This document shows, in pieces, positions 1-64,000 of a stretch of DNA of 64,000 nt (position 1 is the first letter of the stretch; every line of letters begins with the position of its first letter). The stretch spans positions 372,001-436,000 of the forward strand of contig NZ_CANLSU010000003.1 in the NCBI RefSeq assembly GCF_947493875.1, given 5' to 3'. The notes below the pieces were generated by a model that worked only from the letters and a program-made list of their open reading frames with translations, made no database searches and was not told the origin of the DNA. This stretch comes from an uncultured Marinococcus sp. GTDB taxonomy: Bacteria; Bacillota; Bacilli; Bacillales; Marinococcaceae. The position numbers and the translations under genes are program-made.

Positions 1-129
1 GCGTTTGATTTGCGATGATAATGTCTTCAATGTGTATATTCCCCATACAAGCAACGTTCCTTTCTACTTAGCGTGCGTCCACTTCAACTGTGAATGCCCG
101 GTTAACATGATTAGTGTAAATGCTCGAAA

Positions 130-157
130 GCGGCGGAGAATGTCTCCGCCGCCTTTT
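130..157 (+). terminator. Rho-independent terminator of a gene left of the window
   Basis: A 10-bp perfect stem (130-139 with 143-152) has a three-base loop and is followed by CTTTT. No supported gene lies between 1 and 332; this hairpin probably ends a transcript that begins outside the window. The stem is symmetric, so direction is not certain. The rest of 1-332 holds only the promoter listed next. Confidence 0.7.
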
Positions 158-260
158 GATCCCGTTCAAACCCCTACTATTATAACATGAATATGCACAC
201 TGAAAAGCCGTCCGTTTTCCTGCTTTATGCGAAGGGTACATAAATGTTAATACCGGCAGT

Positions 261-289
261 TCTTTACCCGCCCCAATCTTTGGTATAAT
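261..289 (+). promoter_or_regulatory. SigA-type promoter with extended -10 for the phasin-like gene
   Basis: TATAAT at 284-289 is preceded by TGG, giving an extended -10 element. The -35 region is weak (TCTTTA at 261-266 with a 17-bp spacer). A strong ribosome-binding site (AAAGGGGGAT, 318-327) and the ATG at 333 follow. It would drive the phasin-like gene and the kinase gene downstream. Confidence 0.6.
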
Positions 290-332
290 GTTAATAGTAC
301 ACTTTTTCACAAAACATAAAGGGGGATTTTTC

Positions 333-641
333 ATGAACGACATGCTGAAAAAAGGATTTTTTCTGGGACTTGGAGCCGCTTCATATGGGCGGGAAAAGGT
401 ACAGACATATCTCGATGACCTCGTAACCAAGGGAAAGATCACACCCAGGGAAGCTGACGAGTGGAAAGAGGAAATGATTCAACGGGGTTCGGCTCAAAGC
501 GACTCCTGGAACAGCCAGGCGAAAAACTCCTTCGAAAATCGGATGGAAAGCATGGGCATCGCCACCAAGCGTGATATTGACCGTCTCGAACAAAAGCTCG
601 ATGCCATTGAAAAGGCGATGCACAAACCAGAGGACGAATAA
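333..641 (+). CDS. Phasin-like coiled-coil protein (102 aa)
   Basis: Small, highly charged protein with no signal peptide or membrane segment. Residues 1-20 are mildly hydrophobic; a region around 25-50 resembles the short phasin / polyhydroxyalkanoate-regulator family, and residues 70-102 form a heptad-like helix with alternating Leu/Ile and charged residues, suitable for a coiled coil. The ATG at 333 is chosen over an upstream in-frame ATG at 288 because AAAGGGGGAT sits directly before it, while the upstream codon overlaps the promoter -10. It is followed 32 bp later by the AarF-type kinase gene, an arrangement I associate with Firmicutes AarF loci. The link to polymer granules is a family name only; a structural or membrane-associated helper role for the kinase is equally possible. 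Confidence 0.6.
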   Translation: MNDMLKKGFFLGLGAASYGREKVQTYLDDLVTKGKITPREADEWKEEMIQRGSAQSDSWNSQAKNSFENRMESMGIATKRDIDRLEQKLDAIEKAMHKPEDE

Positions 642-673
642 CCGCCAATTTTAATTAAAGGAAGGAACGCTTC

Positions 674-2350
674 ATGGCTATAACAAAAAGTATCCGGCAC
701 GCAAATCGATACAGAAAGATTGCTACTACGCTTGCGAAACACGGCTTCGGATATATTTTGCAGGAAGTGGGACTTTTTCATATTCTTTCTCTTCCCAAGC
801 GCATCATGTCGGATCCCAATGACTGGAACACGCAGTCGATCGGGGTCCGTCTTCGGCTTGTTGTGGAGGAGCTTGGCCCTGCGTTCATCAAACTCGGCCA
901 GCTTGTAAGCACCCGCAGGGATATTTTCCCTCCGTCCATTGTGGATGAACTTGCAAAGCTGCAGGATCACGTTCCCCCGTTTCCATACGAAACGGCCAAA
1001 TCGGTGATCGAGCATGACCTTCATGAACCCCTTGGCAATATTTATTCCTATTTTGATGAAACTCCCATCGCCGCGGCTTCCATCGGCCAGGTACATAAAG
1101 CGGTTCTCCATGACGGCCGGGATGTTGTTGTAAAGATCAGCCGGCCGCATATTAAAGAAATTATCGAACAGGACATCGATATTCTGCGGGATCTGGCCCG
1201 GCTTCTCACCCAGCGGTTTCAATGGGCCCGGTTCTATCAGCTTCAGGATGTTGTAGAGGAGTATGTATCTGCTATACGGGATGAATTTGATTACTTTACT
1301 GAAGCCCGAAATGTGGAAAAAATGTCCCGGACCCTTCAGCATTTTGATTCTGTCCAGGTGCCTGAAGTGTATGAAGCCTGGTCGTCACGCCGCGTTCTGA
1401 CCATTGAATATATCGATGGCTATAAGCTTTCCGAGCTTAATTACTCCACTGCCGAGTTTGATAAAAAGAAGCTTGCTCACCATCTGGTGGATTCCTTTTT
1501 ACACCAGGTGCTTCGCACCGGCTTCTTTCACAGCGACCCTCATCCCGGGAATCTGCTTTTTAAAGAGGGAAACGTGGTCGCCTACATTGACTTCGGCCAG
1601 GTCGGCCGCTTGAGCAAAAGCATGCGCAGGCAGTTCATTAACTATGTTATCGCCATGACAAGGCGAAACACCCGGGACGTAGCGGCAGCTATCTATGAAA
1701 TGGCCGATTTTCCGGAAGATATGGATACAGAAATTTTTGAAGAAGATGTGGAATACCTTCTGTCCAAATATTACGACACGCCGTTTAAAGATATTGAAAT
1801 CGGTGCAGCCATCAATGATGTATTTTCCACCTCCCACCGGTACGGCATCAGCATCCATAAAGAGTTTACGATGCTTGCTAAAGCCATTATTACCATTGAA
1901 TCCATTGCCACCGATCTCGACCCGGACTTAAGCATCGTCGAAATTGCCGAGCCCTACGGCAGGATGCTCGTTAAAGAACGCCTGAACCCGCGCGACCGGA
2001 TCGAGGACGTTTTCCGCGAAGGTAAAGAACAGTTTGGCTACCTGCGTGAGCTGCCGAAGGAGATTCGTTCCGCCCTGAAAAAAATCAATGATGATGAACT
2101 GGGCGTCGATATACGCATGCCCCGCATTAATATTTTAATGAACAAGCTTGACCGTATTGGCAACCGCCTAAGCTTCAGTGTCATACTTCTCGCCTTCAGC
2201 ATCGTAATGGTCGGCTTGATTGTCGGATCCACATTCGGGGATACCAATTCGATTCTCGTCCGGCTCCCTGTCATTGAAATCAGCTTTATTGTGGCGTTCT
2301 TTCTCTTCATCTGGCTCCTGTATGCGATTTTCCGCTCCGGACGGTTTTGA
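674..2350 (+). CDS. AarF/UbiB (ABC1/ADCK) family atypical kinase, membrane-anchored
   Basis: 558-residue member of the ABC1/UbiB family, whose members are ATP-binding proteins linked to quinone or lipid biology. The diagnostic KxGQ motif is K73-L-G-Q76 and the Ala-rich loop replacing the usual P-loop is at 133-136 (AAAS), followed by the invariant-type Lys at 154. HSDPHPGN supplies the catalytic loop and YIDFGQ the metal-binding Asp. Two hydrophobic helices at about 505-530 and 533-555 form a C-terminal membrane anchor. The ribosome-binding site is AAAGGAAGGAACG before the ATG at 674. It appears co-transcribed with the phasin-like gene upstream and ends at a strong terminator. Menaquinone genes are elsewhere in the window, but no direct link can be seen here. 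Confidence 0.9.
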   Translation: MAITKSIRHANRYRKIATTLAKHGFGYILQEVGLFHILSLPKRIMSDPNDWNTQSIGVRLRLVVEELGPAFIKLGQLVSTRRDIFPPSIVDELAKLQDHVPPFPYETAKSVIEHDLHEPLGNIYSYFDETPIAAASIGQVHKAVLHDGRDVVVKISRPHIKEIIEQDIDILRDLARLLTQRFQWARFYQLQDVVEEYVSAIRDEFDYFTEARNVEKMSRTLQHFDSVQVPEVYEAWSSRRVLTIEYIDGYKLSELNYSTAEFDKKKLAHHLVDSFLHQVLRTGFFHSDPHPGNLLFKEGNVVAYIDFGQVGRLSKSMRRQFINYVIAMTRRNTRDVAAAIYEMADFPEDMDTEIFEEDVEYLLSKYYDTPFKDIEIGAAINDVFSTSHRYGISIHKEFTMLAKAIITIESIATDLDPDLSIVEIAEPYGRMLVKERLNPRDRIEDVFREGKEQFGYLRELPKEIRSALKKINDDELGVDIRMPRINILMNKLDRIGNRLSFSVILLAFSIVMVGLIVGSTFGDTNSILVRLPVIEISFIVAFFLFIWLLYAIFRSGRF

Positions 2351-2366
2351 CCGCCTATACAAAGCA

Positions 2367-2394
2367 AAGCTGCCGGCAGAAGCCGGCAGCTTTT
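2367..2394. terminator. Bidirectional terminator between converging genes
   Basis: A 9-bp GC-rich stem (2369-2377 with 2382-2390) with an AGAA loop is flanked by AA and TTTT, so it can act for the kinase gene on the plus strand and for the sulfurtransferase gene on the minus strand. Confidence 0.8.
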
Positions 2395-2404
2395 GTATAT
2401 CCTT

Positions 2405-3247
2405 TTACAGCCTGTTTGGCTCTTTTTCGATCGGAAGGTCCGGATAGGAAATCCAGTCGCTCCAGCTTCCGTTATAAAGTCGCACCTGCTCAATTCCGGC
2501 TTCTCTCATGCCGAGCACATTGACACAGGCCGTAATACCGGATCCGCAGTAAGAAATAACTTCATCAAAACCCTCGAGCTCCTGAAAATGGTCACGCAGT
2601 TCACTCTGCGATTTCCATGTGCCGTCTTCGCGGAGCACATCCTTCCAGAAATAATGATAGGCACCAGGGATATGGCCGGAAACAGCGTCCACTTCCTCAT
2701 TTTCCCCAGCGTAGCGCTCGTAGCTTCTTGCATCCACCAGCGCTGCATGTTCATTACGCAGCTGCTGCTTTACTTCTTCCAGGTGAACCAGCTGATTCGG
2801 CTCGCGGTCGATGATCATCTGCTTCATGAGCGGGGTCGGAATCTCCTCTGTTGTCGGAAATCCTTCCTCCACCCAATGGGAATAAGAACGGTCGAGGACG
2901 TATGTATTCGTATGACCCGCATACTGCATCAGCCACCAAAAGCGGGCAGCACCCATACCTCCCTGATCGTCATAAGCTACGACGGTCGTCTGCATGTCTA
3001 TGCCCCGTTCCGAGAGAACCTGAGCGAAAAAGTCCATATCCGGCAGCGGATGACGTCCCCCGTGGGTCCCGGCCTGGGCGGATAAATGCTTTTCCACATC
3101 GATAAAGACAGCACCTGGAATATGATCCTTAACATACGCTTTATGCCCAGCTGCTGCGTCTTTTAGTTCAAACCGGCAGTCCACCACCCGGACATGTTCA
3201 TCGCGGCGGTGGTCATTCAGCCATTCAGAAGAAATTAGAAAGCTCAA
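2405..3247 (-). CDS. Sulfurtransferase with two rhodanese domains
   Basis: 280-residue tandem rhodanese protein, the size of thiosulfate or 3-mercaptopyruvate sulfurtransferases. The N-terminal domain (about 1-140) is the inactive structural copy. The C-terminal domain holds the active-site loop with Cys234 in the CGSGITA motif, which fits the mercaptopyruvate/thiosulfate group; the choice between donors cannot be made by eye. It would transfer sulfane sulfur to cyanide or thiols in the cytoplasm. The start is a TTG at 3247, preceded by AAAGGGGAGAG at good spacing; no better ATG lies nearby. It is 15 bp downstream of yppE on the same strand and is likely co-transcribed with it. Confidence 0.88.
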   Translation of the reverse strand: MSFLISSEWLNDHRRDEHVRVVDCRFELKDAAAGHKAYVKDHIPGAVFIDVEKHLSAQAGTHGGRHPLPDMDFFAQVLSERGIDMQTTVVAYDDQGGMGAARFWWLMQYAGHTNTYVLDRSYSHWVEEGFPTTEEIPTPLMKQMIIDREPNQLVHLEEVKQQLRNEHAALVDARSYERYAGENEEVDAVSGHIPGAYHYFWKDVLREDGTWKSQSELRDHFQELEGFDEVISYCGSGITACVNVLGMREAGIEQVRLYNGSWSDWISYPDLPIEKEPNRL

Positions 3248-3262
3248 CTTACTCTCCCCTTT

Positions 3263-3622
3263 CTAGGATTCCTGTGTTAACTGTGTTTGAATGCTATTTA
3301 GAATAAACTCCACGGCCTGCAGCGTTTCCTTGAATTGTTTTTCTTTCGTTGTCCGCTGGTAAGCCTGAAGAGAGGCATTCATGATGTTATCATATGTGTC
3401 TTCCATCTGGGATTCGTGCAGGTACGGGTAGCTTGTTGTCTGCACCCAGGCAGAAGCTTCCTCTTTCCATACATCTGCTTCCCCTTTTACCTTGTCGACA
3501 AACGGTTTCACTTCCTCATAAAAATCCGGGCGGTCGTCCCGCTCCTGTACTTCATAAAAAATCTGCTCTGCTTCATCCATGCGCCGTTTCATCTGGTCAC
3601 AGCTTTCGAAAAGCCCGGGCAT
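3263..3622 (-). CDS. yppE: YppE family protein (DUF1798)
   Basis: 119-residue helical cytoplasmic protein. The N-terminal FESCDQM region, the central Tyr-Glu-Glu-Val-Lys-Pro-Phe block and the C-terminal helix match the B. subtilis YppE family, which folds as a helical bundle and has no known function. Position agrees: in B. subtilis yppE also lies beside recU. AGAGGGGG precedes the ATG. The sulfurtransferase gene follows closely and the RemA-like gene precedes it. Confidence 0.75.
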   Translation of the reverse strand: MPGLFESCDQMKRRMDEAEQIFYEVQERDDRPDFYEEVKPFVDKVKGEADVWKEEASAWVQTTSYPYLHESQMEDTYDNIMNASLQAYQRTTKEKQFKETLQAVEFILNSIQTQLTQES

Positions 3623-3677
3623 CGAAAAACCCCCTCTGATACAAAGAACGCTTCCCTTTAAAGGAAAGCGAATATTT

Positions 3678-3944
3678 TTAGGATGTGCTTTCTTCCTGAT
3701 CCTGCTGGTTGCTTACCCGCTGGGCTACTGTTTCCGGCTGAATGGCCGACAGAAGCACGTGATCACTGTCCGACAGGATGATGCTTCTTGTTTTCCGTCC
3801 ATTAGTCACGTCGATGAGCATCTTTCTTTCACGTGCCTCCTGGATCAAACGTTTTGTCGGGGCAGAATCAGAGCTCACAATTGAAATTACCCGTTCTGCC
3901 ATCACCATATTGCCAAAACCAATATTAATCGGTGTATCGCTCAT
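3678..3944 (-). CDS. RemA paralogue (DUF370 / extracellular-matrix regulator family)
   Basis: 88-residue protein clearly related to RemA, the DNA-binding activator of biofilm-matrix and osmoprotection genes in B. subtilis. The family signatures [32 protein letters not shown] and QPETVAQR are all present. Arg18 and Arg50 occupy the positions of RemA arginines implicated in DNA contact, but the second Arg of the RemA 'GRRTR' motif is Lys (GRKTR at 49-53). The tail carries extra acidic residues. The main remA gene of Bacilli normally sits beside gmk/rpoZ; here the gene lies between yppE and recU, so this is probably an additional copy. It may oligomerise with, or compete with, the canonical RemA (inference). 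Confidence 0.8.
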
Positions 3945-4090
3945 GCTATCCCCTTCCTTTCTCGTTCTTTTCTATCCTAACACGAATAACCGAGGCTTTG
4001 TCTATCATTCTAAGCACGGCGTACGTAATATCCGGCTGAAATTGTGGTAAAATAGCAGCAGGCAGTAAATTCTAGCAAAGGAAGATTCTC

Positions 4091-4693
4091 ATGGCTTACC
4101 GCTACCCAAACGGAAAAGTATACCGTCCGAAAAAAAATGCTTCCTCCCGTCAGGGCCCGCCGGCGGAAAAAAGCTTCGCCAACCGCGGCATGACGCTTGA
4201 AGAAGACATTAATGAGTCCAATGAATATTATATCGCACGCGACATCGGCATCATACATAAAAAACCGACACCTGTTCAGATAGTCGATGTTCATTATCCG
4301 AAACGGAGCGCCGCGCGCATCACCGAAGCATATTTTAAACAGGCCTCCACCACAGACTATAACGGTGTATTTGCCGGCCGCTACATTGATTTTGAAGCAA
4401 AGGAAACGCGCAACAAAACAGCCTTTCCCCTGCAGAACTTTCATGACCACCAGGCAGATCATATGCACAAGGTCCAAAAGCAGGACGGCATCGCATTTGT
4501 GCTTCTTCGTTTTGCCGCACACGGGGAGACCTATTTATATGACGCTTCCCGGTTTCTTCACTGGTATTACGGACAGACAAAACGAAAATCCATTCCCTAT
4601 CAGGAAATCCAGACGCACGGTCATTCAATTCCGCTCGGTCTTCACCCGAGACTGGACTACTTAAAAACCGTGAAGGACGTTTATTTTCATTGA
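4091..4693 (+). CDS. recU: Holliday junction resolvase RecU
   Basis: 200-residue RecU, the Gram-positive resolvase that cleaves four-way junctions during recombination and modulates RecA. The restriction-endonuclease-like active site is visible as Asp89 (TDYNG), Asp100, Glu102 and Lys104 (IDFEAKE). A disordered basic N-terminus (1-30) precedes the core, as in the family. The start is the ATG at 4091 with AAAGGAAG at 4078-4085. A candidate extended -10 (TGGTAAAAT) lies at 4045-4053, between this gene and the divergent RemA-like gene. recU is followed directly by ponA, the conserved Bacilli arrangement. Confidence 0.95.
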
Positions 4694-4780
4694 ATACGCC
4701 TGTAACAAAACAAAAAATTGAACGTCTAATGCCTGGGCACACAGAACCAGATGCTATGCACAACGAAAGGACGAACGTCA

Positions 4781-7321
4781 ATGAGTGACAATTACCGGTC
4801 CCGCCAGGAAAAGCGCACGGCCGACCAGAAAAACCCTAAAAAGAAGCAGAAGAAAAACCGCAAACGACCGCTTTGGCAGACGTTCATTATATGGGCCCTT
4901 TCGCTCATGCTTGTCTTCATGACTGCCGGTGTCATCATTGTCGCCTATATGATCAATCAGGCCCCTGAATTAGATGCGGAAGCGATAGTATTATCAGAAG
5001 CGGCTACTGTATATGACCAGAACGACGAAGAGATTGCCCAGCTGCAAAACAGCAGTAACCGGGAACTAGCCGATATAGAAGAAATGCCTGACTATGCGAA
5101 GGAAGCATTTATAGCTGTGGAGGACGAACGTTTTTACAGCCACTTCGGCATCGACGTTCAGCGGATTTTTGGCGCGTTATGGGCAAACGTGACTGACGGC
5201 TTCGGATCCCAGGGGGCAAGCACAATTACCCAGCAGGTTGTGAAAAATGCGTTTCTTTCCCCTGATAAAAACATATCGCGTAAAGTCCAGGAACAGTATT
5301 TGGCCATTAAGCTTGAACAGCAGTACAGTAAGGATGAAATTCTTGAAATGTACGTTAACCTGATCTATTTCAATCAGGGTGCCTATGGCATCACCCAGGC
5401 CGGACAAACCTATTTTGGAAAAGAGGATCCAGGCGAGCTCACGATCGCAGACGCTGCTCTGCTCGCGGCCATCCCGCGCCGGCCTTCGTATTATGACCCG
5501 GTTCAAAATCCGGAAAACGCCGAGGATCGCAGAAATCAGATTATTTCCATGATGAATGAACAAGGATATATTACGGATGAAGAAGCCGAAGAGGCTTCCA
5601 GCACTCCGGTGGATGAGCAGCTTAACTACCAGCCGCCGGAAAACGAAGTTGCCTATGATTCATTCATGTCATACGTGCAAAACGAGCTCGAAGACTTTGA
5701 CGGCATTGAGGCCTCAGACATATATACAGCCGGGCTGAAGGTCTACACGACGCTTGACACCGAAGCTCAGGACCAGGCGGAGGAACTCATTCAAAGTTCA
5801 GATGCGCTCGACAGCTTTCCAGACAATGAACAGTTTCAGATCGGTTTTACACTGCTTGATACCCAGACCGGAGCAGTGAAAGCCATTGTCGGCAACCGCC
5901 AGAGCCCTGATACGGCAATGAGCTATAATTTCGCTACCGATCCTAATCAGCCTGGGTCGACCATTAAGCCCGTCCTGGATTACGGGCCGGCCATTGAAAA
6001 CATGCAGTGGTCCACGTACCATCAGATCGAAGATGAAGAATACCAGTACCCGGACACAGACACCGATGTGCGAAACTATACCCGGAACTACCGGGGCAGC
6101 GTCAGCATGCGTGAAGCGCTGACGGATTCCCTGAACGTCCCTGCAGTAAAAACGCTTGAGGAAGTCGGCCTTGGTAATGCCAGATCGTTTGCAAACGGTC
6201 TTGGCCTTGGCCTTGAGGACGTCTACTATGGTTCAGCTCTCGGCGGGCTTGAGCAGGGGGTTTCCTCTGAGCAGATGGCCGGGGCCTACGCCGCTTTCGG
6301 AAACGAAGGGGTTTATAACGATCCTCACTCCATCCGGCGGATTGAGTTCCCGGACGGACGAACGATTGACTTTGAACCAGAGCAGGAGCAGGCAATGGAA
6401 GACTATACGGCCTATATGATCACGGATATGCTTAAAGACGTCGTCTCCGATGGTACCGGCACCGGTGCCCAGATTGACGGCCTTCCGCTCGCCGGCAAAA
6501 CCGGAACCACCAATTTCACCGAGGACGAAATGAGTACGCTGAATATTCCCGACGGAGGCGTTCCGGATGTATGGTTCAACGGCTACACTACGAACTACAC
6601 GGCTTCGGTCTGGGCCGGCTTCGAAACCCGGTCGGAAAATAATTATCTTGTAGACGGGCAGACTGATGCTGCCAAGGATGTTTTCCGCCAAATCATGCAG
6701 CAGGTCAGCAGCGGCATCGACACTCCCGACTTTGAACAGCCGGAGTCTGTAGTATCAGTGCGGCTCAATGAAGAGACTGGGGAGCGCGCTACGTCAAACA
6801 CCTCTGACGCTGACACCATTACTGAACTGTTTGTAGAAGGCGAGGTGGACGCCCAGGTCGCTGAACCATCCTCTGATAACGGCTCGGATAACAGCGGGGA
6901 TTCAGAAAGCGGCGAGCCTGCCGGTGACAGCGGTTCTGAGGAAACAAACGACTCTCAGAATGAGCCTGAACCTGCAGAGGAGCCTGCGGAAGAAACTGGG
7001 GAAAATGAAGAAAATACAGAAGATACACCGGAAGAGACTACAGAGCCAGACCAGGAAGAAAATGGCGAAACTGAACAGTCTCCGGCAGATGAAGATTCAG
7101 GTGCCTCCGAAGAAGGCCGCGAAGAAGAAACAGACACGAGCGGTGAGGAGCCTGCAGAATCCGAGCCGGACTCCGGCGGCGAAAGCGACACCGGTGAAAA
7201 TACCGAAGACGAAAGCTCTGGGGACACAGAGCCGGAAACAGATACCTCTGGTGAAGAAGAGCCTGCTGAAACCGAAGACAGCCCTTCTGAACCCGAACAG
7301 GAATCAGGAACTAACGAATAA
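4781..7321 (+). CDS. ponA: Class A penicillin-binding protein PBP1 with very acidic C-terminal tail
   Basis: 846-residue bifunctional peptidoglycan synthase. A Lys-rich cytoplasmic N-terminus precedes a membrane anchor (about 33-58). The GT51 glycosyltransferase domain follows, with catalytic Glu in EDERFYSHFGID (115-126) and the GASTITQQ motif near 155. The transpeptidase domain has its active serine in STIK (about 393), an SLN motif (TDSLNVP) and KTGTT near 571. From about residue 686 to the end is a low-complexity tail of Glu, Asp, Ser, Gly, Pro and Thr with a single basic residue. B. subtilis PonA also has a disordered tail, but of different composition. The ATG at 4781 is chosen for its AAAGGA; an upstream ATG at 4751 lacks one. 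Co-transcribed with recU. Confidence 0.95.
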   Translation: MSDNYRSRQEKRTADQKNPKKKQKKNRKRPLWQTFIIWALSLMLVFMTAGVIIVAYMINQAPELDAEAIVLSEAATVYDQNDEEIAQLQNSSNRELADIEEMPDYAKEAFIAVEDERFYSHFGIDVQRIFGALWANVTDGFGSQGASTITQQVVKNAFLSPDKNISRKVQEQYLAIKLEQQYSKDEILEMYVNLIYFNQGAYGITQAGQTYFGKEDPGELTIADAALLAAIPRRPSYYDPVQNPENAEDRRNQIISMMNEQGYITDEEAEEASSTPVDEQLNYQPPENEVAYDSFMSYVQNELEDFDGIEASDIYTAGLKVYTTLDTEAQDQAEELIQSSDALDSFPDNEQFQIGFTLLDTQTGAVKAIVGNRQSPDTAMSYNFATDPNQPGSTIKPVLDYGPAIENMQWSTYHQIEDEEYQYPDTDTDVRNYTRNYRGSVSMREALTDSLNVPAVKTLEEVGLGNARSFANGLGLGLEDVYYGSALGGLEQGVSSEQMAGAYAAFGNEGVYNDPHSIRRIEFPDGRTIDFEPEQEQAMEDYTAYMITDMLKDVVSDGTGTGAQIDGLPLAGKTGTTNFTEDEMSTLNIPDGGVPDVWFNGYTTNYTASVWAGFETRSENNYLVDGQTDAAKDVFRQIMQQVSSGIDTPDFEQPESVVSVRLNEETGERATSNTSDADTITELFVEGEVDAQVAEPSSDNGSDNSGDSESGEPAGDSGSEETNDSQNEPEPAEEPAEETGENEENTEDTPEETTEPDQEENGETEQSPADEDSGASEEGREEETDTSGEEPAESEPDSGGESDTGENTEDESSGDTEPETDTSGEEEPAETEDSPSEPEQESGTNE

Positions 7322-7322
7322 C

Positions 7323-7357
7323 AAAAACCGCACTGCCCCAAAAGGCGTGCGGTTTTT
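7323..7357. terminator. Strong bidirectional terminator between ponA and dynA
   Basis: A perfect 11-bp stem (7323-7333 with 7347-7357) is A-rich at its 5' end and T-rich at its 3' end, so it terminates both converging transcripts. It lies between the ponA stop (7321) and the dynA stop (7359). Confidence 0.9.
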
Positions 7358-7358
7358 G

Positions 7359-10300
7359 CTATACCTGAACATGGTCTTCTTTTCTCGTTAACGGAGCAAG
7401 CTTCTCCCATTCTGTCTGCAATACGGAATAATAGCTCTGGTCATACCACGTAGACAGTCGATCGAATTCCTTGTCGAGCGCCTGCTTGTGTTCGGCATAA
7501 ATATAATCAGACGCTGCTTTAACACCGTTCTCTATTTTTTCTTCAAGCTCCTGCGCCACTTCTTTCGTTACTTCCGCAGCAGCACTCTGGACATTTTCCC
7601 CGTACGCCTCTTTCAGGGTTTTTATTTCCTGATGCACAAAGAAGTCCTTTGCCGAACGGAAGTACGTTTCATATGCCTTCGCATCCACCTCAAGCTCAAG
7701 CGTCTTTTCCGGCTTTGGGATAAAAGAACGGCTGGCGTCAGGAATCTGAAACATCGGGAAATCCGCCTGAACCTCCCTGTACTGTTCTTCGGTCTCCTGC
7801 TTCAGCTGCCGTTTCATTAATTCCTCCAGACGGATGAACGCCGTTTCTCTCTCCTGCCCTGCCTGCACCAGTATCTCTTCTTTAATTTCCATCAGTCTTC
7901 CGGACAGCTGCCTGCGCTGTTCTTTTCGTGAGGATCCGTCTATAGTGACTGGGTTCACCACTTTATTAAAGTAATCCTGATAGAATAAATACAAGCGCTT
8001 GCGCACGTGAATCAGCCGTTCTTCGGTGTCTGAAGCGAGTTCTTTTCGCAGCCGCTCCATATGAAAATGTTCCGGCACTTCTTTATACTGGCCGAGCTTT
8101 TGCTTCAGCCGTTCTGCTTCTGCAGCCACGCTTTTTGCATCGTGCTTCTGCACCTGCAGCGCCCGCCCAAGCTGTTCTTTTAAATTAAGCGCCTGTTCGA
8201 TGACATACTGCTGCTGCACGACAAGAAGCTCCTGCCAGATTTGTCCGGATAAATAGTTTTCAAAGGCTGAAAACATTTCGTCTTCCCTGCCCTGCTGCTT
8301 TTCCTCCAGCCCGCGCTGGCTTGAAACAGGAAGCAGAAACGGCTCCTCAAACCCATTCTGCCGCAGCTGACCGCGCACATGGTTGACAACCTGACGGCGC
8401 TCGTTCTCGTCCCTTGCCAGATCTGCGGCATTGATCAGAAAGTACAGCTTATTTTGTTCAAATTCTTCATTTGCCCGGGAGAGCTGCTGGATGAATCTTT
8501 CATCGGCATCCGAGAACGCATGATTAAAGTACGTGACGTAAAAAATGGCGTCCGACTGACGCAGGTGATCAAATGCGACATTGGTGTGGCGTCCGTGGAT
8601 CGAATTCACCCCCGGCGTATCGGTCAACACCAGGCCCCGATCCGTCCAGTAACTCCCGTAATAAAGCGTCACCTGTTTGACAAGACACGCCTTCTGCTCA
8701 TCCGCCACCCAGGACCCCCAGTCCTCCATCCCAATCGTGCGGGTCTCCCCGAGTGTGGAGCGGTGTTTTTTGATGCTTTCCTGCAGCGTGAACATGTACT
8801 GGCTGTAGGTTTCCATCCGTGCATCCCGGGTGCGGTTCGGCTTTCTCCATTTTTGGATGGAGGCAAGCGTGTACACTTCCCCGAGCTCCTTTGATACGGC
8901 CTGAATTTCTTCGTCAAGAAAAGCCTCATCCTTCAGCTGCAGAATAACCGTACCGTGTGTGTAGTCTTTTTCCGGGGCCCGCACAATATTTACGGCCGCT
9001 GTGGTCGGATGCGGCGAAACAGGAAGTGCCGGAGCACCGAGAAGCGCATTGATAAAGCTAGACTTCCCGGCACTGAAAGCACCAAAGACTGAAACGTGAA
9101 GCTCCTGGTTCTGCAGATTTTCACATAAACGCTGCAGATGCTTCTTTTCCTCTTCGATTAACGGAGATTCGGAAGAATCGGCGGCAAAGGCCTCCACCAT
9201 CTGGATTTCTTCGCTGTACGAAGGAAGCTCCTTTTGTCCGGGAGAAGCACTCTCCTGCTCTTCCACCGCTTCATCCTCCCGGGAAATGGAGATCTCCGGA
9301 ACATCGGACGGGGCCTCTTCGCTCATCATCTGCCGGATTTCCTGCTCCCATTCCCGCCGGGCGGATACGCTTTCCATCTGGCGCTCCACCTGGGCGATTT
9401 CCTGCTCCAGCCGTTTTTTTTCCTCTTTCCATCCATGCTGAAGTTCATTTAATTTCGTTTGCTCTGCTTCTGTTAAAGCCGGGCCCGCGGCGGAGGTAAG
9501 CACACGCTCTTTTTCTTCAAGCAGCGGCTCCGCCTGGTCCTTGAACCGCCTGGTAATTACGCCGGCCAGCTGGTCGGTTACTTGAAACACATACTGCCTG
9601 CCGGTTTCACCTTCTGGAATAAAGGGCTCCAGGTCCGCGTGTTCAAGCTGTACATCAATATTTTGCACCTGGTCAGCATAATCGGCACTGTGGGAGGAAA
9701 CGTCCTGCTTTTCCGGCTGCAACAGTTCACGCACATGGAACGTCAAAGACGCTTTAATATTTTCATTTATATCTGAAAGCAGGGCCTCCGCCCGTTCCTT
9801 GCGGGCTTCTTCCGTTTTTCGTTTTTTATTAAACAGGGAGCCTGCTTTGAACCCCGGCTGCCAGCTTTCAAGCCAGTCCCTGGCTTTATCCACAGTGGAG
9901 GCTGGAAACAAATGAGCCTGATCCAGCGTTCGCTTCCATTCCCTGAACCAGCTGCTCCATCTTTCGTCACTGTCCGGCTGATCGTTATCATCCATCAGCT
10001 GTGCAGGTAAGCCGGCATGCTCCGCCCGCTCCTGCCAGTCTTCGAGGGCTGTCTGCTGTTCCTCCCGCAGCCTGTCACGGATTCGTGACAAAACGGTCTG
10101 GCGCATCCGTTCCTCACTTCTTTCCAGCAGCTCGCTTCCGTGGTACAGAAGGCCGCGTACATGAGAGGAGAATGTTTTCAGTTCATTGTCCGGGTGCTGC
10201 TCATCGCGCATGGAAATATAATATGTGGCAAGCACATGCACCTGATTTCGTTCAAGCGTCGCAGCAATCTGGTTGCGGTAGGACCGCATCGTGATTTCTT

Positions 10301-10901
10301 CTTCCCGGTGCTTGTCCATCTGATTGATAACAAAAATAATCGGTTTGCCCTCCGCTGTCAGCTGCTGTAAAAACCGGATGTTTGTTTCCGACTGGGCATG
10401 ATTGTAATCCGTCACGTAAATAACAGCATCGGTCGACAGCAGTCTCTCCATTGTTACTGCCTGATGCAGCGGATCTGTCGAGTCCACCCCCGGCGTGTCC
10501 ACCATCCGGCTGTAAGATCCTAAAAATGGCAGCGGGGCCTGCATACGGATCGATCTGATATCCGCTCCGTCCCTGCCCCACTTCTGCACTTGTCCCCACG
10601 GGATATCGGATTCCCAGGCTTTTGTCTGGCCTTCGCCCGTTTCAACCTCGAGCCCAAGCTCCCCGTTTTCAATCGATATAATATTGGCGCTTGTTGGAAT
10701 CGGACTCGCGGGCAGCAGCTCGTTTTGAAGCAGGCCATTTAATACGGTCGACTTTCCGGCTGAAAAATGCCCGCAAAAAGCAACTTCAAAATAAGGATGC
10801 TCAATTTTTTTTTGCACGTCTTCAAGCATCGCGGTTTCTGCCGGATCCAAATGCATGTCTGTCTGCAGCCATTGTTGTTCCCAACCGCTCGTATATGCCA
10901 T
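7359..10901 (-). CDS. dynA: Bacterial dynamin-like protein with two fused GTPase modules
   Basis: 1180 residues, close to the 1193 of B. subtilis DynA (YpbR). The chain is two dynamin modules in tandem. The first P-loop is at 44-51 (GHFSAGKS), with DTPGVDS and NQMDKH as switch and specificity motifs. The second P-loop is near 605-612 (GAFSAGKS), with DTPGVNS and a degenerate NAAD in place of N/TKxD. Long charged helices after each GTPase domain are the stalk and membrane-binding regions. The family tethers and fuses membranes and helps at the septum and against membrane damage and phage. Here it converges on ponA and precedes nothing on its own strand; ypoC lies 14 bp upstream, suggesting co-transcription. 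Confidence 0.92.
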   Translation of the reverse strand: MAYTSGWEQQWLQTDMHLDPAETAMLEDVQKKIEHPYFEVAFCGHFSAGKSTVLNGLLQNELLPASPIPTSANIISIENGELGLEVETGEGQTKAWESDIPWGQVQKWGRDGADIRSIRMQAPLPFLGSYSRMVDTPGVDSTDPLHQAVTMERLLSTDAVIYVTDYNHAQSETNIRFLQQLTAEGKPIIFVINQMDKHREEEITMRSYRNQIAATLERNQVHVLATYYISMRDEQHPDNELKTFSSHVRGLLYHGSELLERSEERMRQTVLSRIRDRLREEQQTALEDWQERAEHAGLPAQLMDDNDQPDSDERWSSWFREWKRTLDQAHLFPASTVDKARDWLESWQPGFKAGSLFNKKRKTEEARKERAEALLSDINENIKASLTFHVRELLQPEKQDVSSHSADYADQVQNIDVQLEHADLEPFIPEGETGRQYVFQVTDQLAGVITRRFKDQAEPLLEEKERVLTSAAGPALTEAEQTKLNELQHGWKEEKKRLEQEIAQVERQMESVSARREWEQEIRQMMSEEAPSDVPEISISREDEAVEEQESASPGQKELPSYSEEIQMVEAFAADSSESPLIEEEKKHLQRLCENLQNQELHVSVFGAFSAGKSSFINALLGAPALPVSPHPTTAAVNIVRAPEKDYTHGTVILQLKDEAFLDEEIQAVSKELGEVYTLASIQKWRKPNRTRDARMETYSQYMFTLQESIKKHRSTLGETRTIGMEDWGSWVADEQKACLVKQVTLYYGSYWTDRGLVLTDTPGVNSIHGRHTNVAFDHLRQSDAIFYVTYFNHAFSDADERFIQQLSRANEEFEQNKLYFLINAADLARDENERRQVVNHVRGQLRQNGFEEPFLLPVSSQRGLEEKQQGREDEMFSAFENYLSGQIWQELLVVQQQYVIEQALNLKEQLGRALQVQKHDAKSVAAEAERLKQKLGQYKEVPEHFHMERLRKELASDTEERLIHVRKRLYLFYQDYFNKVVNPVTIDGSSRKEQRRQLSGRLMEIKEEILVQAGQERETAFIRLEELMKRQLKQETEEQYREVQADFPMFQIPDASRSFIPKPEKTLELEVDAKAYETYFRSAKDFFVHQEIKTLKEAYGENVQSAAAEVTKEVAQELEEKIENGVKAASDYIYAEHKQALDKEFDRLSTWYDQSYYSVLQTEWEKLAPLTRKEDHVQV

Positions 10902-10915
10902 ATTTTACTCCTTTA

Positions 10916-11440
10916 TCATTCGTGATTTCGGGAGCGCTTTGCCAGCGCTTCTTTTTTCTTCACTTCTGTGTACAGCTCCTTCAGCTGAAGGTAGGAATGA
11001 AAATAATTCGGATACTCAAGCAGAAAGCCGAGACGCTCCTCTACGTTGATCGGCTTATGTGCAAGCTTCCTGCTTTCTGCGATCAATTCCTCCGGCTCTG
11101 CCGAAGGCACCGGCCGTTCGTTCATCCAAAACAGCGTGCACAGCCAGTGGGCGAGCCCGAGTCTCATGTATGGAGCTGCCTTTTCCTTGTCTCGTTCGTC
11201 CCAGCATTCATCCAAAAAAGGCAGATGCTCTTCCCACCACTGCATAAATCCTTTAATGTGCTGATTAATGTTTTCCTGCCACGGAGGTGTACCGGCGATG
11301 CCGTTGTCATAGGCGATCTCATACCAGAACGGGTGGCTCAGAGCCGCCGTCTGCCGGTCTGTTTTTTCATCTACTTCGATCTGCGTTACAGTATAAAAAA
11401 TTTCGTGCTGAAATGACGCTGGAATTTGTATGTTTACCAT
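10916..11440 (-). CDS. ypoC: YpoC-like protein of unknown function
   Basis: 174-residue soluble protein, rich in Trp, Glu and aromatic residues, with no signal or membrane segment. It corresponds in position and size to B. subtilis ypoC, which lies directly after nth. Its start overlaps the end of nth by 7 bp (ATG at 11440, nth stop at 11434), indicating translational coupling. No catalytic motif is visible; function is unknown. Confidence 0.7.
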   Translation of the reverse strand: MVNIQIPASFQHEIFYTVTQIEVDEKTDRQTAALSHPFWYEIAYDNGIAGTPPWQENINQHIKGFMQWWEEHLPFLDECWDERDKEKAAPYMRLGLAHWLCTLFWMNERPVPSAEPEELIAESRKLAHKPINVEERLGFLLEYPNYFHSYLQLKELYTEVKKKEALAKRSRNHE

Positions 11441-12096
11441 GCTGCACCTTCTTTCCGCATCCGTTTTTGCCCTTCCCTGCAGTAGTCAAGCACTGGACAG
11501 GACGGACACTGGGGGGCCTGGGACTTGCAGTGGTAGCGGCCGAAAAAAATAAGCTGGTGATGCATCTGGGACCATTTTTCTTTTGGCAGCCGCTTCATCA
11601 GCGTCTGCTCCACCTGGGTGACGTTGTCTTTCCATCTGCATATGCCCAGACGCTTGGACACCCGCTCAACATGCGTATCCACCGCAATGGCCGGTACCCC
11701 GAATGCTACCGACGCTACCACATTCGCCGTTTTTCTGCCGACGCCCGCAAGCTCGACCAACTCTTCCTGTGTTTCCGGCACGCGCCCGTCATGGCGTTCG
11801 AGCAGAGACGCCGAAAGCTTTTTTAAATTTTTCGCTTTATTGCGGTAAAGTCCAATCGAACGAATAGCCTGTTCAATATCCTCAAGCGGTGCCTCAGCGA
11901 AGTCCTCCGGGGAGCTGTACTGTTCAAACAATCCAGGGGTCACTTTATTCACCAGTGCATCGGTTGCCTGGGCGGAAAGCACGACTGCCACCAGCAGCTC
12001 AAAGGGATTGCGGTGATTCAGTTCACATTCCGCTTCCGGAAACATGTGCTCGATCCGTTCAATCACAACTTGTAAATCTTTATTCGTTAATGCCAT
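11434..12096 (-). CDS. nth: Endonuclease III, DNA glycosylase/AP lyase
   Basis: 220-residue base-excision repair enzyme for oxidised pyrimidines. The helix-hairpin-helix (LAGVGRKTANVV) supplies the catalytic Lys, followed by the catalytic Asp in VDTHVERVS. The C-terminus has the [4Fe-4S] signature C-x6-C-x2-C-x5-C (from CKSQAPQC to LDYC). Length is normal for the family. It follows dnaD by 11 bp and overlaps ypoC, as in B. subtilis. Confidence 0.96.
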   Translation of the reverse strand: MALTNKDLQVVIERIEHMFPEAECELNHRNPFELLVAVVLSAQATDALVNKVTPGLFEQYSSPEDFAEAPLEDIEQAIRSIGLYRNKAKNLKKLSASLLERHDGRVPETQEELVELAGVGRKTANVVASVAFGVPAIAVDTHVERVSKRLGICRWKDNVTQVEQTLMKRLPKEKWSQMHHQLIFFGRYHCKSQAPQCPSCPVLDYCREGQKRMRKEGAAW

Positions 12097-12107
12097 TTTT
12101 TTCTCCT

Positions 12108-12794
12108 CTACTCTTCATCCAGCCAGTTAATATTGGGGTATTCCGGCAGTTTTTCCGACTGGGCCGCCTGCGTGCGCCGTCCGCCTTTTTGTTTAAACTG
12201 TTCGGTCTGGGCCTTAGCATCTTCTTTGTTCTGAATGCCTTTGCGCTTCCATTCGTGCAGCATCCGGTCCATGTAGCGAAGACTGAATTTCTGATTCATG
12301 ACCGCTTCTTTCAGCGCAATCTGGATCATATCCGGCGAGTAATGATCCTGGTCGAGCCAGACGTTAATCGTTTCCCACTCCATTGGGGAAAGCGGGCGGG
12401 AAAACTCCTGCTCAATGTTTTGAAACAGATGCTGCTCTTCAATCTGATCCCCTTCCCCGGACGGGACCTCCGCTGTAAGAGCCTGGCGGAAAAAAGGATA
12501 GAGGGAGTATGATTCCTGCCGGATTTGGTCGCGTTCAAATTCATCAATCTGCAGCAGATTGCGTTTAATCATCGACCGCAGGCAGCCTGCACATTCATTT
12601 TCATCCATACTCATTTTTTCAGCCAGTTCTTTCGGTGTTGGAAGCGGCACATTGTTCTGGCCGAAACGGTATATATGCAAAAGCATCATTGCTTCTGTCT
12701 CATTCAGCCCAACCTGCTGGTATTTGTCCAGAATAATTACTGGAATGGAAAGGTGCCCGTGCATGAGTGCTTCTATTTCTTTATCTTTGTTCAT
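12108..12794 (-). CDS. dnaD: Replication initiation/restart protein DnaD
   Basis: 228-residue DnaD. The N-terminal winged-helix domain (about 1-95) and the C-terminal DnaB/DnaD helical domain (about 125-200, ending near the YMDRMLHEW motif) are present. DnaD works with DnaB and DnaI to load the replicative helicase at oriC and at stalled forks. The ATG at 12794 is preceded by GAAGGAGGAC at ideal spacing; an upstream in-frame ATG at 12839 lacks a ribosome-binding site. The gene is between asnS and nth, as in B. subtilis. Confidence 0.93.
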   Translation of the reverse strand: MNKDKEIEALMHGHLSIPVIILDKYQQVGLNETEAMMLLHIYRFGQNNVPLPTPKELAEKMSMDENECAGCLRSMIKRNLLQIDEFERDQIRQESYSLYPFFRQALTAEVPSGEGDQIEEQHLFQNIEQEFSRPLSPMEWETINVWLDQDHYSPDMIQIALKEAVMNQKFSLRYMDRMLHEWKRKGIQNKEDAKAQTEQFKQKGGRRTQAAQSEKLPEYPNINWLDEE

Positions 12795-12844
12795 CTGTTT
12801 GTCCTCCTTCTCACCCGGCCGGCTGTCGGCAAAGTGCATAAAGG

Positions 12845-12868
12845 AAAACCCCCGGGACGGGGGCTTTT
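12845..12868. terminator. GC-rich hairpin between asnS and dnaD
   Basis: A 6-bp all-GC stem (12849-12854 with 12858-12863) with a GGA loop has T-runs on both sides (TTTTCC on the minus strand, CTTTTTC on the plus strand). On the minus strand it could partly terminate the asnS transcript before dnaD. Confidence 0.5.
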
Positions 12869-12872
12869 TCTC

Positions 12873-14162
12873 TTATGGATACAGCCTGTTTAACAAACGC
12901 GGAAACGGTATCGTTTCCCGGACGTGTTCGGTGCCGGCAATCCAGCCGACCGTCCGTTCCAGACCGAGACCGAATCCGGAGTGCGGCACGGTGCCGTATT
13001 TTCTTAAGTCCAGATACCAGCCGTAGGCTTCTTCCGATAAGTTGTGTTCTTCGTACCGCTGCTTCATAAGCTGCGGATCATCGATGCGCTGACTGCCGCC
13101 GATAATCTCCCCGTAGCCTTCCGGAGCAATAAGGTCGGCACAGAGCGCAGTTTCCGGATAGTCCGGATCAGGCTTCATGTAAAAAGCTTTGATTTCGAGC
13201 GGGTAATTAGTAATAAACACCGGCTTTTGAAACTGCTCCGCGATATATGTTTCGTGCGGAGCCCCAAAATCCTCGCCCCAGCTCACTTCGTAGCCAGCCT
13301 CCTGCAGCATCTCCACCGCTTTGTCGTACGTGATGCGCGGAAACGGCGCCTGGATGGCTTCGAGCTTGGAGGTGTCGCGCTCCAGCGTCGTAAGCTCCTG
13401 GCGGCAGTTGGCAAGCACCGCCTGCACGACATGGGAGACATACTGCTCCTGAATTTCGAGACTTTCATTATGATCGCAGAAAGCCATCTCCGGCTCAATC
13501 ATCCAAAATTCAATCAAGTGCCGGCGGGTTTTTGATTTTTCCGCCCGAAATGTCGGTCCGAACGAAAACACGCGCTGAAAAGCGAGGGCCGCTGCTTCCA
13601 TATACAATTGACCGGACTGGGACAGGTACGCATCTTCATCAAAGTATTTCGTATGAAAAAGCGATGTCGTCCCCTCCGCCGAGCTTCCGGTCAGAATCGG
13701 CGGATCCACCTTAATAAACTGATTCTCCCGGAAAAAAGCGTAGGTTGCCTGAATGATTTCATCGCGTATACGCAAAAGTGCGTGCTGCTTACGCGAACGC
13801 ATCCACAGATGACGGTTGTCCATTAAAAATTCTGTGCCGTGCTCTTTCGGGGTGATCGGGTAAGGCTCCGCTTCCTGGATAATTTCAAATCCGGTCACCT
13901 GAAGCTCCACCCCGGTCGGCGAACGGTCGTCTTCTTTTACTGTCCCGTCCACATACAGCGAGCTTTCCTGGGGAAGGTTCTTCGCCTGGGCGAACAGCTC
14001 TTCGCCGACATCATTTTTCACAATGACCCCCTGCACAAAGCCAGTGCCATCCCGCAGCTGTAAAAAGGCAATTTTGCCGCTCGAGCGCTTATTGGCCAGC
14101 CATGCACCAAATCTTACTTCCTGGCCGATATATTGATTCAAACGTTCAATAGTTGCTTTCAC
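12873..14162 (-). CDS. asnS: Asparaginyl-tRNA synthetase
   Basis: 429-residue class IIb aminoacyl-tRNA synthetase. The N-terminal OB fold (about 1-110) binds the anticodon. Class II motif 2 is seen as [15 protein letters not shown] and motif 3 as [12 protein letters not shown]. The [13 protein letters not shown] stretch is typical of AsnS rather than AspS. It charges tRNA-Asn in the cytoplasm. The aspB-asnS-dnaD order is the B. subtilis one. The spacing to aspB is only 38 bp and no T-box leader is visible, so it is likely transcribed with aspB. Confidence 0.95.
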
Positions 14163-14200
14163 GATAGTCCCTCCGGTTCGTCCTGTTTATACTTATTGAA

Positions 14201-15370
14201 TTATTTTTCTACGAAACGGCGGATTCTCGCCACCGCTTCTTCAAGCTGCTCCAGGGAAGTAGCGTAGGAAAGGCGCACGTTTTGCGGAGAACCGAAGCCG
14301 CTGCCTGGAACCACTGCTACGTTTTCTTCCTCGAGCAGCGCCTTTACCCATTCGTCAACATCTTTATACGAAGCAGCTGCCTCCTCAACGTTTGGGAACA
14401 GATAAAAAGCGCCTTCCGGCTTCACGCAGGTGATTCCCGGAATCGAAACAAGCTTGTCGTAAATGGTGTTCAGCCGTTCGCTGAATGCCTGGCGCATCGT
14501 CTCAACAGCACCGTCATCCTTCGTATAGGCAGCGATAGCTCCGTACTGGGCGTTCGTCGTCGGGTTGGATGTTGAATGGCTCGCAAGGCTAGTCATTGCC
14601 TTTACAATAGCACGGTTGCCGGCTGCGTAGCCTATTCTCCACCCGGTCATCGAATGGGATTTGGAAACGCCGTTGACGATGATGGTCTGTTCCTTTAGCT
14701 CCGGGGAAAGCTCTGCTATGGAAGTGTGCTGCTTGTCCCCGTAAATCAGTTTTTCATAAATCTCATCGGAAACAATCAGCAGCCCTTCCGCTTTCGCGGC
14801 TTCGCCTAGCGCCCGCAGCTCCTCCCGGCTGTACATGGTGCCGGTTGGGTTACTCGGAGAATTAATGATGACGGCCTTCGTTTTTTTCGTTACAGCCCCG
14901 CGCAGCTGCTCTGGAAGAATTTTAAACTGGTTTTCTTCCTTACCGTCCACAAATACCGGGCGCCCGCCAGCAAGCTTGACCTGTTCCGGATAGCTGACCC
15001 AGTAAGGCGTCGGGATAATCACTTCATCGCCTGGATCAAGGATGGTTTGAAACAGCGTGAACAAAATGTGCTTGGCACCGGTGCCGACGATGATTTCGTC
15101 GCGGATATAATCAAGGCCCTGATCCTGCTTAAACTTTTGAATGACTGCATCCTTCAGTTCCGGAAGGCCGCCGGAAGGAGTATATTTCGTTTTCCCTTCC
15201 TGCATGGAACGTACGGCTGCATCAATGACGTACTGCGGAGTATTAAAATCCGGTTCGCCGGCGCCGAGGCCGATCACGTCCTGGCCGGCTGCCTTTAGTT
15301 CATTGGCTTTGGCAGTGATCGCCAGGGTTGTTGAAGGGGTAATTTCTTTCACTCGTTGGGACAATTCCAT
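14201..15370 (-). CDS. aspB: Aspartate aminotransferase (class I, PLP)
   Basis: 389-residue fold-type I aminotransferase of the AspB subgroup. The PLP lysine is in VSKSHSMTGWRIGY, with NSPSNPTGT and SDEIYEK as cofactor-binding motifs and a C-terminal Arg for the substrate carboxylate (NVRLSYA). It interconverts aspartate and oxaloacetate with glutamate/2-oxoglutarate and would supply aspartate for the asnS product's amino acid and for DapB's lysine pathway. ypmB lies upstream after a 90-bp gap that may hold a promoter. Confidence 0.93.
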   Translation of the reverse strand: MELSQRVKEITPSTTLAITAKANELKAAGQDVIGLGAGEPDFNTPQYVIDAAVRSMQEGKTKYTPSGGLPELKDAVIQKFKQDQGLDYIRDEIIVGTGAKHILFTLFQTILDPGDEVIIPTPYWVSYPEQVKLAGGRPVFVDGKEENQFKILPEQLRGAVTKKTKAVIINSPSNPTGTMYSREELRALGEAAKAEGLLIVSDEIYEKLIYGDKQHTSIAELSPELKEQTIIVNGVSKSHSMTGWRIGYAAGNRAIVKAMTSLASHSTSNPTTNAQYGAIAAYTKDDGAVETMRQAFSERLNTIYDKLVSIPGITCVKPEGAFYLFPNVEEAAASYKDVDEWVKALLEEENVAVVPGSGFGSPQNVRLSYATSLEQLEEAVARIRRFVEK

Positions 15371-15460
15371 ACTCTTTCCTCCTCAATAGTTTCCGTTCTC
15401 AATCTATCCATAGTTAGTGTAAAGAAAAGCGAAAAGGAGTTCAAGCGTGGTATCCGCCGC

Positions 15461-15937
15461 TTAACCGCGCTCCAGGCTGAAGCTTTTCACAAATTCTCCC
15501 GTTTCCATATCAATGTACACATAATGCTGCTGGTTTTCTGTCCGGTATTTTCCTTCATAAACCGGACGCCCGTCTTCGTAGCCTGGTGTCACTGTCCGCA
15601 CGGCGTCAATTCCCTCTATTTCCACTATTCGCTCTTCAGCCTCCTGGATACTCAGTGTTTCAGCAGCCGCCAGGCGTTCGAGCATTTCCCCGTTGTGGAA
15701 AAACAGCCAGTCCCTGCTGCCGTCGTTGGTTTCGACGCGTGCTGTTTTCACCGGCTGTTTGCCGTTATATATAAACGTGTTCTGTACTTCGGCGACATTA
15801 TTTTCTTCAAGGGCCAGTGCCTCTGCCCGCTCCCTGTCGTCAGCAAGCGGAGCACGGGCCTGAAAATAGCCGGCCACAAGCACCAGAACGACTAGAAAGA
15901 CAATTGAAAAAGCCGCGAGCGTTATCCAGTTTTTCAC
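15461..15937 (-). CDS. ypmB: YpmB-like membrane-anchored protein (PepSY-like)
   Basis: 158 residues. A single N-terminal membrane segment (about 4-25) anchors an extracytoplasmic domain with two small alpha-beta units resembling the PepSY/DUF5590 fold seen in YpmB. The start is GTG at 15937, preceded by GGGGGAT; it begins 11 bp after the ypmA stop. Position next to aspB and ypmA matches B. subtilis. The molecular function is not known. Confidence 0.8.
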   Translation of the reverse strand: MKNWITLAAFSIVFLVVLVLVAGYFQARAPLADDRERAEALALEENNVAEVQNTFIYNGKQPVKTARVETNDGSRDWLFFHNGEMLERLAAAETLSIQEAEERIVEIEGIDAVRTVTPGYEDGRPVYEGKYRTENQQHYVYIDMETGEFVKSFSLERG

Positions 15938-15948
15938 GACATATCCCC

Positions 15949-16122
15949 CTATGTGCGGTAAATGGTAAACACCATCTGTTCTTCGTTTTCCTTATCAAGA
16001 GAAAGGCCGAACATTAACTCCTCCTGCTTTAACGTCCGATTCAGTGTATCAACAATTTTGTACAGATCGGACGACGCTTCGATTTTGACCGACGCGACAA
16101 CTTCAAGCTGTTCATTTCCCAT
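15949..16122 (-). CDS. ypmA: YpmA-like small protein (57 aa)
   Basis: A 57-codon gene read on the minus strand from ATG at 16122 to TAG at 15949-15951. The product begins MGNEQLEVVASVKIE and ends MVFTIYRT; it is acidic, soluble and looks like a small alpha-beta fold. GAGGTGAAACG precedes the ATG. It matches the size and location of B. subtilis ypmA, of unknown function, and is coupled to ypmB. Confidence 0.75.
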   Translation of the reverse strand: MGNEQLEVVASVKIEASSDLYKIVDTLNRTLKQEELMFGLSLDKENEEQMVFTIYRT

Positions 16123-16143
16123 CGTTTCACCTCACCCGGCGTA

Positions 16144-17451
16144 TTATAAGTACGCTTCATTTAATTTGCGGTAATGGCGGTTGGCCTCGGCGGTAATTTT
16201 TTCTTCATCGAGTGTCAGAAGTTCGCCGTCTTTCATCAGCTGTCTGCCGTTCACAAAGCTGTCTGTTACATCCCGACCGGAAGCAGCGTACACCAGATGC
16301 GATAAAATATTATCGTATGGCTGAAGCGCGAATGACTCGCTGTTAAGCAGAATAAAGTCCGCTGCGGCTCCTGCTTCCAGTTTGCCGCTGTCGCCAAAGC
16401 CCATCGAGGCTGCCCCGTTTTCTGTTGCCATTTTCCAGACCGCTTCCGTTTCAATCGAACTCGGGTCCTGGAAGGCGACCTTCTGCATCAGGGCTCCCAA
16501 ACGGAGCTCCTCAAACATATCGAGATTGTTATTAGACACGGCACTGTCGGTTCCGATCGTAATCCGGAGACCGCGCTTTTGCATTTCGGGAATGCGTGCA
16601 ATACCCGAGCCGAGCTTGGCGTTGCTCATCGGATTGTAGGAAATCGTCACTTCCGGTACATTCATGTCGTCCAGGTCTTCATCTGTCGCATGCACGACAT
16701 GTGTAAGCATTGCCGGGCGTGTATAAAACCCGATTTCTTTTAGCTTTTTGGCCGGCGTCATGCCGTAGTCACGCTGATAATCCGCTACCTCTCTGGCCGT
16801 TTCCTCAAGGTGAATGCCCAGCGGCAGGCTGTGTTTATGCCCGGCATCAACCACCTTTTCCAAAAACTCCGGCGTGCACGTATACGGAGCATGCGGGAAA
16901 AGCATGCCCGTTATCCGGCCGCTTGTGTCCTGCTCCCATTCCTTTAAGTCACGGGCCGCCGCTGCAAGCTTTTCGCTCTGCTCCTCCGGCGTTCCAATAC
17001 TCATCATTCCCTTGGAAATCATGGATTTGATGCCGGAGCTTTTCACGAGCTCATATGTGTTCTGCATCCCCATATGATACATATCAAGAAACCCGGTCGT
17101 TCCGGTCCGGATCATTTCCGCAAGAGCAAGACCTGTACCGGCCTTCGCCGTTTCGTTGGTAAACAGGCGCTCCCGTGGCCATACATGGTTGTTCAGCCAT
17201 TCCTGGAGCACCACATCGTCCGAGACGCCGCGCATCATTGTCATCGGGGTGTGTCCATGGGTGTTATAAAGGCCCGGGCTGAGCCACTTGCCCCGCCCGT
17301 TCAGAATACTGACGCCGTTCTCTCTTTCCGGATAGTCTCCCGGCTCTACTGTAACAATTTTACCGTCCTTGACTTCAATATAGCTTTTAACTGCCCGAAC
17401 GCCCCGTGCCTTTGGGATCGGGTAAACGTGCTCGATTACAAAGTGTTCCAT
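16144..17451 (-). CDS. mtaD: MTA/SAH deaminase-like amidohydrolase
   Basis: 435-residue metal-dependent amidohydrolase (TIM barrel) of the S-adenosylhomocysteine / methylthioadenosine / chlorohydrolase group. Metal ligands are visible: NTHGH, GIHLEE with the catalytic Glu, HVVHATD and GTDSAVSNNN. The family deaminates adenosine-type substrates; aminodeoxyfutalosine deaminases of the menaquinone pathway belong to the same wider group. The ATG at 17451 is used because AAAGGAG lies 7 bp before it; a GTG at 17457 is too close. The gene sits between dinG and ypmA, where B. subtilis has none, so it is an insertion relative to that order. Exact substrate is unresolved. Confidence 0.8.
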   Translation of the reverse strand: MEHFVIEHVYPIPKARGVRAVKSYIEVKDGKIVTVEPGDYPERENGVSILNGRGKWLSPGLYNTHGHTPMTMMRGVSDDVVLQEWLNNHVWPRERLFTNETAKAGTGLALAEMIRTGTTGFLDMYHMGMQNTYELVKSSGIKSMISKGMMSIGTPEEQSEKLAAAARDLKEWEQDTSGRITGMLFPHAPYTCTPEFLEKVVDAGHKHSLPLGIHLEETAREVADYQRDYGMTPAKKLKEIGFYTRPAMLTHVVHATDEDLDDMNVPEVTISYNPMSNAKLGSGIARIPEMQKRGLRITIGTDSAVSNNNLDMFEELRLGALMQKVAFQDPSSIETEAVWKMATENGAASMGFGDSGKLEAGAAADFILLNSESFALQPYDNILSHLVYAASGRDVTDSFVNGRQLMKDGELLTLDEEKITAEANRHYRKLNEAYL

Positions 17452-17463
17452 CTCCACACTCCT

Positions 17464-20268
17464 TTAACGTTTTTTTGCTTCTTCAAAAAAGTCAGCGATA
17501 CGGTCCAGCACCGCGTCCATCGGTTCATAATACGTATTTGTCCGGGGAATCGAATCAATAAACGACGAGCCGTAGGAAGCTTCCATAATCCGCTTATCTA
17601 GTACTGTTACCACGCCCCGGTCCTCGGAATGACGGATCAGCCGGCCAAAGCCCTGTTTGAATCGGAGAACAGCGTGCGGCAGGGCCTCTGCGTAAAACGA
17701 CCTTTTCCCCTGACGCTGCATTTTGTCCGACACAGCTTCGTATACGGGGTCTGTGGGCGGAGAAAAAGGCAGACGCACAATGATCACGTGCTGCAGCTTT
17801 TCCCCGGGAATATCGACGCCCTCCCAGAACGCATTGGTCCCAAGAAGAAGCGCATTGTCCTGCTGCTGAAACAGCTTAGTCAGCTTGGCGTGGGTACCGC
17901 TCGTAATTCCCTGCCCAATGACGCTCAGCGTCGATTCTTCAGTCCATTCTTTCAGCTGGTGATACACCTGCTTAAGCATGTTAAAGGACGTAAACAGAAC
18001 CATCGTTTTTCCTTCCGTAATATTGACAGCATGAAAAATATATTCAGCTGCTTCCTGTGCAAAATCAGCGTGTTTATCATTCACGCCGGAAATATCTTTT
18101 GGAACGAGCAGCTGCGTCTGGGAAGCATAATGATAGGGGGAATCAATCAGACTTGTCTGCGGCAGAAAATCGTTCAGCCCCATTTTTGATTTCATGTATT
18201 CAAATGAGCCATTTACTGCAAGGGACCCGGAGGTAAGGACGACGCTTGCTTTTTTCATAAACAGCTGCTCACTAAGCTCCGAGGCCACCTCCACCGGCCG
18301 GGCGTAAATGTACGCAGCATTTTTAGCCCCGCTCTGCTCTGCTTCCACCCAGTAAACATGCTCAGGCTCCCGTTCAAATAACAGATGGAACAGATTGTCC
18401 CCAAGCTCGTCCAGCTGTTCGAGATAGGCGTTCAATTCGGCAAGTTCATTTACAAAGCTTTTGGAGGACGGCTGCGTCTCCCATACTTTTCCGAACGCTT
18501 CCCATGCTTTAAATTCCTGTTCCAGAAGGGTGAGAAAACGCCGCCCGGCATCCTCCACCTGCTCCCACACCGGTCCGGATTCCCTGCCAGGCATAAAGCG
18601 CTGGCTGTACCGGCCCACTTCCGAGCGCCGACGGCCGGAAGCCGAGCGGCACCAGCGCGTGAGCAGACGAAAGAGCTCGTCGCATTCATACATCAGCACC
18701 GCATGGTTATCCTCGCGTTCCTGGTACCAGCCAGGCTCAAACACGATGCCTGCTTCTTCCCCAAACCAGATGAGCGGGCGCACGACGCTCTGTTTTGTAT
18801 CCAGGCCGAACCTGCGGAGCAGCCGGTTTGCTTTTGTATAGTGAACGGATCTTCCTGCATATTTCCCCGCCGTTTCCGGAAGGTGATGGGCTTCATCAAT
18901 GATCACGTACGGATAGGCGGAAAATAAATTTTTTCCCTGGTACATATCGCTTAAAAGCATCGCATGATTGGTGACGACGATATCAGCATATTCGGCTTTG
19001 CGGCGGGCGCGAGCATAAAAACAGTACTCCTCCCACCCTCTTTGAGCGTGCTCATCCTGGTAATGATTCTGGCGGAGGCTTTCCCAGAGAGCATTCCTGC
19101 GGCCGCCGGCCATATTAATTTCATCAAGATCTCCGTGCCGGGTTTCCGTCAGCCATATCAGCACCTGGCCGAGGCCGAGCGCTTCTTCGAGCGAAAACTG
19201 ACAGTGCTGCAGCCATTTTTCAAATCGCTGCAACGAGATGTAGTTGCCGCGGCCCTTTAAAACAGCCACAGAAACCCGGTCATCAATCAGCCGCTCAAGC
19301 AGCGGGAGATCTTCATTCATCAGCTGCTCCTGCAGGGTGAGCGTCTGAGTGGAAATTAATATTTTTTGATTGTATGTACGATGATACTTTACGGCTGGAA
19401 GCAGGTAGGCGAGCGTTTTTCCCAGACCGGTTCCCGCTTCTATAACGGCGTGGGAGCGTTCCTCAAACGAGGCATAGACCATTTCTGCCATCTCCAGCTG
19501 TCCCGGACGCTCTTCGAAACGGTCCCAGCCCCGGCTTTTGGCATGACTTCCACTCAGGGTCTCCTGCATCGATACATTTCTCTGCTCCGGCTTTTCCGCC
19601 GGAAGCTCTTTGCGGAACACAATGCCGTGATTTTCCTCTAAATCATACGGAAGCTGCTGCGGCGCTTTTGCGATGCAGCGCTCAATGTACCGGTGAAGAT
19701 CACTGTGCAGAAAGGCAGCCAGGCGGTCCAGACGGTGAAGCGCGTCCTTTGGAAGCACAGCTAACTTTTTACGGATAGATATCCACAGCTCTGCAGTGAC
19801 GAGGGCATCGCTGTCCGCCCGGTGCGGACGGTCATGGTCGAGGTCCAGCCACGACGTAATCTGTGACAGCCGAAACCCCGGCGCCTCTGGGTAAGCGAGC
19901 CTCGCACACTCTACTGTATCCACCACTGGTCCCTGAAACAGCGGGAATCCGGCTTCCTGCATGCCTGCATTGATAAAGGCCAGATCAAACTGCACGTTAT
20001 GCCCGACAAAGGCAGCGTCCTCCAGCCAGGCGGTTAATGTGGGAGCCACCTCATAAAACTCCGGAGCATGCTCCACATCCTGATCCCGGATGCCGGTAAA
20101 CTGCTGGATAAAAGGAGGGATCGGCATATGCGGCTGAATAAAGGTGGAAAGAGTGTCAAGTACATCTTCGTCCTCCATCAGCACTGCGCCGATTTCAATT
20201 ATTTTTGCTCCTTTTCTCGGAGACGTGCCGGTTGTTTCTACATCTATGACTACATATTTTTGTCCCAT
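17464..20268 (-). CDS. dinG: DinG-family helicase fused to a 3'-5' exonuclease domain
   Basis: 934 residues. The N-terminal DnaQ-like exonuclease domain (about 1-165) starts with DVETTG and has HNVQFDLAF and HRADSDA motifs. An XPD/DinG-type superfamily 2 helicase follows: Walker A EAGTGLGKT, DEAHH box, and C-terminal motifs GTNAFWEGVDIPG and QGFGRLIR. The four iron-sulphur cysteines of E. coli DinG are not evident, as in other Firmicutes versions. The fused form is typical of Bacillus DinG, reported to act mainly as a 3'-5' exonuclease. It follows birA by 21 bp; the panBCD genes that separate them in B. subtilis are absent. Confidence 0.92.
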   Translation of the reverse strand: MGQKYVVIDVETTGTSPRKGAKIIEIGAVLMEDEDVLDTLSTFIQPHMPIPPFIQQFTGIRDQDVEHAPEFYEVAPTLTAWLEDAAFVGHNVQFDLAFINAGMQEAGFPLFQGPVVDTVECARLAYPEAPGFRLSQITSWLDLDHDRPHRADSDALVTAELWISIRKKLAVLPKDALHRLDRLAAFLHSDLHRYIERCIAKAPQQLPYDLEENHGIVFRKELPAEKPEQRNVSMQETLSGSHAKSRGWDRFEERPGQLEMAEMVYASFEERSHAVIEAGTGLGKTLAYLLPAVKYHRTYNQKILISTQTLTLQEQLMNEDLPLLERLIDDRVSVAVLKGRGNYISLQRFEKWLQHCQFSLEEALGLGQVLIWLTETRHGDLDEINMAGGRRNALWESLRQNHYQDEHAQRGWEEYCFYARARRKAEYADIVVTNHAMLLSDMYQGKNLFSAYPYVIIDEAHHLPETAGKYAGRSVHYTKANRLLRRFGLDTKQSVVRPLIWFGEEAGIVFEPGWYQEREDNHAVLMYECDELFRLLTRWCRSASGRRRSEVGRYSQRFMPGRESGPVWEQVEDAGRRFLTLLEQEFKAWEAFGKVWETQPSSKSFVNELAELNAYLEQLDELGDNLFHLLFEREPEHVYWVEAEQSGAKNAAYIYARPVEVASELSEQLFMKKASVVLTSGSLAVNGSFEYMKSKMGLNDFLPQTSLIDSPYHYASQTQLLVPKDISGVNDKHADFAQEAAEYIFHAVNITEGKTMVLFTSFNMLKQVYHQLKEWTEESTLSVIGQGITSGTHAKLTKLFQQQDNALLLGTNAFWEGVDIPGEKLQHVIIVRLPFSPPTDPVYEAVSDKMQRQGKRSFYAEALPHAVLRFKQGFGRLIRHSEDRGVVTVLDKRIMEASYGSSFIDSIPRTNTYYEPMDAVLDRIADFFEEAKKR

Positions 20269-20289
20269 CTGCCTGCCTCCTTTCTTCCG

Positions 20290-21273
20290 CTATTCCGGTG
20301 GGGGACTGTCCAGAATTTCACCGCTGTGTACCGTTTGAATACTGCCATCTGTCTTTTGGACCTGAAGAGCCCCCTCTTCGGTTATACGAAGAGCCGTTCC
20401 CTCCACTGTCTGCCGGGACGTTTCGACCTGGATAAAGCATCCCAGTGTATCTGTTTTAGCGGACCAGGCAGCTTTGACTGCACCGAACCCATTCGTTAAG
20501 TATTCATTATACCAGGACTCATAGCTTTTTAAGATAGATGCAATAATCTGCGGACGACTCTGCCGGGCTCCTGCATACTGCCGGATGGAAGCGGCTTTTT
20601 CCGCAAGCTCTCCGGTAAAGTCCCCGTCAGCCTGGTTTACGTTAATACCCATGCCGACAATGACCGTCTGTACTTCATCCATGTCTGCCTGCATTTCCGT
20701 TAGTATACCTGCGAGCTTCCTTTTATGAATACGGATATCGTTCGGCCATTTAATCGCCGTGGGCTCCGGAAGATAGCTGTCCAGCGCCTCGGCAAGAGCC
20801 ACCGCTGACAGCAGCGTAAGCTGTGGAGCATAGCGGGGGGGCACCTGCGGGCGGAGCAGCAGGCTCATCCATATGCCCTGCTCCGGACTGCTCTGCCATA
20901 CACGCCCCAGTCTTCCCCGTCCCTGTACCTGTTCATTCGCTACAGCAACAAGACCCTCTTCCGCTCCTTTTTCAGCCTGTCCCCGTACAATTTCCTGGGT
21001 GGAGGGTACGATATCGTTATAAACAATCGACCGGCCAAGACGAGCAGTTGTAAGATGAAGCATAATTTCTTCTGTGCCGACCCGGTCCGGAAACCGAACC
21101 AGCCGGTACCCTCGCCGGGATGCCGCTTCAATTTCATATCCATTTTTCCGAAGCTCTTCGATCTGCTTCCATACAGCGGTACGGGACACCTGCAGTTCGT
21201 CGCTGAGCTCCTGGCCGGATACCGGACGGTCCTGGTGGTTCATCAACAGCTGCAGCAATCGGTTTTTATTCAT
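20290..21273 (-). CDS. birA: Biotin-protein ligase and biotin operon repressor
   Basis: 327-residue bifunctional BirA. An N-terminal winged helix-turn-helix (about 1-65, ELSDELQVSRTAVWKQIEELR) binds the biotin operator. The central ligase domain has GRGRLGRVWQS, the biotinyl-AMP loop, and WPNDI. The C-terminal SH3-like domain is about 280-327. It biotinylates acetyl-CoA and pyruvate carboxylases. Its start overlaps the end of cca by 8 bp. Confidence 0.94.
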   Translation of the reverse strand: MNKNRLLQLLMNHQDRPVSGQELSDELQVSRTAVWKQIEELRKNGYEIEAASRRGYRLVRFPDRVGTEEIMLHLTTARLGRSIVYNDIVPSTQEIVRGQAEKGAEEGLVAVANEQVQGRGRLGRVWQSSPEQGIWMSLLLRPQVPPRYAPQLTLLSAVALAEALDSYLPEPTAIKWPNDIRIHKRKLAGILTEMQADMDEVQTVIVGMGINVNQADGDFTGELAEKAASIRQYAGARQSRPQIIASILKSYESWYNEYLTNGFGAVKAAWSAKTDTLGCFIQVETSRQTVEGTALRITEEGALQVQKTDGSIQTVHSGEILDSPPPE

Positions 21274-22423
21274 CGTTCATTTCCTCCAAATAGGCTAACA
21301 GCTTCTGTTCACTGTTTTCCACCTTTTCATTCACGACTGCCTGTTCCAAAAACGCGATCGCCTGCCCGACTTTTGCCGTGCCTTTGAAAGCCGGCATCGA
21401 GGCGATCGACTTTGGCGGAAGGGCCAGCTCCTTCCTGGAATGAATCGGAAGGGCCTCCCATTTCTTTTTCCATTCTGCATAGGACATTGGCCGGTAAGTA
21501 AAATACTTCCACTGTTTGAGCTTCTCCAGATCTGCCACCTGCTTGGGCCCGAAATAATACAGCCACTGCAGCCACGTCTCAGAAGAAGCAGCAACATCGA
21601 CTCGTTCGAGTAGCCAGCGGCACTGCTTTCGTACCTGATTGGAAAACCGCCATCCATTCAGCACGTCCAGGCTTTTTCGTCCATACAGGGCATACAGCAG
21701 TGCTGCCCATGAAACCTTTATGCCTTCAGGGAACTGCACAAGCGTGGGATGATGAAAAGAGGGAGATGCCGGCCGGACCTTTTCGGGAAAACAGGAAAAC
21801 AAACGCAGCTCTCTCATGTTTTCTAGGGCGCACAGACGTTTCTGTCCTTCAAGCAGCTTGGTTATTTCACCGTTTATTCGTTCCAAGGCGGTATGTGAAA
21901 GCCCTTCTGCAGCTGTTTTCGCTGCTCGTTCAGTTTCCGGATCCAGCGAAAAACCGAGAACTGCACAAAAGCGGAATGCCCGTATTACCCGGAGCGGATC
22001 GAGGGAAAAAGCGCGTTCAGCCGACTCCGGCGTACGCAGTATCTGGTCGCGGATATCTTTCTGTCCATTGAACGGATCGATCACTCTCCCCTGTGCATCT
22101 GCTGCCATCGCGTTGCATGTGAAATCCCGATGCTTTAGGTCCTCTTCAATTGTTTCCGCCCCATTTCGGAACGGAGTAACCTCTACGATGCTCTTTCCAC
22201 TCTTTACGAGCAGGGTACCGTGCTTTTCCGATGGCTTCACAGCGTGCGGAAAAACAATCAAAAGCTCTCCGGTGGTCGCTGCTGCTGCAATATCCATATC
22301 GCTCGGATTCCGGTTCATCAGGCGGTCACGTACGGCTCCGCCTACAATATAGGCAGTAATTCCGTTTCTCTGTAATGTTTTAATAACAAGCAGCGCCTCT
22401 TCCCACGTCTGCCGGCCATTCAT
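21266..22423 (-). CDS. cca: CCA-adding tRNA nucleotidyltransferase
   Basis: 385-residue class II CCA-adding enzyme that builds or repairs the tRNA 3' end. The head domain has GGAVRDRLMNRNPSDMDIA with the catalytic DxD, the RDFTCNAMA motif and the nucleotide-selecting region DPLRVIRAFRF. Neck, body and tail helices follow. It shares a 1-bp junction with bshA and overlaps birA, so all three are translationally coupled. Confidence 0.94.
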   Translation of the reverse strand: MNGRQTWEEALLVIKTLQRNGITAYIVGGAVRDRLMNRNPSDMDIAAAATTGELLIVFPHAVKPSEKHGTLLVKSGKSIVEVTPFRNGAETIEEDLKHRDFTCNAMAADAQGRVIDPFNGQKDIRDQILRTPESAERAFSLDPLRVIRAFRFCAVLGFSLDPETERAAKTAAEGLSHTALERINGEITKLLEGQKRLCALENMRELRLFSCFPEKVRPASPSFHHPTLVQFPEGIKVSWAALLYALYGRKSLDVLNGWRFSNQVRKQCRWLLERVDVAASSETWLQWLYYFGPKQVADLEKLKQWKYFTYRPMSYAEWKKKWEALPIHSRKELALPPKSIASMPAFKGTAKVGQAIAFLEQAVVNEKVENSEQKLLAYLEEMNDE

Positions 22424-23550
22424 TACTCGTCCTCCACGGTCCGACGGTACACTTCTTCATATTGGGCTACGATGCGTGAGGAGGAGAAATATTCTTCCAC
22501 CACGTCGAGCGAGCGCTGTTTGAAACTTTTCATCTTATCTGGATCCGTCAGCAGCCCGACTGCCTGCTGAGCAGCCAGCTCTACTGCCCCGAGCGGTACA
22601 ACATAGCCGGTTTCATTATGAAAAACCACCTCAGGAATACCTCCGACATCTGTGCCGAGAACTGGCACGCCGCACGCCATCGCTTCAAGTGCAGCCAGGC
22701 CGAAGCTTTCTTTTTCAGAAAGCAGCAGCATCAGATCGGCAATGTGCAAATAGTCGGCTACCTGCCGCTGATTGCCTAAAAACAGTACGTCCTGGTCAAC
22801 GCCGAGCCTTTTCGCCTCTGCCCATGCCTTTTCCCGGTCCGGACCGTCCCCAAGCATAACCAGCTTACAGGAAACCTCCGTCTGTACTGCAGCAAATGTA
22901 CGAACGACGTCCACAACCCGCTTTACCGGACGAAAATTAGAGACATGCAGAAGCACCTTTTCGTCCTCGTCAATATTGTATGCTTTTTTTAAATCCTTCT
23001 TGTCCGTTTTCGGACCGTACACCCGCTCGTCCACGAAATTATAAATCGTATGAATATCACGGCCAACTTCAAGCATCTGTCTTGTCTGATCCACCAGAGC
23101 GTCCGATACCGCGGTCACTTCGTCCGAGCGCTGAATGGCGTAGCGGATAATATCACGAAGCGAGGAGTCATGGCCAAGCACGGTGATGTCTGTACCGTGA
23201 AGCGTTGTTACTACTTTTACGGGATGATCGGTCATATCCCTGGCTAAAATCGCACAGACAGCGTGAGGCACGGCGTAATGCACGTGCAGGACGTCGAGTT
23301 GCTCCCGGTTGACAACTTCCGCCATTTTGCTTGCAAGCGTTAACGAGTAAGGCGGATACTGGAACACTTCGTATTGGTTTACTGAGACTTCATGATAATA
23401 AATATTCGGTGAGGTTTCGGTTAAACGATACGGAATCGCCGAGGTAATGAAATGAATTTCATGGCCTCGTTCAGCAAGCAGCTTGCCGAGCTCCGTCGCA
23501 ATTACTCCTGAGCCTCCCACTGTCGGGTAGCACGTTATTCCAATTTTCAC
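22423..23550 (-). CDS. bshA: Bacillithiol synthesis glycosyltransferase BshA
   Basis: 375-residue GT4-family enzyme that joins GlcNAc from UDP-GlcNAc to L-malate, the first step of bacillithiol synthesis. The N-terminal Gly-rich loop (PTVGGSGVIATELG), the malate-site region HVHYAVPHA, and the C-terminal UDP-sugar motif SEKESFGLAALEAMACG are clear. It is followed by cca and preceded by bshB1 with a 2-bp gap, the conserved Bacillus order. Confidence 0.95.
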   Translation of the reverse strand: MKIGITCYPTVGGSGVIATELGKLLAERGHEIHFITSAIPYRLTETSPNIYYHEVSVNQYEVFQYPPYSLTLASKMAEVVNREQLDVLHVHYAVPHAVCAILARDMTDHPVKVVTTLHGTDITVLGHDSSLRDIIRYAIQRSDEVTAVSDALVDQTRQMLEVGRDIHTIYNFVDERVYGPKTDKKDLKKAYNIDEDEKVLLHVSNFRPVKRVVDVVRTFAAVQTEVSCKLVMLGDGPDREKAWAEAKRLGVDQDVLFLGNQRQVADYLHIADLMLLLSEKESFGLAALEAMACGVPVLGTDVGGIPEVVFHNETGYVVPLGAVELAAQQAVGLLTDPDKMKSFKQRSLDVVEEYFSSSRIVAQYEEVYRRTVEDE

Positions 23551-23552
23551 GC

Positions 23553-24263
23553 TTAGTCACTTCCTTGTCTGCCGGGCACCTGTTGAAAAAGCATCGGAGT
23601 TTCTGCGATAAACCCTTCCGCGTAAGTCACTCCCGTTTCTTTGCCGAATAGTCGGTCTCTTGCCTGAATCGTTTCGAGGTACCCGTCCGTAAGCGGCGTA
23701 CTTACGGCATCTTCTCCCGGATTAAACTGGCTTTTATACGCTCTTAAGGCCGCTTCTTTGTCACCGGCCGCCTGGGTGATATCCACATAAAAGGCGGGCC
23801 GGTGGTAGCCGTTGATCATATAATAGTACATGTCCGGTACTTTGTGGGCGTTTTCGTCCACACCCGGATAAAGCTTGACTCCTGCATCAAACACAGCCCG
23901 CTTAACAATATTTCCGGCATCGCCGTGGTCCGGGTGCCGGTCAAGGTAGTACGGGGCAAATATCACGTCTGGCTGGATGCGCCGGATCAGCTGCACAAGC
24001 TGGGTGTACTCTTCCTGGGTTACTGCTGTAAGCATCCGGTCCCTCCAGGTAAGCTGAAGCCTTCCGGCACCAAGGATCTCTGCTGCCCGCTCTGCTTCCT
24101 GCTGTCTTGTTTCCACGGTCCCATTGGATGAAAGATCCCCCTCTGTCAGGGAAAGCATATAGACGTTATCTTTTTTACTGTGCAGTGCTACCGTCCCGCC
24201 CATTCCGATTTCAATATCATCAGGATGGGCCCCTACGGTTAACAGCGTTCGTTTATGTGTCAT
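23553..24263 (-). CDS. bshB1: Bacillithiol deacetylase BshB1
   Basis: 236-residue zinc-dependent LmbE/PIG-L deacetylase. The metal motif AHPDDIE is near residue 12 with the third ligand in RHPDHGD. It removes the acetyl group from GlcNAc-malate in the second step of bacillithiol synthesis. Overlaps the end of mgsA by 11 bp. Confidence 0.93.
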
Positions 24264-24672
24264 ATTGATCTGTAGACTCCTTTAAAATATCCCGAAAGGC
24301 AAACAATCCATGTTCAAGCCCTTTGATCAGCACCTCAGCTGCGGCCATGTTTGTCGCAAGCGGTACCCCGTGTACGTCGGCGAGCCTCATCAATGCGGTG
24401 ATATCAGGCTCATGCGGCTGCGCGGTCAATGGGTCCCGGAAAAAAAGCACCAGGTCCACCTGCTGTTCTGCAATCTGTGCCCCGATCTGCTGATCGCCGC
24501 CGAGCGGCCCGGACTGGTACTGTTTGACGTTCAGGCCTACTTCCTCCTTCAGTCTCCCACCGGTCGTTCCGGTTGCTGAAAGGGTATGACGCTCGAGGAT
24601 ATGCCTGTATGCTTCGGCAAACCGGATAAGATCATCCTTTTTCTTATCATGGGCAATCAGTGCGATATTCAT
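24253..24672 (-). CDS. mgsA: Methylglyoxal synthase
   Basis: 139-residue enzyme that converts dihydroxyacetone phosphate to methylglyoxal, a bypass used when phosphate is short. IAHDKKKDD near the start, the phosphate-binding GTTGG, the [12 protein letters not shown] loop with a catalytic Asp, and FFRDPL are diagnostic. Proximity to bacillithiol genes makes sense because bacillithiol helps detoxify methylglyoxal. It follows dapB by 12 bp. Confidence 0.95.
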
Positions 24673-24684
24673 AAAAGCTCCCCT

Positions 24685-25488
24685 TTACTCCAGAATGTTT
24701 TCGAGGCCGTAGACGAGCTCGTTCATCGTGACTACCTGCTCAATCGCAAATTTGACACCCGGCATAAATGAGGCCCGGTTGATCGAGTCGTGACGAATAG
24801 TAAGCGTCTGGCCTTCGCCGCCAAACATCACCTGCTGATGTGCCACCAGGCCCGGAAGACGTGTACTGTGAATTCTCATACCGTCAAGCTCCGCTCCGCG
24901 TGCTCCCGGCATCGTTTCTTTTTCCTCCGGGTGCCCCTGTGTTTTTTTAGTCCGGTTTTCCTGAATCAGCTTTGCCGTTTTCACAGCGGTGCCGGACGGG
25001 GCATCAAGCTTTCGGTCATGATGCAGTTCGGTAATCTCAACGTCAGGGAAGTAGGCCGCAGCCATTTGCGACATTTTCATCATCAGTACAGCGCCGATAG
25101 CAAAATTTGGTACAATAAGCACTCCCCGCTGCTGCTCTTTTGCTTTCTGACGCAGGCGGTCGAGATCTTCATCGGAAAATCCGGTCGTACCAACGACGGG
25201 CGCAAGACCGTAGTCGAGTGCTTTTTCTGTATGTATCTTTCCAATTTCCGGCGTGGTCAAGTCTACAAAAACTTCTGCTTCGACCTCGCTGAGACACTGG
25301 TCAACGTCTGTATAGACGCGTGCGCCGGAATTTGGCATTCCTTCGATTTCTGACAGCAGTGAGCCTTCGTATTTATGGTCCACCACAGCGGCAAGCTGCA
25401 GATTCTCTGCTGCTTCAATCATATGTACAGCTTCCTTACCCATGTTTCCTCTCGGCCCGGCCACGATAACGCGGATTGATTCACTCAT
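24685..25488 (-). CDS. dapB: 4-hydroxy-tetrahydrodipicolinate reductase
   Basis: 267-residue NAD(P)H-dependent DapB of the lysine/diaminopimelate pathway. The nucleotide loop is [10 protein letters not shown] (about 11-20); VVGTTGF, the catalytic [15 protein letters not shown] motif and the C-terminal [11 protein letters not shown] are present. The ATG overlaps the ypjD stop by 4 bp. It supplies meso-diaminopimelate for the peptidoglycan cross-linked by enzymes such as PonA. Confidence 0.95.
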
Positions 25489-25826
25489 TTGTCATTCTCC
25501 TTTTTCGTCCATCTATCCTGATCTCTTGTCTCAAACTTTTCCATTACGATACGAAACGCTTCATCCAGATCAATATCAAGTGAATTCGCAAAGCAGATGA
25601 GCACAAACAGCATGTCGCCCATTTCTTTATCCAGTGATTTATGCTCTTCGCTTTCTTTTTTCGGCTTTTCACCGTAGTAGTGATTAATTTCTCTGGCAAG
25701 CTCTCCAGTTTCTTCTGTCATTCTTGCAAGCATGGCAAGCGGACTGAAATACCCTTCTTCAAACTGGCCAATGAAGGCATCCACTTTTTCCTGCATTTCT
25801 TTCATCGTCATCTGTTCCTGGGACAT
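25485..25826 (-). CDS. ypjD: MazG-like nucleotide pyrophosphohydrolase YpjD
   Basis: 113-residue single-domain MazG-type protein with an [10 protein letters not shown] helix (metal-binding Glu residues) and a paired [15 protein letters not shown] helix carrying the second metal site. The family hydrolyses nucleoside triphosphates, often non-canonical ones. First gene of the ypjD-dapB-mgsA-bshB1-bshA-cca-birA-dinG series, as in B. subtilis; the divergent YitT-family gene is on the other side of a 127-bp spacer. Confidence 0.88.
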
Positions 25827-25880
25827 TCCGGCGTCCTCCCTTCAATCGTATAAAAATCCATTCGGTTTGACAAACATAGA

Positions 25881-25909
25881 TTGCCTCCTGCTCTGGGCTT
25901 TACTATAAT
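25881..25909 (+). promoter_or_regulatory. SigA-type promoter for the YitT-family gene
   Basis: TTGCCT (25881-25886), a 17-bp spacer and TATAAT (25904-25909) precede GAGAGGAGGAACC and the ATG at 25954. The ypjD operon promoter should be on the opposite strand in the same spacer, but I see only a weak candidate there. Confidence 0.65.
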
Positions 25910-25953
25910 ATAACGGTTGATACAAGCTTTCCGACCGGAGAGGAGGAACCATC

Positions 25954-26823
25954 ATGAGCATTTGGATACATACCCGTAACATCTTTTTTGTTGTGCTTGG
26001 CTCTGCCATTATGAGTTTTGGACTCGTCTATTTTAACATGCAAAACCAGCTAGCGGACGGCGGCTTTACTGGTATTACCCTAATTCTTTATAATTTATTC
26101 AATATCAACCCGGCCTTCAGCAACCTCGTTCTGAACATTCCCGTCCTGATTCTGGGCTGGCGGCTGCTCGGGCGGCACGTATTTGTCTATACGCTTATAA
26201 GTACAGCTGCTGTCAGCTTTTTTCTGTGGCTGTTTCAAAAAGTCGACCTTCTCCGCCTGCCGCTTCAGGATGATCTTGTTCTGGTCGCTCTGTTTGCCGG
26301 TGTTTTTGTCGGCTCGGGCCTCGGCATTGTTTTCCGGTACGGCGGTACGACCGGGGGAGCCGATATTATCGCCAAGCTTGCAAGCAACGTATTCGGCTGG
26401 ACGATGGGACGGTCATTGTTTATGTTTGATGCCTTCGTAATCATTGCCTCTCTGCTGTATTTAGACTACCGGGAAGCAATGTACACGCTCGTGTTTGTAT
26501 TCGTGGCTGCCCGCGTCATCGATTTTATTCAGCAGGGGGCATACTCCGGCAAAGCCGCCATGATCATTTCCGATCAGGCTCCGGAGGTAGCTGAAGCCAT
26601 TTTACAGGAGATGAACCGGGGAGCAACTATACTAAACGGCAAGGGCAGCTTCACCCGCCAGGAAAAAGAGATTCTCTACTGCGTCGTTGGCAAAAACGAA
26701 CTGATGCGCCTGAAACACCTTGTCGAACGGGTGGACCCCCATGCGTTTGTTACGGTTAACGATGTCCAGGATGTTATCGGCGAGGGCTTCACGCTCGATG
26801 AAAACAAAAACCCGCTGCAGTAA
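25954..26823 (+). CDS. YitT/YpjC family integral membrane protein (DUF161 + DUF2179)
   Basis: 289 residues with about five or six membrane segments in the first 200 (YitT domain) and a C-terminal cytoplasmic DUF2179 domain (about 205-280). GGTTGGADIIA is a family signature. B. subtilis has ypjC between ypjB and ypjD at this location, so this may be its counterpart, although the orientation here is opposite to dapB. Proposed to be a small-molecule or ion transporter; substrate unknown. It shares a terminator with yugP. Confidence 0.8.
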   Translation: MSIWIHTRNIFFVVLGSAIMSFGLVYFNMQNQLADGGFTGITLILYNLFNINPAFSNLVLNIPVLILGWRLLGRHVFVYTLISTAAVSFFLWLFQKVDLLRLPLQDDLVLVALFAGVFVGSGLGIVFRYGGTTGGADIIAKLASNVFGWTMGRSLFMFDAFVIIASLLYLDYREAMYTLVFVFVAARVIDFIQQGAYSGKAAMIISDQAPEVAEAILQEMNRGATILNGKGSFTRQEKEILYCVVGKNELMRLKHLVERVDPHAFVTVNDVQDVIGEGFTLDENKNPLQ

Positions 26824-26861
26824 GGCGGATTCGACCCACATCTTCATCAGATTCAATACAC

Positions 26862-26896
26862 AAAAACACCTGCGCGATGCCGGCGCAGGTGTTTTT
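26862..26896. terminator. Bidirectional terminator
   Basis: A 14-bp stem (26862-26875 with 26883-26896) with a 7-base loop and A/T-rich ends separates the YitT-family gene from the converging yugP-like gene. Confidence 0.9.
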
Positions 26897-26898
26897 TA

Positions 26899-27576
26899 CT
26901 ATTCTTGGCTTGTCATGAGGAACATGGCGATAAAACGCCCCAGTTCCAGCACGGCTACCAGAGCAGCTGCCACGTACGTTAATGCAGCGGCATCTAGCAC
27001 TTTTTTCGTTTCCCGTTCTTCATTGTTGCTGATTATACCGGTCGCCACAATCTGATTCATGGCCCGGCTGCTCGCATTAAATTCCACCGGAAGAGTGACA
27101 ACCTGGAACAGTACGGCGGCCGAAAAGAATACGATGCCCGCCAGAAACATTCCGGTCGACTGCAGCAAAATACCGGCAAGAATTAAAAAGAAGGAAAGGT
27201 TGGACCCGGTCGAAGCCACCGGGGCAAGCGAGGAACGGAATCGTAAAAACGCATAGTTTTCCGCATCCTGAATTGCGTGTCCCACTTCGTGGGAAGCGAT
27301 CGCCTGAGCCGCTACTGTCGAATTGTAATAGTTCTCCTCCGACAAGCGGACAACTTTTTTCGAGGGATCATAGTGATCCGTTAATTTTCCTTTAGTCGGC
27401 TCTACGCGTACATTATAGATGCCGTTTTCCTCCAGGATTTTTTTTGCCACGGAGGCCCCTGTCATTCCAGATGAATTGCTTACGTTCGAATATTTTTTAT
27501 ATGCTTTTTTCACTTTGGACTGTGCCCAAAGCGGAATGAGGATCAGCGCTGCTAAATATAACAGAAGCATTCCCAT
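26899..27576 (-). CDS. YugP-like membrane zinc metalloprotease
   Basis: 225-residue membrane protein of the neutral zinc metallopeptidase type 2 family. A first membrane segment (about 3-20) is followed by a soluble part with ASHEVGHAIQD, the HExxH zinc site (His-Glu-Val-Gly-His), and then by three further hydrophobic helices. The N-terminal region (TGASVAKKILEENGI) is typical of YugP. Substrates are unknown. GGAGGG precedes the ATG and a consensus promoter lies upstream, so it forms its own transcript. In B. subtilis yugP is at another locus. Confidence 0.85.
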   Translation of the reverse strand: MGMLLLYLAALILIPLWAQSKVKKAYKKYSNVSNSSGMTGASVAKKILEENGIYNVRVEPTKGKLTDHYDPSKKVVRLSEENYYNSTVAAQAIASHEVGHAIQDAENYAFLRFRSSLAPVASTGSNLSFFLILAGILLQSTGMFLAGIVFFSAAVLFQVVTLPVEFNASSRAMNQIVATGIISNNEERETKKVLDAAALTYVAAALVAVLELGRFIAMFLMTSQE

Positions 27577-27608
27577 TTTTTCTCATCCCTCCATTTATAT
27601 ATACTTAT

Positions 27609-27637
27609 ATTGTATGCAGGCAGGGGTATAATGTCAA
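27609..27637 (-). promoter_or_regulatory. Consensus SigA promoter for the yugP-like gene
   Basis: On the minus strand, TTGACA (27637-27632), a 17-bp spacer and TACAAT (27614-27609) lie about 35 bp before the start codon of the metalloprotease gene and just after the ypjA stop (27648). Confidence 0.75.
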
Positions 27638-27647
27638 AGATTCTGCT

Positions 27648-28250
27648 CTATTCCTCCATGAGCCGAAGCTCCGTCCGGCCGGGACTGAGCCTCCACCAGA
27701 GCAGGAGCCCGATCGAAATCACACTAAGCCAGAACGTCCCGTAGCCGATCAGGGAAATGTACGGCTGGAGCGATGCTGACACCCACGGATACATTCCAAA
27801 AACGTAGTCAATTATATCATTATGCAGTGTCCATACCGCTACTGCCCCGATATGCCAAAGCTTCACCCGGTAGTACGGAAGATACAGGAACGCCTGCAGG
27901 GCCATACCCGCGTGAGAGGCGATAAGCATGTAATGCTGCCAGCTGAGAGCCTCTCCGGCCACGCCGGAAAACACATTCATTCCCACCGCCCAAAGCCCAT
28001 ACTTTACAAGCGTTATAAAAGCAAACGCTTCCGCCAGTCCGCTCCTTCTGCCGATAATATAGAGTCCGAGAACGATCGTAAAAACCAGGCTTGCGGTCGG
28101 ACTGTCCGGGACGAAGGGCAGAAACACAGCCGGCGTCTGCTGCAGCTGCTGCCCGTACCAAATATAGCCGTAAATGGTACCGAGCGCGTTAATGATAAAA
28201 AGCGGGATTAACACGTAAGGTGTCCCAAACCATCCAAGTAGCTGTTTCAC
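27648..28250 (-). CDS. ypjA: YpjA-like membrane protein (DUF1405)
   Basis: 200 residues with about six membrane helices. WFGTPYVLIPLF near the start, LVKYGLWAVGMN in the middle and HNDIIDYVFGMYPWV further on match DUF1405/YpjA. Function unknown. In B. subtilis ypjA follows the cytochrome bc complex genes qcrABC; here it directly follows ypiA, and qcrABC and ypjB are absent from both sides. Confidence 0.8.
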   Translation of the reverse strand: MKQLLGWFGTPYVLIPLFIINALGTIYGYIWYGQQLQQTPAVFLPFVPDSPTASLVFTIVLGLYIIGRRSGLAEAFAFITLVKYGLWAVGMNVFSGVAGEALSWQHYMLIASHAGMALQAFLYLPYYRVKLWHIGAVAVWTLHNDIIDYVFGMYPWVSASLQPYISLIGYGTFWLSVISIGLLLWWRLSPGRTELRLMEE

Positions 28251-28281
28251 TGTATCATCCGCCTCATTTTATATGTAGAAA

Positions 28282-28302
28282 AAGACACCAGGTTCGTGTC
28301 TT
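28282..28302 (-). terminator. Terminator after ypiA
   Basis: A 7-bp stem (28282-28288 with 28296-28302) is followed on the minus strand by TTT-rich sequence. It overlaps the last base of the ypiA stop and lies before ypjA. Confidence 0.6.
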
Positions 28303-29561
28303 CATTCGCTCATTCGAAGGTCTTCAAGCAAAAGCTGAAGCTCAGTGTTATCCGGCTGCATGGCCGAAGCCTGCTCCAGATGCTTCAACGCATTCTCCCG
28401 GTAGCCGAGCTCAAGCAGCAGACGGCCGTATTCTTCAAGAAATACTTCGTTTTCCTGATACACGCTGTACACTTCTTCGTATTTTTCTTTTGCTTCGACG
28501 GGCTCGTCCTGAAGATTTTTAGCCCGGGCGTAGTACCACTGAAAACGCACATCCGGCTCGCCCATTTCGTATAAATGATCAATCAGGTCAATCATTGCCT
28601 CCGGTTCTTCCTGCTCCATCCACATGCTGAGAAGCGCATTCGCCGCTTCAAGATGAGCCGGATTTAAAGCAAGCGCCTCCTTGAGATGTTTTTCTCCCTC
28701 TTCTTCGTTGCCAAGCGCCATATACAGCTTCCCGGCCTCGGTATATAGATTTTCATTGTATTCATCTTCTTTAATGCCAGCCTTGGCTGCTTCGAGGGCT
28801 TTTTCATGGTCCTCGAGGCCTTCGTAGCTTCGCACGAGATACGGATAGAGGGCTACAAAGTCTTTATCCATGTTCCGGAGCTCTTCGAATTTTTCCGCAG
28901 CAAGCTGATAATCGCTGACCTGCAGCGCCGTATAGCCGTACCCAAACAAAGCATGGAGCTCCGTGTGTTCTTTCAGTCCGGCCTCGTAGTAGCTCAGCGC
29001 ATCCTCAAACGAACCGGTCACGCTGTAAGCTTCAGCGAGACGAAGACTCAGGCTCCCATCCGGAAATTTAAACCCGGCACCTTCCGCCTGCTTCAAATAA
29101 GGAATGCTCTTAGCGTAGTCTCCGCGGGATAAATAATAATCCCCGACGGCGGCAAGCAGCACCGGCTCTTCAGGACTCTGCTTTAGTGCATCCAAAAGCT
29201 TCTGTTCCGCTACTTCATCGAGCCCCTGCATCTGATACAAGTCAGCAAGCAGCAGCTGCGCCCGCAGATACTCTTCGTCCGACTCCTTTACCTCAAGCAG
29301 CCACTCAATCGCCTCATCCTCATCGTCAAGATCAATCGCATTCTCGGCTGCAGTAGTCAGCAGTGCCCCTTCATCGGGATAGCGTCCAAGCAGGTCTTCA
29401 ATCAGCGGCTGTGCCTTATCCGAGCGGCCCAGCTCCTGATACATTTCCACTATATCGTATTTTTCCTGATCATTTGCAGAGTGGCTGTATTTCTCCATCT
29501 CTTCAAGCCCTTTTTCCGTATCGCCGTTTCTTATCGTTTCAAGGATCGTTTCTAAATTCAC
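28302..29561 (-). CDS. ypiA: YpiA-like tetratricopeptide-repeat protein
   Basis: 419-residue cytoplasmic protein made almost wholly of TPR helix pairs (roughly ten), very acidic. No enzyme motif. It corresponds to B. subtilis YpiA, which lies after the tyrA-aroE end of the aromatic supraoperon. Start is GTG at 29561 with GAAAGG upstream. A candidate promoter with extended -10 (TGCTATAAT; hexamer 29614-29609) precedes it, and a cre-like site is centred about 68 bp upstream of the predicted transcription start. TPR proteins act as binding scaffolds; partners unknown. Confidence 0.8.
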   Translation of the reverse strand: MNLETILETIRNGDTEKGLEEMEKYSHSANDQEKYDIVEMYQELGRSDKAQPLIEDLLGRYPDEGALLTTAAENAIDLDDEDEAIEWLLEVKESDEEYLRAQLLLADLYQMQGLDEVAEQKLLDALKQSPEEPVLLAAVGDYYLSRGDYAKSIPYLKQAEGAGFKFPDGSLSLRLAEAYSVTGSFEDALSYYEAGLKEHTELHALFGYGYTALQVSDYQLAAEKFEELRNMDKDFVALYPYLVRSYEGLEDHEKALEAAKAGIKEDEYNENLYTEAGKLYMALGNEEEGEKHLKEALALNPAHLEAANALLSMWMEQEEPEAMIDLIDHLYEMGEPDVRFQWYYARAKNLQDEPVEAKEKYEEVYSVYQENEVFLEEYGRLLLELGYRENALKHLEQASAMQPDNTELQLLLEDLRMSE

Positions 29562-29608
29562 GCCGTCAACAACCTTTCTTCCAGGTAAATCTCGTTTAGC
29601 ACTGTGTA

Positions 29609-29614
29609 ATTATA
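29609..29614 (-). promoter_or_regulatory. Extended -10 element of the ypiA promoter
   Basis: On the minus strand TATAAT (29614-29609) is preceded by TGC. A -35 element is poor (TTCGTC, 18-bp spacer), which fits a promoter needing an activator or depending on the extended -10. Confidence 0.55.
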
Positions 29615-29663
29615 GCAAACATTGCCCGCTGTGACGAACAGAAAACCTTCTATACGCAGAACG

Positions 29664-29677
29664 TGATAACGTTTACA
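29664..29677 (-). promoter_or_regulatory. Perfect cre-like (CcpA-binding) site
   Basis: On the minus strand the sequence is TGTAAACGTTATCA, matching the classical cre consensus TGWAANCGNTNWCA at 14 of 14 positions. It lies just after the T-run of the candidate small RNA and upstream of the ypiA promoter, a placement used by CcpA for activation in some genes. Chance expectation for this consensus in a random 64-kb window (both strands) is about 0.1. Confidence 0.6.
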
Positions 29678-29682
29678 AAAAC

Positions 29683-29778
29683 AAAAAAAACACCTGATGT
29701 CTACTCATCAGGTGTGCCGCCACATCGGCTAGTTTTAAGATAAAGAGTATGGATAGGAGTGGAGAGAAACCATACGCT
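29683..29778 (-). ncRNA. Candidate C/U-rich small regulatory RNA (about 95 nt)
   Basis: Between tyrA and ypiA the minus strand carries a complete small transcription unit. A consensus promoter predicts a start near 29778. The RNA begins with a hairpin closed by a 6-bp stem (29775-29770 with 29752-29747) and a 17-base C/U-rich loop containing CUCUCCACUCC, complementary to Shine-Dalgarno-like GGAGUGGAGAG. A linker of about 30 bases follows, then a 10-bp terminator stem (29715-29706 with 29699-29690) and eight U residues. The only plus-strand reading frame is 15 codons with no ribosome-binding site. I do not recognise it as a named family. The loop suggests an RNA that pairs with ribosome-binding sites (inference). 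Confidence 0.6.
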
Positions 29779-29784
29779 AATATT

Positions 29785-29812
29785 AGTATAACGTAATTGT
29801 AAGCGTTGTCAA
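29785..29812 (-). promoter_or_regulatory. SigA promoter of the small RNA with embedded cre-like site
   Basis: On the minus strand TTGACA (29812-29807), a 16-bp spacer and TATACT (29790-29785). A cre-like sequence, TGTAAGCGTTGTCA read on the plus strand at 29798-29811, matches TGWAANCGNTNWCA at all 14 positions and covers the -35 hexamer and spacer, the usual place for CcpA repression. Confidence 0.65.
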
Positions 29813-29845
29813 TGCTTCTCTCCTATTTTTTTATCCTTTTTTCGG

Positions 29846-30946
29846 TTAACCAATGTAGGATTCATAATCGTGCTTTTCAAGCTGCTGCATGCCGGCCCGC
29901 CGGTCGTCTTCAGTACGGAACGTCAACTGCAGCACGCCCATAATGTCCTCTCTCGTCTCAAGGATCCGGATATTGATAATACTGATGCCGGTCCGGCCAA
30001 GAATTCCGGTTACATCCGAGATAACTCCGGGATGGTCCGGCACGTCGACAAACAGGTCATAAATGGCCGGTATGGCCCCCTGCTTCTTGGCAGGCAGTCC
30101 ATCACGATAGGACTTGGCATGCTCAAAAAACTGGTAAATCTGCTCTTTATCCCCCGCGGCAAGCATCTGTTCAATGGCGCTCATCTGCTGCTTCCAGTCC
30201 TCCATCAGCTGCCGCATCACGTCATTGTTTTTCAGCAGAATATCCGTCCACATTTCCGGGCTGGCTGAAGCGATTCTCGTAATATCCCGGAACCCTCCGG
30301 CAGCGAGCTTTGTCACCCATGCCTGTTCGTCCTCCATCCCCTTCACCTGATGCACAAGGGCCGATGCCACAATATGCGGAAAATGACTGATGACGCCTGT
30401 CAGCAGGTCGTGCTGTTCGTAGGAGAGCTCAATAAATTTCGCCTGTGTGCCCTGAAGCCAATCTTTAATCTCACCAATCTTTTCAGAAGAGCCCGGCCCG
30501 TTTGGCACCAGCACGTAGTAGGCATTTTCAAACAGACGGACACGGGCAGCGTGGACACCGCTTTTATGGGAACCGGCCATGGGATGGCCGCCAATAAAAT
30601 GAACGTTCTTTTCCGAAAGAACGTCTGCCTGCTCGCAGATCGATGTTTTTGTACTGCCGACGTCGGTAACGATAGCTCCGGGCTTTAAAGGCATGCCAGC
30701 CAGCTGCACGAGCAATTTCTCAGTGGTGGCAACCGGAGTGGCAAGCACAACCAGATCTGCTTCTTTTACAGCGTTCTCCAGGTCCGGGGCAGCCTCATCA
30801 ATAACACTCAAGGATACCGCCAGCTTTGTCTGGGCTTCATCTACATCTGTTCCTGTAATATAAACACCGGGATGTTCCTGTTTGATGGCAAGGGCAATTG
30901 ACCCTCCGATCAGTCCCAGCCCGATAACTGCTGCTTTTTTCTGCAT
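29846..30946 (-). CDS. tyrA: Prephenate dehydrogenase with C-terminal ACT domain
   Basis: 366-residue enzyme converting prephenate to 4-hydroxyphenylpyruvate with NAD. N-terminal Rossmann motif GLGLIGGS (about 10-17), the GGHPMAGS motif of the active site, and a C-terminal ACT domain from about 295 (DHPGVISDVTGILG), which in Bacilli gives feedback inhibition by tyrosine. Last gene of the aromatic supraoperon here; the EPSP synthase gene that follows it in B. subtilis is missing. Confidence 0.95.
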   Translation of the reverse strand: MQKKAAVIGLGLIGGSIALAIKQEHPGVYITGTDVDEAQTKLAVSLSVIDEAAPDLENAVKEADLVVLATPVATTEKLLVQLAGMPLKPGAIVTDVGSTKTSICEQADVLSEKNVHFIGGHPMAGSHKSGVHAARVRLFENAYYVLVPNGPGSSEKIGEIKDWLQGTQAKFIELSYEQHDLLTGVISHFPHIVASALVHQVKGMEDEQAWVTKLAAGGFRDITRIASASPEMWTDILLKNNDVMRQLMEDWKQQMSAIEQMLAAGDKEQIYQFFEHAKSYRDGLPAKKQGAIPAIYDLFVDVPDHPGVISDVTGILGRTGISIINIRILETREDIMGVLQLTFRTEDDRRAGMQQLEKHDYESYIG

Positions 30947-30982
30947 CTGTTTCCCTCCAGGCCTCTCTTTGTTTCCATAAAT

Positions 30983-31022
30983 AAAAACACCCAGCCCCGA
31001 GCGGAGCCGGATTCCGGGTGTT
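30983..31022 (-). terminator. Hairpin between hisC and tyrA
   Basis: Outer stem AACACCC/GGGTGTT (31022-31016 with 30992-30986) encloses a GC-rich inner part and is followed by TTTTTAT on the minus strand. It lies 5 bp after the hisC stop and could reduce read-through into tyrA. Confidence 0.7.
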
Positions 31023-31027
31023 GTCCG

Positions 31028-32137
31028 CTAAAGCCTGGCCTGCTGACGTTCAAGCACTTCACTCAGCGTCTGGCGAAAAGCTTCATTCTGCTCTTCGGTC
31101 CCTATCGTTACACGGATCGATTCCGGATAGCCGAGAGCTTCTCCTGAGCGGATGATGATACCCTTTTTCAGCATTTCGTCAAAAACAACGCTTCCTGCAA
31201 CTCCTGTATGAATCAGCAGAAAATTGGTCTGCGAAGGGACATAGTCCAGGCCCTGTTCTTCACAGAAGGCTGTCATTTTATCGAGTTCAGTTTTATTTTT
31301 CGTCCGGCACTTCTCAATAAAGCCGTGGTCCTTCAAGGCTGCCGTTGCCGCCCGCTGAGCTACAGCTGTAACGTTGAACGGAGGCCGGACCGGATCCAGG
31401 GACTGAATCAACTCTTCATGGCTTACGCCATAACCGACCCGGAGAGAGGCCAGACCATAAGCCTTTGAGAATGTACGCAAAAGAAGAAGGTTCGGGTACT
31501 CCTGCAGCAGCTTCAGCGTATCCGGATAATCCTTTGCGGTCACGTATTCAATGTAAGCCTCGTCCGAAACGACTAGTACGTTTTCCGGCACCCGATCGAG
31601 AAATGCCACAAATGCTTCATCATTTATATAGGCACCGGACGGATTGTTCGGGTTACATACCCAGACAATACGTGTCTGTTCATCAATCGCTTCAAGCATT
31701 GCTTCGAGCTGATGTTCTCCGTCCACTGCCGGAATTTCACGGATTTCCGCTCCTTCAATGGCCGCATTATGCTTGTACTGCGAAAACGATGGCACCGCCA
31801 TGACGGTATTTGTGTCCGGCCCAAGCATGGCCCGGCAGAGCATTAAAATCACCTCGTCGGAACCGGCCCCAAACAGCAGCTGCTTTTCTCCAACATTCAG
31901 CTCCTCGGCCACTGCCTGGCGGAGCTCAGCTGCATAACCATCCGGATAAATTTCCGGATCGGCGGCCGCTTCTTCGATTGCTTGTTTGGCCTCCGGCGGG
32001 GCACCGTATGGATTTTCGTTGGAAGCCATTTTATGGACGGTGGTCAGTCCAAGCTCCCGTTTCACTTCTTCAATTGGTTTTCCCGGCTGGTAAGGCGTCA
32101 TGCCTTTGATTTGTTTTTTAATATACAACTTTGTCAC
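31028..32137 (-). CDS. hisC: Histidinol-phosphate / aromatic aminotransferase
   Basis: 369-residue PLP enzyme of the HisC type. Lys in RTFSKAYGLASLRVGYG binds PLP; NPNNPSGAYI and the C-terminal SIRVTIGT with the phosphate/carboxylate Arg are present. In B. subtilis the HisC in the trp-tyrA cluster serves both histidine and Tyr/Phe synthesis, which explains its location; the same dual role is likely here. Confidence 0.94.
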   Translation of the reverse strand: MTKLYIKKQIKGMTPYQPGKPIEEVKRELGLTTVHKMASNENPYGAPPEAKQAIEEAAADPEIYPDGYAAELRQAVAEELNVGEKQLLFGAGSDEVILMLCRAMLGPDTNTVMAVPSFSQYKHNAAIEGAEIREIPAVDGEHQLEAMLEAIDEQTRIVWVCNPNNPSGAYINDEAFVAFLDRVPENVLVVSDEAYIEYVTAKDYPDTLKLLQEYPNLLLLRTFSKAYGLASLRVGYGVSHEELIQSLDPVRPPFNVTAVAQRAATAALKDHGFIEKCRTKNKTELDKMTAFCEEQGLDYVPSQTNFLLIHTGVAGSVVFDEMLKKGIIIRSGEALGYPESIRVTIGTEEQNEAFRQTLSEVLERQQARL

Positions 32138-32163
32138 CTCGTCTTTGTATGCTGATTACTATC

Positions 32164-32988
32164 TTACGACGAAATTAGCCCGGAGACAAAGGTTTTAATT
32201 TCGTTCAGTGCCTGCTCGCGCTCTGTCTTTTCAGCCGAAACGAGTGCCTCCTGCTCCTGTTCGACGATTTTCATAATCGCACTGCCGACAACAATGCCAT
32301 CGCTCACGCCGTCAAGCAGCTCCACCTGCCGGCGGTTGGAGATGCCAAATCCAACAGCGACCGGCACCGTGCTTGCTTCTTTTACTTTGCGGATAAACGC
32401 ATAGGCCTCATCCGGGAAAGCGTCTCTCGTACCTGTTACACCAAGACTTGAAACGCAGTACAGAAAGCCCTGGGCCTGGGAGGCAATTTTTTCAATACGG
32501 TGGGCTGACGTCGGCGCCACAAGTGAAATGACCGACAACTCCTTCTCTCTTGCAAGCTCACTGATAAAACTGCTTTCTTCCATGGGAAGATCCGGAATCA
32601 GTACCCCGTTCGCTCCCGCGGACGCCGCTTCTTTGACAAACGTTTCTTCTCCCATGCGGAGCACGGGATTGACGTAGGAAAACACGACGACCGGAATCGT
32701 CAGTCCGCGTTCTCTCATCGTCCGGATCATGCGCAGAGCCCCTTTCAGGCTCATACCTCCTTTGAGTGCGCGCTGGGCTGAGCGCTGAAGCAGCGGCCCA
32801 TCAGCCAGCGGATCAGAGTACGGAATGCCAAGCTCTAAAATATGGGCGCCCGCTTCCTGAAGCGAAAGAGCAATTGAAATGGTCGCTTCCTCATCCGGGT
32901 CCCCTGCCATAATAAATGGCACAAACAGAGGGTAAGGCGCCTGCGCTGCTGCTTCTTCCACAGACAGCACATTTGTTGCTTTATTCAT
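32164..32988 (-). CDS. trpA: Tryptophan synthase alpha chain
   Basis: 274-residue TIM barrel cleaving indole-3-glycerol phosphate. Catalytic Glu in [15 protein letters not shown] and Asp in [10 protein letters not shown], plus phosphate-binding GFGISNRRQ. The ATG at 32988, with GGAGAGAGCAGTG before it, overlaps the end of trpB by 8 bp; a longer upstream extension would lie wholly inside trpB and is rejected. Confidence 0.95.
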
Positions 32989-34183
32989 CACTGCTCTCTC
33001 CTTCCATGCGGCGGCGGATCGTTTCAACGTCTTTATCTCCACGCCCCGAGAGGCAGATAACGATTCGTTCATTTCTGTCCATCTGTTTGGCCTTTTCAAA
33101 TGCCAGGTAGAGCGCGTGAGAGGATTCAATTGCCGGTAGAATACCTTCTTTCTTCGTTAACAGCGAAAGTGCTTCAAGCGATTGTTCGTCTGTCACGCCC
33201 GTGTATTCCACGCGGCCGCTTTCGGCCAGATGGGCGTGCTCCGGACCAATGCCCGGGTAGTCCAGTCCGGCAGAAATAGAATACGGCTCAATAATCTGTC
33301 CATTTTCGTCCTGGATTAAATACGTCAGTGACCCGTGAATGACCCCGCGGGTACCCTTTGAAATCGTTGCTGCGTGCAATGCTGTATGAATTCCCATACC
33401 AGCTGCCTCTGCCCCGTAAAGCTTTACATCGTCTTCCAGAAACGGATAAAACATGCCGATCGCATTGCTCCCGCCTCCCACGCATGCTGCAATCGCATCC
33501 GGAAGAGCGCCGCAACGCGTCTGCATCTGCCGTTTCGTTTCATCGCCGATGATCCGCTGGTAGTTCCGCACAATCATTGGATATGGATGCGGACCAACGA
33601 CTGAACCGATTAAATAAAACGTATCTTCGACGTTGGTCACCCAGTAACGGATCGCTTCATTGGTGGCATCCTTTAAGGTTTTGTTTCCGGACGATGCAGG
33701 CAGTACTTCTGCTCCCAGCAGCTCCATGCGGAAAACATTCAGTGCCTGCCGCTCCATATCCTCTTCGCCCATAAACACCTTGCACTCCAGCCCAAACTTA
33801 GCACAGACGGTCGCCGTCGCCACGCCGTGCTGGCCGGCACCTGTTTCGGCAACGATTTTTGATTTCCCCATGCGTCTTGCCAGAAGCACCTGGCCGATGG
33901 CATTGTTTAATTTATGGGCACCGGTATGAAGAAGATCCTCCCGTTTTAAATAAATCTGAGCTCCGCCCAGATGCTCCGTCAAATGCCCTGCAAACGTCAG
34001 CGGCGTTTCGCGGCCGGCATATTCACGCAGAATATCCTGGTACTCCTCGTGAAAGGATTCATCCTCCCAGGCAGCGTTAAATGCCTCTTCAAGCTCCTCC
34101 AGTGCATACATGAGCGTTTCGGGTACATATTTTCCGCCATAATCCCCGTACCGTCCATGTTCATCGGGATATATCTGCTGCAT
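32981..34183 (-). CDS. trpB: Tryptophan synthase beta chain
   Basis: 400-residue PLP enzyme joining indole and serine. [13 protein letters not shown] holds the PLP Lys, with [13 protein letters not shown] and the Gly-rich [12 protein letters not shown] phosphate loop. Overlaps trpF upstream by 23 bp and trpA downstream by 8 bp, typical coupling in a trp operon. Confidence 0.96.
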
Positions 34184-34826
34184 AGCTATTCAACCTCTTC
34201 TCTAATTGTTCTAATAAACCGGCATCTTTTATTCCGTCTTTTTCCAGTCCGCTGGAAATGTCAATACCTGCCGGATGATACGCAAGCAGGTCTTCAACAT
34301 TTTCCGGGCGAACTCCTCCTGCGATAAATAGCGGAAGCCGGTGGGCTTTTCCGGCTTTAATATAGCCCGGCACGTGCTCCCAGGCGAAGGATTCGCCGGA
34401 GCCTCCAAACCGGCCATTGACTTTGGCGTCGATGATGAAGCCATCCACGTAGTCCGCATAGGCATCAATCTGTTGATGCGTATATTCTCCGTGCGGCAGG
34501 GCTTTCCAAACATTCTTGCCAGTACGGTGCCGAATGATCGCCGCTTCTTCCGGCGGCTCCTCGCCGTGCAGCTGAATCACGTCTGCCTGTATTTCTTCCA
34601 CGGTCGCAATCACTCTTCGCACCGGCGCATTCACAAACAGGGCGGTAACCTTTTTACCGTGCAGCGGGTGGACCTGCAGCCACTCGCGAACGGCTCCCGG
34701 CTCCACTTCCCGTTTCCCCGGGGCAAATACAAACCCCGCAAAGTCAGCAGAGGAAGAAGCTGCAAGCCGCACATCATTTTCGGAGTGCAGGCCGCACATT
34801 TTAAACATCGGTGTCTGTGGAGGCAT
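34161..34826 (-). CDS. trpF: Phosphoribosylanthranilate isomerase
   Basis: 221-residue TIM barrel. The catalytic Cys is in [12 protein letters not shown] and the catalytic Asp in [21 protein letters not shown] and [12 protein letters not shown] bind phosphate. GGGGAG precedes the ATG at 34826, which lies inside the end of trpC (26-bp overlap); an ATG at 34808 is an alternative. Confidence 0.94.
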
Positions 34827-35583
34827 GCTCGTTCACTCCCCGCAGTTTTAGTAAAGCTTCACGTACGTCCGGCTGCCTCATCAGGGATTCACCGACAAGC
34901 GCCGCCTCTGCCCCGAGCAGCTGTATATAATCAAGGTCTTCGTTTGTCCGGATGCCACTTTCACTGACGAGTACGCTGCCTTCCGGTATAAACGAAGCTG
35001 CTTTTCCTGTCTGCCCGAGTTCTGTATGAAACGTATGAAGATCACGGTTGTTGATGCCGATAATTTCCGGCGTAAACTGATGGAGAAGGTCGTGCAGCTT
35101 TTCGGGGGAATGTGCTTCTACAAGCACCTCCATCCCGAGCCCGTAAGCCTGCCGGTACAATTCGTGCAGCTTTTCCGGCGCAAGGGCTTCTGCGATCAGT
35201 AAAATAACGTCTGCCCCGATCGCTGCACTTTCCTCCACCTGTCTGGTATCAATAATAAAGTCCTTGCGCAGTACAGGCAGAGAAGATATTTTTTTGACCG
35301 CTGTCAGATAGCTGCTGCTTCCCTGAAAATACGTTTCATCCGTCAGCACCGACAGGGCAGCGGCACCTCCCTGTTCATAGCCAAGAGCGATGGCCTCCGG
35401 ATCAAAATCGCTCCGTATCAGTCCTTTGGAGGGCGAAGCTTTTTTGACCTCCGCAATAATCTGTACGTTCTGCGGATCCTGCTGAAGTGCTTTTTTCAGT
35501 GAATAAAACGGTACATCCGGACGCTCACCAACCGTAATATGGGAGAGCTCCTCCTGTTTAGTTTGCAGTATTTTTTCAAGCAT
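34801..35583 (-). CDS. trpC: Indole-3-glycerol phosphate synthase
   Basis: 260-residue TIM barrel that closes the indole ring. IIAEVKKASPSKG contains the catalytic Glu/Lys; VLRKDFIID, IGINNRDLHTF and VSESGI follow in the family order. The ATG at 35583 overlaps trpD by 8 bp and begins MLEKILQTKQEEL; the longer in-frame extension lies in trpD and is rejected. Confidence 0.95.
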   Translation of the reverse strand: MLEKILQTKQEELSHITVGERPDVPFYSLKKALQQDPQNVQIIAEVKKASPSKGLIRSDFDPEAIALGYEQGGAAALSVLTDETYFQGSSSYLTAVKKISSLPVLRKDFIIDTRQVEESAAIGADVILLIAEALAPEKLHELYRQAYGLGMEVLVEAHSPEKLHDLLHQFTPEIIGINNRDLHTFHTELGQTGKAASFIPEGSVLVSESGIRTNEDLDYIQLLGAEAALVGESLMRQPDVREALLKLRGVNEHASTDTDV

Positions 35584-36601
35584 ACGTTGATTTAACCTCA
35601 TTTCCCCGCAGGCGCTGCAGCTGCTGTTCGGCTTTGCCCCCGCGGATGACTTCCTCCGCAAGCTGCACACCGTCTGCGATTGTTTCTGCCCGGCCGGCAG
35701 CATAAAATGCAGCACCCATGTTTAATAGTAAAATATCTTTTGCGGCTCCCGTTTCTGAGCCGTTAAAAATGCTTTCAATCAGCGCTGCGCTTTCTTCGGC
35801 TGTCTCCACCTGCACCTCTTCGACGGGAGCTCTCTTCAGCCCTGCCTCTTCCGGCGTAATTTCATATTTCGTAATTTCACCGTCGCGAAGCTCCGTAATA
35901 TAGGTACTGTCCGAAATTGTCATTTCATCCAGTCCATCTCTGCCGGTCACAAATAACGCCCGGCTCGCACCTAGATTTTTCAGTACGTAGGCCATTTTCT
36001 CTCCGTATTCCCGGTCAAACACACCGACCACCTGAATATCAGCATTTGCCGGATTTGTTAACGGCCCGAGCACGTTAAAGATTGTACGAAAACCGAGTTC
36101 TTTTCTTGGGGTGCCTGCATGCTTCATCGCTACGTGGTAAAGCGGGGCAAACAAAAAGGCAAGCCCTTTTTCCTGCAGTGCTTTAACCGCTTCCTCAGGT
36201 CCTGACTGCACGGGCACCTGCAGTGTTTCCAATACGTCGGCGCTGCCGCTTTTGGATGATACCGAGCGGTTGCCGTGCTTGGCTACCTTGATTCCCGCTC
36301 CGCTTAACGCGATCGCAGAAGCAGTGGAAATATTGTACGTTGAACTTACGTCGCCGCCGGTTCCGCACGTATCGAGAAGAGAAGGCTCCTCATGCTCTAA
36401 TGAAAGGGCGTGACGTCGCATACTGCGGACAAATCCGGTCAGCTCTTCCACAGTCTCGCCCCGAAACCGCATAATGGAAATAAGACCGGCAATCTGACTC
36501 GGTGTAGCCTCTCCCTGCATAATAAAGTCCATTGCCTGTTCTGCTTCCTGTTCTTTTAGTGTATGCCCCTCAATACATTTATTCAACAGTGCTTTAAGCA
36601 T
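35576..36601 (-). CDS. trpD: Anthranilate phosphoribosyltransferase
   Basis: 341-residue enzyme transferring phosphoribose to anthranilate. DTCGTGGDVSSTYNISTASA is the PRPP-binding loop; KHGNRSVSSKSGSADVLE and NVLGPLTNPA are family signatures. GGGAGAG precedes the ATG at 36601, which overlaps the trpE stop by 8 bp. Confidence 0.95.
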   Translation of the reverse strand: MLKALLNKCIEGHTLKEQEAEQAMDFIMQGEATPSQIAGLISIMRFRGETVEELTGFVRSMRRHALSLEHEEPSLLDTCGTGGDVSSTYNISTASAIALSGAGIKVAKHGNRSVSSKSGSADVLETLQVPVQSGPEEAVKALQEKGLAFLFAPLYHVAMKHAGTPRKELGFRTIFNVLGPLTNPANADIQVVGVFDREYGEKMAYVLKNLGASRALFVTGRDGLDEMTISDSTYITELRDGEITKYEITPEEAGLKRAPVEEVQVETAEESAALIESIFNGSETGAAKDILLLNMGAAFYAAGRAETIADGVQLAEEVIRGGKAEQQLQRLRGNEVKSTYA

Positions 36602-38102
36602 GAATATTCTCTCCCTTCTCATCGGTGAACATTGCTTCGGCAGCGGCTACAGTACGAAGAAGAGCGGCTGCTTTATTCTGCGTCTCTTCGTATTCCGATG
36701 CCGGGTCTGAATCGGCAACGATACCAGCACCGGCCTGGACCTTTGCCGTCTGATTTTCCACAAGCATCGTCCGGATGGCAATGCAGGAGTCAATGTTGCC
36801 GTCAAAGCCCATATAGCACACAGCACCGGCATACATTCCGCGTCTTGTCGGCTCGAGTTCCTTTAAAATTTCCATCGCACGGATTTTCGGTGCTCCGGAA
36901 ACGGTTCCGGCCGGGAAAGCAGACTGGAGAGCTGCGACCGGGGAAACGAAAGGAGAAAGCCTTCCTGTCACCTTCGAAATAATATGCATCACGTGAGAAA
37001 AACGGACTGTTTCTAGCAGCACCGGCGTTTCCACCGTGCCGTAGGAGGCAATTCGGCCAACATCATTTCGAGCCAAATCAACGAGCATAAAGTGCTCCGC
37101 CCGCTCTTTTTCATCGGCAAGCAGTTCTTCTTCGAGTGCTTTATCTTCTGTGTCAGTCTGTCCCCGTTTGCGGGTTCCGGCAATCGGATGAATTTCCACG
37201 TGACCGTCCAGCACCTGCACGAGCCGTTCCGGAGAGCTTCCCACCACTTCAGTTTCGCCAAGCCGCAGGTAAAACAAGTACGGCGACGGATTAATCATGC
37301 GAAGCACCCGGTAAAGGTCGAAGCCACTCACTGTTGTCGGCAGCTCAAAGCGCTGGGACAGCACTGTCTGAAACACGTCTCCGGCTACAATATATTCTTT
37401 AATTTTCTCCACCGCATCCATGAAATCTTCCTTCGAATAATTGGACTGGACCCGGCTGAAGTCCACGGCTGTATTTTTTTCAAGCGGCGGATACATTGCG
37501 GAGCCGGAATTACCGTTCTGAAGACTTTTTTGAAGCTTTCCTACCGTTGCCTTCGCTTCCTCAAAGCGTTTTTCAGTTTCTTTCTCTGTATGTTCATCAT
37601 AATAGATGATCGTCAGTTCTTTGTTCGTCTGATCAAGTGCCATAATCGTGCGGCAGTACACAAAGTGTATGCGTGATTCCGGGGCGTTCTCCGGCGCAAG
37701 CTTTGGCTCAAACAATTCCACAGCATCGTACGAGAGGGCACCGACAGCACCGCCTTTAAATGGGAGATCCACATCCGGCAGCGAAGGATCAATATAGTCT
37801 GTCGCCTGCTGCATGCAGGCTTCCAGATCGGAAGCTGTAAGTATGAGGGCGCCGTCCGTTTTCTCGAGACGGAATTCTCCTCCCTGCTCTACAATCCGGT
37901 AGGAGGGGTGAAGCCCGACAAACGAGTAGCGCGACCATGGAGAGGCTTCGTCTTTACTTTCAAGCAGATATACTGCGTCCTCCTGAAAGTGACGAAATAC
38001 ATCAATGGGGGTGAGGGTATCGGAAAAGTAATGCTCCATATATGGAATTGTGCGGTGGGATAAAGACTCGTCAGTGAATGCCTGCTTCGTTGTTTTGGTC
38101 AC
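36594..38102 (-). CDS. trpE: Anthranilate synthase component I
   Basis: 502-residue chorismate-utilising enzyme. The N-terminal Trp-binding region includes SPWSRYSFVGLHP; the catalytic part has SSPERLV, HPIAGTRKRG, VDLARNDVGR and FPAGTVSGAPKIRAME. The start is GTG at 38102, preceded by AAAGGAGG at ideal spacing. No trpG follows in the operon, so the glutaminase subunit is presumably the shared PabA/TrpG encoded in a folate operon elsewhere, as in B. subtilis. Expression is governed by the leader just upstream. Confidence 0.96.
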   Translation of the reverse strand: MTKTTKQAFTDESLSHRTIPYMEHYFSDTLTPIDVFRHFQEDAVYLLESKDEASPWSRYSFVGLHPSYRIVEQGGEFRLEKTDGALILTASDLEACMQQATDYIDPSLPDVDLPFKGGAVGALSYDAVELFEPKLAPENAPESRIHFVYCRTIMALDQTNKELTIIYYDEHTEKETEKRFEEAKATVGKLQKSLQNGNSGSAMYPPLEKNTAVDFSRVQSNYSKEDFMDAVEKIKEYIVAGDVFQTVLSQRFELPTTVSGFDLYRVLRMINPSPYLFYLRLGETEVVGSSPERLVQVLDGHVEIHPIAGTRKRGQTDTEDKALEEELLADEKERAEHFMLVDLARNDVGRIASYGTVETPVLLETVRFSHVMHIISKVTGRLSPFVSPVAALQSAFPAGTVSGAPKIRAMEILKELEPTRRGMYAGAVCYMGFDGNIDSCIAIRTMLVENQTAKVQAGAGIVADSDPASEYEETQNKAAALLRTVAAAEAMFTDEKGENIHA

Positions 38103-38144
38103 GGTTTTTCCTCCTTTAATAGGAAAAGCATGCCAGAACACGAG

Positions 38145-38306
38145 AAAAACCTCTCTGCGGACAGAGAGGCATGATAGAAGAGAACCCTGCATATACTACG
38201 CAGGATTTATTGGTTAAATGTGTTGTCAGGTATCTTCTATTCTCCGCTATTCTGCCTCTGCTCTTCTAACTCTCTATGCTGCCTCCGGTGGCAGCGCTCA
38301 TCTATA
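38145..38306 (-). promoter_or_regulatory. trp leader: TRAP-binding triplets with antiterminator/terminator switch
   Basis: Reading the minus strand, about ten GAG/UAG triplets lie between 38304 and 38237, at least six at the 5-6-base spacing wrapped by TRAP (starting at 38304, 38299, 38276, 38268, 38263, 38258, 38249, 38244, 38239). The terminator is an 8-bp stem (38169-38162 with 38157-38150), loop UCCG, then five U. A competing antiterminator pairs AUAGAAGA (38240-38233) with UCUUCUAU (38181-38174) and AGAGGCA (38260-38254) with UGCCUCU (38171-38165), removing half the terminator stem. Tryptophan-bound TRAP would cover the triplets and favour termination. A further small hairpin lies near 38186-38203. 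Confidence 0.85.
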
Positions 38307-38336
38307 CCTTAACTGTCGTTACTCTAGCTTATACTT

Positions 38337-38366
38337 ATCCTACTAGGAATCCTTCTGCTTTGTCAA
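38337..38366 (-). promoter_or_regulatory. trp operon promoter inside the 3' end of aroH
   Basis: On the minus strand TTGACA (38366-38361), an 18-bp spacer and TAGGAT (38342-38337). The -35 is inside the last codons of aroH. The predicted start near 38330 places all TRAP triplets in the leader, as in B. subtilis. Confidence 0.65.
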
Positions 38367-38732
38367 TCCAAGGTCCGGACGAAGCGCCACCGCTTCGTTT
38401 AAAAAGATATGCTGCACATCTTTTGCAGGTACATTTACATCCGCAGTCATCATCACACGGATGCAACGCTCCAGGCTGCCAGGCACCGGGATTTCCTGGG
38501 CACACATTACCGGAACAAACTCCCATCCAGGAATCTCCCTCGCTGCTTTTGCCGGAAAAGCAGCATCCAGATCAGAAGTGACCGTAAACCAAATATGCGA
38601 TACCTGGTCTGCGGTAATATGATTTTCCGCTATCATTTCCTTAAGTACCCGTCCGGTTTCTTCCCAGATCTCTTCTGCGTGGTTTTCTTTTACCGTTGTT
38701 GCACCCCGTACACCTCGTATCACTGTTGTCAC
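38343..38732 (-). CDS. aroH: Chorismate mutase, AroH type
   Basis: 129-residue monofunctional chorismate mutase of the trimeric Bacillus AroH fold. IRGVRGATTVKENH holds the catalytic Arg7-type residue, SDLDAAFPAKAAR the second, and CIRVMMTADVN the catalytic Arg near the middle of the chain. It makes prephenate for TyrA. Four bp after aroB. Confidence 0.94.
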   Translation of the reverse strand: MTTVIRGVRGATTVKENHAEEIWEETGRVLKEMIAENHITADQVSHIWFTVTSDLDAAFPAKAAREIPGWEFVPVMCAQEIPVPGSLERCIRVMMTADVNVPAKDVQHIFLNEAVALRPDLGLTKQKDS

Positions 38733-38736
38733 CTGC

Positions 38737-39816
38737 CTATTTATAATAGCGATCGAGCAGCTGCCTGATCGTGTTTTCTTCCACTTTTGCTGTCAGCGGC
38801 TTCCCCGGCTTTTCGAGCAGTACGTAATGAATATCCCCGTAGGAAGCTTTTTTATCTCTTTTCATCGCCTCCACTAGCGTGTCAGCTGAAAGTCCGCCTG
38901 GGGCGTCCACCGGGTAGCCCAGTGATTCGAGCCATGCTTTTTCTTTTTCCAGATCCCAGTGGCCTGCCCCTTCGTAATTACTTACCGCAAGAGCAAACCA
39001 CAGACCGGTCGCCACTCCTTCTCCGTGCGTGATACGTCCGTAGCCCATTTCTTTCTCCAGGGCATGCCCAAGTGTGTGCCCCAGATTCAAAAAGGCCCGC
39101 ACGCCCTGCTCGCGTTCATCCTCTTCGACAATACGCGCTTTGACTTCAATCGACCGTTTAATCCAGGAAGCTACTTCGGGCGACTTCATATCCTCCACGC
39201 TCTGCACGCGGGCTTTTAAATCCTGCAAAAAGACCTCTCCGTCAAGGTAGGCGTGCTTGATCATTTCGGCAAAGCCGGAGCGCCACTCGGCGTCGGGCAG
39301 GGTGTGCAGTGTCTGCGTGTCATATATGACAGCCAGAGGCGGATGGAAGGCACCGGCCAGGTTTTTGCCTGCACGCAGGTTAATGCCCGTCTTCCCTCCT
39401 ACGCTGCTGTCCTGGGCAAGAAGAGTGGTCGGCAGCTGAATATAGTCTACTCCCCTCATGTATCCGGCCGCTGCGAACCCGGTCAAATCACCTGCAACAC
39501 CCCCGCCGAGCGCCACAAATACCGACTTTCTGTCCATTTCGCTTTCCGCCGCGAACTCCCACAGCCGGGAAAGCTCCTCCACCGATTTGGACTGCTCTCC
39601 TGACGGCATAACATAGGTGCTCACAGGCAGAAGCCGGGCCAGCTGGCTTTCTGTTTCTTCCCGGTAGAGGGCTTCCACCGCCTCGTCCACGACGAGCAGG
39701 AAACGGCTGCTGTCTGCTGTTATCTCCTTTAAAACGGCTGCAAGCTGATAGCGGAGCCCTCCCCCGATTATTACCGGGTAGCTTCTTTTCTCCGCCTGTA
39801 TCTGTACAGTTTCCAT
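38737..39816 (-). CDS. aroB: 3-dehydroquinate synthase
   Basis: 359-residue NAD- and metal-dependent shikimate-pathway enzyme. GGGVAGDLTGFAAA binds NAD, LAQDSSVGGKTGINL the substrate, and GFAEMIKHA plus LNLGHTLGHALE supply zinc ligands. Located 3 bp after aroC, as in B. subtilis. Confidence 0.95.
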   Translation of the reverse strand: METVQIQAEKRSYPVIIGGGLRYQLAAVLKEITADSSRFLLVVDEAVEALYREETESQLARLLPVSTYVMPSGEQSKSVEELSRLWEFAAESEMDRKSVFVALGGGVAGDLTGFAAAGYMRGVDYIQLPTTLLAQDSSVGGKTGINLRAGKNLAGAFHPPLAVIYDTQTLHTLPDAEWRSGFAEMIKHAYLDGEVFLQDLKARVQSVEDMKSPEVASWIKRSIEVKARIVEEDEREQGVRAFLNLGHTLGHALEKEMGYGRITHGEGVATGLWFALAVSNYEGAGHWDLEKEKAWLESLGYPVDAPGGLSADTLVEAMKRDKKASYGDIHYVLLEKPGKPLTAKVEENTIRQLLDRYYK

Positions 39817-39819
39817 CGG

Positions 39820-40992
39820 TTAAAAATCCTTCGCTTCCTGTACGTACTCTTCAAAGTTCCGGCGGATACGGTCAACATTATCTGTGCCGAACATATCCAG
39901 AAAGGAGACGGCTACCTCAAACGCCACGACGTTTTCCATTACAACCGAAGCAGCAGGCACCGCACAGCTGTCCGAACGCTCAATGCTCGCTTTAAACGGT
40001 TCTTTGGAATCAATATCTACGCTTTGCAGCGGCTTATAGAGGGTCGGGATCGGCTTCATCACGCCCTGGATGACCACCGGCATGCCATTGGTCATCCCGC
40101 CTTCAAATCCGCCAAGGTTGTTCGTGCTCCGGTAATAGCCGTTCTCTTCGTCCCAGACAATCTCGTCATGCACCTGGCTTCCCGGCCGGTTAGCCGCTTC
40201 AAAGCCGATACCAACTTCAGCCCCTTTAAAGGCATTAATGCTTGCAACCGCGCCGACGATTTTGCCATCAAGCTTGTGATCATACTGCACGTGACTGCCC
40301 AAACCTACCGGCAGGCCTTCCACTACAGTCTGGACAACGCCGCCAATGGAATCGCCATCCGCCTTCGCCTTGTCGATCGCTTCCATCATTTGTTTCTCCG
40401 CTTCAGGGTCCAGGCAGCGGACTGGAGACGCTTCTGACTTTTCCTGAAGCTCCTGCATGGAGGAATAAGACGTCTGTGCTGAATGAATACCACCTATCGT
40501 AAGAACCTGGCCTCCAACTTCTATTCCGAAGGTTTTGAGAATTTTTTTTGCCAGTGCCCCTGCCATCACCCGGGCAGTTGTTTCTCTGGCCGAGGAACGC
40601 TCGAGCACGTTTCTCATGTCACGATGCCCGTATTTAATAGCCCCGTTCAAATCTGCGTGCCCGGGACGGGGACGGGTAATTTTGCGCTTCACTTTTTCCG
40701 CTTCCTCTTCAGAGAGCGGTTCGGTGCCCATAATCTTTTCCCAGTGCACAAAATCGTCATTTTCGACGACCATTGTAATTGGTGCGCCGGTTGTTTTCCC
40801 GTGCCGGACCCCGCTTAAAAACTTCACCTTATCTTTTTCGATCTGCATTCTGCGGCCGCGTCCGTATCCACCCTGCCGTCTTGCAAGCTCCTGGTTGATA
40901 TCCTCTTCAAGAAGCTCCATCTGTGCCGGAACTCCCTCAACGATCGTTGTCTGCTGTGGTCCGTGTGATTCTCCTGCGGTTAAAAATCTCAT
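39820..40992 (-). CDS. aroC: Chorismate synthase
   Basis: 390-residue FMN-dependent enzyme (called AroF in B. subtilis). The family N-terminus [52 protein letters not shown] and the C-terminal motif with [13 protein letters not shown] are present. The ATG at 40992 is chosen because family members start at this Met; an ATG at 41001 is also possible, since the purine-rich AAAGGGGAG fits either. First gene of the aromatic supraoperon. Confidence 0.95.
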
Positions 40993-41049
40993 ATGTGCCA
41001 TCTCTCCCCTTTGCTCCATACGTATCTCTTTAGTGCTTTTATGCAGTAA

Positions 41050-41078
41050 ATGATAACATAATCCTCTATTTAGTGAAA
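41050..41078 (-). promoter_or_regulatory. Possible promoter of the aroC supraoperon
   Basis: On the minus strand TTTCAC (41078-41073), a 17-bp spacer and TATCAT (41055-41050), about 58 bp before the aroC start. Both hexamers deviate from consensus. Confidence 0.4.
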
Positions 41079-41105
41079 CTGCCTTCTTTCATCTTCCTGA
41101 AAAGC

Positions 41106-41921
41106 TTAGCTTTTGCGGTAAAAAAAGGTACCGGCCGGCTCAAACTTATACTTTTCCGGGTGAAACATCTGCTCCGTGCTTCCGACAAACAAAACACCTC
41201 CCGGGCGCAGCGCACCGTAGAACTGCTGGTAGATATAATCCTTCGCTTCTTCTGTAAAATAAATCATTACATTTCTGCAAATGATAACATCCACCTCCCT
41301 CACTGGATTATCTGCAAGCAGATTCTGCTTTTTAAAGCGAATGTCCCGGGCTGCCGCTTTTGTATCAAACTGGTAGGCCGGCGGACTCGCTTCAAAATAT
41401 TTCTGCAGATACGCCGGAGGCACATTTTCTACTGCACGGGCCGAGTAGAGACCCATCTGCGCCTGTTCAAGGATGCGGCTGTCTATATCCGTCGCCGTAA
41501 TGGAAAAGGAAGAACCCGGAAATGCTTCTTTCATCATCATCCAGAGCGAGTACGGTTCTTCACCAGTAGAACACGCTGCAGACCATATGTGCGGATCACT
41601 GCGTTTGTTAAGTATTCCCGGAAGAATCGATGTCTGAAGCACCTCCCAACGGGCAGGATTACGAAAAAATTCGGAAACATTGATAGTCATCCGGTCAAGT
41701 ATTTCCTTCAAAAGCACTTCGTCTCTCTGAAGACCCCGGTCAAATAAATCTGTGAACGAATGAAAACCTTTTTTCTGTAAAAAGGAAAACAGCCGCCGCT
41801 TCATCTGCGCCTCTTTGTATAAATGCAGGTCCAGGCCGGTTAGGCCCTTCATTTTTTGCACGAACAAACCGTAATCATCATCCATTTGATTTTCCACTGC
41901 TGCATTTTGCCTGCTTGTCAT
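41106..41921 (-). CDS. cheR: Chemoreceptor methyltransferase CheR
   Basis: 271-residue protein. The N-terminal helical CheR domain (about 15-75, LYKEAQMKRRLFSFLQKKG) is followed by the SAM-binding methyltransferase domain with SAACSTGEEPYSL, DIDSRILEQA and CRNVMIYF. It methylates glutamates of chemoreceptors using SAM. As in B. subtilis it sits between ndk and aroC, away from the main chemotaxis operon. It implies a motile lineage, supported by the PilZ protein at 55155. Confidence 0.92.
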   Translation of the reverse strand: MTSRQNAAVENQMDDDYGLFVQKMKGLTGLDLHLYKEAQMKRRLFSFLQKKGFHSFTDLFDRGLQRDEVLLKEILDRMTINVSEFFRNPARWEVLQTSILPGILNKRSDPHIWSAACSTGEEPYSLWMMMKEAFPGSSFSITATDIDSRILEQAQMGLYSARAVENVPPAYLQKYFEASPPAYQFDTKAAARDIRFKKQNLLADNPVREVDVIICRNVMIYFTEEAKDYIYQQFYGALRPGGVLFVGSTEQMFHPEKYKFEPAGTFFYRKS

Positions 41922-42026
41922 CGTATCCCCACTTTGCTGAGTATCGTTATTATATCACGGCAGCCTTGATTCTTCAGATTCCGATCAAAGATCTTTTTCA
42001 TTATATCGACCAGCAGAAAGAAAATA

Positions 42027-42102
42027 TTCACCTGATAACCAGGTGAAGGGCTTTTATCAGTAAATAATAAAAAAAGCGGGCCCCCTGCAGGGACACGCTT
42101 TA
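42027..42102 (-). terminator. Two hairpins between the Pmp3-like gene and cheR
   Basis: The first on the minus strand (about 42102-42074) has AAAGCG/CGCTTT ends followed by a run of seven T and should terminate the Pmp3-like transcript. The second (42047-42040 with 42034-42027) is an 8-bp perfect stem with a five-base loop and only a short T tract. No gene is visible in the rest of 41922-42104. Confidence 0.65.
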
Positions 42103-42104
42103 GA

Positions 42105-42278
42105 TTAATACCTTTTCGCCCGTTTTTCCGCTTTGGAATCAGCTACGACGAAGCAGGCGTGAATGGATGCCGGCACCCAGAAAATCAGGAGCAGCAGAAA
42201 ATTGATAAATGCCTGAAACGGCCGGCCGACGATCAGCACCGCTACCGGCGGCAACAGTATTGCCAGTAAATACATCAT
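42105..42278 (-). CDS. Pmp3/YqaE family small membrane protein (57 aa)
   Basis: 57 codons on the minus strand from ATG at 42278 (a second ATG follows directly) to TAA at 42105. The product has two hydrophobic helices (about 3-20 and 25-46) joined by GRPFQ, with WVPASIHA in the second and a Lys/Arg-rich tail. This is the Pmp3 pattern, a proteolipid family linked to salt and cation stress in yeast and plants; role in bacteria unclear. Stands alone with its own terminator, between ndk and cheR. Confidence 0.75.
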   Translation of the reverse strand: MMYLLAILLPPVAVLIVGRPFQAFINFLLLLIFWVPASIHACFVVADSKAEKRAKRY

Positions 42279-42347
42279 TGATTATCACCCTTATCTTGAA
42301 TTGTCTATAAGAGTGTATTCCCAAAAGTGTATCAGCTTAATCTTGTT

Positions 42348-42797
42348 TTACAGCCATGCATCGATGGAGCGTTCATATTCGAGTACTTCCTCCGGTTTGA
42401 AAAACAAACCGATCTCCCGGTCCGCGCTCTCCAGGGAATCTGAGCCGTGGATAACATTTTTCTCTTTCACGTGCCCGTAATCGCCGCGGATCGTTCCTGC
42501 CGGTGCTTCTTTTGGATCTGTTTTCCCGATCAGCAGCCGCGAAATATGTATAGCATCCTGGCCTTCGAGTACTACGGCAAATACGGGGCCCGACGTAATA
42601 AAACCGACCAGGTCATTAAAAAAAGGTTTTTCTTTATGTTCTTCGTAATGCTTCTGGGCTAATTCAGGTGAAATCTGCATAAATTTACCGGCGGCGATTT
42701 TCAGCCCTTTTTCTTCAAAACGCTGAACAATGCTGCCGACCAGTCCGCGCTGAACCCCGTCCGGCTTAACCATCACAAACGTGCGTTCACTTGTCAT
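42348..42797 (-). CDS. ndk: Nucleoside diphosphate kinase
   Basis: 149-residue enzyme balancing nucleoside triphosphates. [14 protein letters not shown] near the start and the active-site [16 protein letters not shown] with the phospho-accepting His are diagnostic. The ATG at 42797 has GGGGGA upstream; an in-frame ATG at 42815 lacks one. The promoter overlaps a cre-like site. Confidence 0.96.
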
Positions 42798-42832
42798 ATT
42801 TTTTCCCCCATCCATTACTAATTACCAAAATT

Positions 42833-42861
42833 AGTATAGCAAAAGTTGAAAGCGTTAGCAA
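42833..42861 (-). promoter_or_regulatory. ndk promoter with overlapping cre-like site
   Basis: On the minus strand TTGCTA (42861-42856), a 17-bp spacer and TATACT (42838-42833) preceded by TGC. On the plus strand TGAAAGCGTTAGCA at 42847-42860 matches TGWAARCGYTWNCW fully and TGWAANCGNTNWCA at 13 of 14, covering the -35 and spacer. Confidence 0.65.
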
Positions 42862-42880
42862 TTACGGACTGGAAGGGGAT

Positions 42881-43852
42881 CTAATATTTTCTGCCGCCAA
42901 TATACGCAGCTATATCCTTTAAGGAATCCTTTGCCTCTATGTCCGGCAAAGTGGCAATCGCTTCATACGCTTTCTCCAGATAACGCTCACTCATTGTTTT
43001 CGCATATTCGATGCCCCCGGAATTATTAACTTCCGACAATATACGTTGCACCTGGCCTTCGTCGACTGCCTCCTCCTGAATAGCTGCACTGATTTTTTCC
43101 TGCAGATGCGGATTATGATGCATCGCATACAGCGCAGGCAGCGTTACATTTCCCTGCCTAAGGTCCCCTCCAGCAGGTTTTCCAAGCTCTTTTTCACTCC
43201 CGGTAAAATCGAGAATATCATCGATAATCTGGTAGGACATGCCAAGGTGATAGCCGTACCGGTAAAGCTGACGCTGCGTCTTTTTTGATGCTCCGGCGCT
43301 TGCAGCACCGAGCTCACAGCCGGCGGCAATCAAAACCGCTGTCTTTCTGCGGATTCTGCGCAGATACGTCCGCAGCGGCTGCTCCCAGTTGTACTGGTCC
43401 CGGATCTGTTCGATCTCGCCGACGCATATTTCGATCAGCGTCTTTGAGATAATCCGGTTGATGACAGGGTCTCGGTAATAGGCTGCGCGCTCGACCGCAC
43501 TTCCAAAGATATAATCGCCGGTGTACATCGCTACTTTGTTGTCCCATGCCGCTTTGACTGTAGATTCGCCCCGGCGCAGCTCAGCATCATCTATCACATC
43601 ATCATGAACAAGAGAAGCCATGTGTATCAGTTCAAGTGAAGCAGCAGCATGTTTGATATGCCCGATATCATAATTTCCAAATTTCGCACTTAGCAGCACT
43701 AAAACCGGCCGGATTCGTTTGCCTCCAGCTTTTAATAAATGATTCGACGCTTCAGTCAGGACGGCGTGCTTCGAGTCCACCGCTTCTTCAAGCGTTTTTT
43801 CGATCACTTTTATCTCCGGTTTTAAATCTCTGTACAGATCCATCAGCTTCAT
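42881..43852 (-). CDS. hepT: Heptaprenyl diphosphate synthase component II
   Basis: 323-residue trans-prenyltransferase, the catalytic subunit that with HepS makes the C35 side chain of menaquinone-7. First Asp-rich motif DDVIDDAELRRG and second DDILDFTG are intact. Start ATG 43852 with GAAGGTG before it; the upstream in-frame ATG at 43867 lies inside mqnA. Overlap with neighbours and strand show it is the last gene of the hepS-menG-UbiA-mqnA-hepT operon. Confidence 0.93.
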   Translation of the reverse strand: MKLMDLYRDLKPEIKVIEKTLEEAVDSKHAVLTEASNHLLKAGGKRIRPVLVLLSAKFGNYDIGHIKHAAASLELIHMASLVHDDVIDDAELRRGESTVKAAWDNKVAMYTGDYIFGSAVERAAYYRDPVINRIISKTLIEICVGEIEQIRDQYNWEQPLRTYLRRIRRKTAVLIAAGCELGAASAGASKKTQRQLYRYGYHLGMSYQIIDDILDFTGSEKELGKPAGGDLRQGNVTLPALYAMHHNPHLQEKISAAIQEEAVDEGQVQRILSEVNNSGGIEYAKTMSERYLEKAYEAIATLPDIEAKDSLKDIAAYIGGRKY

Positions 43853-43863
43853 CTTATTCACCT

Positions 43864-44724
43864 TCAAAATAAATAATGCACCTCGTCTCCCGGCTGCAAA
43901 ATATCTAAACTTTCAACTGCTTCATTTAAATATCCATACTTATAAGCGAGATGGTAATAATAAAGCAGGCCTTCCTGCTCTCTGGTCCCAAGCGTGAAAT
44001 GAAGCCCCCGGAAGTAGTTCTGCCAATACGTCCTGCTGCCTCCAAGCCTGTGACTGTAATCACTGGCCATTTCGGCAAAATTGTCCTGCTGTGCTGTGCG
44101 GCGGCTTTGTAAAAAATCCTGATGCAGAGCAGACCATGTGCTCTCAGCCTGATGGAACGATTCGTTTTGAACAGCAAATACAGCGTAAACCATCGGCAGG
44201 CCGGTATGAGCATACCAAAGTTCGCCGAGATCGTAACAGAACCAGTCGCTTTCCTCCCAGGAAGCCCTGATGGCGTCATCGCCAATTAACAGGTAAGCGT
44301 CGTTCTGCTCTTTCATTTTCACCGGATCCGGTGCCTGCGTCTGATACTGCGCTTCTGTCACCTGATAGAATTCCCGCAGTATAATTTTCAGCAGATGAAC
44401 GCTTGTCGCACTTGTCGATGTTAACGCAATCCGCCTCCCCACAAGCTCATCAAGAGGGTAACGGGAATAGAACAAAATGGACCGTACTTTGCCGGCAGAA
44501 GCTACACAAAGAGAAGGCAGAAGCGAAAGAGCATGCGTACTGGACCCAAAAGCAAATGAAGATACAGCACTTCCGCTCAGCTTTTGTTCTTCGAGTTTTC
44601 GGTTCAGCGAAGCAGGTACGTCCTGTTCGAACTGCACCCCCTCCTGCTCAAGCTTTTGACGGTCGAGATAATAAAAAAACGGTTTTGCGTTCGTATAAGC
44701 GATTTCTCCCATTGTTATGGACAT
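43864..44724 (-). CDS. mqnA: Chorismate dehydratase MqnA (futalosine menaquinone pathway)
   Basis: 286-residue periplasmic-binding-protein-like enzyme without a signal peptide. GEIAYTNAKPFFYYL, the central SSFAFGSS and SILFYSRYPLDEL, ALTSTSATSVHLLKIIL and YLLIGDDAIRA match the MqnA family, which dehydrates chorismate to 3-[(1-carboxyvinyl)oxy]benzoate. ATG at 44724 is preceded by TTGGAGAG; the ATG at 44730 is too close. Its place between a UbiA-type gene and hepT replaces the B. subtilis order, where menaquinone comes from the MenF-D-H-C-E-B route. Confidence in family is good; pathway use is an inference from context. Confidence 0.82.
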   Translation of the reverse strand: MSITMGEIAYTNAKPFFYYLDRQKLEQEGVQFEQDVPASLNRKLEEQKLSGSAVSSFAFGSSTHALSLLPSLCVASAGKVRSILFYSRYPLDELVGRRIALTSTSATSVHLLKIILREFYQVTEAQYQTQAPDPVKMKEQNDAYLLIGDDAIRASWEESDWFCYDLGELWYAHTGLPMVYAVFAVQNESFHQAESTWSALHQDFLQSRRTAQQDNFAEMASDYSHRLGGSRTYWQNYFRGLHFTLGTREQEGLLYYYHLAYKYGYLNEAVESLDILQPGDEVHYLF

Positions 44725-44774
44725 AACCATCTCTCCAAATCGTATACATCTTCACTGTACAGGTGTACATGTTT

Positions 44775-45635
44775 TTACATTAAAATATCTCCAAGGGTAA
44801 ATACTAATATCACGATGCTGATAATCCCATTCATGGGAAAAAAGGCGACTCCAACCTTCGACAAATCATAAGGCTTCACCAGAGAATGCTCGTAAATCAT
44901 GATTGCCGCAGCTGCGGCCAGTCCAATAAGATAAAACCAGCTGAGCGGCGAAAGCAGATACAGTGCAAGCAGGGAAATCAGACTGACGAGGTGAAACCCC
45001 CGGGAAATGTAAAGAGCTTTCGCAATCCCGAAGCAGGCCGGGATGGAATTCAGCCCGACGCGCTTGTCATACTCCGCATCCTGTGTGGCATAAATTATAT
45101 CAAATCCACCAATCCACATAGCTACCGCCGTAAACAGCAAAAATGCCTCCGGCTGAAGCGTGCCAGTTACTCCTACCCATCCGCCGAGCGGCGCGATACC
45201 AATTGTTATTCCTAAAAACACATGGCAAAGCCAGGTGAAGCGCTTTGTGTAGGAATACAGCGTCATAAAAAAGACAGGAATCGGCAGAAGGTAGACCGCC
45301 AGCATGTTTAACTGAAACGCAGCGATAAATAAAACAAAAAAAGATCCAAGCACAAATAAAATGGCTTGACCTCTTGAAACGTCTCCTGCAGGAATGGCAC
45401 GTGTTTCCGTTCGCGGATTGCGGGCGTCTATTTCTGCATCAATCAGGCGGTTCAACGTCATTGCAGCGCTGCGGGCACCAAACATTGCCAGTGTGATCCA
45501 TATCCAGTCAGCAATGGAGGGCCAGGAGCCGTTGATCATCAGGCCGCCGAGCGCCGCTCCCAAAAACGCAAAAGGGAGGGCGAATACGGTATGTTCGAAT
45601 TTTATCATTTCTAAAATGGTTTTAATTTTATTCAT
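44775..45635 (-). CDS. mqnP: UbiA-type prenyltransferase, probably MqnP
   Basis: 286-residue membrane protein with about eight helices. The two Asp-rich motifs of the UbiA family are NRLIDAEIDARNPRT and QDAEYDKRVGLNSIP. In futalosine-type gene clusters this protein attaches the polyprenyl chain to the naphthoate precursor (MqnP, not MenA). Location beside mqnA, hepT and menG supports that reading; alternatively annotated as 4-hydroxybenzoate prenyltransferase. Confidence 0.82.
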   Translation of the reverse strand: MNKIKTILEMIKFEHTVFALPFAFLGAALGGLMINGSWPSIADWIWITLAMFGARSAAMTLNRLIDAEIDARNPRTETRAIPAGDVSRGQAILFVLGSFFVLFIAAFQLNMLAVYLLPIPVFFMTLYSYTKRFTWLCHVFLGITIGIAPLGGWVGVTGTLQPEAFLLFTAVAMWIGGFDIIYATQDAEYDKRVGLNSIPACFGIAKALYISRGFHLVSLISLLALYLLSPLSWFYLIGLAAAAAIMIYEHSLVKPYDLSKVGVAFFPMNGIISIVILVFTLGDILM

Positions 45636-45665
45636 TGGTTCAACTTCCTTATCACTGTCATTTTA

Positions 45666-46373
45666 TCACTTTTTGCGTGCAATATGGGCACAGACGGTGC
45701 CGGCAGAAAAAGGAGACATCTGCACCCGGCTGAACCCTGCTTCCATGAACATAACCCCAAGCGTTTCTTTTGACGGAAAGGCCATGGTCGATTCCTGGAG
45801 CCAACGATATTCATCGTACCGGTTAATCAGCACTTTCCCTATGACCGGCATAACCGACTGAAAATAAAAGGAATAAAATTTTTCTACAAGGCTGTTTTCC
45901 GGCCAGGACGTTTCCAGGCACACAGCGGTACCGCCAGGCTTCAGCACCCGCTGCATTTCCTTAAGCACCCGCAGGTAATCGGATACGTTCCGGAGACCGA
46001 AGCCTATCGTTACATAATCAAACGAGTCATCCGGAAACGGAAGGCTGTTTACATTTCCATGTATTAAATCGATGTTTGCGAGCTGTTCCCGGTGCACCTT
46101 CTCCCGGCCGACCTCCAGCATTTTTTCACTGAAATCAATGCCGGTAGCGCTGCCGCCTTTTCCTACTGCTTTTCCAAGCTGAATCGTCCAGTCTGCCGTG
46201 CCACAGCATAAATCGAGCGTTTTCGCTCCACGGTGGACGTTCATCTGCTTCATTGTTTTTTTCCGCCAGCGTTTATGCAGCCGAAAGCTGATCACGCTGT
46301 TCATGTGGTCGTAGTTGCCTGAAATAGACTGGAAGACCTGATATACTTTATTTTCTTTTTGGGTAGCCATCAT
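45666..46373 (-). CDS. menG: Demethylmenaquinone methyltransferase MenG (UbiE)
   Basis: 235-residue SAM-dependent methyltransferase. KTLDLCCGTADWTIQL is the SAM motif; GNVNSLPFPDDSFDYVTIGFGLRN and the C-terminal region are UbiE/MenG signatures. Last step of menaquinone synthesis. Two adjacent ATG codons follow AAAGGGG; the first is used. hepS lies 11 bp upstream. Confidence 0.94.
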   Translation of the reverse strand: MMATQKENKVYQVFQSISGNYDHMNSVISFRLHKRWRKKTMKQMNVHRGAKTLDLCCGTADWTIQLGKAVGKGGSATGIDFSEKMLEVGREKVHREQLANIDLIHGNVNSLPFPDDSFDYVTIGFGLRNVSDYLRVLKEMQRVLKPGGTAVCLETSWPENSLVEKFYSFYFQSVMPVIGKVLINRYDEYRWLQESTMAFPSKETLGVMFMEAGFSRVQMSPFSAGTVCAHIARKK

Positions 46374-46384
46374 TGAAACCCCTT

Positions 46385-47143
46385 TTACTCAATACCTACA
46401 GCTATCCATTCATCCATTAGCGAGTGCAGCCCCTCAGAGAGCTGTTCGTCTTTTTCGACATGCTGATGAAAAAAGCTGTGTTCTTGATCGATTAATTGTT
46501 TTAATATTTGGCGGGCGCTCTGCGAGTGACCTTCCCAGTGCTGCACCTGGGCAGCGCTGGCTGAAAATTCTTCGGTACGGCCAAACCATTCCCATTCATG
46601 AAGCAGTCTTTTCAAGGCAAAAATAGAGGAGGAAGCCACTGCAAGATGCGTGCGCCCGTAAAAATGGATAACCGCTTCCACAATGCCCGCTTCACTCATT
46701 CTAAGTGTTTGAAGCATATCGGTATAGTCCTGGCACTCACCAAAATGCAGCTTCATTTTCGCTTCATTCATGCTCCGGATTGCTGATGTGAAAACTATAA
46801 GGATTTCCTGATGAAAAGCAGTACTGAGCAGACGATAGTAAAGACTGCTCATCAAATCCCCGTTCAAAATCGTCAGCTGCCTTATTTTCTTGTCATCGCC
46901 GTCGTTATGCAGGTGAATCTGTTCATGAGCCTTAAATGCTGACTGCACGAGCAGTACAGCTGTAATTTGTTCCACCATCCGTTTCCGGGGCACTTTGGCC
47001 CCACTTAACGCTTCCAGCAGAAGGTGAACCGTCTCTTCGTGCGCTTCCGGCAGCCCGATTTTCTGCTCAATGTACGAGTGCTGGGTCAGGCGCTGAAACT
47101 CTTTTTTTATTTCCTCTGCACATGGTGTCCAGTAGTTGTTCAT
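46385..47143 (-). CDS. hepS: Heptaprenyl diphosphate synthase component I
   Basis: 252-residue helical protein of the HepPP synthase subunit 1 family: no Asp-rich prenyltransferase motif, but an N-terminal HSYIEQKIGLP segment and a long helical core. It pairs with HepT to set chain length. First gene of the quinone operon. It is the least conserved member and is identified partly by position. Confidence 0.85.
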   Translation of the reverse strand: MNNYWTPCAEEIKKEFQRLTQHSYIEQKIGLPEAHEETVHLLLEALSGAKVPRKRMVEQITAVLLVQSAFKAHEQIHLHNDGDDKKIRQLTILNGDLMSSLYYRLLSTAFHQEILIVFTSAIRSMNEAKMKLHFGECQDYTDMLQTLRMSEAGIVEAVIHFYGRTHLAVASSSIFALKRLLHEWEWFGRTEEFSASAAQVQHWEGHSQSARQILKQLIDQEHSFFHQHVEKDEQLSEGLHSLMDEWIAVGIE

Positions 47144-47203
47144 GCCGCTTCCCCCAACCCCTTAAATGCTGGTGATTTCATTTCTTACGTCCTATGCTCT
47201 CCA

Positions 47204-47230
47204 ATTATAGCACAGGCTCTTTGTTTCCAA
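47204..47230 (-). promoter_or_regulatory. Promoter of the hepS-menG-mqnP-mqnA-hepT operon
   Basis: On the minus strand an extended -10 (TGCTATAAT; hexamer 47209-47204) with TTGGAA (47230-47225) as a closely spaced -35 (15 bp). It lies between mtrB and hepS. Confidence 0.5.
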
Positions 47231-47241
47231 GAAAGATTACA

Positions 47242-47469
47242 TTAATCTTCCCCGCTTCCTGCCTTTATTTCGCCGTAGCTTGTTTGTATAACCGCGTTGC
47301 CGCGTACCTTGATCGCAGATGTATGCTCGGTAAACTGAGCAATAAGTACTTCTCCGCCGTCTAATTTTTCCAAGTGATGAAAACGAGTGTCCTTGCCGCG
47401 GGTCAAGCCCATAACGTTGACACCGTCTTCTTCTGCACGGATGACGATAAAATCATCTCCATTCTGCAT
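47242..47469 (-). CDS. mtrB: trp RNA-binding attenuation protein TRAP
   Basis: 75-residue TRAP, which forms an 11-subunit ring that binds tryptophan and then GAG/UAG repeats in RNA. The conserved core [25 protein letters not shown] and [11 protein letters not shown] is intact, including the Lys and Lys/Arg residues that contact RNA. Its target, the trp leader, is in this window at 38145-38306. Follows folE (mtrA), as in the mtrAB operon. Confidence 0.96.
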
Positions 47470-47509
47470 TTTAAGACCCTCCCTGTTTTCGGTTTGTGCC
47501 CATGGTAAA

Positions 47510-47530
47510 GCGCCTGCTTTCTGCAGGCGC
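47510..47530 (-). terminator. Hairpin between folE and mtrB
   Basis: An 8-bp perfect GC-rich stem (47530-47523 with 47517-47510) and five-base loop, followed on the minus strand by only TTTACC. A weak or partial terminator that would lower mtrB relative to folE. Confidence 0.5.
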
Positions 47531-47551
47531 CTGATTTTTATCTGCTGGTGA

Positions 47552-48118
47552 TCAGTGCTTAATCAGCGAAAGAACTTCGCTCCTTGCCGCCTGATCTTCT
47601 TCAAATGTTCCTCTCACTGCGGACGTTACCGTCATAGATCCCGGCTTTTTCACGCCGCGCATCGTCATACACATATGTTCAGCTTCAAGAACGACCATCA
47701 CTCCGTGAGGTTCAAGTGTCGAAACAATTTCGTTTGCAATAGTATACGTGATACGCTCCTGAAGCTGCGGACGTTTGGCAATTGTTTCCACGGTCCGGGC
47801 CAGCTTACTCAGACCTGTCACCATTCCGCCTTTTGGAATGTAGGCTACGTGAGCCTTACCGAAAAAGGGGACAAGGTGATGCTCGCACATCGAAAAAAAC
47901 GGAATATCTTTTACCAGTACCAGTTCCTCATGGTCTTCCCCAAATACAGTTTTTAAATGCTCGTCTGCTGATTCATGCAGCCCGGCAAAAACCTCCTGGT
48001 ATAAACGGGCTACCCTGTCCGGAGTGTCGAGCAGGCCTTCCCGGCCGGCATCTTCACCAACACCTTCAAGAATCAGCCTGACACCTTCTTTTATTTTTTC
48101 GTGATCAAAATTAGCCAC
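47552..48118 (-). CDS. folE: GTP cyclohydrolase I
   Basis: 188-residue first enzyme of folate synthesis (MtrA in B. subtilis). [35 protein letters not shown] with zinc Cys and His, and [17 protein letters not shown] with the third ligand are all intact. The start is GTG at 48118, with TTGGAGGA at good spacing; an upstream ATG at 48136 is inside the ribosome-binding region. Confidence 0.95.
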
Positions 48119-48174
48119 CGTAAGTCCTCCAATCAACTTCTGCTGCCTTCAGCCACTGCTGTTTGTCTTGAGAA

Positions 48175-48203
48175 ATTTTAGCACAAGCCCTTTTAGAAAG
48201 CAA
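48175..48203 (-). promoter_or_regulatory. Promoter of folE-mtrB
   Basis: On the minus strand TTGCTT (48203-48198), a 17-bp spacer ending in TGC, and TAAAAT (48180-48175), an extended -10. Confidence 0.65.
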
Positions 48204-48204
48204 A

Positions 48205-48230
48205 AGGGGCGCCTTTAACGTAACAGGCGC
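48205..48230 (-). terminator. Hairpin after gpsA
   Basis: A 6-bp GC stem (48230-48225 with 48214-48209) is followed on the minus strand by CCCTTTT, immediately past the gpsA stop. The spacer 48119-48231 otherwise holds only the folE promoter; spoIVA and hbs, found here in B. subtilis, are absent. Confidence 0.5.
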
Positions 48231-48231
48231 A

Positions 48232-49269
48232 TTAATCATTATCATCGAGCAGCATGATGGAGTGCTCTTTTTCATTTTTCTTTCCACGCTCCATCAGGGA
48301 CTTTGCCATTTTCTCCGGCGGCACGTGTTCAAACAGGACTTTGTACAGCCCTTCTGTAATTGGCATTTCCACTCCAAGAGACCTGGACCAGTGGTAGACA
48401 GCTTCGGTAGTCCGTACTCCTTCAACGACCATCCCCATCTGCTCCAGTACGTCTTCGAGGCTTTTGCCGGAGCCGATTTGATTTCCAGCCCGCCAGTTCC
48501 GGCTGTGTTCACTTGTACATGTAACGATCAAATCCCCAAGACCCGAAAGGCCGGTAAAGGTAAGCGGGGATGCTCCCAGATGGGTGCCAAGACGTGTAAT
48601 TTCCGCCAGCCCTCTTGTCATTAAAGCAGCTTTTGCGTTATCCCCGTATCCAAGTCCTGATGTAAGACCGATACCGAGGGCAATAATGTTTTTCAGCGCC
48701 CCGCCAATCTCGACACCGAGAAAATCATCATTTGTGTATACACGGAAAGCCTGGTTCATAAACAGCTCCTGCACCCGGGTCTGTACTTGTTCAGAGGTGC
48801 CTGACACCGCGACAGTGGTTGGCTGCTGCTCTGCCACTTCTTCCGCGTGGCTTGGCCCCGAAAGCACGGCCATTCCTTTAAAAGAAATATCCGTCCACTC
48901 TTCTTCGAGAATTTGCGATACTCTTAAAAAGGAGTCAGGCTCGATGCCTTTAGCTGCATGTACGACAATGGTTTCCGGGTGAAGATACGGCATTAACTCG
49001 CGGGCGATTTTTCTTACTGCCCCGCTCGGAACCGCAAGCACAATGTAGGAAGCCTCACCTGCTGCTTCCTTTACATCAGTGGTGGCCACTATATTTTCGG
49101 GCAGGACAATCCCTTTTAAATAGCCTTCATTTCTGTGTGTGGTGTTGATTTCTTCAGCCAGCGCTTCTCTGCGGCACCAAAGACGCACCGAATGCTGATT
49201 TTGTCCTAACACAGAAGCCAGGGCCGTTCCCCAGCTTCCTGCTCCAATAACAGCTGCCTGTTTCTTCAT
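48232..49269 (-). CDS. gpsA: Glycerol-3-phosphate dehydrogenase [NAD(P)+]
   Basis: 345-residue enzyme reducing dihydroxyacetone phosphate to sn-glycerol 3-phosphate. GAGSWGTALAS at the start binds NAD(P); GPSHAEEVAE, the catalytic Lys in GGALKNIIALG, and GLGDLIVTCTS are family motifs. Acts just before PlsY, whose gene lies 14 bp upstream on the same strand. Confidence 0.95.
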   Translation of the reverse strand: MKKQAAVIGAGSWGTALASVLGQNQHSVRLWCRREALAEEINTTHRNEGYLKGIVLPENIVATTDVKEAAGEASYIVLAVPSGAVRKIARELMPYLHPETIVVHAAKGIEPDSFLRVSQILEEEWTDISFKGMAVLSGPSHAEEVAEQQPTTVAVSGTSEQVQTRVQELFMNQAFRVYTNDDFLGVEIGGALKNIIALGIGLTSGLGYGDNAKAALMTRGLAEITRLGTHLGASPLTFTGLSGLGDLIVTCTSEHSRNWRAGNQIGSGKSLEDVLEQMGMVVEGVRTTEAVYHWSRSLGVEMPITEGLYKVLFEHVPPEKMAKSLMERGKKNEKEHSIMLLDDND

Positions 49270-49283
49270 GTTTTTAACTCCTT

Positions 49284-49940
49284 TTATCCTTCACTGCTCT
49301 TTTTATACAATGAGCTTTCATTGCCACGCAGCAGGCGGACGATATTTGTACGGTGCTTCCATATCGACAGAAGGCCAAGAAAAACGGTTAAATACAGATA
49401 GGTCTCCGGATGTCCGTTGGTCGACTGGGTATAGAAAACCGCCACCGGGGTTAAAACAGCAAACAACAGAGAGCCTAGAGACACGTAACCGGTAACTGCA
49501 ATCGCTGCAATCGCTATAATCCCGACATAAATTGCCGGAAAAAAGACTAGTACACTAATAACTCCGATGGCCGTTGCTACACCTTTGCCACCGCGGAAGC
49601 CAAAATAGACCGGCCAGTTATGTCCAAGTACGGCGGCAAGACCGCCAAGAGCGGGAGCCAGACCGTCCACCTGGCTTAACGACAAAAATCCGGGCAAAAG
49701 GGCCGAGGCTGTCCATTGGAAAAAGAAACCGAGCCAGACCGCCACCATTCCTTTCAGCACGTCTAAAAGCAGCACCACCACCGCCCATTTTGTGCCCAGG
49801 ACCCGCCGGGTATTTGTGGCTCCGGCATTGCCGCTCCCGACAGAACGGACGTCCACCTTTTTTATTCGCTGCACAAATAGATAACTAAAACTAACTGAGC
49901 CGATTAGATAGCCAATCACAACTGCAAGAATTACTCCCAT
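49284..49940 (-). CDS. plsY: Glycerol-3-phosphate acyltransferase PlsY
   Basis: 218-residue membrane protein with five or so helices that acylates glycerol 3-phosphate from acyl phosphate. GYLIGSVSFSYL, GSGNAGATNTRR and GFRGGKGVATA are the three conserved cytoplasmic motifs. In B. subtilis plsY is elsewhere; here it sits directly before gpsA, matching substrate supply to use. GGGGAGAG precedes the ATG. Confidence 0.94.
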   Translation of the reverse strand: MGVILAVVIGYLIGSVSFSYLFVQRIKKVDVRSVGSGNAGATNTRRVLGTKWAVVVLLLDVLKGMVAVWLGFFFQWTASALLPGFLSLSQVDGLAPALGGLAAVLGHNWPVYFGFRGGKGVATAIGVISVLVFFPAIYVGIIAIAAIAVTGYVSLGSLLFAVLTPVAVFYTQSTNGHPETYLYLTVFLGLLSIWKHRTNIVRLLRGNESSLYKKSSEG

Positions 49941-49973
49941 TGCACTCTCCCCTTACCAAACCATTTCCGGCTG

Positions 49974-51290
49974 CTATTCGTTTTTCTTTCTGGCCACGAT
50001 TCGAAGCGGTGTCCCTTCAAACGAGAAGGCTTCGCGGCATTTATTTTCCAAATATCTGCGATATGAAAAATGCAGAAGCTCCGGATCATTTACAAACAAC
50101 ACGATAACCGGAGGGCCTGAAGCCACCTGTGTTGCAAAATTGATACGCAGGCGTTTATTGCTGTGGGTCGGGGTTGGATTCATAATAACCGCATCCATAA
50201 TAACTTCATTTAACACATTGGTAGGGACCCGTACGTGATGATTTTCAGCCACCTGACTTACTACCGGCAAAAGGTTCTGTATTCTCCGCTTCGTCTTGGC
50301 CGAAAGGAAAACGATCGGGGCATAGTCGAGGAACTGGAACTCCTCCCGAATTTCTTCGGTGAACCGGTGCATCGTTTTGTCGTCTTTTTCCACTACATCC
50401 CATTTGTTAACGACAATAACGATAGCCCGGCCGGAGTCGTGCGCATAGCCTGCTACTTTTTTGTCCTGTTCCCGGATGCCTGCTTCGCCGTCGAGAACGA
50501 CAACAGCTACATCGGCCCGTTCCATGGCACGCATCGCCCGGAGTACACTGTATTTTTCTGCTTTTTCATACACTTTTCCCCGCCGGCGCATACCCGCCGT
50601 ATCAATGATGCTGTATTTCTGGCCGTCTTTTTCGAACTCCGTGTCCACCGCATCTCTCGTAGTGCCCGGAATATCGCTCACAATGACGCGTTCTTCCCCG
50701 AGTACTGCGTTCACGAGGGAGGATTTCCCCACATTCGGCTGGCCGATGACTGCCATATGAATCGTGTCATCGTCCTTTTCCTCTTCGTCCTCCACAGGAA
50801 ACCGTTCGAGCACTTCATCCAGCAGATCACCGAGGCCGAGGCCGTGGGAACCGGAAATCGGAAATACTTCTCCGAGGCCAAGGGAATAGAACTCATACAT
50901 CTGCTCCCGCATTTCATAGTTGTCTATTTTATTCACGGCCGTGAGGACCGGTTTTTTGGATCGAAGCAGAATATCTGCGACTTCTTCATCTGAAGCCGTA
51001 ATGCCGTCCCGCCCGTTCACGATAAAAATAATGACATCTGCCTCGTCGATAGCAAGCTTCGCCTGCTCCCGAATTTGAGTGAGCAAAGGTTCATCATTCA
51101 GTTCAATGCCTCCGGTGTCAATCACGTGAAAGAAGCGGTGCAGCCATTCACCTTCCCCGTAAAGCCTGTCTCTTGTAATACCTGGCTCGTCTTCGACGAT
51201 AGCCATTCGTTCTCCGATAATACGGTTGAATATTGTTGATTTGCCGACATTTGGCCTGCCGACAATGGCGACTGTAGGTTTTACCATCAT
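49974..51290 (-). CDS. der: Ribosome-assembly GTPase Der (EngA)
   Basis: 438 residues with two consecutive GTPase domains: first P-loop [15 protein letters not shown] and NKID; second [20 protein letters not shown] and NKWD. A C-terminal KH-like domain (about 355-438) binds RNA. Essential for 50S subunit maturation. Two tandem ATGs; the first is used with AAAGGA upstream. Confidence 0.96.
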
Positions 51291-51385
51291 TTTGATTCCT
51301 TTCTGTCTCTAAATCTATCTTCATTATCATAACATGAAACAGATACGTTCCTCTCCCCCAAATTTGTATCCGGCGGGTAAAACAA

Positions 51386-51416
51386 GGAAAAACCAGGCAG
51401 CAAAATGCGCCTGGTT
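51386..51416 (-). terminator. Terminator after fni
   Basis: An 8-bp stem (51416-51409 with 51398-51391) followed on the minus strand by TTTTTCC. It lies in the 139-bp spacer between fni and der, which shows nothing else. Confidence 0.65.
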
Positions 51417-51429
51417 GGTTTTTCTCCCC

Positions 51430-52491
51430 TTATATCGAACGGCGGCTGTATACAGACGTATCAATGCCTCGCTCCTTCAGCCAGTGGGCTGTTTCCCCGC
51501 GCAGAACCACTGGTGCCCTTTGCAGTTCCTTAATGTTTTGAGCCCCAACTGCCGTCATTACTGTTTTCAATTCCTCCTGTATCTGCCGGAGAAAAGAAGC
51601 AGCGCCCTCCGCTCCGCTGTTTTTCGCTTCTCTTAGGACGGCTCCTGCCATTCCGCTGGCGCTACCTCCAAGGGCAATAATCCTTGCGACATCCAGGCCG
51701 TGTCTTACGCCCCCTGAACCGATAACGCTGCCGGGATGCCAGGCATGCACAGTTTCAGCGATAGCGGCTGCTGTCGGGATACCCCATTGATCGAAAAAAG
51801 CAAACGGACGCTCCCGTCTTTTGTTTTCAATCATGGAAAAATTCGTACCCCCGCTGCCACCAGCGTCAATAACGGCTACTCCGGAGCTTCTCAGCTTAAC
51901 TGCCGTTTCAAAGGAAATGCCAAACCCTACTTCTTTTACAATTACCGGAACAGAAAGCTCACTTGCAATCCGTCCGATCCGCTCCAGGGCTCCCTGAAAG
52001 TCCCTGTCACCTTCAGGCATAACAAGCTCCTGGATGACATTCAAATGAATCTGAAGAGCATCAGCTTCAATCATTTCGACCGCCTGCACCGCCTGGTCAA
52101 CGCTTACCTCACTTCCTGTATTGGCAAAAATAATACCATCAGGATTTTTTTCCCGTACGATTCTGTATGTATAGGATTCCTGCTCGTTTTTGATGGCCGA
52201 TGTTTGAGAACCGACTGCCATAGCAACGCCCGTTGCTGCTGCAGCTTCTGCCAGTGAAGCATTAACAGCGGCTGTTTCGCCGCCGCCTCCACCCGTCATT
52301 GCATTAATAAGAATCGGCGAACTTAACGAAAGTCCGCCGATTTCTACTGATGCATCTGTATAAAGAGAAGCTGAGTCAGGCAGACTTTGATGGACAAATT
52401 GAATGTCATCTAAACTGCTTTCGGCTGAAAAACCTGTGGATAAAGCATATTCAATGTGGTCCTGTTTCCGCCTAGCCCTTGACACAAGCAA
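51430..52491 (-). CDS. fni: Isopentenyl-diphosphate isomerase type II
   Basis: 353-residue FMN- and NADPH-dependent isomerase of IPP and DMAPP, the building blocks for HepS/HepT. RARRKQDHIEYAL near the start, ILINAMTGGG, VGSQTSA, NVIQELVMPEGD, VKEVGFGIS and GGSGGTNF are family motifs. Lies 6 bp after rpsA on the same strand; B. subtilis has fni in the same neighbourhood. Confidence 0.95.
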   Translation of the reverse strand: MLVSRARRKQDHIEYALSTGFSAESSLDDIQFVHQSLPDSASLYTDASVEIGGLSLSSPILINAMTGGGGGETAAVNASLAEAAAATGVAMAVGSQTSAIKNEQESYTYRIVREKNPDGIIFANTGSEVSVDQAVQAVEMIEADALQIHLNVIQELVMPEGDRDFQGALERIGRIASELSVPVIVKEVGFGISFETAVKLRSSGVAVIDAGGSGGTNFSMIENKRRERPFAFFDQWGIPTAAAIAETVHAWHPGSVIGSGGVRHGLDVARIIALGGSASGMAGAVLREAKNSGAEGAASFLRQIQEELKTVMTAVGAQNIKELQRAPVVLRGETAHWLKERGIDTSVYSRRSI

Positions 52492-52497
52492 ATCTCC

Positions 52498-53652
52498 TTA
52501 CTTTTTATATTTTTTCAACTGATCGCCGACCATATCTCCAAGGGAGAAGCCGGCATGATCTTCTTCCGGTGCTTCGTATTCGCTTTGAACCTTCGAATCA
52601 CCGGTTTCAGGATTTTCAAGTTCTCTGATGCTTAACGAAATACGGTGTTCGGCAGGGTTAATATCAAGCACTTTAGCCGTTACTGCCTGACCTTCTTCAA
52701 GAACCTCTCCCGGCGTTCCGATATGACGGTTCGCGATTTGGGAAATGTGAACAAGGCCTTCCACTCCGGGAGCCACTTCAACGAATGCGCCGAAGCTGAC
52801 CAGCCGTTTTACCTGGCCGTCGATAACGTCCCCGGCTTCAATTTGTCCTTCAATGGTCGTCCATGGTCCAGGAAGGGTATCTTTAATCGACAGAGAAACT
52901 CTTTCGCTGTCCGGATCAACAGCTAAGATTTTCACTTCGACCTCATCGCCTTCGTTGACGATTTCTCCTGGTGATTCTACCCGGTGATGGGCCATTTGCG
53001 AAATGTGGACAAGACCGTCGACACCGCCGACATCCACAAATGCGCCAAAGTTAGTCAGGCGCTGCACTGTTCCTTTCACCGTATCTCCTACATTCAAGTT
53101 TTCAAGCACTTCTTTCTTCTTCACTTCGGCCTCCTCGTCCAGAACGGCACGCTGAGATAAAATCAGCTTGTTTTCTTCCGGATCTATTTCTGCAATTTTT
53201 AGTCTTAATGTTTTTCCCTGATAATCTGAAAAGTCTTCCACATAATATCTTTCCACGAGCGAAGCCGGGATAAAGCCGCGCACGCCCAGATCGACTACAA
53301 GCCCGCCTTTGACAATTTCAGCCACCTGGGCCTCAATAACATCGCCGGATTCATACTTTTCCTGAAGCTCGCCCCAGGATTTATCGGCAAGTGCTGCCCG
53401 GCGGGAGAGAACCAGCTCATCATCTTCCATTTTTGTTACTTTGAATTCGAGCTGATCTCCTTCCTTGAGCACATCGTCTACTTTCTCCACGTGCAGGCTG
53501 GAAAGTTCGCTGATCGGAATAACCGCATCCACTTTATAGCCGGCATCCGCGTACGCCTGTTTCTCTTCCACCTTTGTTACTGTGGCAGTAATGATATCTC
53601 CCACGTTAAACTCTTTCATACCTTCAAGTTCGTTGTTCATTTCATCTGCCAT
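52498..53652 (-). CDS. rpsA: S1-domain RNA-binding protein (RpsA homologue)
   Basis: 384 residues with four S1 OB-fold repeats (about 15-85, 103-168, 189-257 and 274-343), the last two with LVHISQMAHH and LVHISQIANR. Shorter than the six-repeat E. coli S1, matching B. subtilis YpfD. Acidic tail. It probably binds RNA and ribosomes; a full S1 role in Bacilli is not certain. Confidence 0.9.
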   Translation of the reverse strand: MADEMNNELEGMKEFNVGDIITATVTKVEEKQAYADAGYKVDAVIPISELSSLHVEKVDDVLKEGDQLEFKVTKMEDDELVLSRRAALADKSWGELQEKYESGDVIEAQVAEIVKGGLVVDLGVRGFIPASLVERYYVEDFSDYQGKTLRLKIAEIDPEENKLILSQRAVLDEEAEVKKKEVLENLNVGDTVKGTVQRLTNFGAFVDVGGVDGLVHISQMAHHRVESPGEIVNEGDEVEVKILAVDPDSERVSLSIKDTLPGPWTTIEGQIEAGDVIDGQVKRLVSFGAFVEVAPGVEGLVHISQIANRHIGTPGEVLEEGQAVTAKVLDINPAEHRISLSIRELENPETGDSKVQSEYEAPEEDHAGFSLGDMVGDQLKKYKK

Positions 53653-53713
53653 TGACCATTGCCTCCTTCAGTGTCCTTAAATCCTGCCTATGGGGTTTGG
53701 GGATTTTGAGGAA

Positions 53714-54319
53714 TTAACCGGACTGCAGCCGGCTGGTGCCTGTCTTCGCCTGCTGATGAACGGCTTTGATTTCTTCCATGATTACTTCGGTCGCTTCCTC
53801 AGCTTTCGCTTTATTCGTCCGAAGGTCCTGCATGGGCACCGGCCGGCCTATCACTACGTTCACACGCCGGAATAAACCGTAGCGGCCACTGATAGCAACC
53901 GGAACTACTGCCGCGTCTGAACGGAGAGCAAAAAAGCCGGCACCGGTTAATCCTTTTCCTATTTCCCCGCTTTTACTCCTAGTACCCTCAGGAAAAAGAC
54001 ATAAAACCTGTCCCTCGTTTAAAAATTGAATTCCCTGTTTCAATGACTTTCGGTCCACTACGCCTCTGCGGACGGGAAAGGCTCCGACAAAATACATAAT
54101 AAAACCGAGAATTTTTTTATTAAACAATTCGCTTTTAGCCATAAAGTGCACTTTTCTGCGAATATGAGTGGCAAGCAAAGGGGGATCAAAGTTGCTGATA
54201 TGATTCGAGCAGATGAGAACCGGCCCTTCCTTCGGCACGTTTTCCCTTCCGGTCACCCGGACGCGCATAAAAATAACCGCAAGAAAGTAGGAAGAATACT
54301 TTACGATATTATACATCAT
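53714..54319 (-). CDS. plsC: 1-acyl-sn-glycerol-3-phosphate acyltransferase
   Basis: 201-residue PlsC-family enzyme making phosphatidic acid. HX4D motif in CSNHISNFDPP, FPVRRGVVDR, and FPEGTRSKSGEIGKG are present; a hydrophobic N-terminus (about 7-20) associates it with the membrane. Overlaps the end of cmk by 11 bp, and lies just before rpsA. Completes the GpsA-PlsY-PlsC route encoded in the window. Confidence 0.93.
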   Translation of the reverse strand: MMYNIVKYSSYFLAVIFMRVRVTGRENVPKEGPVLICSNHISNFDPPLLATHIRRKVHFMAKSELFNKKILGFIMYFVGAFPVRRGVVDRKSLKQGIQFLNEGQVLCLFPEGTRSKSGEIGKGLTGAGFFALRSDAAVVPVAISGRYGLFRRVNVVIGRPVPMQDLRTNKAKAEEATEVIMEEIKAVHQQAKTGTSRLQSG

Positions 54320-54995
54320 GGGAGTAATTCACCTTCTCTTCTGCAAGCGCTGTGATCCTGCTGATAACTTCCGGGATGGTAAGAGCGGTGGTATCAATCT
54401 CCACAGCATCCTCTGCTTTTTTTAACGGTGAATGCTCTCTGGATTTATCGAACTCGTCCCGGTGAATGATCGCTTCGTAAATTTCATCGTAATCCGCCGG
54501 CGCCCCCCGCTCCTGCATCTCCTTGTACCTTCGCATTGCACGCTCCTCTGCAGAAGCAACCAGAAATATTTTCAACTCCGCGTCCGGAAGGATAGTAGTA
54601 CCGATATCCCGGCCATCGAGCACCGCCCCTTTTTCTGCCGCAAGCCGGCGCTGCTTCAGGGCCATTTCCTCACGCACCCCAAGGTGGGCCGCGGTCAGAG
54701 ACACTACGCTGTCCACTTCACTCGTCCGGATAGCTGCAGAAACATCTTCCCCGTCGAGGTAGACTTCACTCACTCTCGGATTGCCCACAAGGCGGATATT
54801 GGCGGCTTTTAACAGCTCCGTCATTTTCCCGCCGTCGTCCAGGGGCGTGCCTGTGCGCAGCGCCTTTAACGACAGCGCCCGGTACATTGCTCCTGTATCG
54901 ATGTATGTATAATCAAGCTGAACGGCACATCCCTTCGATACAGTGCTCTTTCCAGCACCGGCCGGCCCGTCGATCGCAATATTGATTTTTCTCAT
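54309..54995 (-). CDS. cmk: Cytidylate kinase
   Basis: 228-residue CMP/dCMP kinase. P-loop GPAGAGKST (about 10-18), YIDTGAMYRALSLKA, VLDGRDIGTTILPDA and the LID region with RRYKEMQERG. Same cmk-(plsC)-rpsA order as in many Bacilli. Confidence 0.95.
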   Translation of the reverse strand: MRKINIAIDGPAGAGKSTVSKGCAVQLDYTYIDTGAMYRALSLKALRTGTPLDDGGKMTELLKAANIRLVGNPRVSEVYLDGEDVSAAIRTSEVDSVVSLTAAHLGVREEMALKQRRLAAEKGAVLDGRDIGTTILPDAELKIFLVASAEERAMRRYKEMQERGAPADYDEIYEAIIHRDEFDKSREHSPLKKAEDAVEIDTTALTIPEVISRITALAEEKVNYSHDV

Positions 54996-55130
54996 CCTCC
55001 TGCACCCCGCCCATTAGATTGTTGAACATTTAGCATTTGCTCATCATTTTCAAAACTAACATATTTCGCCCCGTTTGCATATATTGTACCTGCCGAACTT
55101 TTTATTTACCGGTGCTTTACAAAAAGAAAA

Positions 55131-55148
55131 AGACCGCTCCGGCGGTCT
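55131..55148 (-). terminator. Terminator after the PilZ gene
   Basis: A 7-bp stem (55148-55142 with 55137-55131), loop of four, then TTTTTCTTTTT on the minus strand. The remaining part of 54996-55130 presumably contains the cmk promoter (a TACAAT on the minus strand near 55087). Confidence 0.75.
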
Positions 55149-55154
55149 AACGCA

Positions 55155-55829
55155 CTAGCTTCCTATTCGTTTTTCCTGATTCGCTGCGGCCCGCTGCCGT
55201 TCAAAACAGTACCGGATTACTGCCTGACGCTCTTTTTCGGCAAGATCCAAAAACTCCATGCTTGCCCGCTTCGGCCGGCGTTCTTCTTTTTCCAGTACTC
55301 TTCTTACCGCAGCAGTACAATGCAGATAATGCATCGCCCCATCTTCCATCGGGAAAGCGAGCGTAATCTGTACCTGTTCATCTTCAAGCAGCTTTGCTTT
55401 TGGCGGCACGACGATCATGCATCCACCGCCGCTCACATTTACCGTGACCGTGGTGAACGGGCGGTAATGGCCGTGAACAGCTGCGTTGACGCTTGTTTCC
55501 ACACGCACGTAGTTTCTTCGCTGCACCCGCTGCCATTCCTTTTTCGCAGGACGTTCAATGATCAGGGCCGGTATATGCCCCTTTTGGCGGGAAAGTACTG
55601 TCGAGCGAAACGAATAAACAGCGCTATCCTCCCCGACGAACCAGACGTGGACGGCTCTCCCTGCGTGAAAGGAAGTAATTTTACCGGTCTCTCTTTCCGA
55701 AGGCATGGCAATCGTGAACGTGTGTTCATCTGCATCAAGCAGCTGGGATTTATATTGGATATCATTGTCATGTGGTGCTTTCGTTTTTATATTTTCATGC
55801 AGATGCCAAACGCTTCCAATCTCGTACAA
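55155..55829 (-). CDS. motI: PilZ-domain c-di-GMP receptor (MotI/YpfA, YcgR-like)
   Basis: 224 residues: an N-terminal YcgR-type domain (about 1-95) and a C-terminal PilZ domain (about 100-215). The c-di-GMP signature is present as QRRNYVR followed by NVSGGG. In B. subtilis MotI (YpfA) binds the flagellar stator when c-di-GMP is bound and stops rotation. Location beside cmk agrees. The start is TTG at 55829, with AAAAGGGG upstream; no ATG is available. In B. subtilis ypeB and sleB follow next to it; here they are missing. Confidence 0.88.
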   Translation of the reverse strand: MYEIGSVWHLHENIKTKAPHDNDIQYKSQLLDADEHTFTIAMPSERETGKITSFHAGRAVHVWFVGEDSAVYSFRSTVLSRQKGHIPALIIERPAKKEWQRVQRRNYVRVETSVNAAVHGHYRPFTTVTVNVSGGGCMIVVPPKAKLLEDEQVQITLAFPMEDGAMHYLHCTAAVRRVLEKEERRPKRASMEFLDLAEKERQAVIRYCFERQRAAANQEKRIGS

Positions 55830-55876
55830 TAGCTAAAACCCCTTTTACTAAATATATCGGATAGAAAGAAATACTG

Positions 55877-57718
55877 TTAAATTTCAGTTACGCCGGCACT
55901 GGTCTCCTCCCGAACATATTTCGTCAGTTCGGCCGTAATTTCATAGCGCAGAAACGGCGTAATTAAATAAATGCCATTAAAATAGCGGAGCGTTTCATCA
56001 ATTAGTTCTTTTGCGATAGCGATACCTTCCCGTTGGGCTGCTTCAGCATCATCCCCGCAGGCTGCCATCCGTTTTCGCGTGTCTTCCGTCAATTGAATGC
56101 CTGGCACCTCGTTATGAAGAAACTCTGCATTTCCCGCGCTCACAAGAGGCATGATGCCGATAAAAACAGGCGCCTTCAGCTCCTTTACCGCTTCATGGAT
56201 TGTTTTAATCCGGTTTATATCATACACCGGCTGAGTCATAAAATAATGCGCGCCTGCATTCACTTTCTTTTCCAGCCTTTTTACAGCTTTATCAATATGA
56301 AGCACATTGGGATTGAAGGCTCCCCCGATGGAAAAATTCGTTTTTTCCCCGAGGGATTTCCCGGAAAACAGCCGTCCTTCGTTCATTTCCCGGATCAGGG
56401 AAATAAGCGATACGGAGTTGGCATCATACACAGACTTTGCCCCCGGAAAATCCCCAACCTTCGAAGGATCACCGGTGATCGCCAGCAGATCCCGCACGCC
56501 AATGGTATGAAGCCCGAGCAGATGCGACTGGAGGCCAATCAGGTTCCGGTCCCGGCAGGCGATATGCAGCAGCGGCCGGGCAGAGGTCTGCTGCTTAAGC
56601 ATCGCTCCCATTGCGAGATTGTCGATACGGGGGGAGGCAAGGGAATTATCGGCAAGCGTAACCGCATCAGCCCCTGCGTCATGAAGCGCCTGGGAGCCGC
56701 GTATGAATTTTCCAGTTTTCAGCTTTTTCGGCGGATCCAGCTCCACGATGACTGTTTTTTCGTTTTTTACTTTTTCATGAAGAGGCACAAACGGTTCCTT
56801 ATCGGCTGTCGCCTCAGCCACCGCAGTCTCCACCTTCACCGGACGCTTCGTTTTTTCTGGAGCGTCGTGTTTGACCGCTTCCGCTATCATGCGGACATGC
56901 TCAGGCGTCGTACCGCAGCAGCCGCCAATCAGACGGATGCCCTGCTCTTTAAAACGGAACGCCTGCTTGTAAAAGTACTCGGGGTTGGACTGGTACACGT
57001 AACGGCCGTCGTACCAGTTTGGCAGACTGGCGTTAGGGTAGGCGGAATAGTACGCCCGGTCGGTCAGTTCCGCCTGCTCCAGTGATTTCAATATATGATA
57101 CGGGCCCATCCGGCAGTTGAGCCCGACCACCGAAGCTCCGGCATCCTCAAGCCGGCTGAAGGCTTCACTGATCTGCACTCCCCCGTGCATGACCCCGACG
57201 TCTCCAAGCGCCACCTGGGCAATAACCGGAATTTCTGCATCTCTGCTCCGAATGTAGCGGACGATCTGCAGAAGCTCCGGCAGGTCATAGAACGTTTCAA
57301 GCAGCAGGCCATCCACCGGTTCCGCCAGCAAGATATCCACCTGCTCCTGCAGCGCGTCTCTTAAAAAGTCATCCGAATGTTCGCTCACCTGAACGCCTTT
57401 TATACCGCCGACTGTAGCAAATACATACGCTGAGCCTCCGGAGGCATTTCTCGCCAGCTGCACGCCGGCCCGGTTAATATCCTGCACTTTATCTTCAAGG
57501 CCGTAGCCTGCAAGCTTCACCCGGTTCGCTGCATAGGTGTTTGTCTGTAAAATATCCGCCCCGGCTTCTGCGTATTCCCGGTGAGCATGCTCCACAGCCT
57601 CAGGATCCGTTAAATTCATGGCTTCAAACGAGCCCTTATAGCCCTTCTGGTACAGATACGTGCCCATGGCCCCGTCACCGATCAAAATCGAGGAATCGAG
57701 TTTTTCGAGTACGTTCAT
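55877..57718 (-). CDS. yitJ: Homocysteine S-methyltransferase fused to methylenetetrahydrofolate reductase (YitJ type)
   Basis: 613 residues. The N-terminal homocysteine-methyltransferase barrel (about 1-290) has DGAMGTYLYQKG and the zinc cysteines in IGGCCGTTPEHV. The C-terminal half (about 320-600) is a MetF-type reductase with FIRGSQALHDAGADAVT, LAITGDPSKVGD and MTQPVYDI. It makes methyl-tetrahydrofolate and transfers methyl groups to homocysteine. Follows metI by 26 bp under the same SAM-I riboswitch. Confidence 0.93.
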   Translation of the reverse strand: MNVLEKLDSSILIGDGAMGTYLYQKGYKGSFEAMNLTDPEAVEHAHREYAEAGADILQTNTYAANRVKLAGYGLEDKVQDINRAGVQLARNASGGSAYVFATVGGIKGVQVSEHSDDFLRDALQEQVDILLAEPVDGLLLETFYDLPELLQIVRYIRSRDAEIPVIAQVALGDVGVMHGGVQISEAFSRLEDAGASVVGLNCRMGPYHILKSLEQAELTDRAYYSAYPNASLPNWYDGRYVYQSNPEYFYKQAFRFKEQGIRLIGGCCGTTPEHVRMIAEAVKHDAPEKTKRPVKVETAVAEATADKEPFVPLHEKVKNEKTVIVELDPPKKLKTGKFIRGSQALHDAGADAVTLADNSLASPRIDNLAMGAMLKQQTSARPLLHIACRDRNLIGLQSHLLGLHTIGVRDLLAITGDPSKVGDFPGAKSVYDANSVSLISLIREMNEGRLFSGKSLGEKTNFSIGGAFNPNVLHIDKAVKRLEKKVNAGAHYFMTQPVYDINRIKTIHEAVKELKAPVFIGIMPLVSAGNAEFLHNEVPGIQLTEDTRKRMAACGDDAEAAQREGIAIAKELIDETLRYFNGIYLITPFLRYEITAELTKYVREETSAGVTEI

Positions 57719-57744
57719 AGCTTTGCCCCTCTCCTGCTTATGAG

Positions 57745-58848
57745 TTACAGCGCTCTGAGCGCCTGTTCGAGATCTTCAATTAAATCGTCCTTATCCTCTA
57801 TGCCAATGCTGAAGCGGAGAAGACGGTTATCAACACCGTTATGGACCCGTACTGCTTCCGGCATGTCTGCATGCGTCTGCGTGGCCGGGTACGTAATAAA
57901 GCTTTCGACTCCGCCCAGACTTTCTGCGAACGTAATGATTTTAATGTTTCGCAAAAATGAATCCACCCACTCTTCGTTTTCAAGACGGAAGGAAAGCATG
58001 CCTCCCCGACCCGAATAAAGCACATCTGTTACCTTCTCGTGACGGCTGAGGTACTCTGCGATCGCTTTTCCGTTTTCTGTATGCTGCTTCATGCGGAGCT
58101 TTAAGGTTTTCATCCCGCGCATAAGAAGCCAGGAGTCAAACGGGCTTAAAATTGTTCCCATGCCGTTTTGAAGCGCGCCAATTTTTTCAGAAAGCTCGTC
58201 CACGTTTGATACAATCAGCCCGGCAATCAAATCATTGTGACCGCCCAAATATTTTGAGGCCGAGTGCACCACAATATCAGCACCTTCTTCTATCGGACGC
58301 TGAAGCACTGGAGTGTAAAACGTATTGTCTACAATGAGCCAGGCCCCGTGCTTTTTCGCGAGCAGCGAAAGCTCCTTCAGATCTGCTTCCTGCATCAGCG
58401 GGTTTGTCGGCGTCTCAATAAACAGGGCCTTCGTCTTATCTGTTATCAGCTGTTCAAAGGCTTCGAGATCCCTCGGGTCGCCGTATGTAACCGTCACGCC
58501 CCAGTGCCGCCATCCCTCCTCGAACAGACGGTATGTACCGCCGTAAATATCGCTTGTGGCAATCACTTCATCACCAGTTTCAAATATCGCAAACAGCGTC
58601 TGTATAGCAGCCATCCCCGAGCTGAGGGCAAACCCATGTTTACCTCCTTCAAGCGCAGCGATACCGTTTTCAAGCAGATCTCTCGTCGGGTTAGCCGTCC
58701 GGGAATAGTCGTATCCTGTGGACTCTCCGATGCCTGTATGCTTATACGCTGTGGAAAAATAAACAGGCGGGTTGATCGCCCCGGTCCGCGGGTCAGAATT
58801 ATTCCCCAGTTGTGCCAGGATGGTTTCTATCTGCAGTTGCTTTGACAT
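57745..58848 (-). CDS. metI: Cystathionine gamma-synthase / O-acetylhomoserine thiolyase
   Basis: 367-residue PLP enzyme of the trans-sulfuration family. DYSRTANPTRDLLE, the PLP Lys in VHSASKYLGGHND, and the C-terminal RFSIGIEDKDDLI are diagnostic. MetI in B. subtilis accepts both cysteine and sulfide. Begins the methionine operon directly downstream of the SAM-I riboswitch and supplies homocysteine to the YitJ-type enzyme. Confidence 0.93.
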   Translation of the reverse strand: MSKQLQIETILAQLGNNSDPRTGAINPPVYFSTAYKHTGIGESTGYDYSRTANPTRDLLENGIAALEGGKHGFALSSGMAAIQTLFAIFETGDEVIATSDIYGGTYRLFEEGWRHWGVTVTYGDPRDLEAFEQLITDKTKALFIETPTNPLMQEADLKELSLLAKKHGAWLIVDNTFYTPVLQRPIEEGADIVVHSASKYLGGHNDLIAGLIVSNVDELSEKIGALQNGMGTILSPFDSWLLMRGMKTLKLRMKQHTENGKAIAEYLSRHEKVTDVLYSGRGGMLSFRLENEEWVDSFLRNIKIITFAESLGGVESFITYPATQTHADMPEAVRVHNGVDNRLLRFSIGIEDKDDLIEDLEQALRAL

Positions 58849-58891
58849 GTCACAGCCCTCATTTCTTTAAAATTAATGCATTAAATGTACG

Positions 58892-59047
58892 AAAAGGCCT
58901 TCTTCCTTAGACAGAAGAAGACCTTGGCATGCAATACTTCTTCTCATCTCGCAAGCACAGCTTGCAGGAGTTAGCACCTGACCGCATTGCCTGCGGCTGG
59001 TTGCTGAGACTTCCAAGGGCCGATCCCTCCATCTCTCTTGATAAGAA
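58892..59047 (-). promoter_or_regulatory. SAM-I (S-box) riboswitch with terminator
   Basis: On the minus strand the aptamer runs from 59047 to 58941. P1 pairs TTCTTATC with GATGAGAA; the invariant segments CAAGAGAGATGGAGGGA, AGTCTCAGCAACC and AGGTGCTAACTCC are all present. A terminator follows at 58925-58892 (AAGGTCTTCTTC paired with GAAGAAGGCCTT, then TTTT). GAAGAAG after P1 can pair with the terminator's first arm to form an antiterminator. SAM binding should switch off metI-yitJ. Confidence 0.95.
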
Positions 59048-59105
59048 ACGTTATATGATTACTTTCCAAAGTACAGGAAACGAATTGATATTGCAAGCAG
59101 CCTTT

Positions 59106-59270
59106 TTATTCCGGCGCAATATCCACGTGCAGCTGGTTTTCATTACCACAGACGCAGCGGCGAAAACCCGTTTCCATTTCCCCGGCCTTGTTCTTTCTGC
59201 CGCGGAGAATATACTTTTCCCCGCATTTCGGACAGCGGATAACAACGCGGTAACGGCGGTCTTCTGACAT
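59106..59270 (-). CDS. Small zinc-ribbon protein (54 aa), function unknown
   Basis: A 54-codon gene on the minus strand from ATG at 59270 to TAA at 59106, beginning MSEDRRYRVVIRCPKCGEKY. Cysteines form CxxC (13-16) and CVC (39-41), an arrangement that could bind one zinc. Basic in the first half, ending in DIAPE. AAAGGA lies 10 bp before the ATG. It sits between prsW and the SAM-I leader. I do not recognise a named family; conservation in relatives would confirm it. Confidence 0.6.
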   Translation of the reverse strand: MSEDRRYRVVIRCPKCGEKYILRGRKNKAGEMETGFRRCVCGNENQLHVDIAPE

Positions 59271-59293
59271 AGTAGCTTCGTCCTTTCGAGTTG

Positions 59294-59941
59294 TTATTTC
59301 GCATTGGCTTTATTTGCTTTCGACAACGCAAACCACCACAAAAATAGCATGAACGGGACAAGATAATACAGAATATTGCCTAGAGAAGCACTCAGTATAT
59401 AGTCGTACAGCCCGTGGAAGATAAGCGGAATAGCGAGAGCAAGGAAAAAAGAGAAGAAGCGCCTGCCATGACGGGAGGCGCGCTTCGCTGATACCGCATA
59501 ATACCCCATAATCACACCCAGGAGCGCATGCACCGTTACCGGCAGCAGAGCTCTTGTGACAGCCGTTTCAATGCCGTTTGCAATTAAGTACAGGATGTTT
59601 TCAAGTGAAGCAAAGCCAAGCGACAGGGAAAGCCCGTAAATAACGCCGTCGTATGTATTTTTAATCGGGGCAAATCGAAGCACAAACGTATACAGCAGGA
59701 AAAACTTGATGCCTTCCTCAAGTACGGCAGCCTGGGTATACTGCGCCGCAAAAAACGGTATGCTTACCCCTTCCGTTTCAAGCGCATGCTCGATCACAAG
59801 TACCGGGAACACAATCAGTACCCCTATGACAAACGCACGGATGACCGGCAGCCTCCGCTCTACGTCCGCCCGGCGTTTTAATGTGAAATATAACAGTAAA
59901 GCAACAGCCGGCGCCAGGGCCGCCATAATCAGTGCGATCAC
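59294..59941 (-). CDS. prsW: PrsW-type membrane protease
   Basis: 215-residue protein with about seven membrane helices. The family's intramembrane motifs are visible: an EE pair in VLEEGIKFFLL, a His in VTVHALLGVIMGYY, and the HGLYDYIL motif. In B. subtilis PrsW cleaves the anti-sigma factor RsiW after antimicrobial-peptide stress. Start appears to be GTG at 59941. In B. subtilis prsW also lies near ypdA and cmk. Confidence 0.88.
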   Translation of the reverse strand: MIALIMAALAPAVALLLYFTLKRRADVERRLPVIRAFVIGVLIVFPVLVIEHALETEGVSIPFFAAQYTQAAVLEEGIKFFLLYTFVLRFAPIKNTYDGVIYGLSLSLGFASLENILYLIANGIETAVTRALLPVTVHALLGVIMGYYAVSAKRASRHGRRFFSFFLALAIPLIFHGLYDYILSASLGNILYYLVPFMLFLWWFALSKANKANAK

Positions 59942-60044
59942 CTTTCGTTCTCACCCTCTCTTGTTAAACGTATCGTATCATGCTATGTTCAGATTCGTAA
60001 AAGAATAATGCCACTCACAGCCGAGCCGACGAGGAGGAATTGAA

Positions 60045-61019
60045 ATGAAAAAAATACTGGTTATTCACACAGGCGGCACGATCGCCATGACCCAGACGGA
60101 GGAAAGCGGCGTGGAACCGGGGCTTCACAATCCGTTAAGCCACTGGAGCCGTATTGCCAATCAAATTGCTGAAATTGTGACGAGCGATTTCCTGCATCTG
60201 CCGTCCCCTCACATTACTCCGGAGCACATGCTTTCTTTGCACGAGCATATGCTTGAGAAGCTTTCCGAGGATACATATGACGGCGTCGTTATTACCCACG
60301 GCACCGACACCCTGGAAGAAACCGCCTACGCGCTCGATCTTTTTCACGACAAAGACCTGCCGGTGGTAGTGACGGGTGCTATGCGCTCAAGCAATGAGAT
60401 CAGCGCTGACGGCCCTCAGAATTTCCTTGCAGCAGTCCGCACCGCCGCAAGTGATAAAGCCCGGAACATCGGTGTTCTCGTCGTTTTAAACGAAGAGATT
60501 CATTCTGCAAAAAACGTGACAAAAACCCACTCATCCAACATCGCCACTTTTCAGAGTCCGCAATATGGGCCACTCGGCTTTGTGACAAACAACGAAATAT
60601 TTATTCATCACTATCCGGTGAGCCGGGAGCATTTTTCACCGGTCCATATGAACAAGAAGGTACTCCTCTTAAAAATGGCAGCCGGCATGGATGCTGCTTT
60701 ACTTTCCCCGCTGCTTGACCAGCCTCTTGACGGTATTATCATCGAAGCATTCGGTCAGGGGAACATTCCTCCAACCATCGTGCCGCTGATTGAGGATTCG
60801 ATTGCCAAGCAGGTGCCTGTGGTTCTTGTCTCCCGCTGCCACAGCGGTGTGGTCCAGGCCACCTACAGCTACGAAGGAGGCGGCTACCAGCTGAAGCAAA
60901 AGGGCGTTATTTTTACGAACGGGCTGAACGGCCAGAAAGCGCGCCTGAAGCTGCTCGCTGCCCTGGATGAAAAGCGGCCGCTCGAAAACATACGCGACTG
61001 TTTTGAATATATTGAATAG
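60045..61019 (+). CDS. ansA: L-asparaginase, type I (cytoplasmic)
   Basis: 324-residue enzyme hydrolysing asparagine to aspartate and ammonia. The two catalytic threonine motifs are HTGGTIAM (about 8-15) and THGTDTLEET (about 84-93); GAMRSSNEISADGPQN supports the family. No signal peptide. Transcribed divergently from prsW, with GAGGAGG before the ATG. Ends at a strong shared terminator. Confidence 0.95.
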   Translation: MKKILVIHTGGTIAMTQTEESGVEPGLHNPLSHWSRIANQIAEIVTSDFLHLPSPHITPEHMLSLHEHMLEKLSEDTYDGVVITHGTDTLEETAYALDLFHDKDLPVVVTGAMRSSNEISADGPQNFLAAVRTAASDKARNIGVLVVLNEEIHSAKNVTKTHSSNIATFQSPQYGPLGFVTNNEIFIHHYPVSREHFSPVHMNKKVLLLKMAAGMDAALLSPLLDQPLDGIIIEAFGQGNIPPTIVPLIEDSIAKQVPVVLVSRCHSGVVQATYSYEGGGYQLKQKGVIFTNGLNGQKARLKLLAALDEKRPLENIRDCFEYIE

Positions 61020-61035
61020 CCTCCCCCTCCATATT

Positions 61036-61072
61036 AAAAAGCCACCAGTTTTTCAAAACGAAGTGGCTTTTT
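61036..61072. terminator. Bidirectional terminator overlapping the end of ypdA
   Basis: A 10-bp stem (61036-61045 with 61063-61072) with A-rich and T-rich ends. It contains the last codons of ypdA (stop at 61053), so the two converging genes share it. Confidence 0.8.
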
Positions 61073-62039
61073 TTCGTGCTATATTTTCCGCTATTTTTTC
61101 TCCATGAAAGCGCCCGTTTTCGATAAATATCTCGTTTGCTTCATCACCGGCAGCGATGACTCCGGCAATATAAATGTTTTCCCGGTTTGTTTCCATCGTT
61201 TCTTCGTCAAAGGACGGACGGCCCGACTGTTCATCAACGGCGATACCGAGCTGGCGGAAAAAAGCTCTTGATGGATGATAGCCGGTCATGGCGAAAACAA
61301 AGTCAGCAGGTACGGAGTGGGAGACGCCCCCCTGCTCATAAACAACCTGGTCAGGCTCAATACGCACCACGTCTGCTTCAAACTCCATATGGGCTGCACC
61401 GCGCCGGACCATTGCCTGAAAATCCGGAAGGATCCACGGCTTGATGCTTTTGGAATACGCCTCTCCCCGGTAGAGCACCGTCACCTGTGCGTTCACCTGC
61501 TCAAGGGCAAGAGCAGCATCCACAGCTGAATTTCTTCCGCCGATAATTACGACCTGCTGGTTAAAGTGAGGATGGGCTTCTTCAAAGTAATGCTTTACAT
61601 GCGGCAGGCTTTCTCCAGGCACGCCCATATGGTTTGGGTTATCGTAGTAGCCTGTGGCTATAATAACGTGAAGAGCTTCCCACTCCCGGGTCTCGCCCTG
61701 AAGCGTTTCGGTTTGAACCAGGTAGCCGTCGTCCGTTTCCTGGACCGTCTGTACTTCCTCATAGTTATAAATACGGAGTTTTTCCGCTTCCGCTACCTTG
61801 CGGTAATAAACCAGAGCCTCCTGGCGCCGGGGCTTTCGGTCTACCACCGGGAAGGGATGGCCGCCGATTTCGAGTTTATCCGCAGAGCTGAAAAACGTCT
61901 GATGGACGGGATACTCGTAAATGCTGTGAACGATATTTTTCTTTTCTATGATAGCCGCATCAATTCCCCTGCGCTTTAAAGCGATAGCTGCCGACAGACC
62001 GCATGGCCCGCCCCCAATAATAATTACTTGTTCCTTCAT
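61053..62039 (-). CDS. ypdA: Bacillithiol disulfide reductase YpdA (Bdr)
   Basis: 328-residue FAD/NADPH oxidoreductase. FAD motif GGGPCGLSAA (about 8-17, with the family's Cys), NADPH motif IGGRNSAVDAA, and FAMTGYHP. It reduces oxidised bacillithiol made by the BshA/BshB1 pathway encoded earlier in the window. ATG 62039 has AAAGGAG 7 bp before it; the ATG at 62045 is too close. Confidence 0.93.
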   Translation of the reverse strand: MKEQVIIIGGGPCGLSAAIALKRRGIDAAIIEKKNIVHSIYEYPVHQTFFSSADKLEIGGHPFPVVDRKPRRQEALVYYRKVAEAEKLRIYNYEEVQTVQETDDGYLVQTETLQGETREWEALHVIIATGYYDNPNHMGVPGESLPHVKHYFEEAHPHFNQQVVIIGGRNSAVDAALALEQVNAQVTVLYRGEAYSKSIKPWILPDFQAMVRRGAAHMEFEADVVRIEPDQVVYEQGGVSHSVPADFVFAMTGYHPSRAFFRQLGIAVDEQSGRPSFDEETMETNRENIYIAGVIAAGDEANEIFIENGRFHGEKIAENIARKKATSF

Positions 62040-62051
62040 ATTCATACTCCT

Positions 62052-62816
62052 TTATTCGCTGCTGAAATGGCTGTTTGTCAGCACAAACAGGTGTGTTTCC
62101 GCCGGGGCGCCGTGGCGCATCGGTATGCTGGTCGTGCCGTAGCCGTTGCTGATAAACAAAGACTGGGAGGTTTCATTATACCAGCCTCCCTTTAATTTCG
62201 GCCCCCAGCCAAACAGCCGGATCTGGCCGCCATGGGTGTGGCCGGTAAGCATATAGGCCGCACGTCCGGAAAAAGGGCCGTACCGGTAATATGCTTCCGG
62301 GTTGTGGGCGATAAGCAGGTCTGCCTCCGGCAGACCTGCCGGGTTACGGTAGGATTCGTAAAAGCGTTCCTCTCCGAAGGCAGCAATGGTAAAAGCACTT
62401 TCGTTCAACGTATACGCTTTTTTTTCGAGAATTTCGATTCCTTCCTGATGCAGCAGCGGCCTCAGCCATCTGCGGCCCACCTGCAGGTCATGGTTCCCCC
62501 AGACAAACAGGACCGGTGCATAGCTGCGGAGCAGGCGTAGATTCTGTCTGATACGTTCAGCCGGCACCCCGAGCTCGGCCAGGTCGCCGCCGATAATAAT
62601 CAGGTCAGGCTCCCGTTCGAGCTGCCGGAATAATGCAGGTGACACCCGCCGGCGGTGAATATCGGTAATGAAAAAGATGGAGCAGCCCTCCACCTCCGGC
62701 GGCAGATTCTTGTAATCAAGCTCATGAGTTCTCACTTTGTTCTGCCATGTTTCCTGCAGGACCCTGCCGGCATACAGCACAGAAAAAAGAAGAGGAGCCA
62801 GCAGCCATTTTTTCAT
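62052..62816 (-). CDS. Membrane-anchored metallophosphoesterase (YpbG-like)
   Basis: 254 residues. An N-terminal hydrophobic helix (about 4-20) serves as anchor or signal. Calcineurin-type metal motifs follow in order: ITDIH, GGDLAE, WGNHD, AHNPEAYY and TGHTHGGQ. Similar to YpbG/YkuE proteins; YkuE is a cell-wall-targeted phosphoesterase. Substrate unknown. 12 bp from ypdA on the same strand. Confidence 0.85.
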   Translation of the reverse strand: MKKWLLAPLLFSVLYAGRVLQETWQNKVRTHELDYKNLPPEVEGCSIFFITDIHRRRVSPALFRQLEREPDLIIIGGDLAELGVPAERIRQNLRLLRSYAPVLFVWGNHDLQVGRRWLRPLLHQEGIEILEKKAYTLNESAFTIAAFGEERFYESYRNPAGLPEADLLIAHNPEAYYRYGPFSGRAAYMLTGHTHGGQIRLFGWGPKLKGGWYNETSQSLFISNGYGTTSIPMRHGAPAETHLFVLTNSHFSSE

Positions 62817-62835
62817 GATGGAACCCCTCTTTTCC

Positions 62836-62863
62836 TTTATAAAATTTGAACGTTTCCGGACAA
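62836..62863 (-). promoter_or_regulatory. Promoter of the metallophosphoesterase gene
   Basis: On the minus strand TTGTCC (62863-62858), 16-bp spacer, TATAAA (62841-62836), just before AAAGGAAAAGAGGGG and the start codon at 62816. Confidence 0.6.
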
Positions 62864-62874
62864 TTTAAAAACGA

Positions 62875-62905
62875 GTATACGTATACCGTTTATCTCCGCT
62901 ATACT
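62875..62905 (+). promoter_or_regulatory. Palindrome and -10 upstream of a small membrane-protein gene
   Basis: GTATACGTATAC (62875-62886) is a perfect 12-bp palindrome. It lies where a -35 would be for the TATACT at 62900-62905, which itself lacks a good -35 hexamer. This is what an operator for an activator, or a repressor site, would look like; the protein is unknown. Confidence 0.4.
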
Positions 62906-62946
62906 TGTGTAAGGGAAAAATTGACCGGAAAGAAGGTATTTAAACG

Positions 62947-63153
62947 ATGGATCTTATTGTCTTTTTAGCAGGAGCCGCTTTATTTGGAGGAGGCTTTTTT
63001 TTGCTTTTATATTTTTTATTCAGAAAAAAACCGCTCACCTGGCCGTTTGTATTAATGATCTTTGGCGTGATCGCCTGCTTTGTCGGTCTTCTTCTGTCTT
63101 CACCGCTGACTGAAACAACCGCCGCGTTCATTTCTACTGAAACATACTTATGA
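62947..63153 (+). CDS. Small membrane protein of unknown function (68 aa)
   Basis: Two hydrophobic helices (about 3-25 and 32-52) separated by a short Arg-Lys-Lys-Pro turn, then a Thr-rich tail. GAAAGAAGG precedes the ATG and its own -10 lies upstream. Its last 20 bp overlap the 3' end of the converging gene on the other strand. No family recognised. Confidence 0.5.
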   Translation: MDLIVFLAGAALFGGGFFLLLYFLFRKKPLTWPFVLMIFGVIACFVGLLLSSPLTETTAAFISTETYL

Positions 63154-63424
63154 TAAACGGGGACGCCAGGGCGGTAATGACAATAAATATAAATGCAGCC
63201 AACAGCGTATGGGGAAGAGTCAGCATGGGGCTCTCTTCTTCATCGGGTTCTTCATCTTTTCCAGAGTAACGTGAACGTCTTGAAGCCTCCTGATTTTCCT
63301 CTTCATTTAAAGTCTCCCCGCCCATACTGCCCCGGCGGCGGCCGAGGCGGCTTCGTTCTGCGTCCGGATGCTTTGCATTTTCCTCCGCACCGGCGTTTCG
63401 CCTTTCCATGCGTGTTTTATTCAT
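63134..63424 (-). CDS. Small single-pass membrane protein, YpbE-like N-terminus without LysM
   Basis: 96 residues: a very hydrophilic region rich in Arg and Glu (1-65), then one membrane helix (about 70-92) at the C-terminus. The opening MNKTRMERRN resembles the start of B. subtilis YpbE, which is next to recQ/ypbD and continues after its membrane segment into a wall-binding LysM domain. Here translation stops four residues past the helix. It begins directly after recQ (1-bp gap), suggesting co-transcription. Could be a shortened YpbE or an unrelated protein. Confidence 0.5.
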   Translation of the reverse strand: MNKTRMERRNAGAEENAKHPDAERSRLGRRRGSMGGETLNEEENQEASRRSRYSGKDEEPDEEESPMLTLPHTLLAAFIFIVITALASPFIISMFQ

Positions 63425-63425
63425 G

Positions 63426-64000
63426 CTACGCTCTCTCCCTTCCGAAAAACAGCTCCTGCAGTCGTGCTTCCCACGGTGCTGTTTCTTGTTCTCTCTCTAC
63501 TCCCTGAGGCTCACGAAAAGGAATCCTGCCCCCGCACCTATCGCAGCAGGGCTCGGGACGTTTCCTTAAAGCTTCCCCAAAAACCTGCAGTAATAAACGT
63601 CTCCGGCAGGCTTCGTTATTTTCCAACCATTGTATCATAGCCTTGAGCTTTTTCTGCTTTTCAAACCATCGCTGCTGCACCTGCTTTTCCAATTCTTCAT
63701 GAAGCTCTCCCCGGCGCTTTCCTGGATATTTATCAAGATAGTACGCAAGAAACCGGGCAGCAGTTTCTGTCCATCCCATTCTATTTATCAGATCATCTGT
63801 TATTTCTCCACGGCTGCTTCCGGCTGCCGTTTCCAATGCAGGGCCGATTTCATTTACAGGGGGAAGCTCCGATTCCATCAGCATCTGCGGAATAATAATG
63901 TCTTCCTCCAGGTAGAGCACCGCTGCCCATGCCTGCCTTCCGTCCCTCCCTGCTCGCCCGATTTCCTGAATATACGATTCTGCGTCTTTTGGAAAATGAT
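63426..64000 (-). CDS. recQ: ATP-dependent DNA helicase RecQ (3' part, cut by window edge)
   Basis: The reading frame is open from the window edge. The first residues contain helicase motif VI (YIQEIGRAGRDG) around 63935-63970. The C-terminal zinc-binding domain follows, with CRRRLLLQVFGEAL and CCDRCGG. The chain ends soon after, so the HRDC domain of longer RecQ proteins is lacking, as in the short Bacillus RecQ. Unwinds DNA 3'-5' in repair and restart. Confidence 0.85.
   Translation of the reverse strand, partial: HFPKDAESYIQEIGRAGRDGRQAWAAVLYLEEDIIIPQMLMESELPPVNEIGPALETAAGSSRGEITDDLINRMGWTETAARFLAYYLDKYPGKRRGELHEELEKQVQQRWFEKQKKLKAMIQWLENNEACRRRLLLQVFGEALRKRPEPCCDRCGGRIPFREPQGVEREQETAPWEARLQELFFGRERA

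Follow-up and report, generated by a model that had tools for sequence, protein, structure and literature searches.

A candidate small RNA gene between tyrA and ypiA

The window (the whole 64,000-nucleotide stretch of an uncultured Marinococcus sp. contig that was analysed) carries a candidate small RNA gene on its minus strand, between tyrA (prephenate dehydrogenase; 29846..30946) upstream and the gene of a TPR protein (28302..29561) downstream, which we take to be ypiA, a name adopted from an earlier note on this DNA. Both neighbours also lie on the minus strand, and their identities rest on Pfam names obtained for a homologue of each (L290 for tyrA and L020, a TPR protein, for ypiA). Marinococcus is placed in the class Bacilli by NCBI, and the TyrA of the window shares 95%–98% identity with the TyrA proteins of M. 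halotolerans, M. halophilus, and M. luteus.

Both direct reading and a promoter scan gave a −35 hexamer, TTGACA (29807..29812), and a −10 hexamer, TATACT (29785..29790), on the minus strand, with a spacing of 16 bp between positions 29812-29807 and 29790-29785. This promoter agrees with the consensus at 11 of its 12 bases and is the best of six sites in 4 kb, shuffled sequences having a mean of 3.7 sites. The predicted RNA comprises 96 nt (29683..29778, minus strand), from A29778, a start placed by the promoter, to T29683, and closes with a terminator stem-loop (29690..29715) whose 10-bp stem is followed by a run of eight T (29690-29683), the first of them paired. The earlier note had described TTGACA-16 bp-TATACT, about 95 nt, a 10-bp stem, and eight T, all of which we recover on the minus strand at 29812-29683. 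A promoter and an intrinsic terminator within an intergenic region, the arrangement expected of trans-encoded base-pairing small RNAs, are thus both predicted here. The folding energy of the 96 nt, to which the terminator contributes much, is −28.1 kcal/mol (z = −3.6), with none of 200 shuffles equal or better.

Near its 5′ end, the RNA holds a C/U-rich segment, UUUCUCUCCACUCCUA (29754..29769, minus strand), that is conserved across loci and is hereafter called the seed. A predicted 5′ hairpin, GUAUGG/CCAUAC (29747..29775, minus strand), would present this seed, with CUCUCCACUCC inside a predicted 17-nt loop (29769-29753). Covariation in the 5′ stem was sought and not found (76.7% of cells paired vs 76.6% in shuffles), even though the true register pairs better than slid registers (22%–50%). 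The hairpin proposed in the earlier note accordingly lacks covariation support, and we read the conserved part as the seed, hairpin-presented in some lineages only; in f32 (f and g numbers are family and genus labels), the same seed is enclosed by UUCUG/CAGAA. The middle hairpin is variable, with at least four pairs in 64 of 107 loci and 44 different arm pairs, although these pairs were derived from folded structures and so provide no independent test.

Conservation and distribution in Bacilli

Searching the 41 nearest genomes by BLAST with 156 nt yielded matches in 29 at E ≤ 2e-6 and in 36 at E ≤ 1, the former being all 25 genomes of the family and four of the 16 others. Of the 30 loci returned, 28 contain an exact copy of the 25-mer ATGGTTTCTCTCCACTCCTATCCAT, a conservation beyond chance. 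One genome of the same family (G014, locus L028) has an altered RNA copy, in which the loop is without CC, the 3′ arm is lost, and the cre operator of the terminator (see below) is retained. In L030, the 23-nt core was not found at up to six mismatches.

A covariance model built on the first 40 nt of the RNA was searched in class and order genomes. Across the class Bacilli, it matched 237 of 398 genomes at E ≤ 1 and 123 at E ≤ 1e-5 (the latter by our count from the result table), in many families. Within the order, 88 of 199 genomes matched at E ≤ 1 and 37 at E ≤ 4e-10, after which the values jump to 7e-5. Among 17 order members with no model match, the locus could be read past aroA in 16, none of which has the seed at fewer than two edits, the closest being a two-edit match on the opposite strand in G040, and the seventeenth locus stops at a contig edge. 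From all loci gathered, we retained the 108 (90 distinct sequences) that have a TANNNT box, a T-run, and the 16-nt seed without mismatch; as selection criteria, these three features are no evidence within that set, in which the seed is invariant and the flanks are variable and to which the altered copy of G014 does not belong. A promoter with at least 9 of 12 consensus bases lies upstream of the seed in 106 of the 108 loci, at 13–17 nt from it in 93 of the 106.

The seed region could conceivably be coding, since an ATG that starts at nucleotide 6 of the window's RNA opens a short frame that might specify a leader-type micropeptide (AUG GUU UCU CUC CAC UCC UAU CCA ...). However, no ribosome-binding site precedes this ATG, third codon positions are fixed as much as the others, and an ATG-GTT frame is missing from L203, L208, L099, L101, L273-L275, L279, L280, L282, and L283, all of which keep the seed. 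Because the frame is not conserved, we rejected the micropeptide, which we hold to be very improbable.

No Rfam family matched the RNA at its gathering score, either in the window or in 12 distant loci. Three matches at E ≤ 10 fall on 29500-29900, all far under their cut-offs, and the best on the strand of the RNA is to rliG, at 17.7 bits vs a cut-off of 55. Assignment to a known family (RoxS/RsaE, FsrA, or other) was rejected for want of a covariance-model match at gathering score. Elsewhere in the window, the Rfam scan located a SAM riboswitch (RF00162, 82.3 bits; 58941-59047, minus strand). A mobile or phage origin was likewise rejected, with no exact 18-mer in viral contigs, no 35-mer in plasmids, and no match of the 156 nt in phages. 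Judged from its sequence, the RNA is a member of an undescribed small-RNA family that has no Rfam match and is found across many Bacilli.

Genomic neighbourhood

The nearest upstream gene is aroA in 58 loci, tyrA in 23, and a gene that we take to be hisC-like in four, together 85 of the 108 (one member each of the aroA, or EPSP synthase, and tyrA clusters was named by Pfam), and we counted a ypiA homologue within about 1.5 kb in 45 of the 108. The statement in the earlier note that the RNA replaces the EPSP-synthase gene is inexact, given that aroA so often directly precedes it in relatives. In L005, two Bacillaceae-1 RNAs (RF01690; 1147-1214 and 1717-1784) flank the small RNA gene on both sides.

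The preponderance of aroA, tyrA, or hisC-like genes upstream would also suit an alternative in which the RNA is a part of the 3′ UTR of the tyrA (or aroA) operon, close to the terminator and generated by read-through and processing; such an RNA may still act in trans. No terminator separates tyrA from the RNA; the operon therefore probably ends at the terminator of the RNA, and the RNA may double as the 3′ end of the tyrA operon transcript. Nonetheless, the nearly universal promoter upstream of the seed speaks against the 3′ UTR explanation, as does the arrangement in five loci (L026, L077, L079, L080, and L081), where aroA or tyrA adjoins the RNA downstream and on the opposite strand, as if by gene inversion, and the RNA therefore cannot be their 3′ UTR. 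An operator at the promoter, described next, would be senseless under pure processing. We consider a 3′ UTR origin improbable and favour an independently transcribed gene.

Predicted control by CcpA

Two candidate CcpA operators, absent from the earlier note, lie near the RNA on the minus strand of the window. The first, TGACAACGCTTACA (29798..29811), covers the −35 box, differs by one mismatch from TGWAANCGNTNWCA, which we adopted as the cre consensus for scoring, and is present in all four Marinococcus. The second, TGTAAACGTTATCA (29664..29677), is a perfect cre just past the terminator and upstream of ypiA, exact in three of the four Marinococcus and with one mismatch in the fourth. Every one of 28 near loci has a cre with at most one mismatch, compared with one such site in 78.6 kb of flanking DNA of the same loci (one strand). 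It is situated at the terminator in the 24 near loci from outside Marinococcus, and in Marinococcus at the −35 box and just after the terminator.

With zero or one mismatch, on either strand and from −60 to +125 of the seed, a cre occurs in 77 of the 108 loci vs 13 of 1514 background windows; the 31 loci without one by this definition include all 10 of f37 and four of f54. A predicted cre at the promoter or in the transcribed region, as in members of the CcpA regulon, thus characterizes most of the set. An operator in such a position, at the transcription unit or within it, is suggestive of repression by glucose, and the RNA appears to be tied to sugar control.

Predicted targeting of aroG

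The best-supported target is the mRNA of aroG, the bifunctional chorismate mutase/DAHP synthase that is the first enzyme of aromatic amino-acid synthesis, and the RNA probably blocks its translation. The ribosome-binding sites of aroG were examined regardless of any motif. Among near relatives, for which the loci returned allowed aroG and pheA to be read in 30 of the 41 genomes, GAGTGG is found in the aroG ribosome-binding site of 21 of 22 genomes with the RNA (defined here by a 156-nt BLAST match at E ≤ 2e-6) and in none of eight without it; the single exception is G014, the carrier of the altered RNA. Class-wide, a genome was scored as having the RNA at a covariance-model E ≤ 0.01, and G121 (E 0.04), which has the exact 12-mer at the edge of a contig, was added. 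On this basis, GAGTGG occurs in 9 of the 43 genomes that have the RNA and in none of the 26 that lack it. These 69 genomes are those read out of 98 with a match, and their count includes three unusable rows (G063, G083, and G089; contig edge or N) that were left out of the duplex-energy comparison below. Other registers of the seed are also used by aroG sites across the class, for example GGTGGAGAGAA and GAGAAACC.

The predicted duplex energy of aroG sites with GGUUUCUCUCCACUCCUAUCC averaged −20.4 kcal/mol (family means) with the RNA vs −12.9 kcal/mol without it, in 64 and 32 genomes from 22 and 18 families, respectively, f33 and f50 being in both groups. This difference of −7.5 compares with −2.1 ± 1.1 for 300 shuffled seeds, none of which gave one as large. 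Plain anti-Shine-Dalgarno pairing at aroG does not differ between the groups (−11.4 vs −11.7), and the genes downstream of the RNA, read in 63 loci, had a mean of −13.7. Genomes that have the RNA cluster into clades, as do those that lack it, so the association does not amount to many independent events; it was also taken at family level. A good aroG site is missing despite the RNA in both f43 genomes, in two of three f54 genomes, and in G104 and G067. Overall, the seed is complementary to conserved target sites, as expected of a base-pairing RNA, with the pairing itself being a prediction.

Other predicted targets

In Marinococcus, the same seed complement as at aroG is carried by pheA, ackA, gnd, lacF, and an NAD-binding oxidoreductase gene. 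The predicted duplexes (aroG −23.4, pheA −26.0, ackA −22.4, gnd −21.4, lacF −23.4, and oxidoreductase −31.9) stand out from 53 genes of the window (mean −12.6, sd 4.1), whose start codons were picked by anti-Shine-Dalgarno strength rather than annotation and of which tyrA pairs best (−22.4, z −2.05). The oxidoreductase ribosome-binding site is complementary over 20 of 23 nt in all four Marinococcus, and its product is homoserine-dehydrogenase-like only at the edge of the Pfam cut-off. Two targets named in the earlier note, aroC (41001; −18.6 kcal/mol, z −1.0) and plsY (49940; −15.3, z +0.45), presumably these genes from our reading of their N-termini, come within about 1 sd of shuffled seeds and find no support. 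What stands of that proposal is an independent small RNA gene with promoter, C/U-rich seed, terminator, and probable action at Shine-Dalgarno sequences, and the target prediction against ribosome-binding sites that it recommended led instead to sites elsewhere in the genome that recur on orthologues from several genera, in aroG, pheA, and others.

The second matches from the near-relative and model searches fell into two kinds, namely additional copies of the RNA (L098-L101) and ribosome-binding sites with complementarity to the seed region. The galT ribosome-binding site is complementary over 22 and 21 of 23 nt in two f72 genomes (L096 and L097, where the frame preceding it resembles galK by our reading), a gene we take to be purB-like over 19, and a WVELL-domain gene over 18. 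Across the 25 family genomes, we counted 126 occurrences of the 11-mer AGGAGTGGAGA, of which 24 are the RNA itself and 102 are other sites, against 38 (reversed), 76 (permuted), and 39 (reverse of permuted) for control 11-mers; the excess is confined to some genera, counts falling below the permuted control in g8 and g11. A start codon opening a frame of at least 40 residues shortly follows 52 of the 69 sites read, which came from 10 family genomes plus G029, G466, and G561 and include eight from loci preselected for complementarity. Sites recur at orthologues, namely aroG in g1, g6, and g7; pheA in g1, g3, g6, and g7; serA in g3 and g6; serC in g6 and g12; and ackA and gnd in g1, with NCBIfam names (one 160-residue piece each) mostly below the curated cut-off because the pieces are partial. 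Complementarity at pheA over at least 9 nt, seen in 12 of the 25 genomes that carry the RNA and in one of the five that lack it, looks lineage-specific.

In distant genomes, 29 of 71 sites read for a 12-mer precede a start codon and nine were recognised as the RNA, the remainder including f32 extra copies, the second RNA of f37, and intragenic sites. Recurring genes there are gnd (f32), hom, a lactose-type PTS IIA, and an acyl-CoA dehydrogenase; Pfam named gnd, PTS IIA, and one acyl-CoA dehydrogenase, and we take the gene of L264 to be hom and those of L265 and L267 to encode acyl-CoA dehydrogenase.

Additional copies, a second RNA, and anti-seed sequences

Further copies of the small RNA, with partly different flanks, were found at L098, L099, L100, and L101 (G277, G242, and two in G074). 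Moreover, f37 has a second RNA gene (L232:616-742, plus strand; also L234, L235, L238, and L239) with the seed TCTCTCCACTCCTA, an ACCTCCT stretch resembling the anti-Shine-Dalgarno sequence, a terminator, and a cre over the −35 box; the first, aroA-linked RNA of this family is without cre in all 10 loci. The second RNA was detected in 11 of 299 class genomes, all of f37; in one of these, a contig edge limits the match to 28 nt. A twelfth match came from f48, where 30 nt aligned at the promoter of the first RNA. No Rfam family matched the second RNA.

Stretches of 9–12 nt complementary to the seed region ("anti-seed") occur within 60 nt upstream in 8 of the 108 loci (L002, L043, L047, L055, L058, L060, L227, and L228) vs 14 of 2052 control windows, and in seven of the eight they lie between or at the −35 and −10 boxes. 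An operon mRNA reading through such an anti-seed could mask or sponge the RNA. In the window, a related ATAGGAGAGAA is found at 29826-29816, just upstream of the −35 box.

Near-invariance of the seed, its recurrence in extra copies and a second RNA, and complementary stretches just upstream of it would each be compatible with a conserved 5′ segment that binds a protein or titrates another RNA as a decoy, rather than pairing with mRNAs. We regard this as having only an outside chance, as aroG sites follow the presence of the RNA across families and the seed complement precedes the start codons of recurring orthologues, both of which argue for an mRNA-pairing seed.

Proposed mechanism and relation to known small RNAs

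Gene anatomy, class-wide conservation, cre sites, and the complementarity of aroG together with its association with the RNA lead us to propose, with a probability of roughly 0.7, a trans-acting, CcpA-gated base-pairing small RNA that represses aroG and other genes through their ribosome-binding sites. Its own sigma-A-type promoter would start the RNA and its own terminator would end it. With sugar plentiful, CcpA would bind the cre and repress the RNA, which would accumulate when sugar is scarce. This cre lies at the promoter in Marinococcus, among others, and at the terminator in the remainder of its family and in some others. Once sugar is scarce, the seed would pair in the cell with ribosome-binding sites of an unusual kind, (AU)AGGAGUGGAGAGA, and block translation of aroG and, depending on lineage, of pheA, serA, serC, hom, ackA, gnd, lactose-type PTS IIA, galT, and others, the presumed purpose being to keep PEP, erythrose-4-phosphate, and 3-phosphoglycerate from being drawn off into amino acids.

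A wider version is possible but, with all its parts taken jointly, rather doubtful. Here, the RNA would be an ancient riboregulator of Bacilli coupling catabolite control to the entry into aromatic, serine, and aspartate-family synthesis; with the operator inside the RNA's own terminator in many lineages, CcpA may act on elongation or termination, the anti-seed would mask or sponge the RNA in some clades, and the cre-controlled role would have moved to the second RNA in f37.

If true, the CcpA-gated RNA would be a widely conserved trans-acting small RNA of Firmicutes outside Rfam, linking sugar status, through CcpA, to the channelling of PEP and erythrose-4-phosphate into aromatic amino-acid synthesis at a control point useful for metabolic engineering. 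It would also be a Gram-positive counterpart, probably reached independently, of the control of aroG by GcvB. RsaI of Staphylococcus aureus is a small RNA under CcpA.

In Escherichia coli, GcvB represses aroG, in addition to other amino-acid genes, by pairing at the translation initiation region, according to the accessible part of PMC11878033. A similar trans-acting repressor at the aroG initiation region is predicted here from complementarity and co-occurrence with the RNA, both of which we observed, although GcvB belongs to another phylum and has several seeds, whereas the Marinococcus-type RNA has one near-invariant seed and sits in an aromatic operon with cre sites; we liken the two by function and not by descent. 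Closer in phylum, RoxS/RsaE and FsrA of Bacillus subtilis and others are short RNAs whose C-rich single strands have been proposed or shown to pair with targets, several of them at the ribosome-binding site (PMC8464778, accessible part). They share their brevity and C-rich single strands with the RNA described here but differ in seed, location, main predicted target, and regulator (Fur, ResD, or Rex vs cre).

The same portion of PMC8464778 lists SR1 and RosA of B. subtilis as small RNAs under CcpA; SR1 differs in its 205 nt and encoded peptide and RosA in being a sponge, and neither an aroG target nor a terminator-internal cre is mentioned for them there. That portion also gives five trans-encoded B. 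subtilis RNAs with known targets, none of which matches by description. Among titles and abstract openings on CcpA/cre small RNAs, DAHP synthase, Paenibacillus/Brevibacillus, B. methanolicus, RsaI, and ypiA/tyrA, a scope mostly outside subscription papers, we found no description of the RNA; the seed letters as a query returned only titles unrelated to it, and the accessible part of PMC8632094 has tyrA in the reference list only. In Paenibacillus riograndensis, 27 small RNAs have been reported, three of them annotated by Rfam, and going by the accessible part of that report (PMC5670726), a Marinococcus-type RNA could be among those left unannotated.
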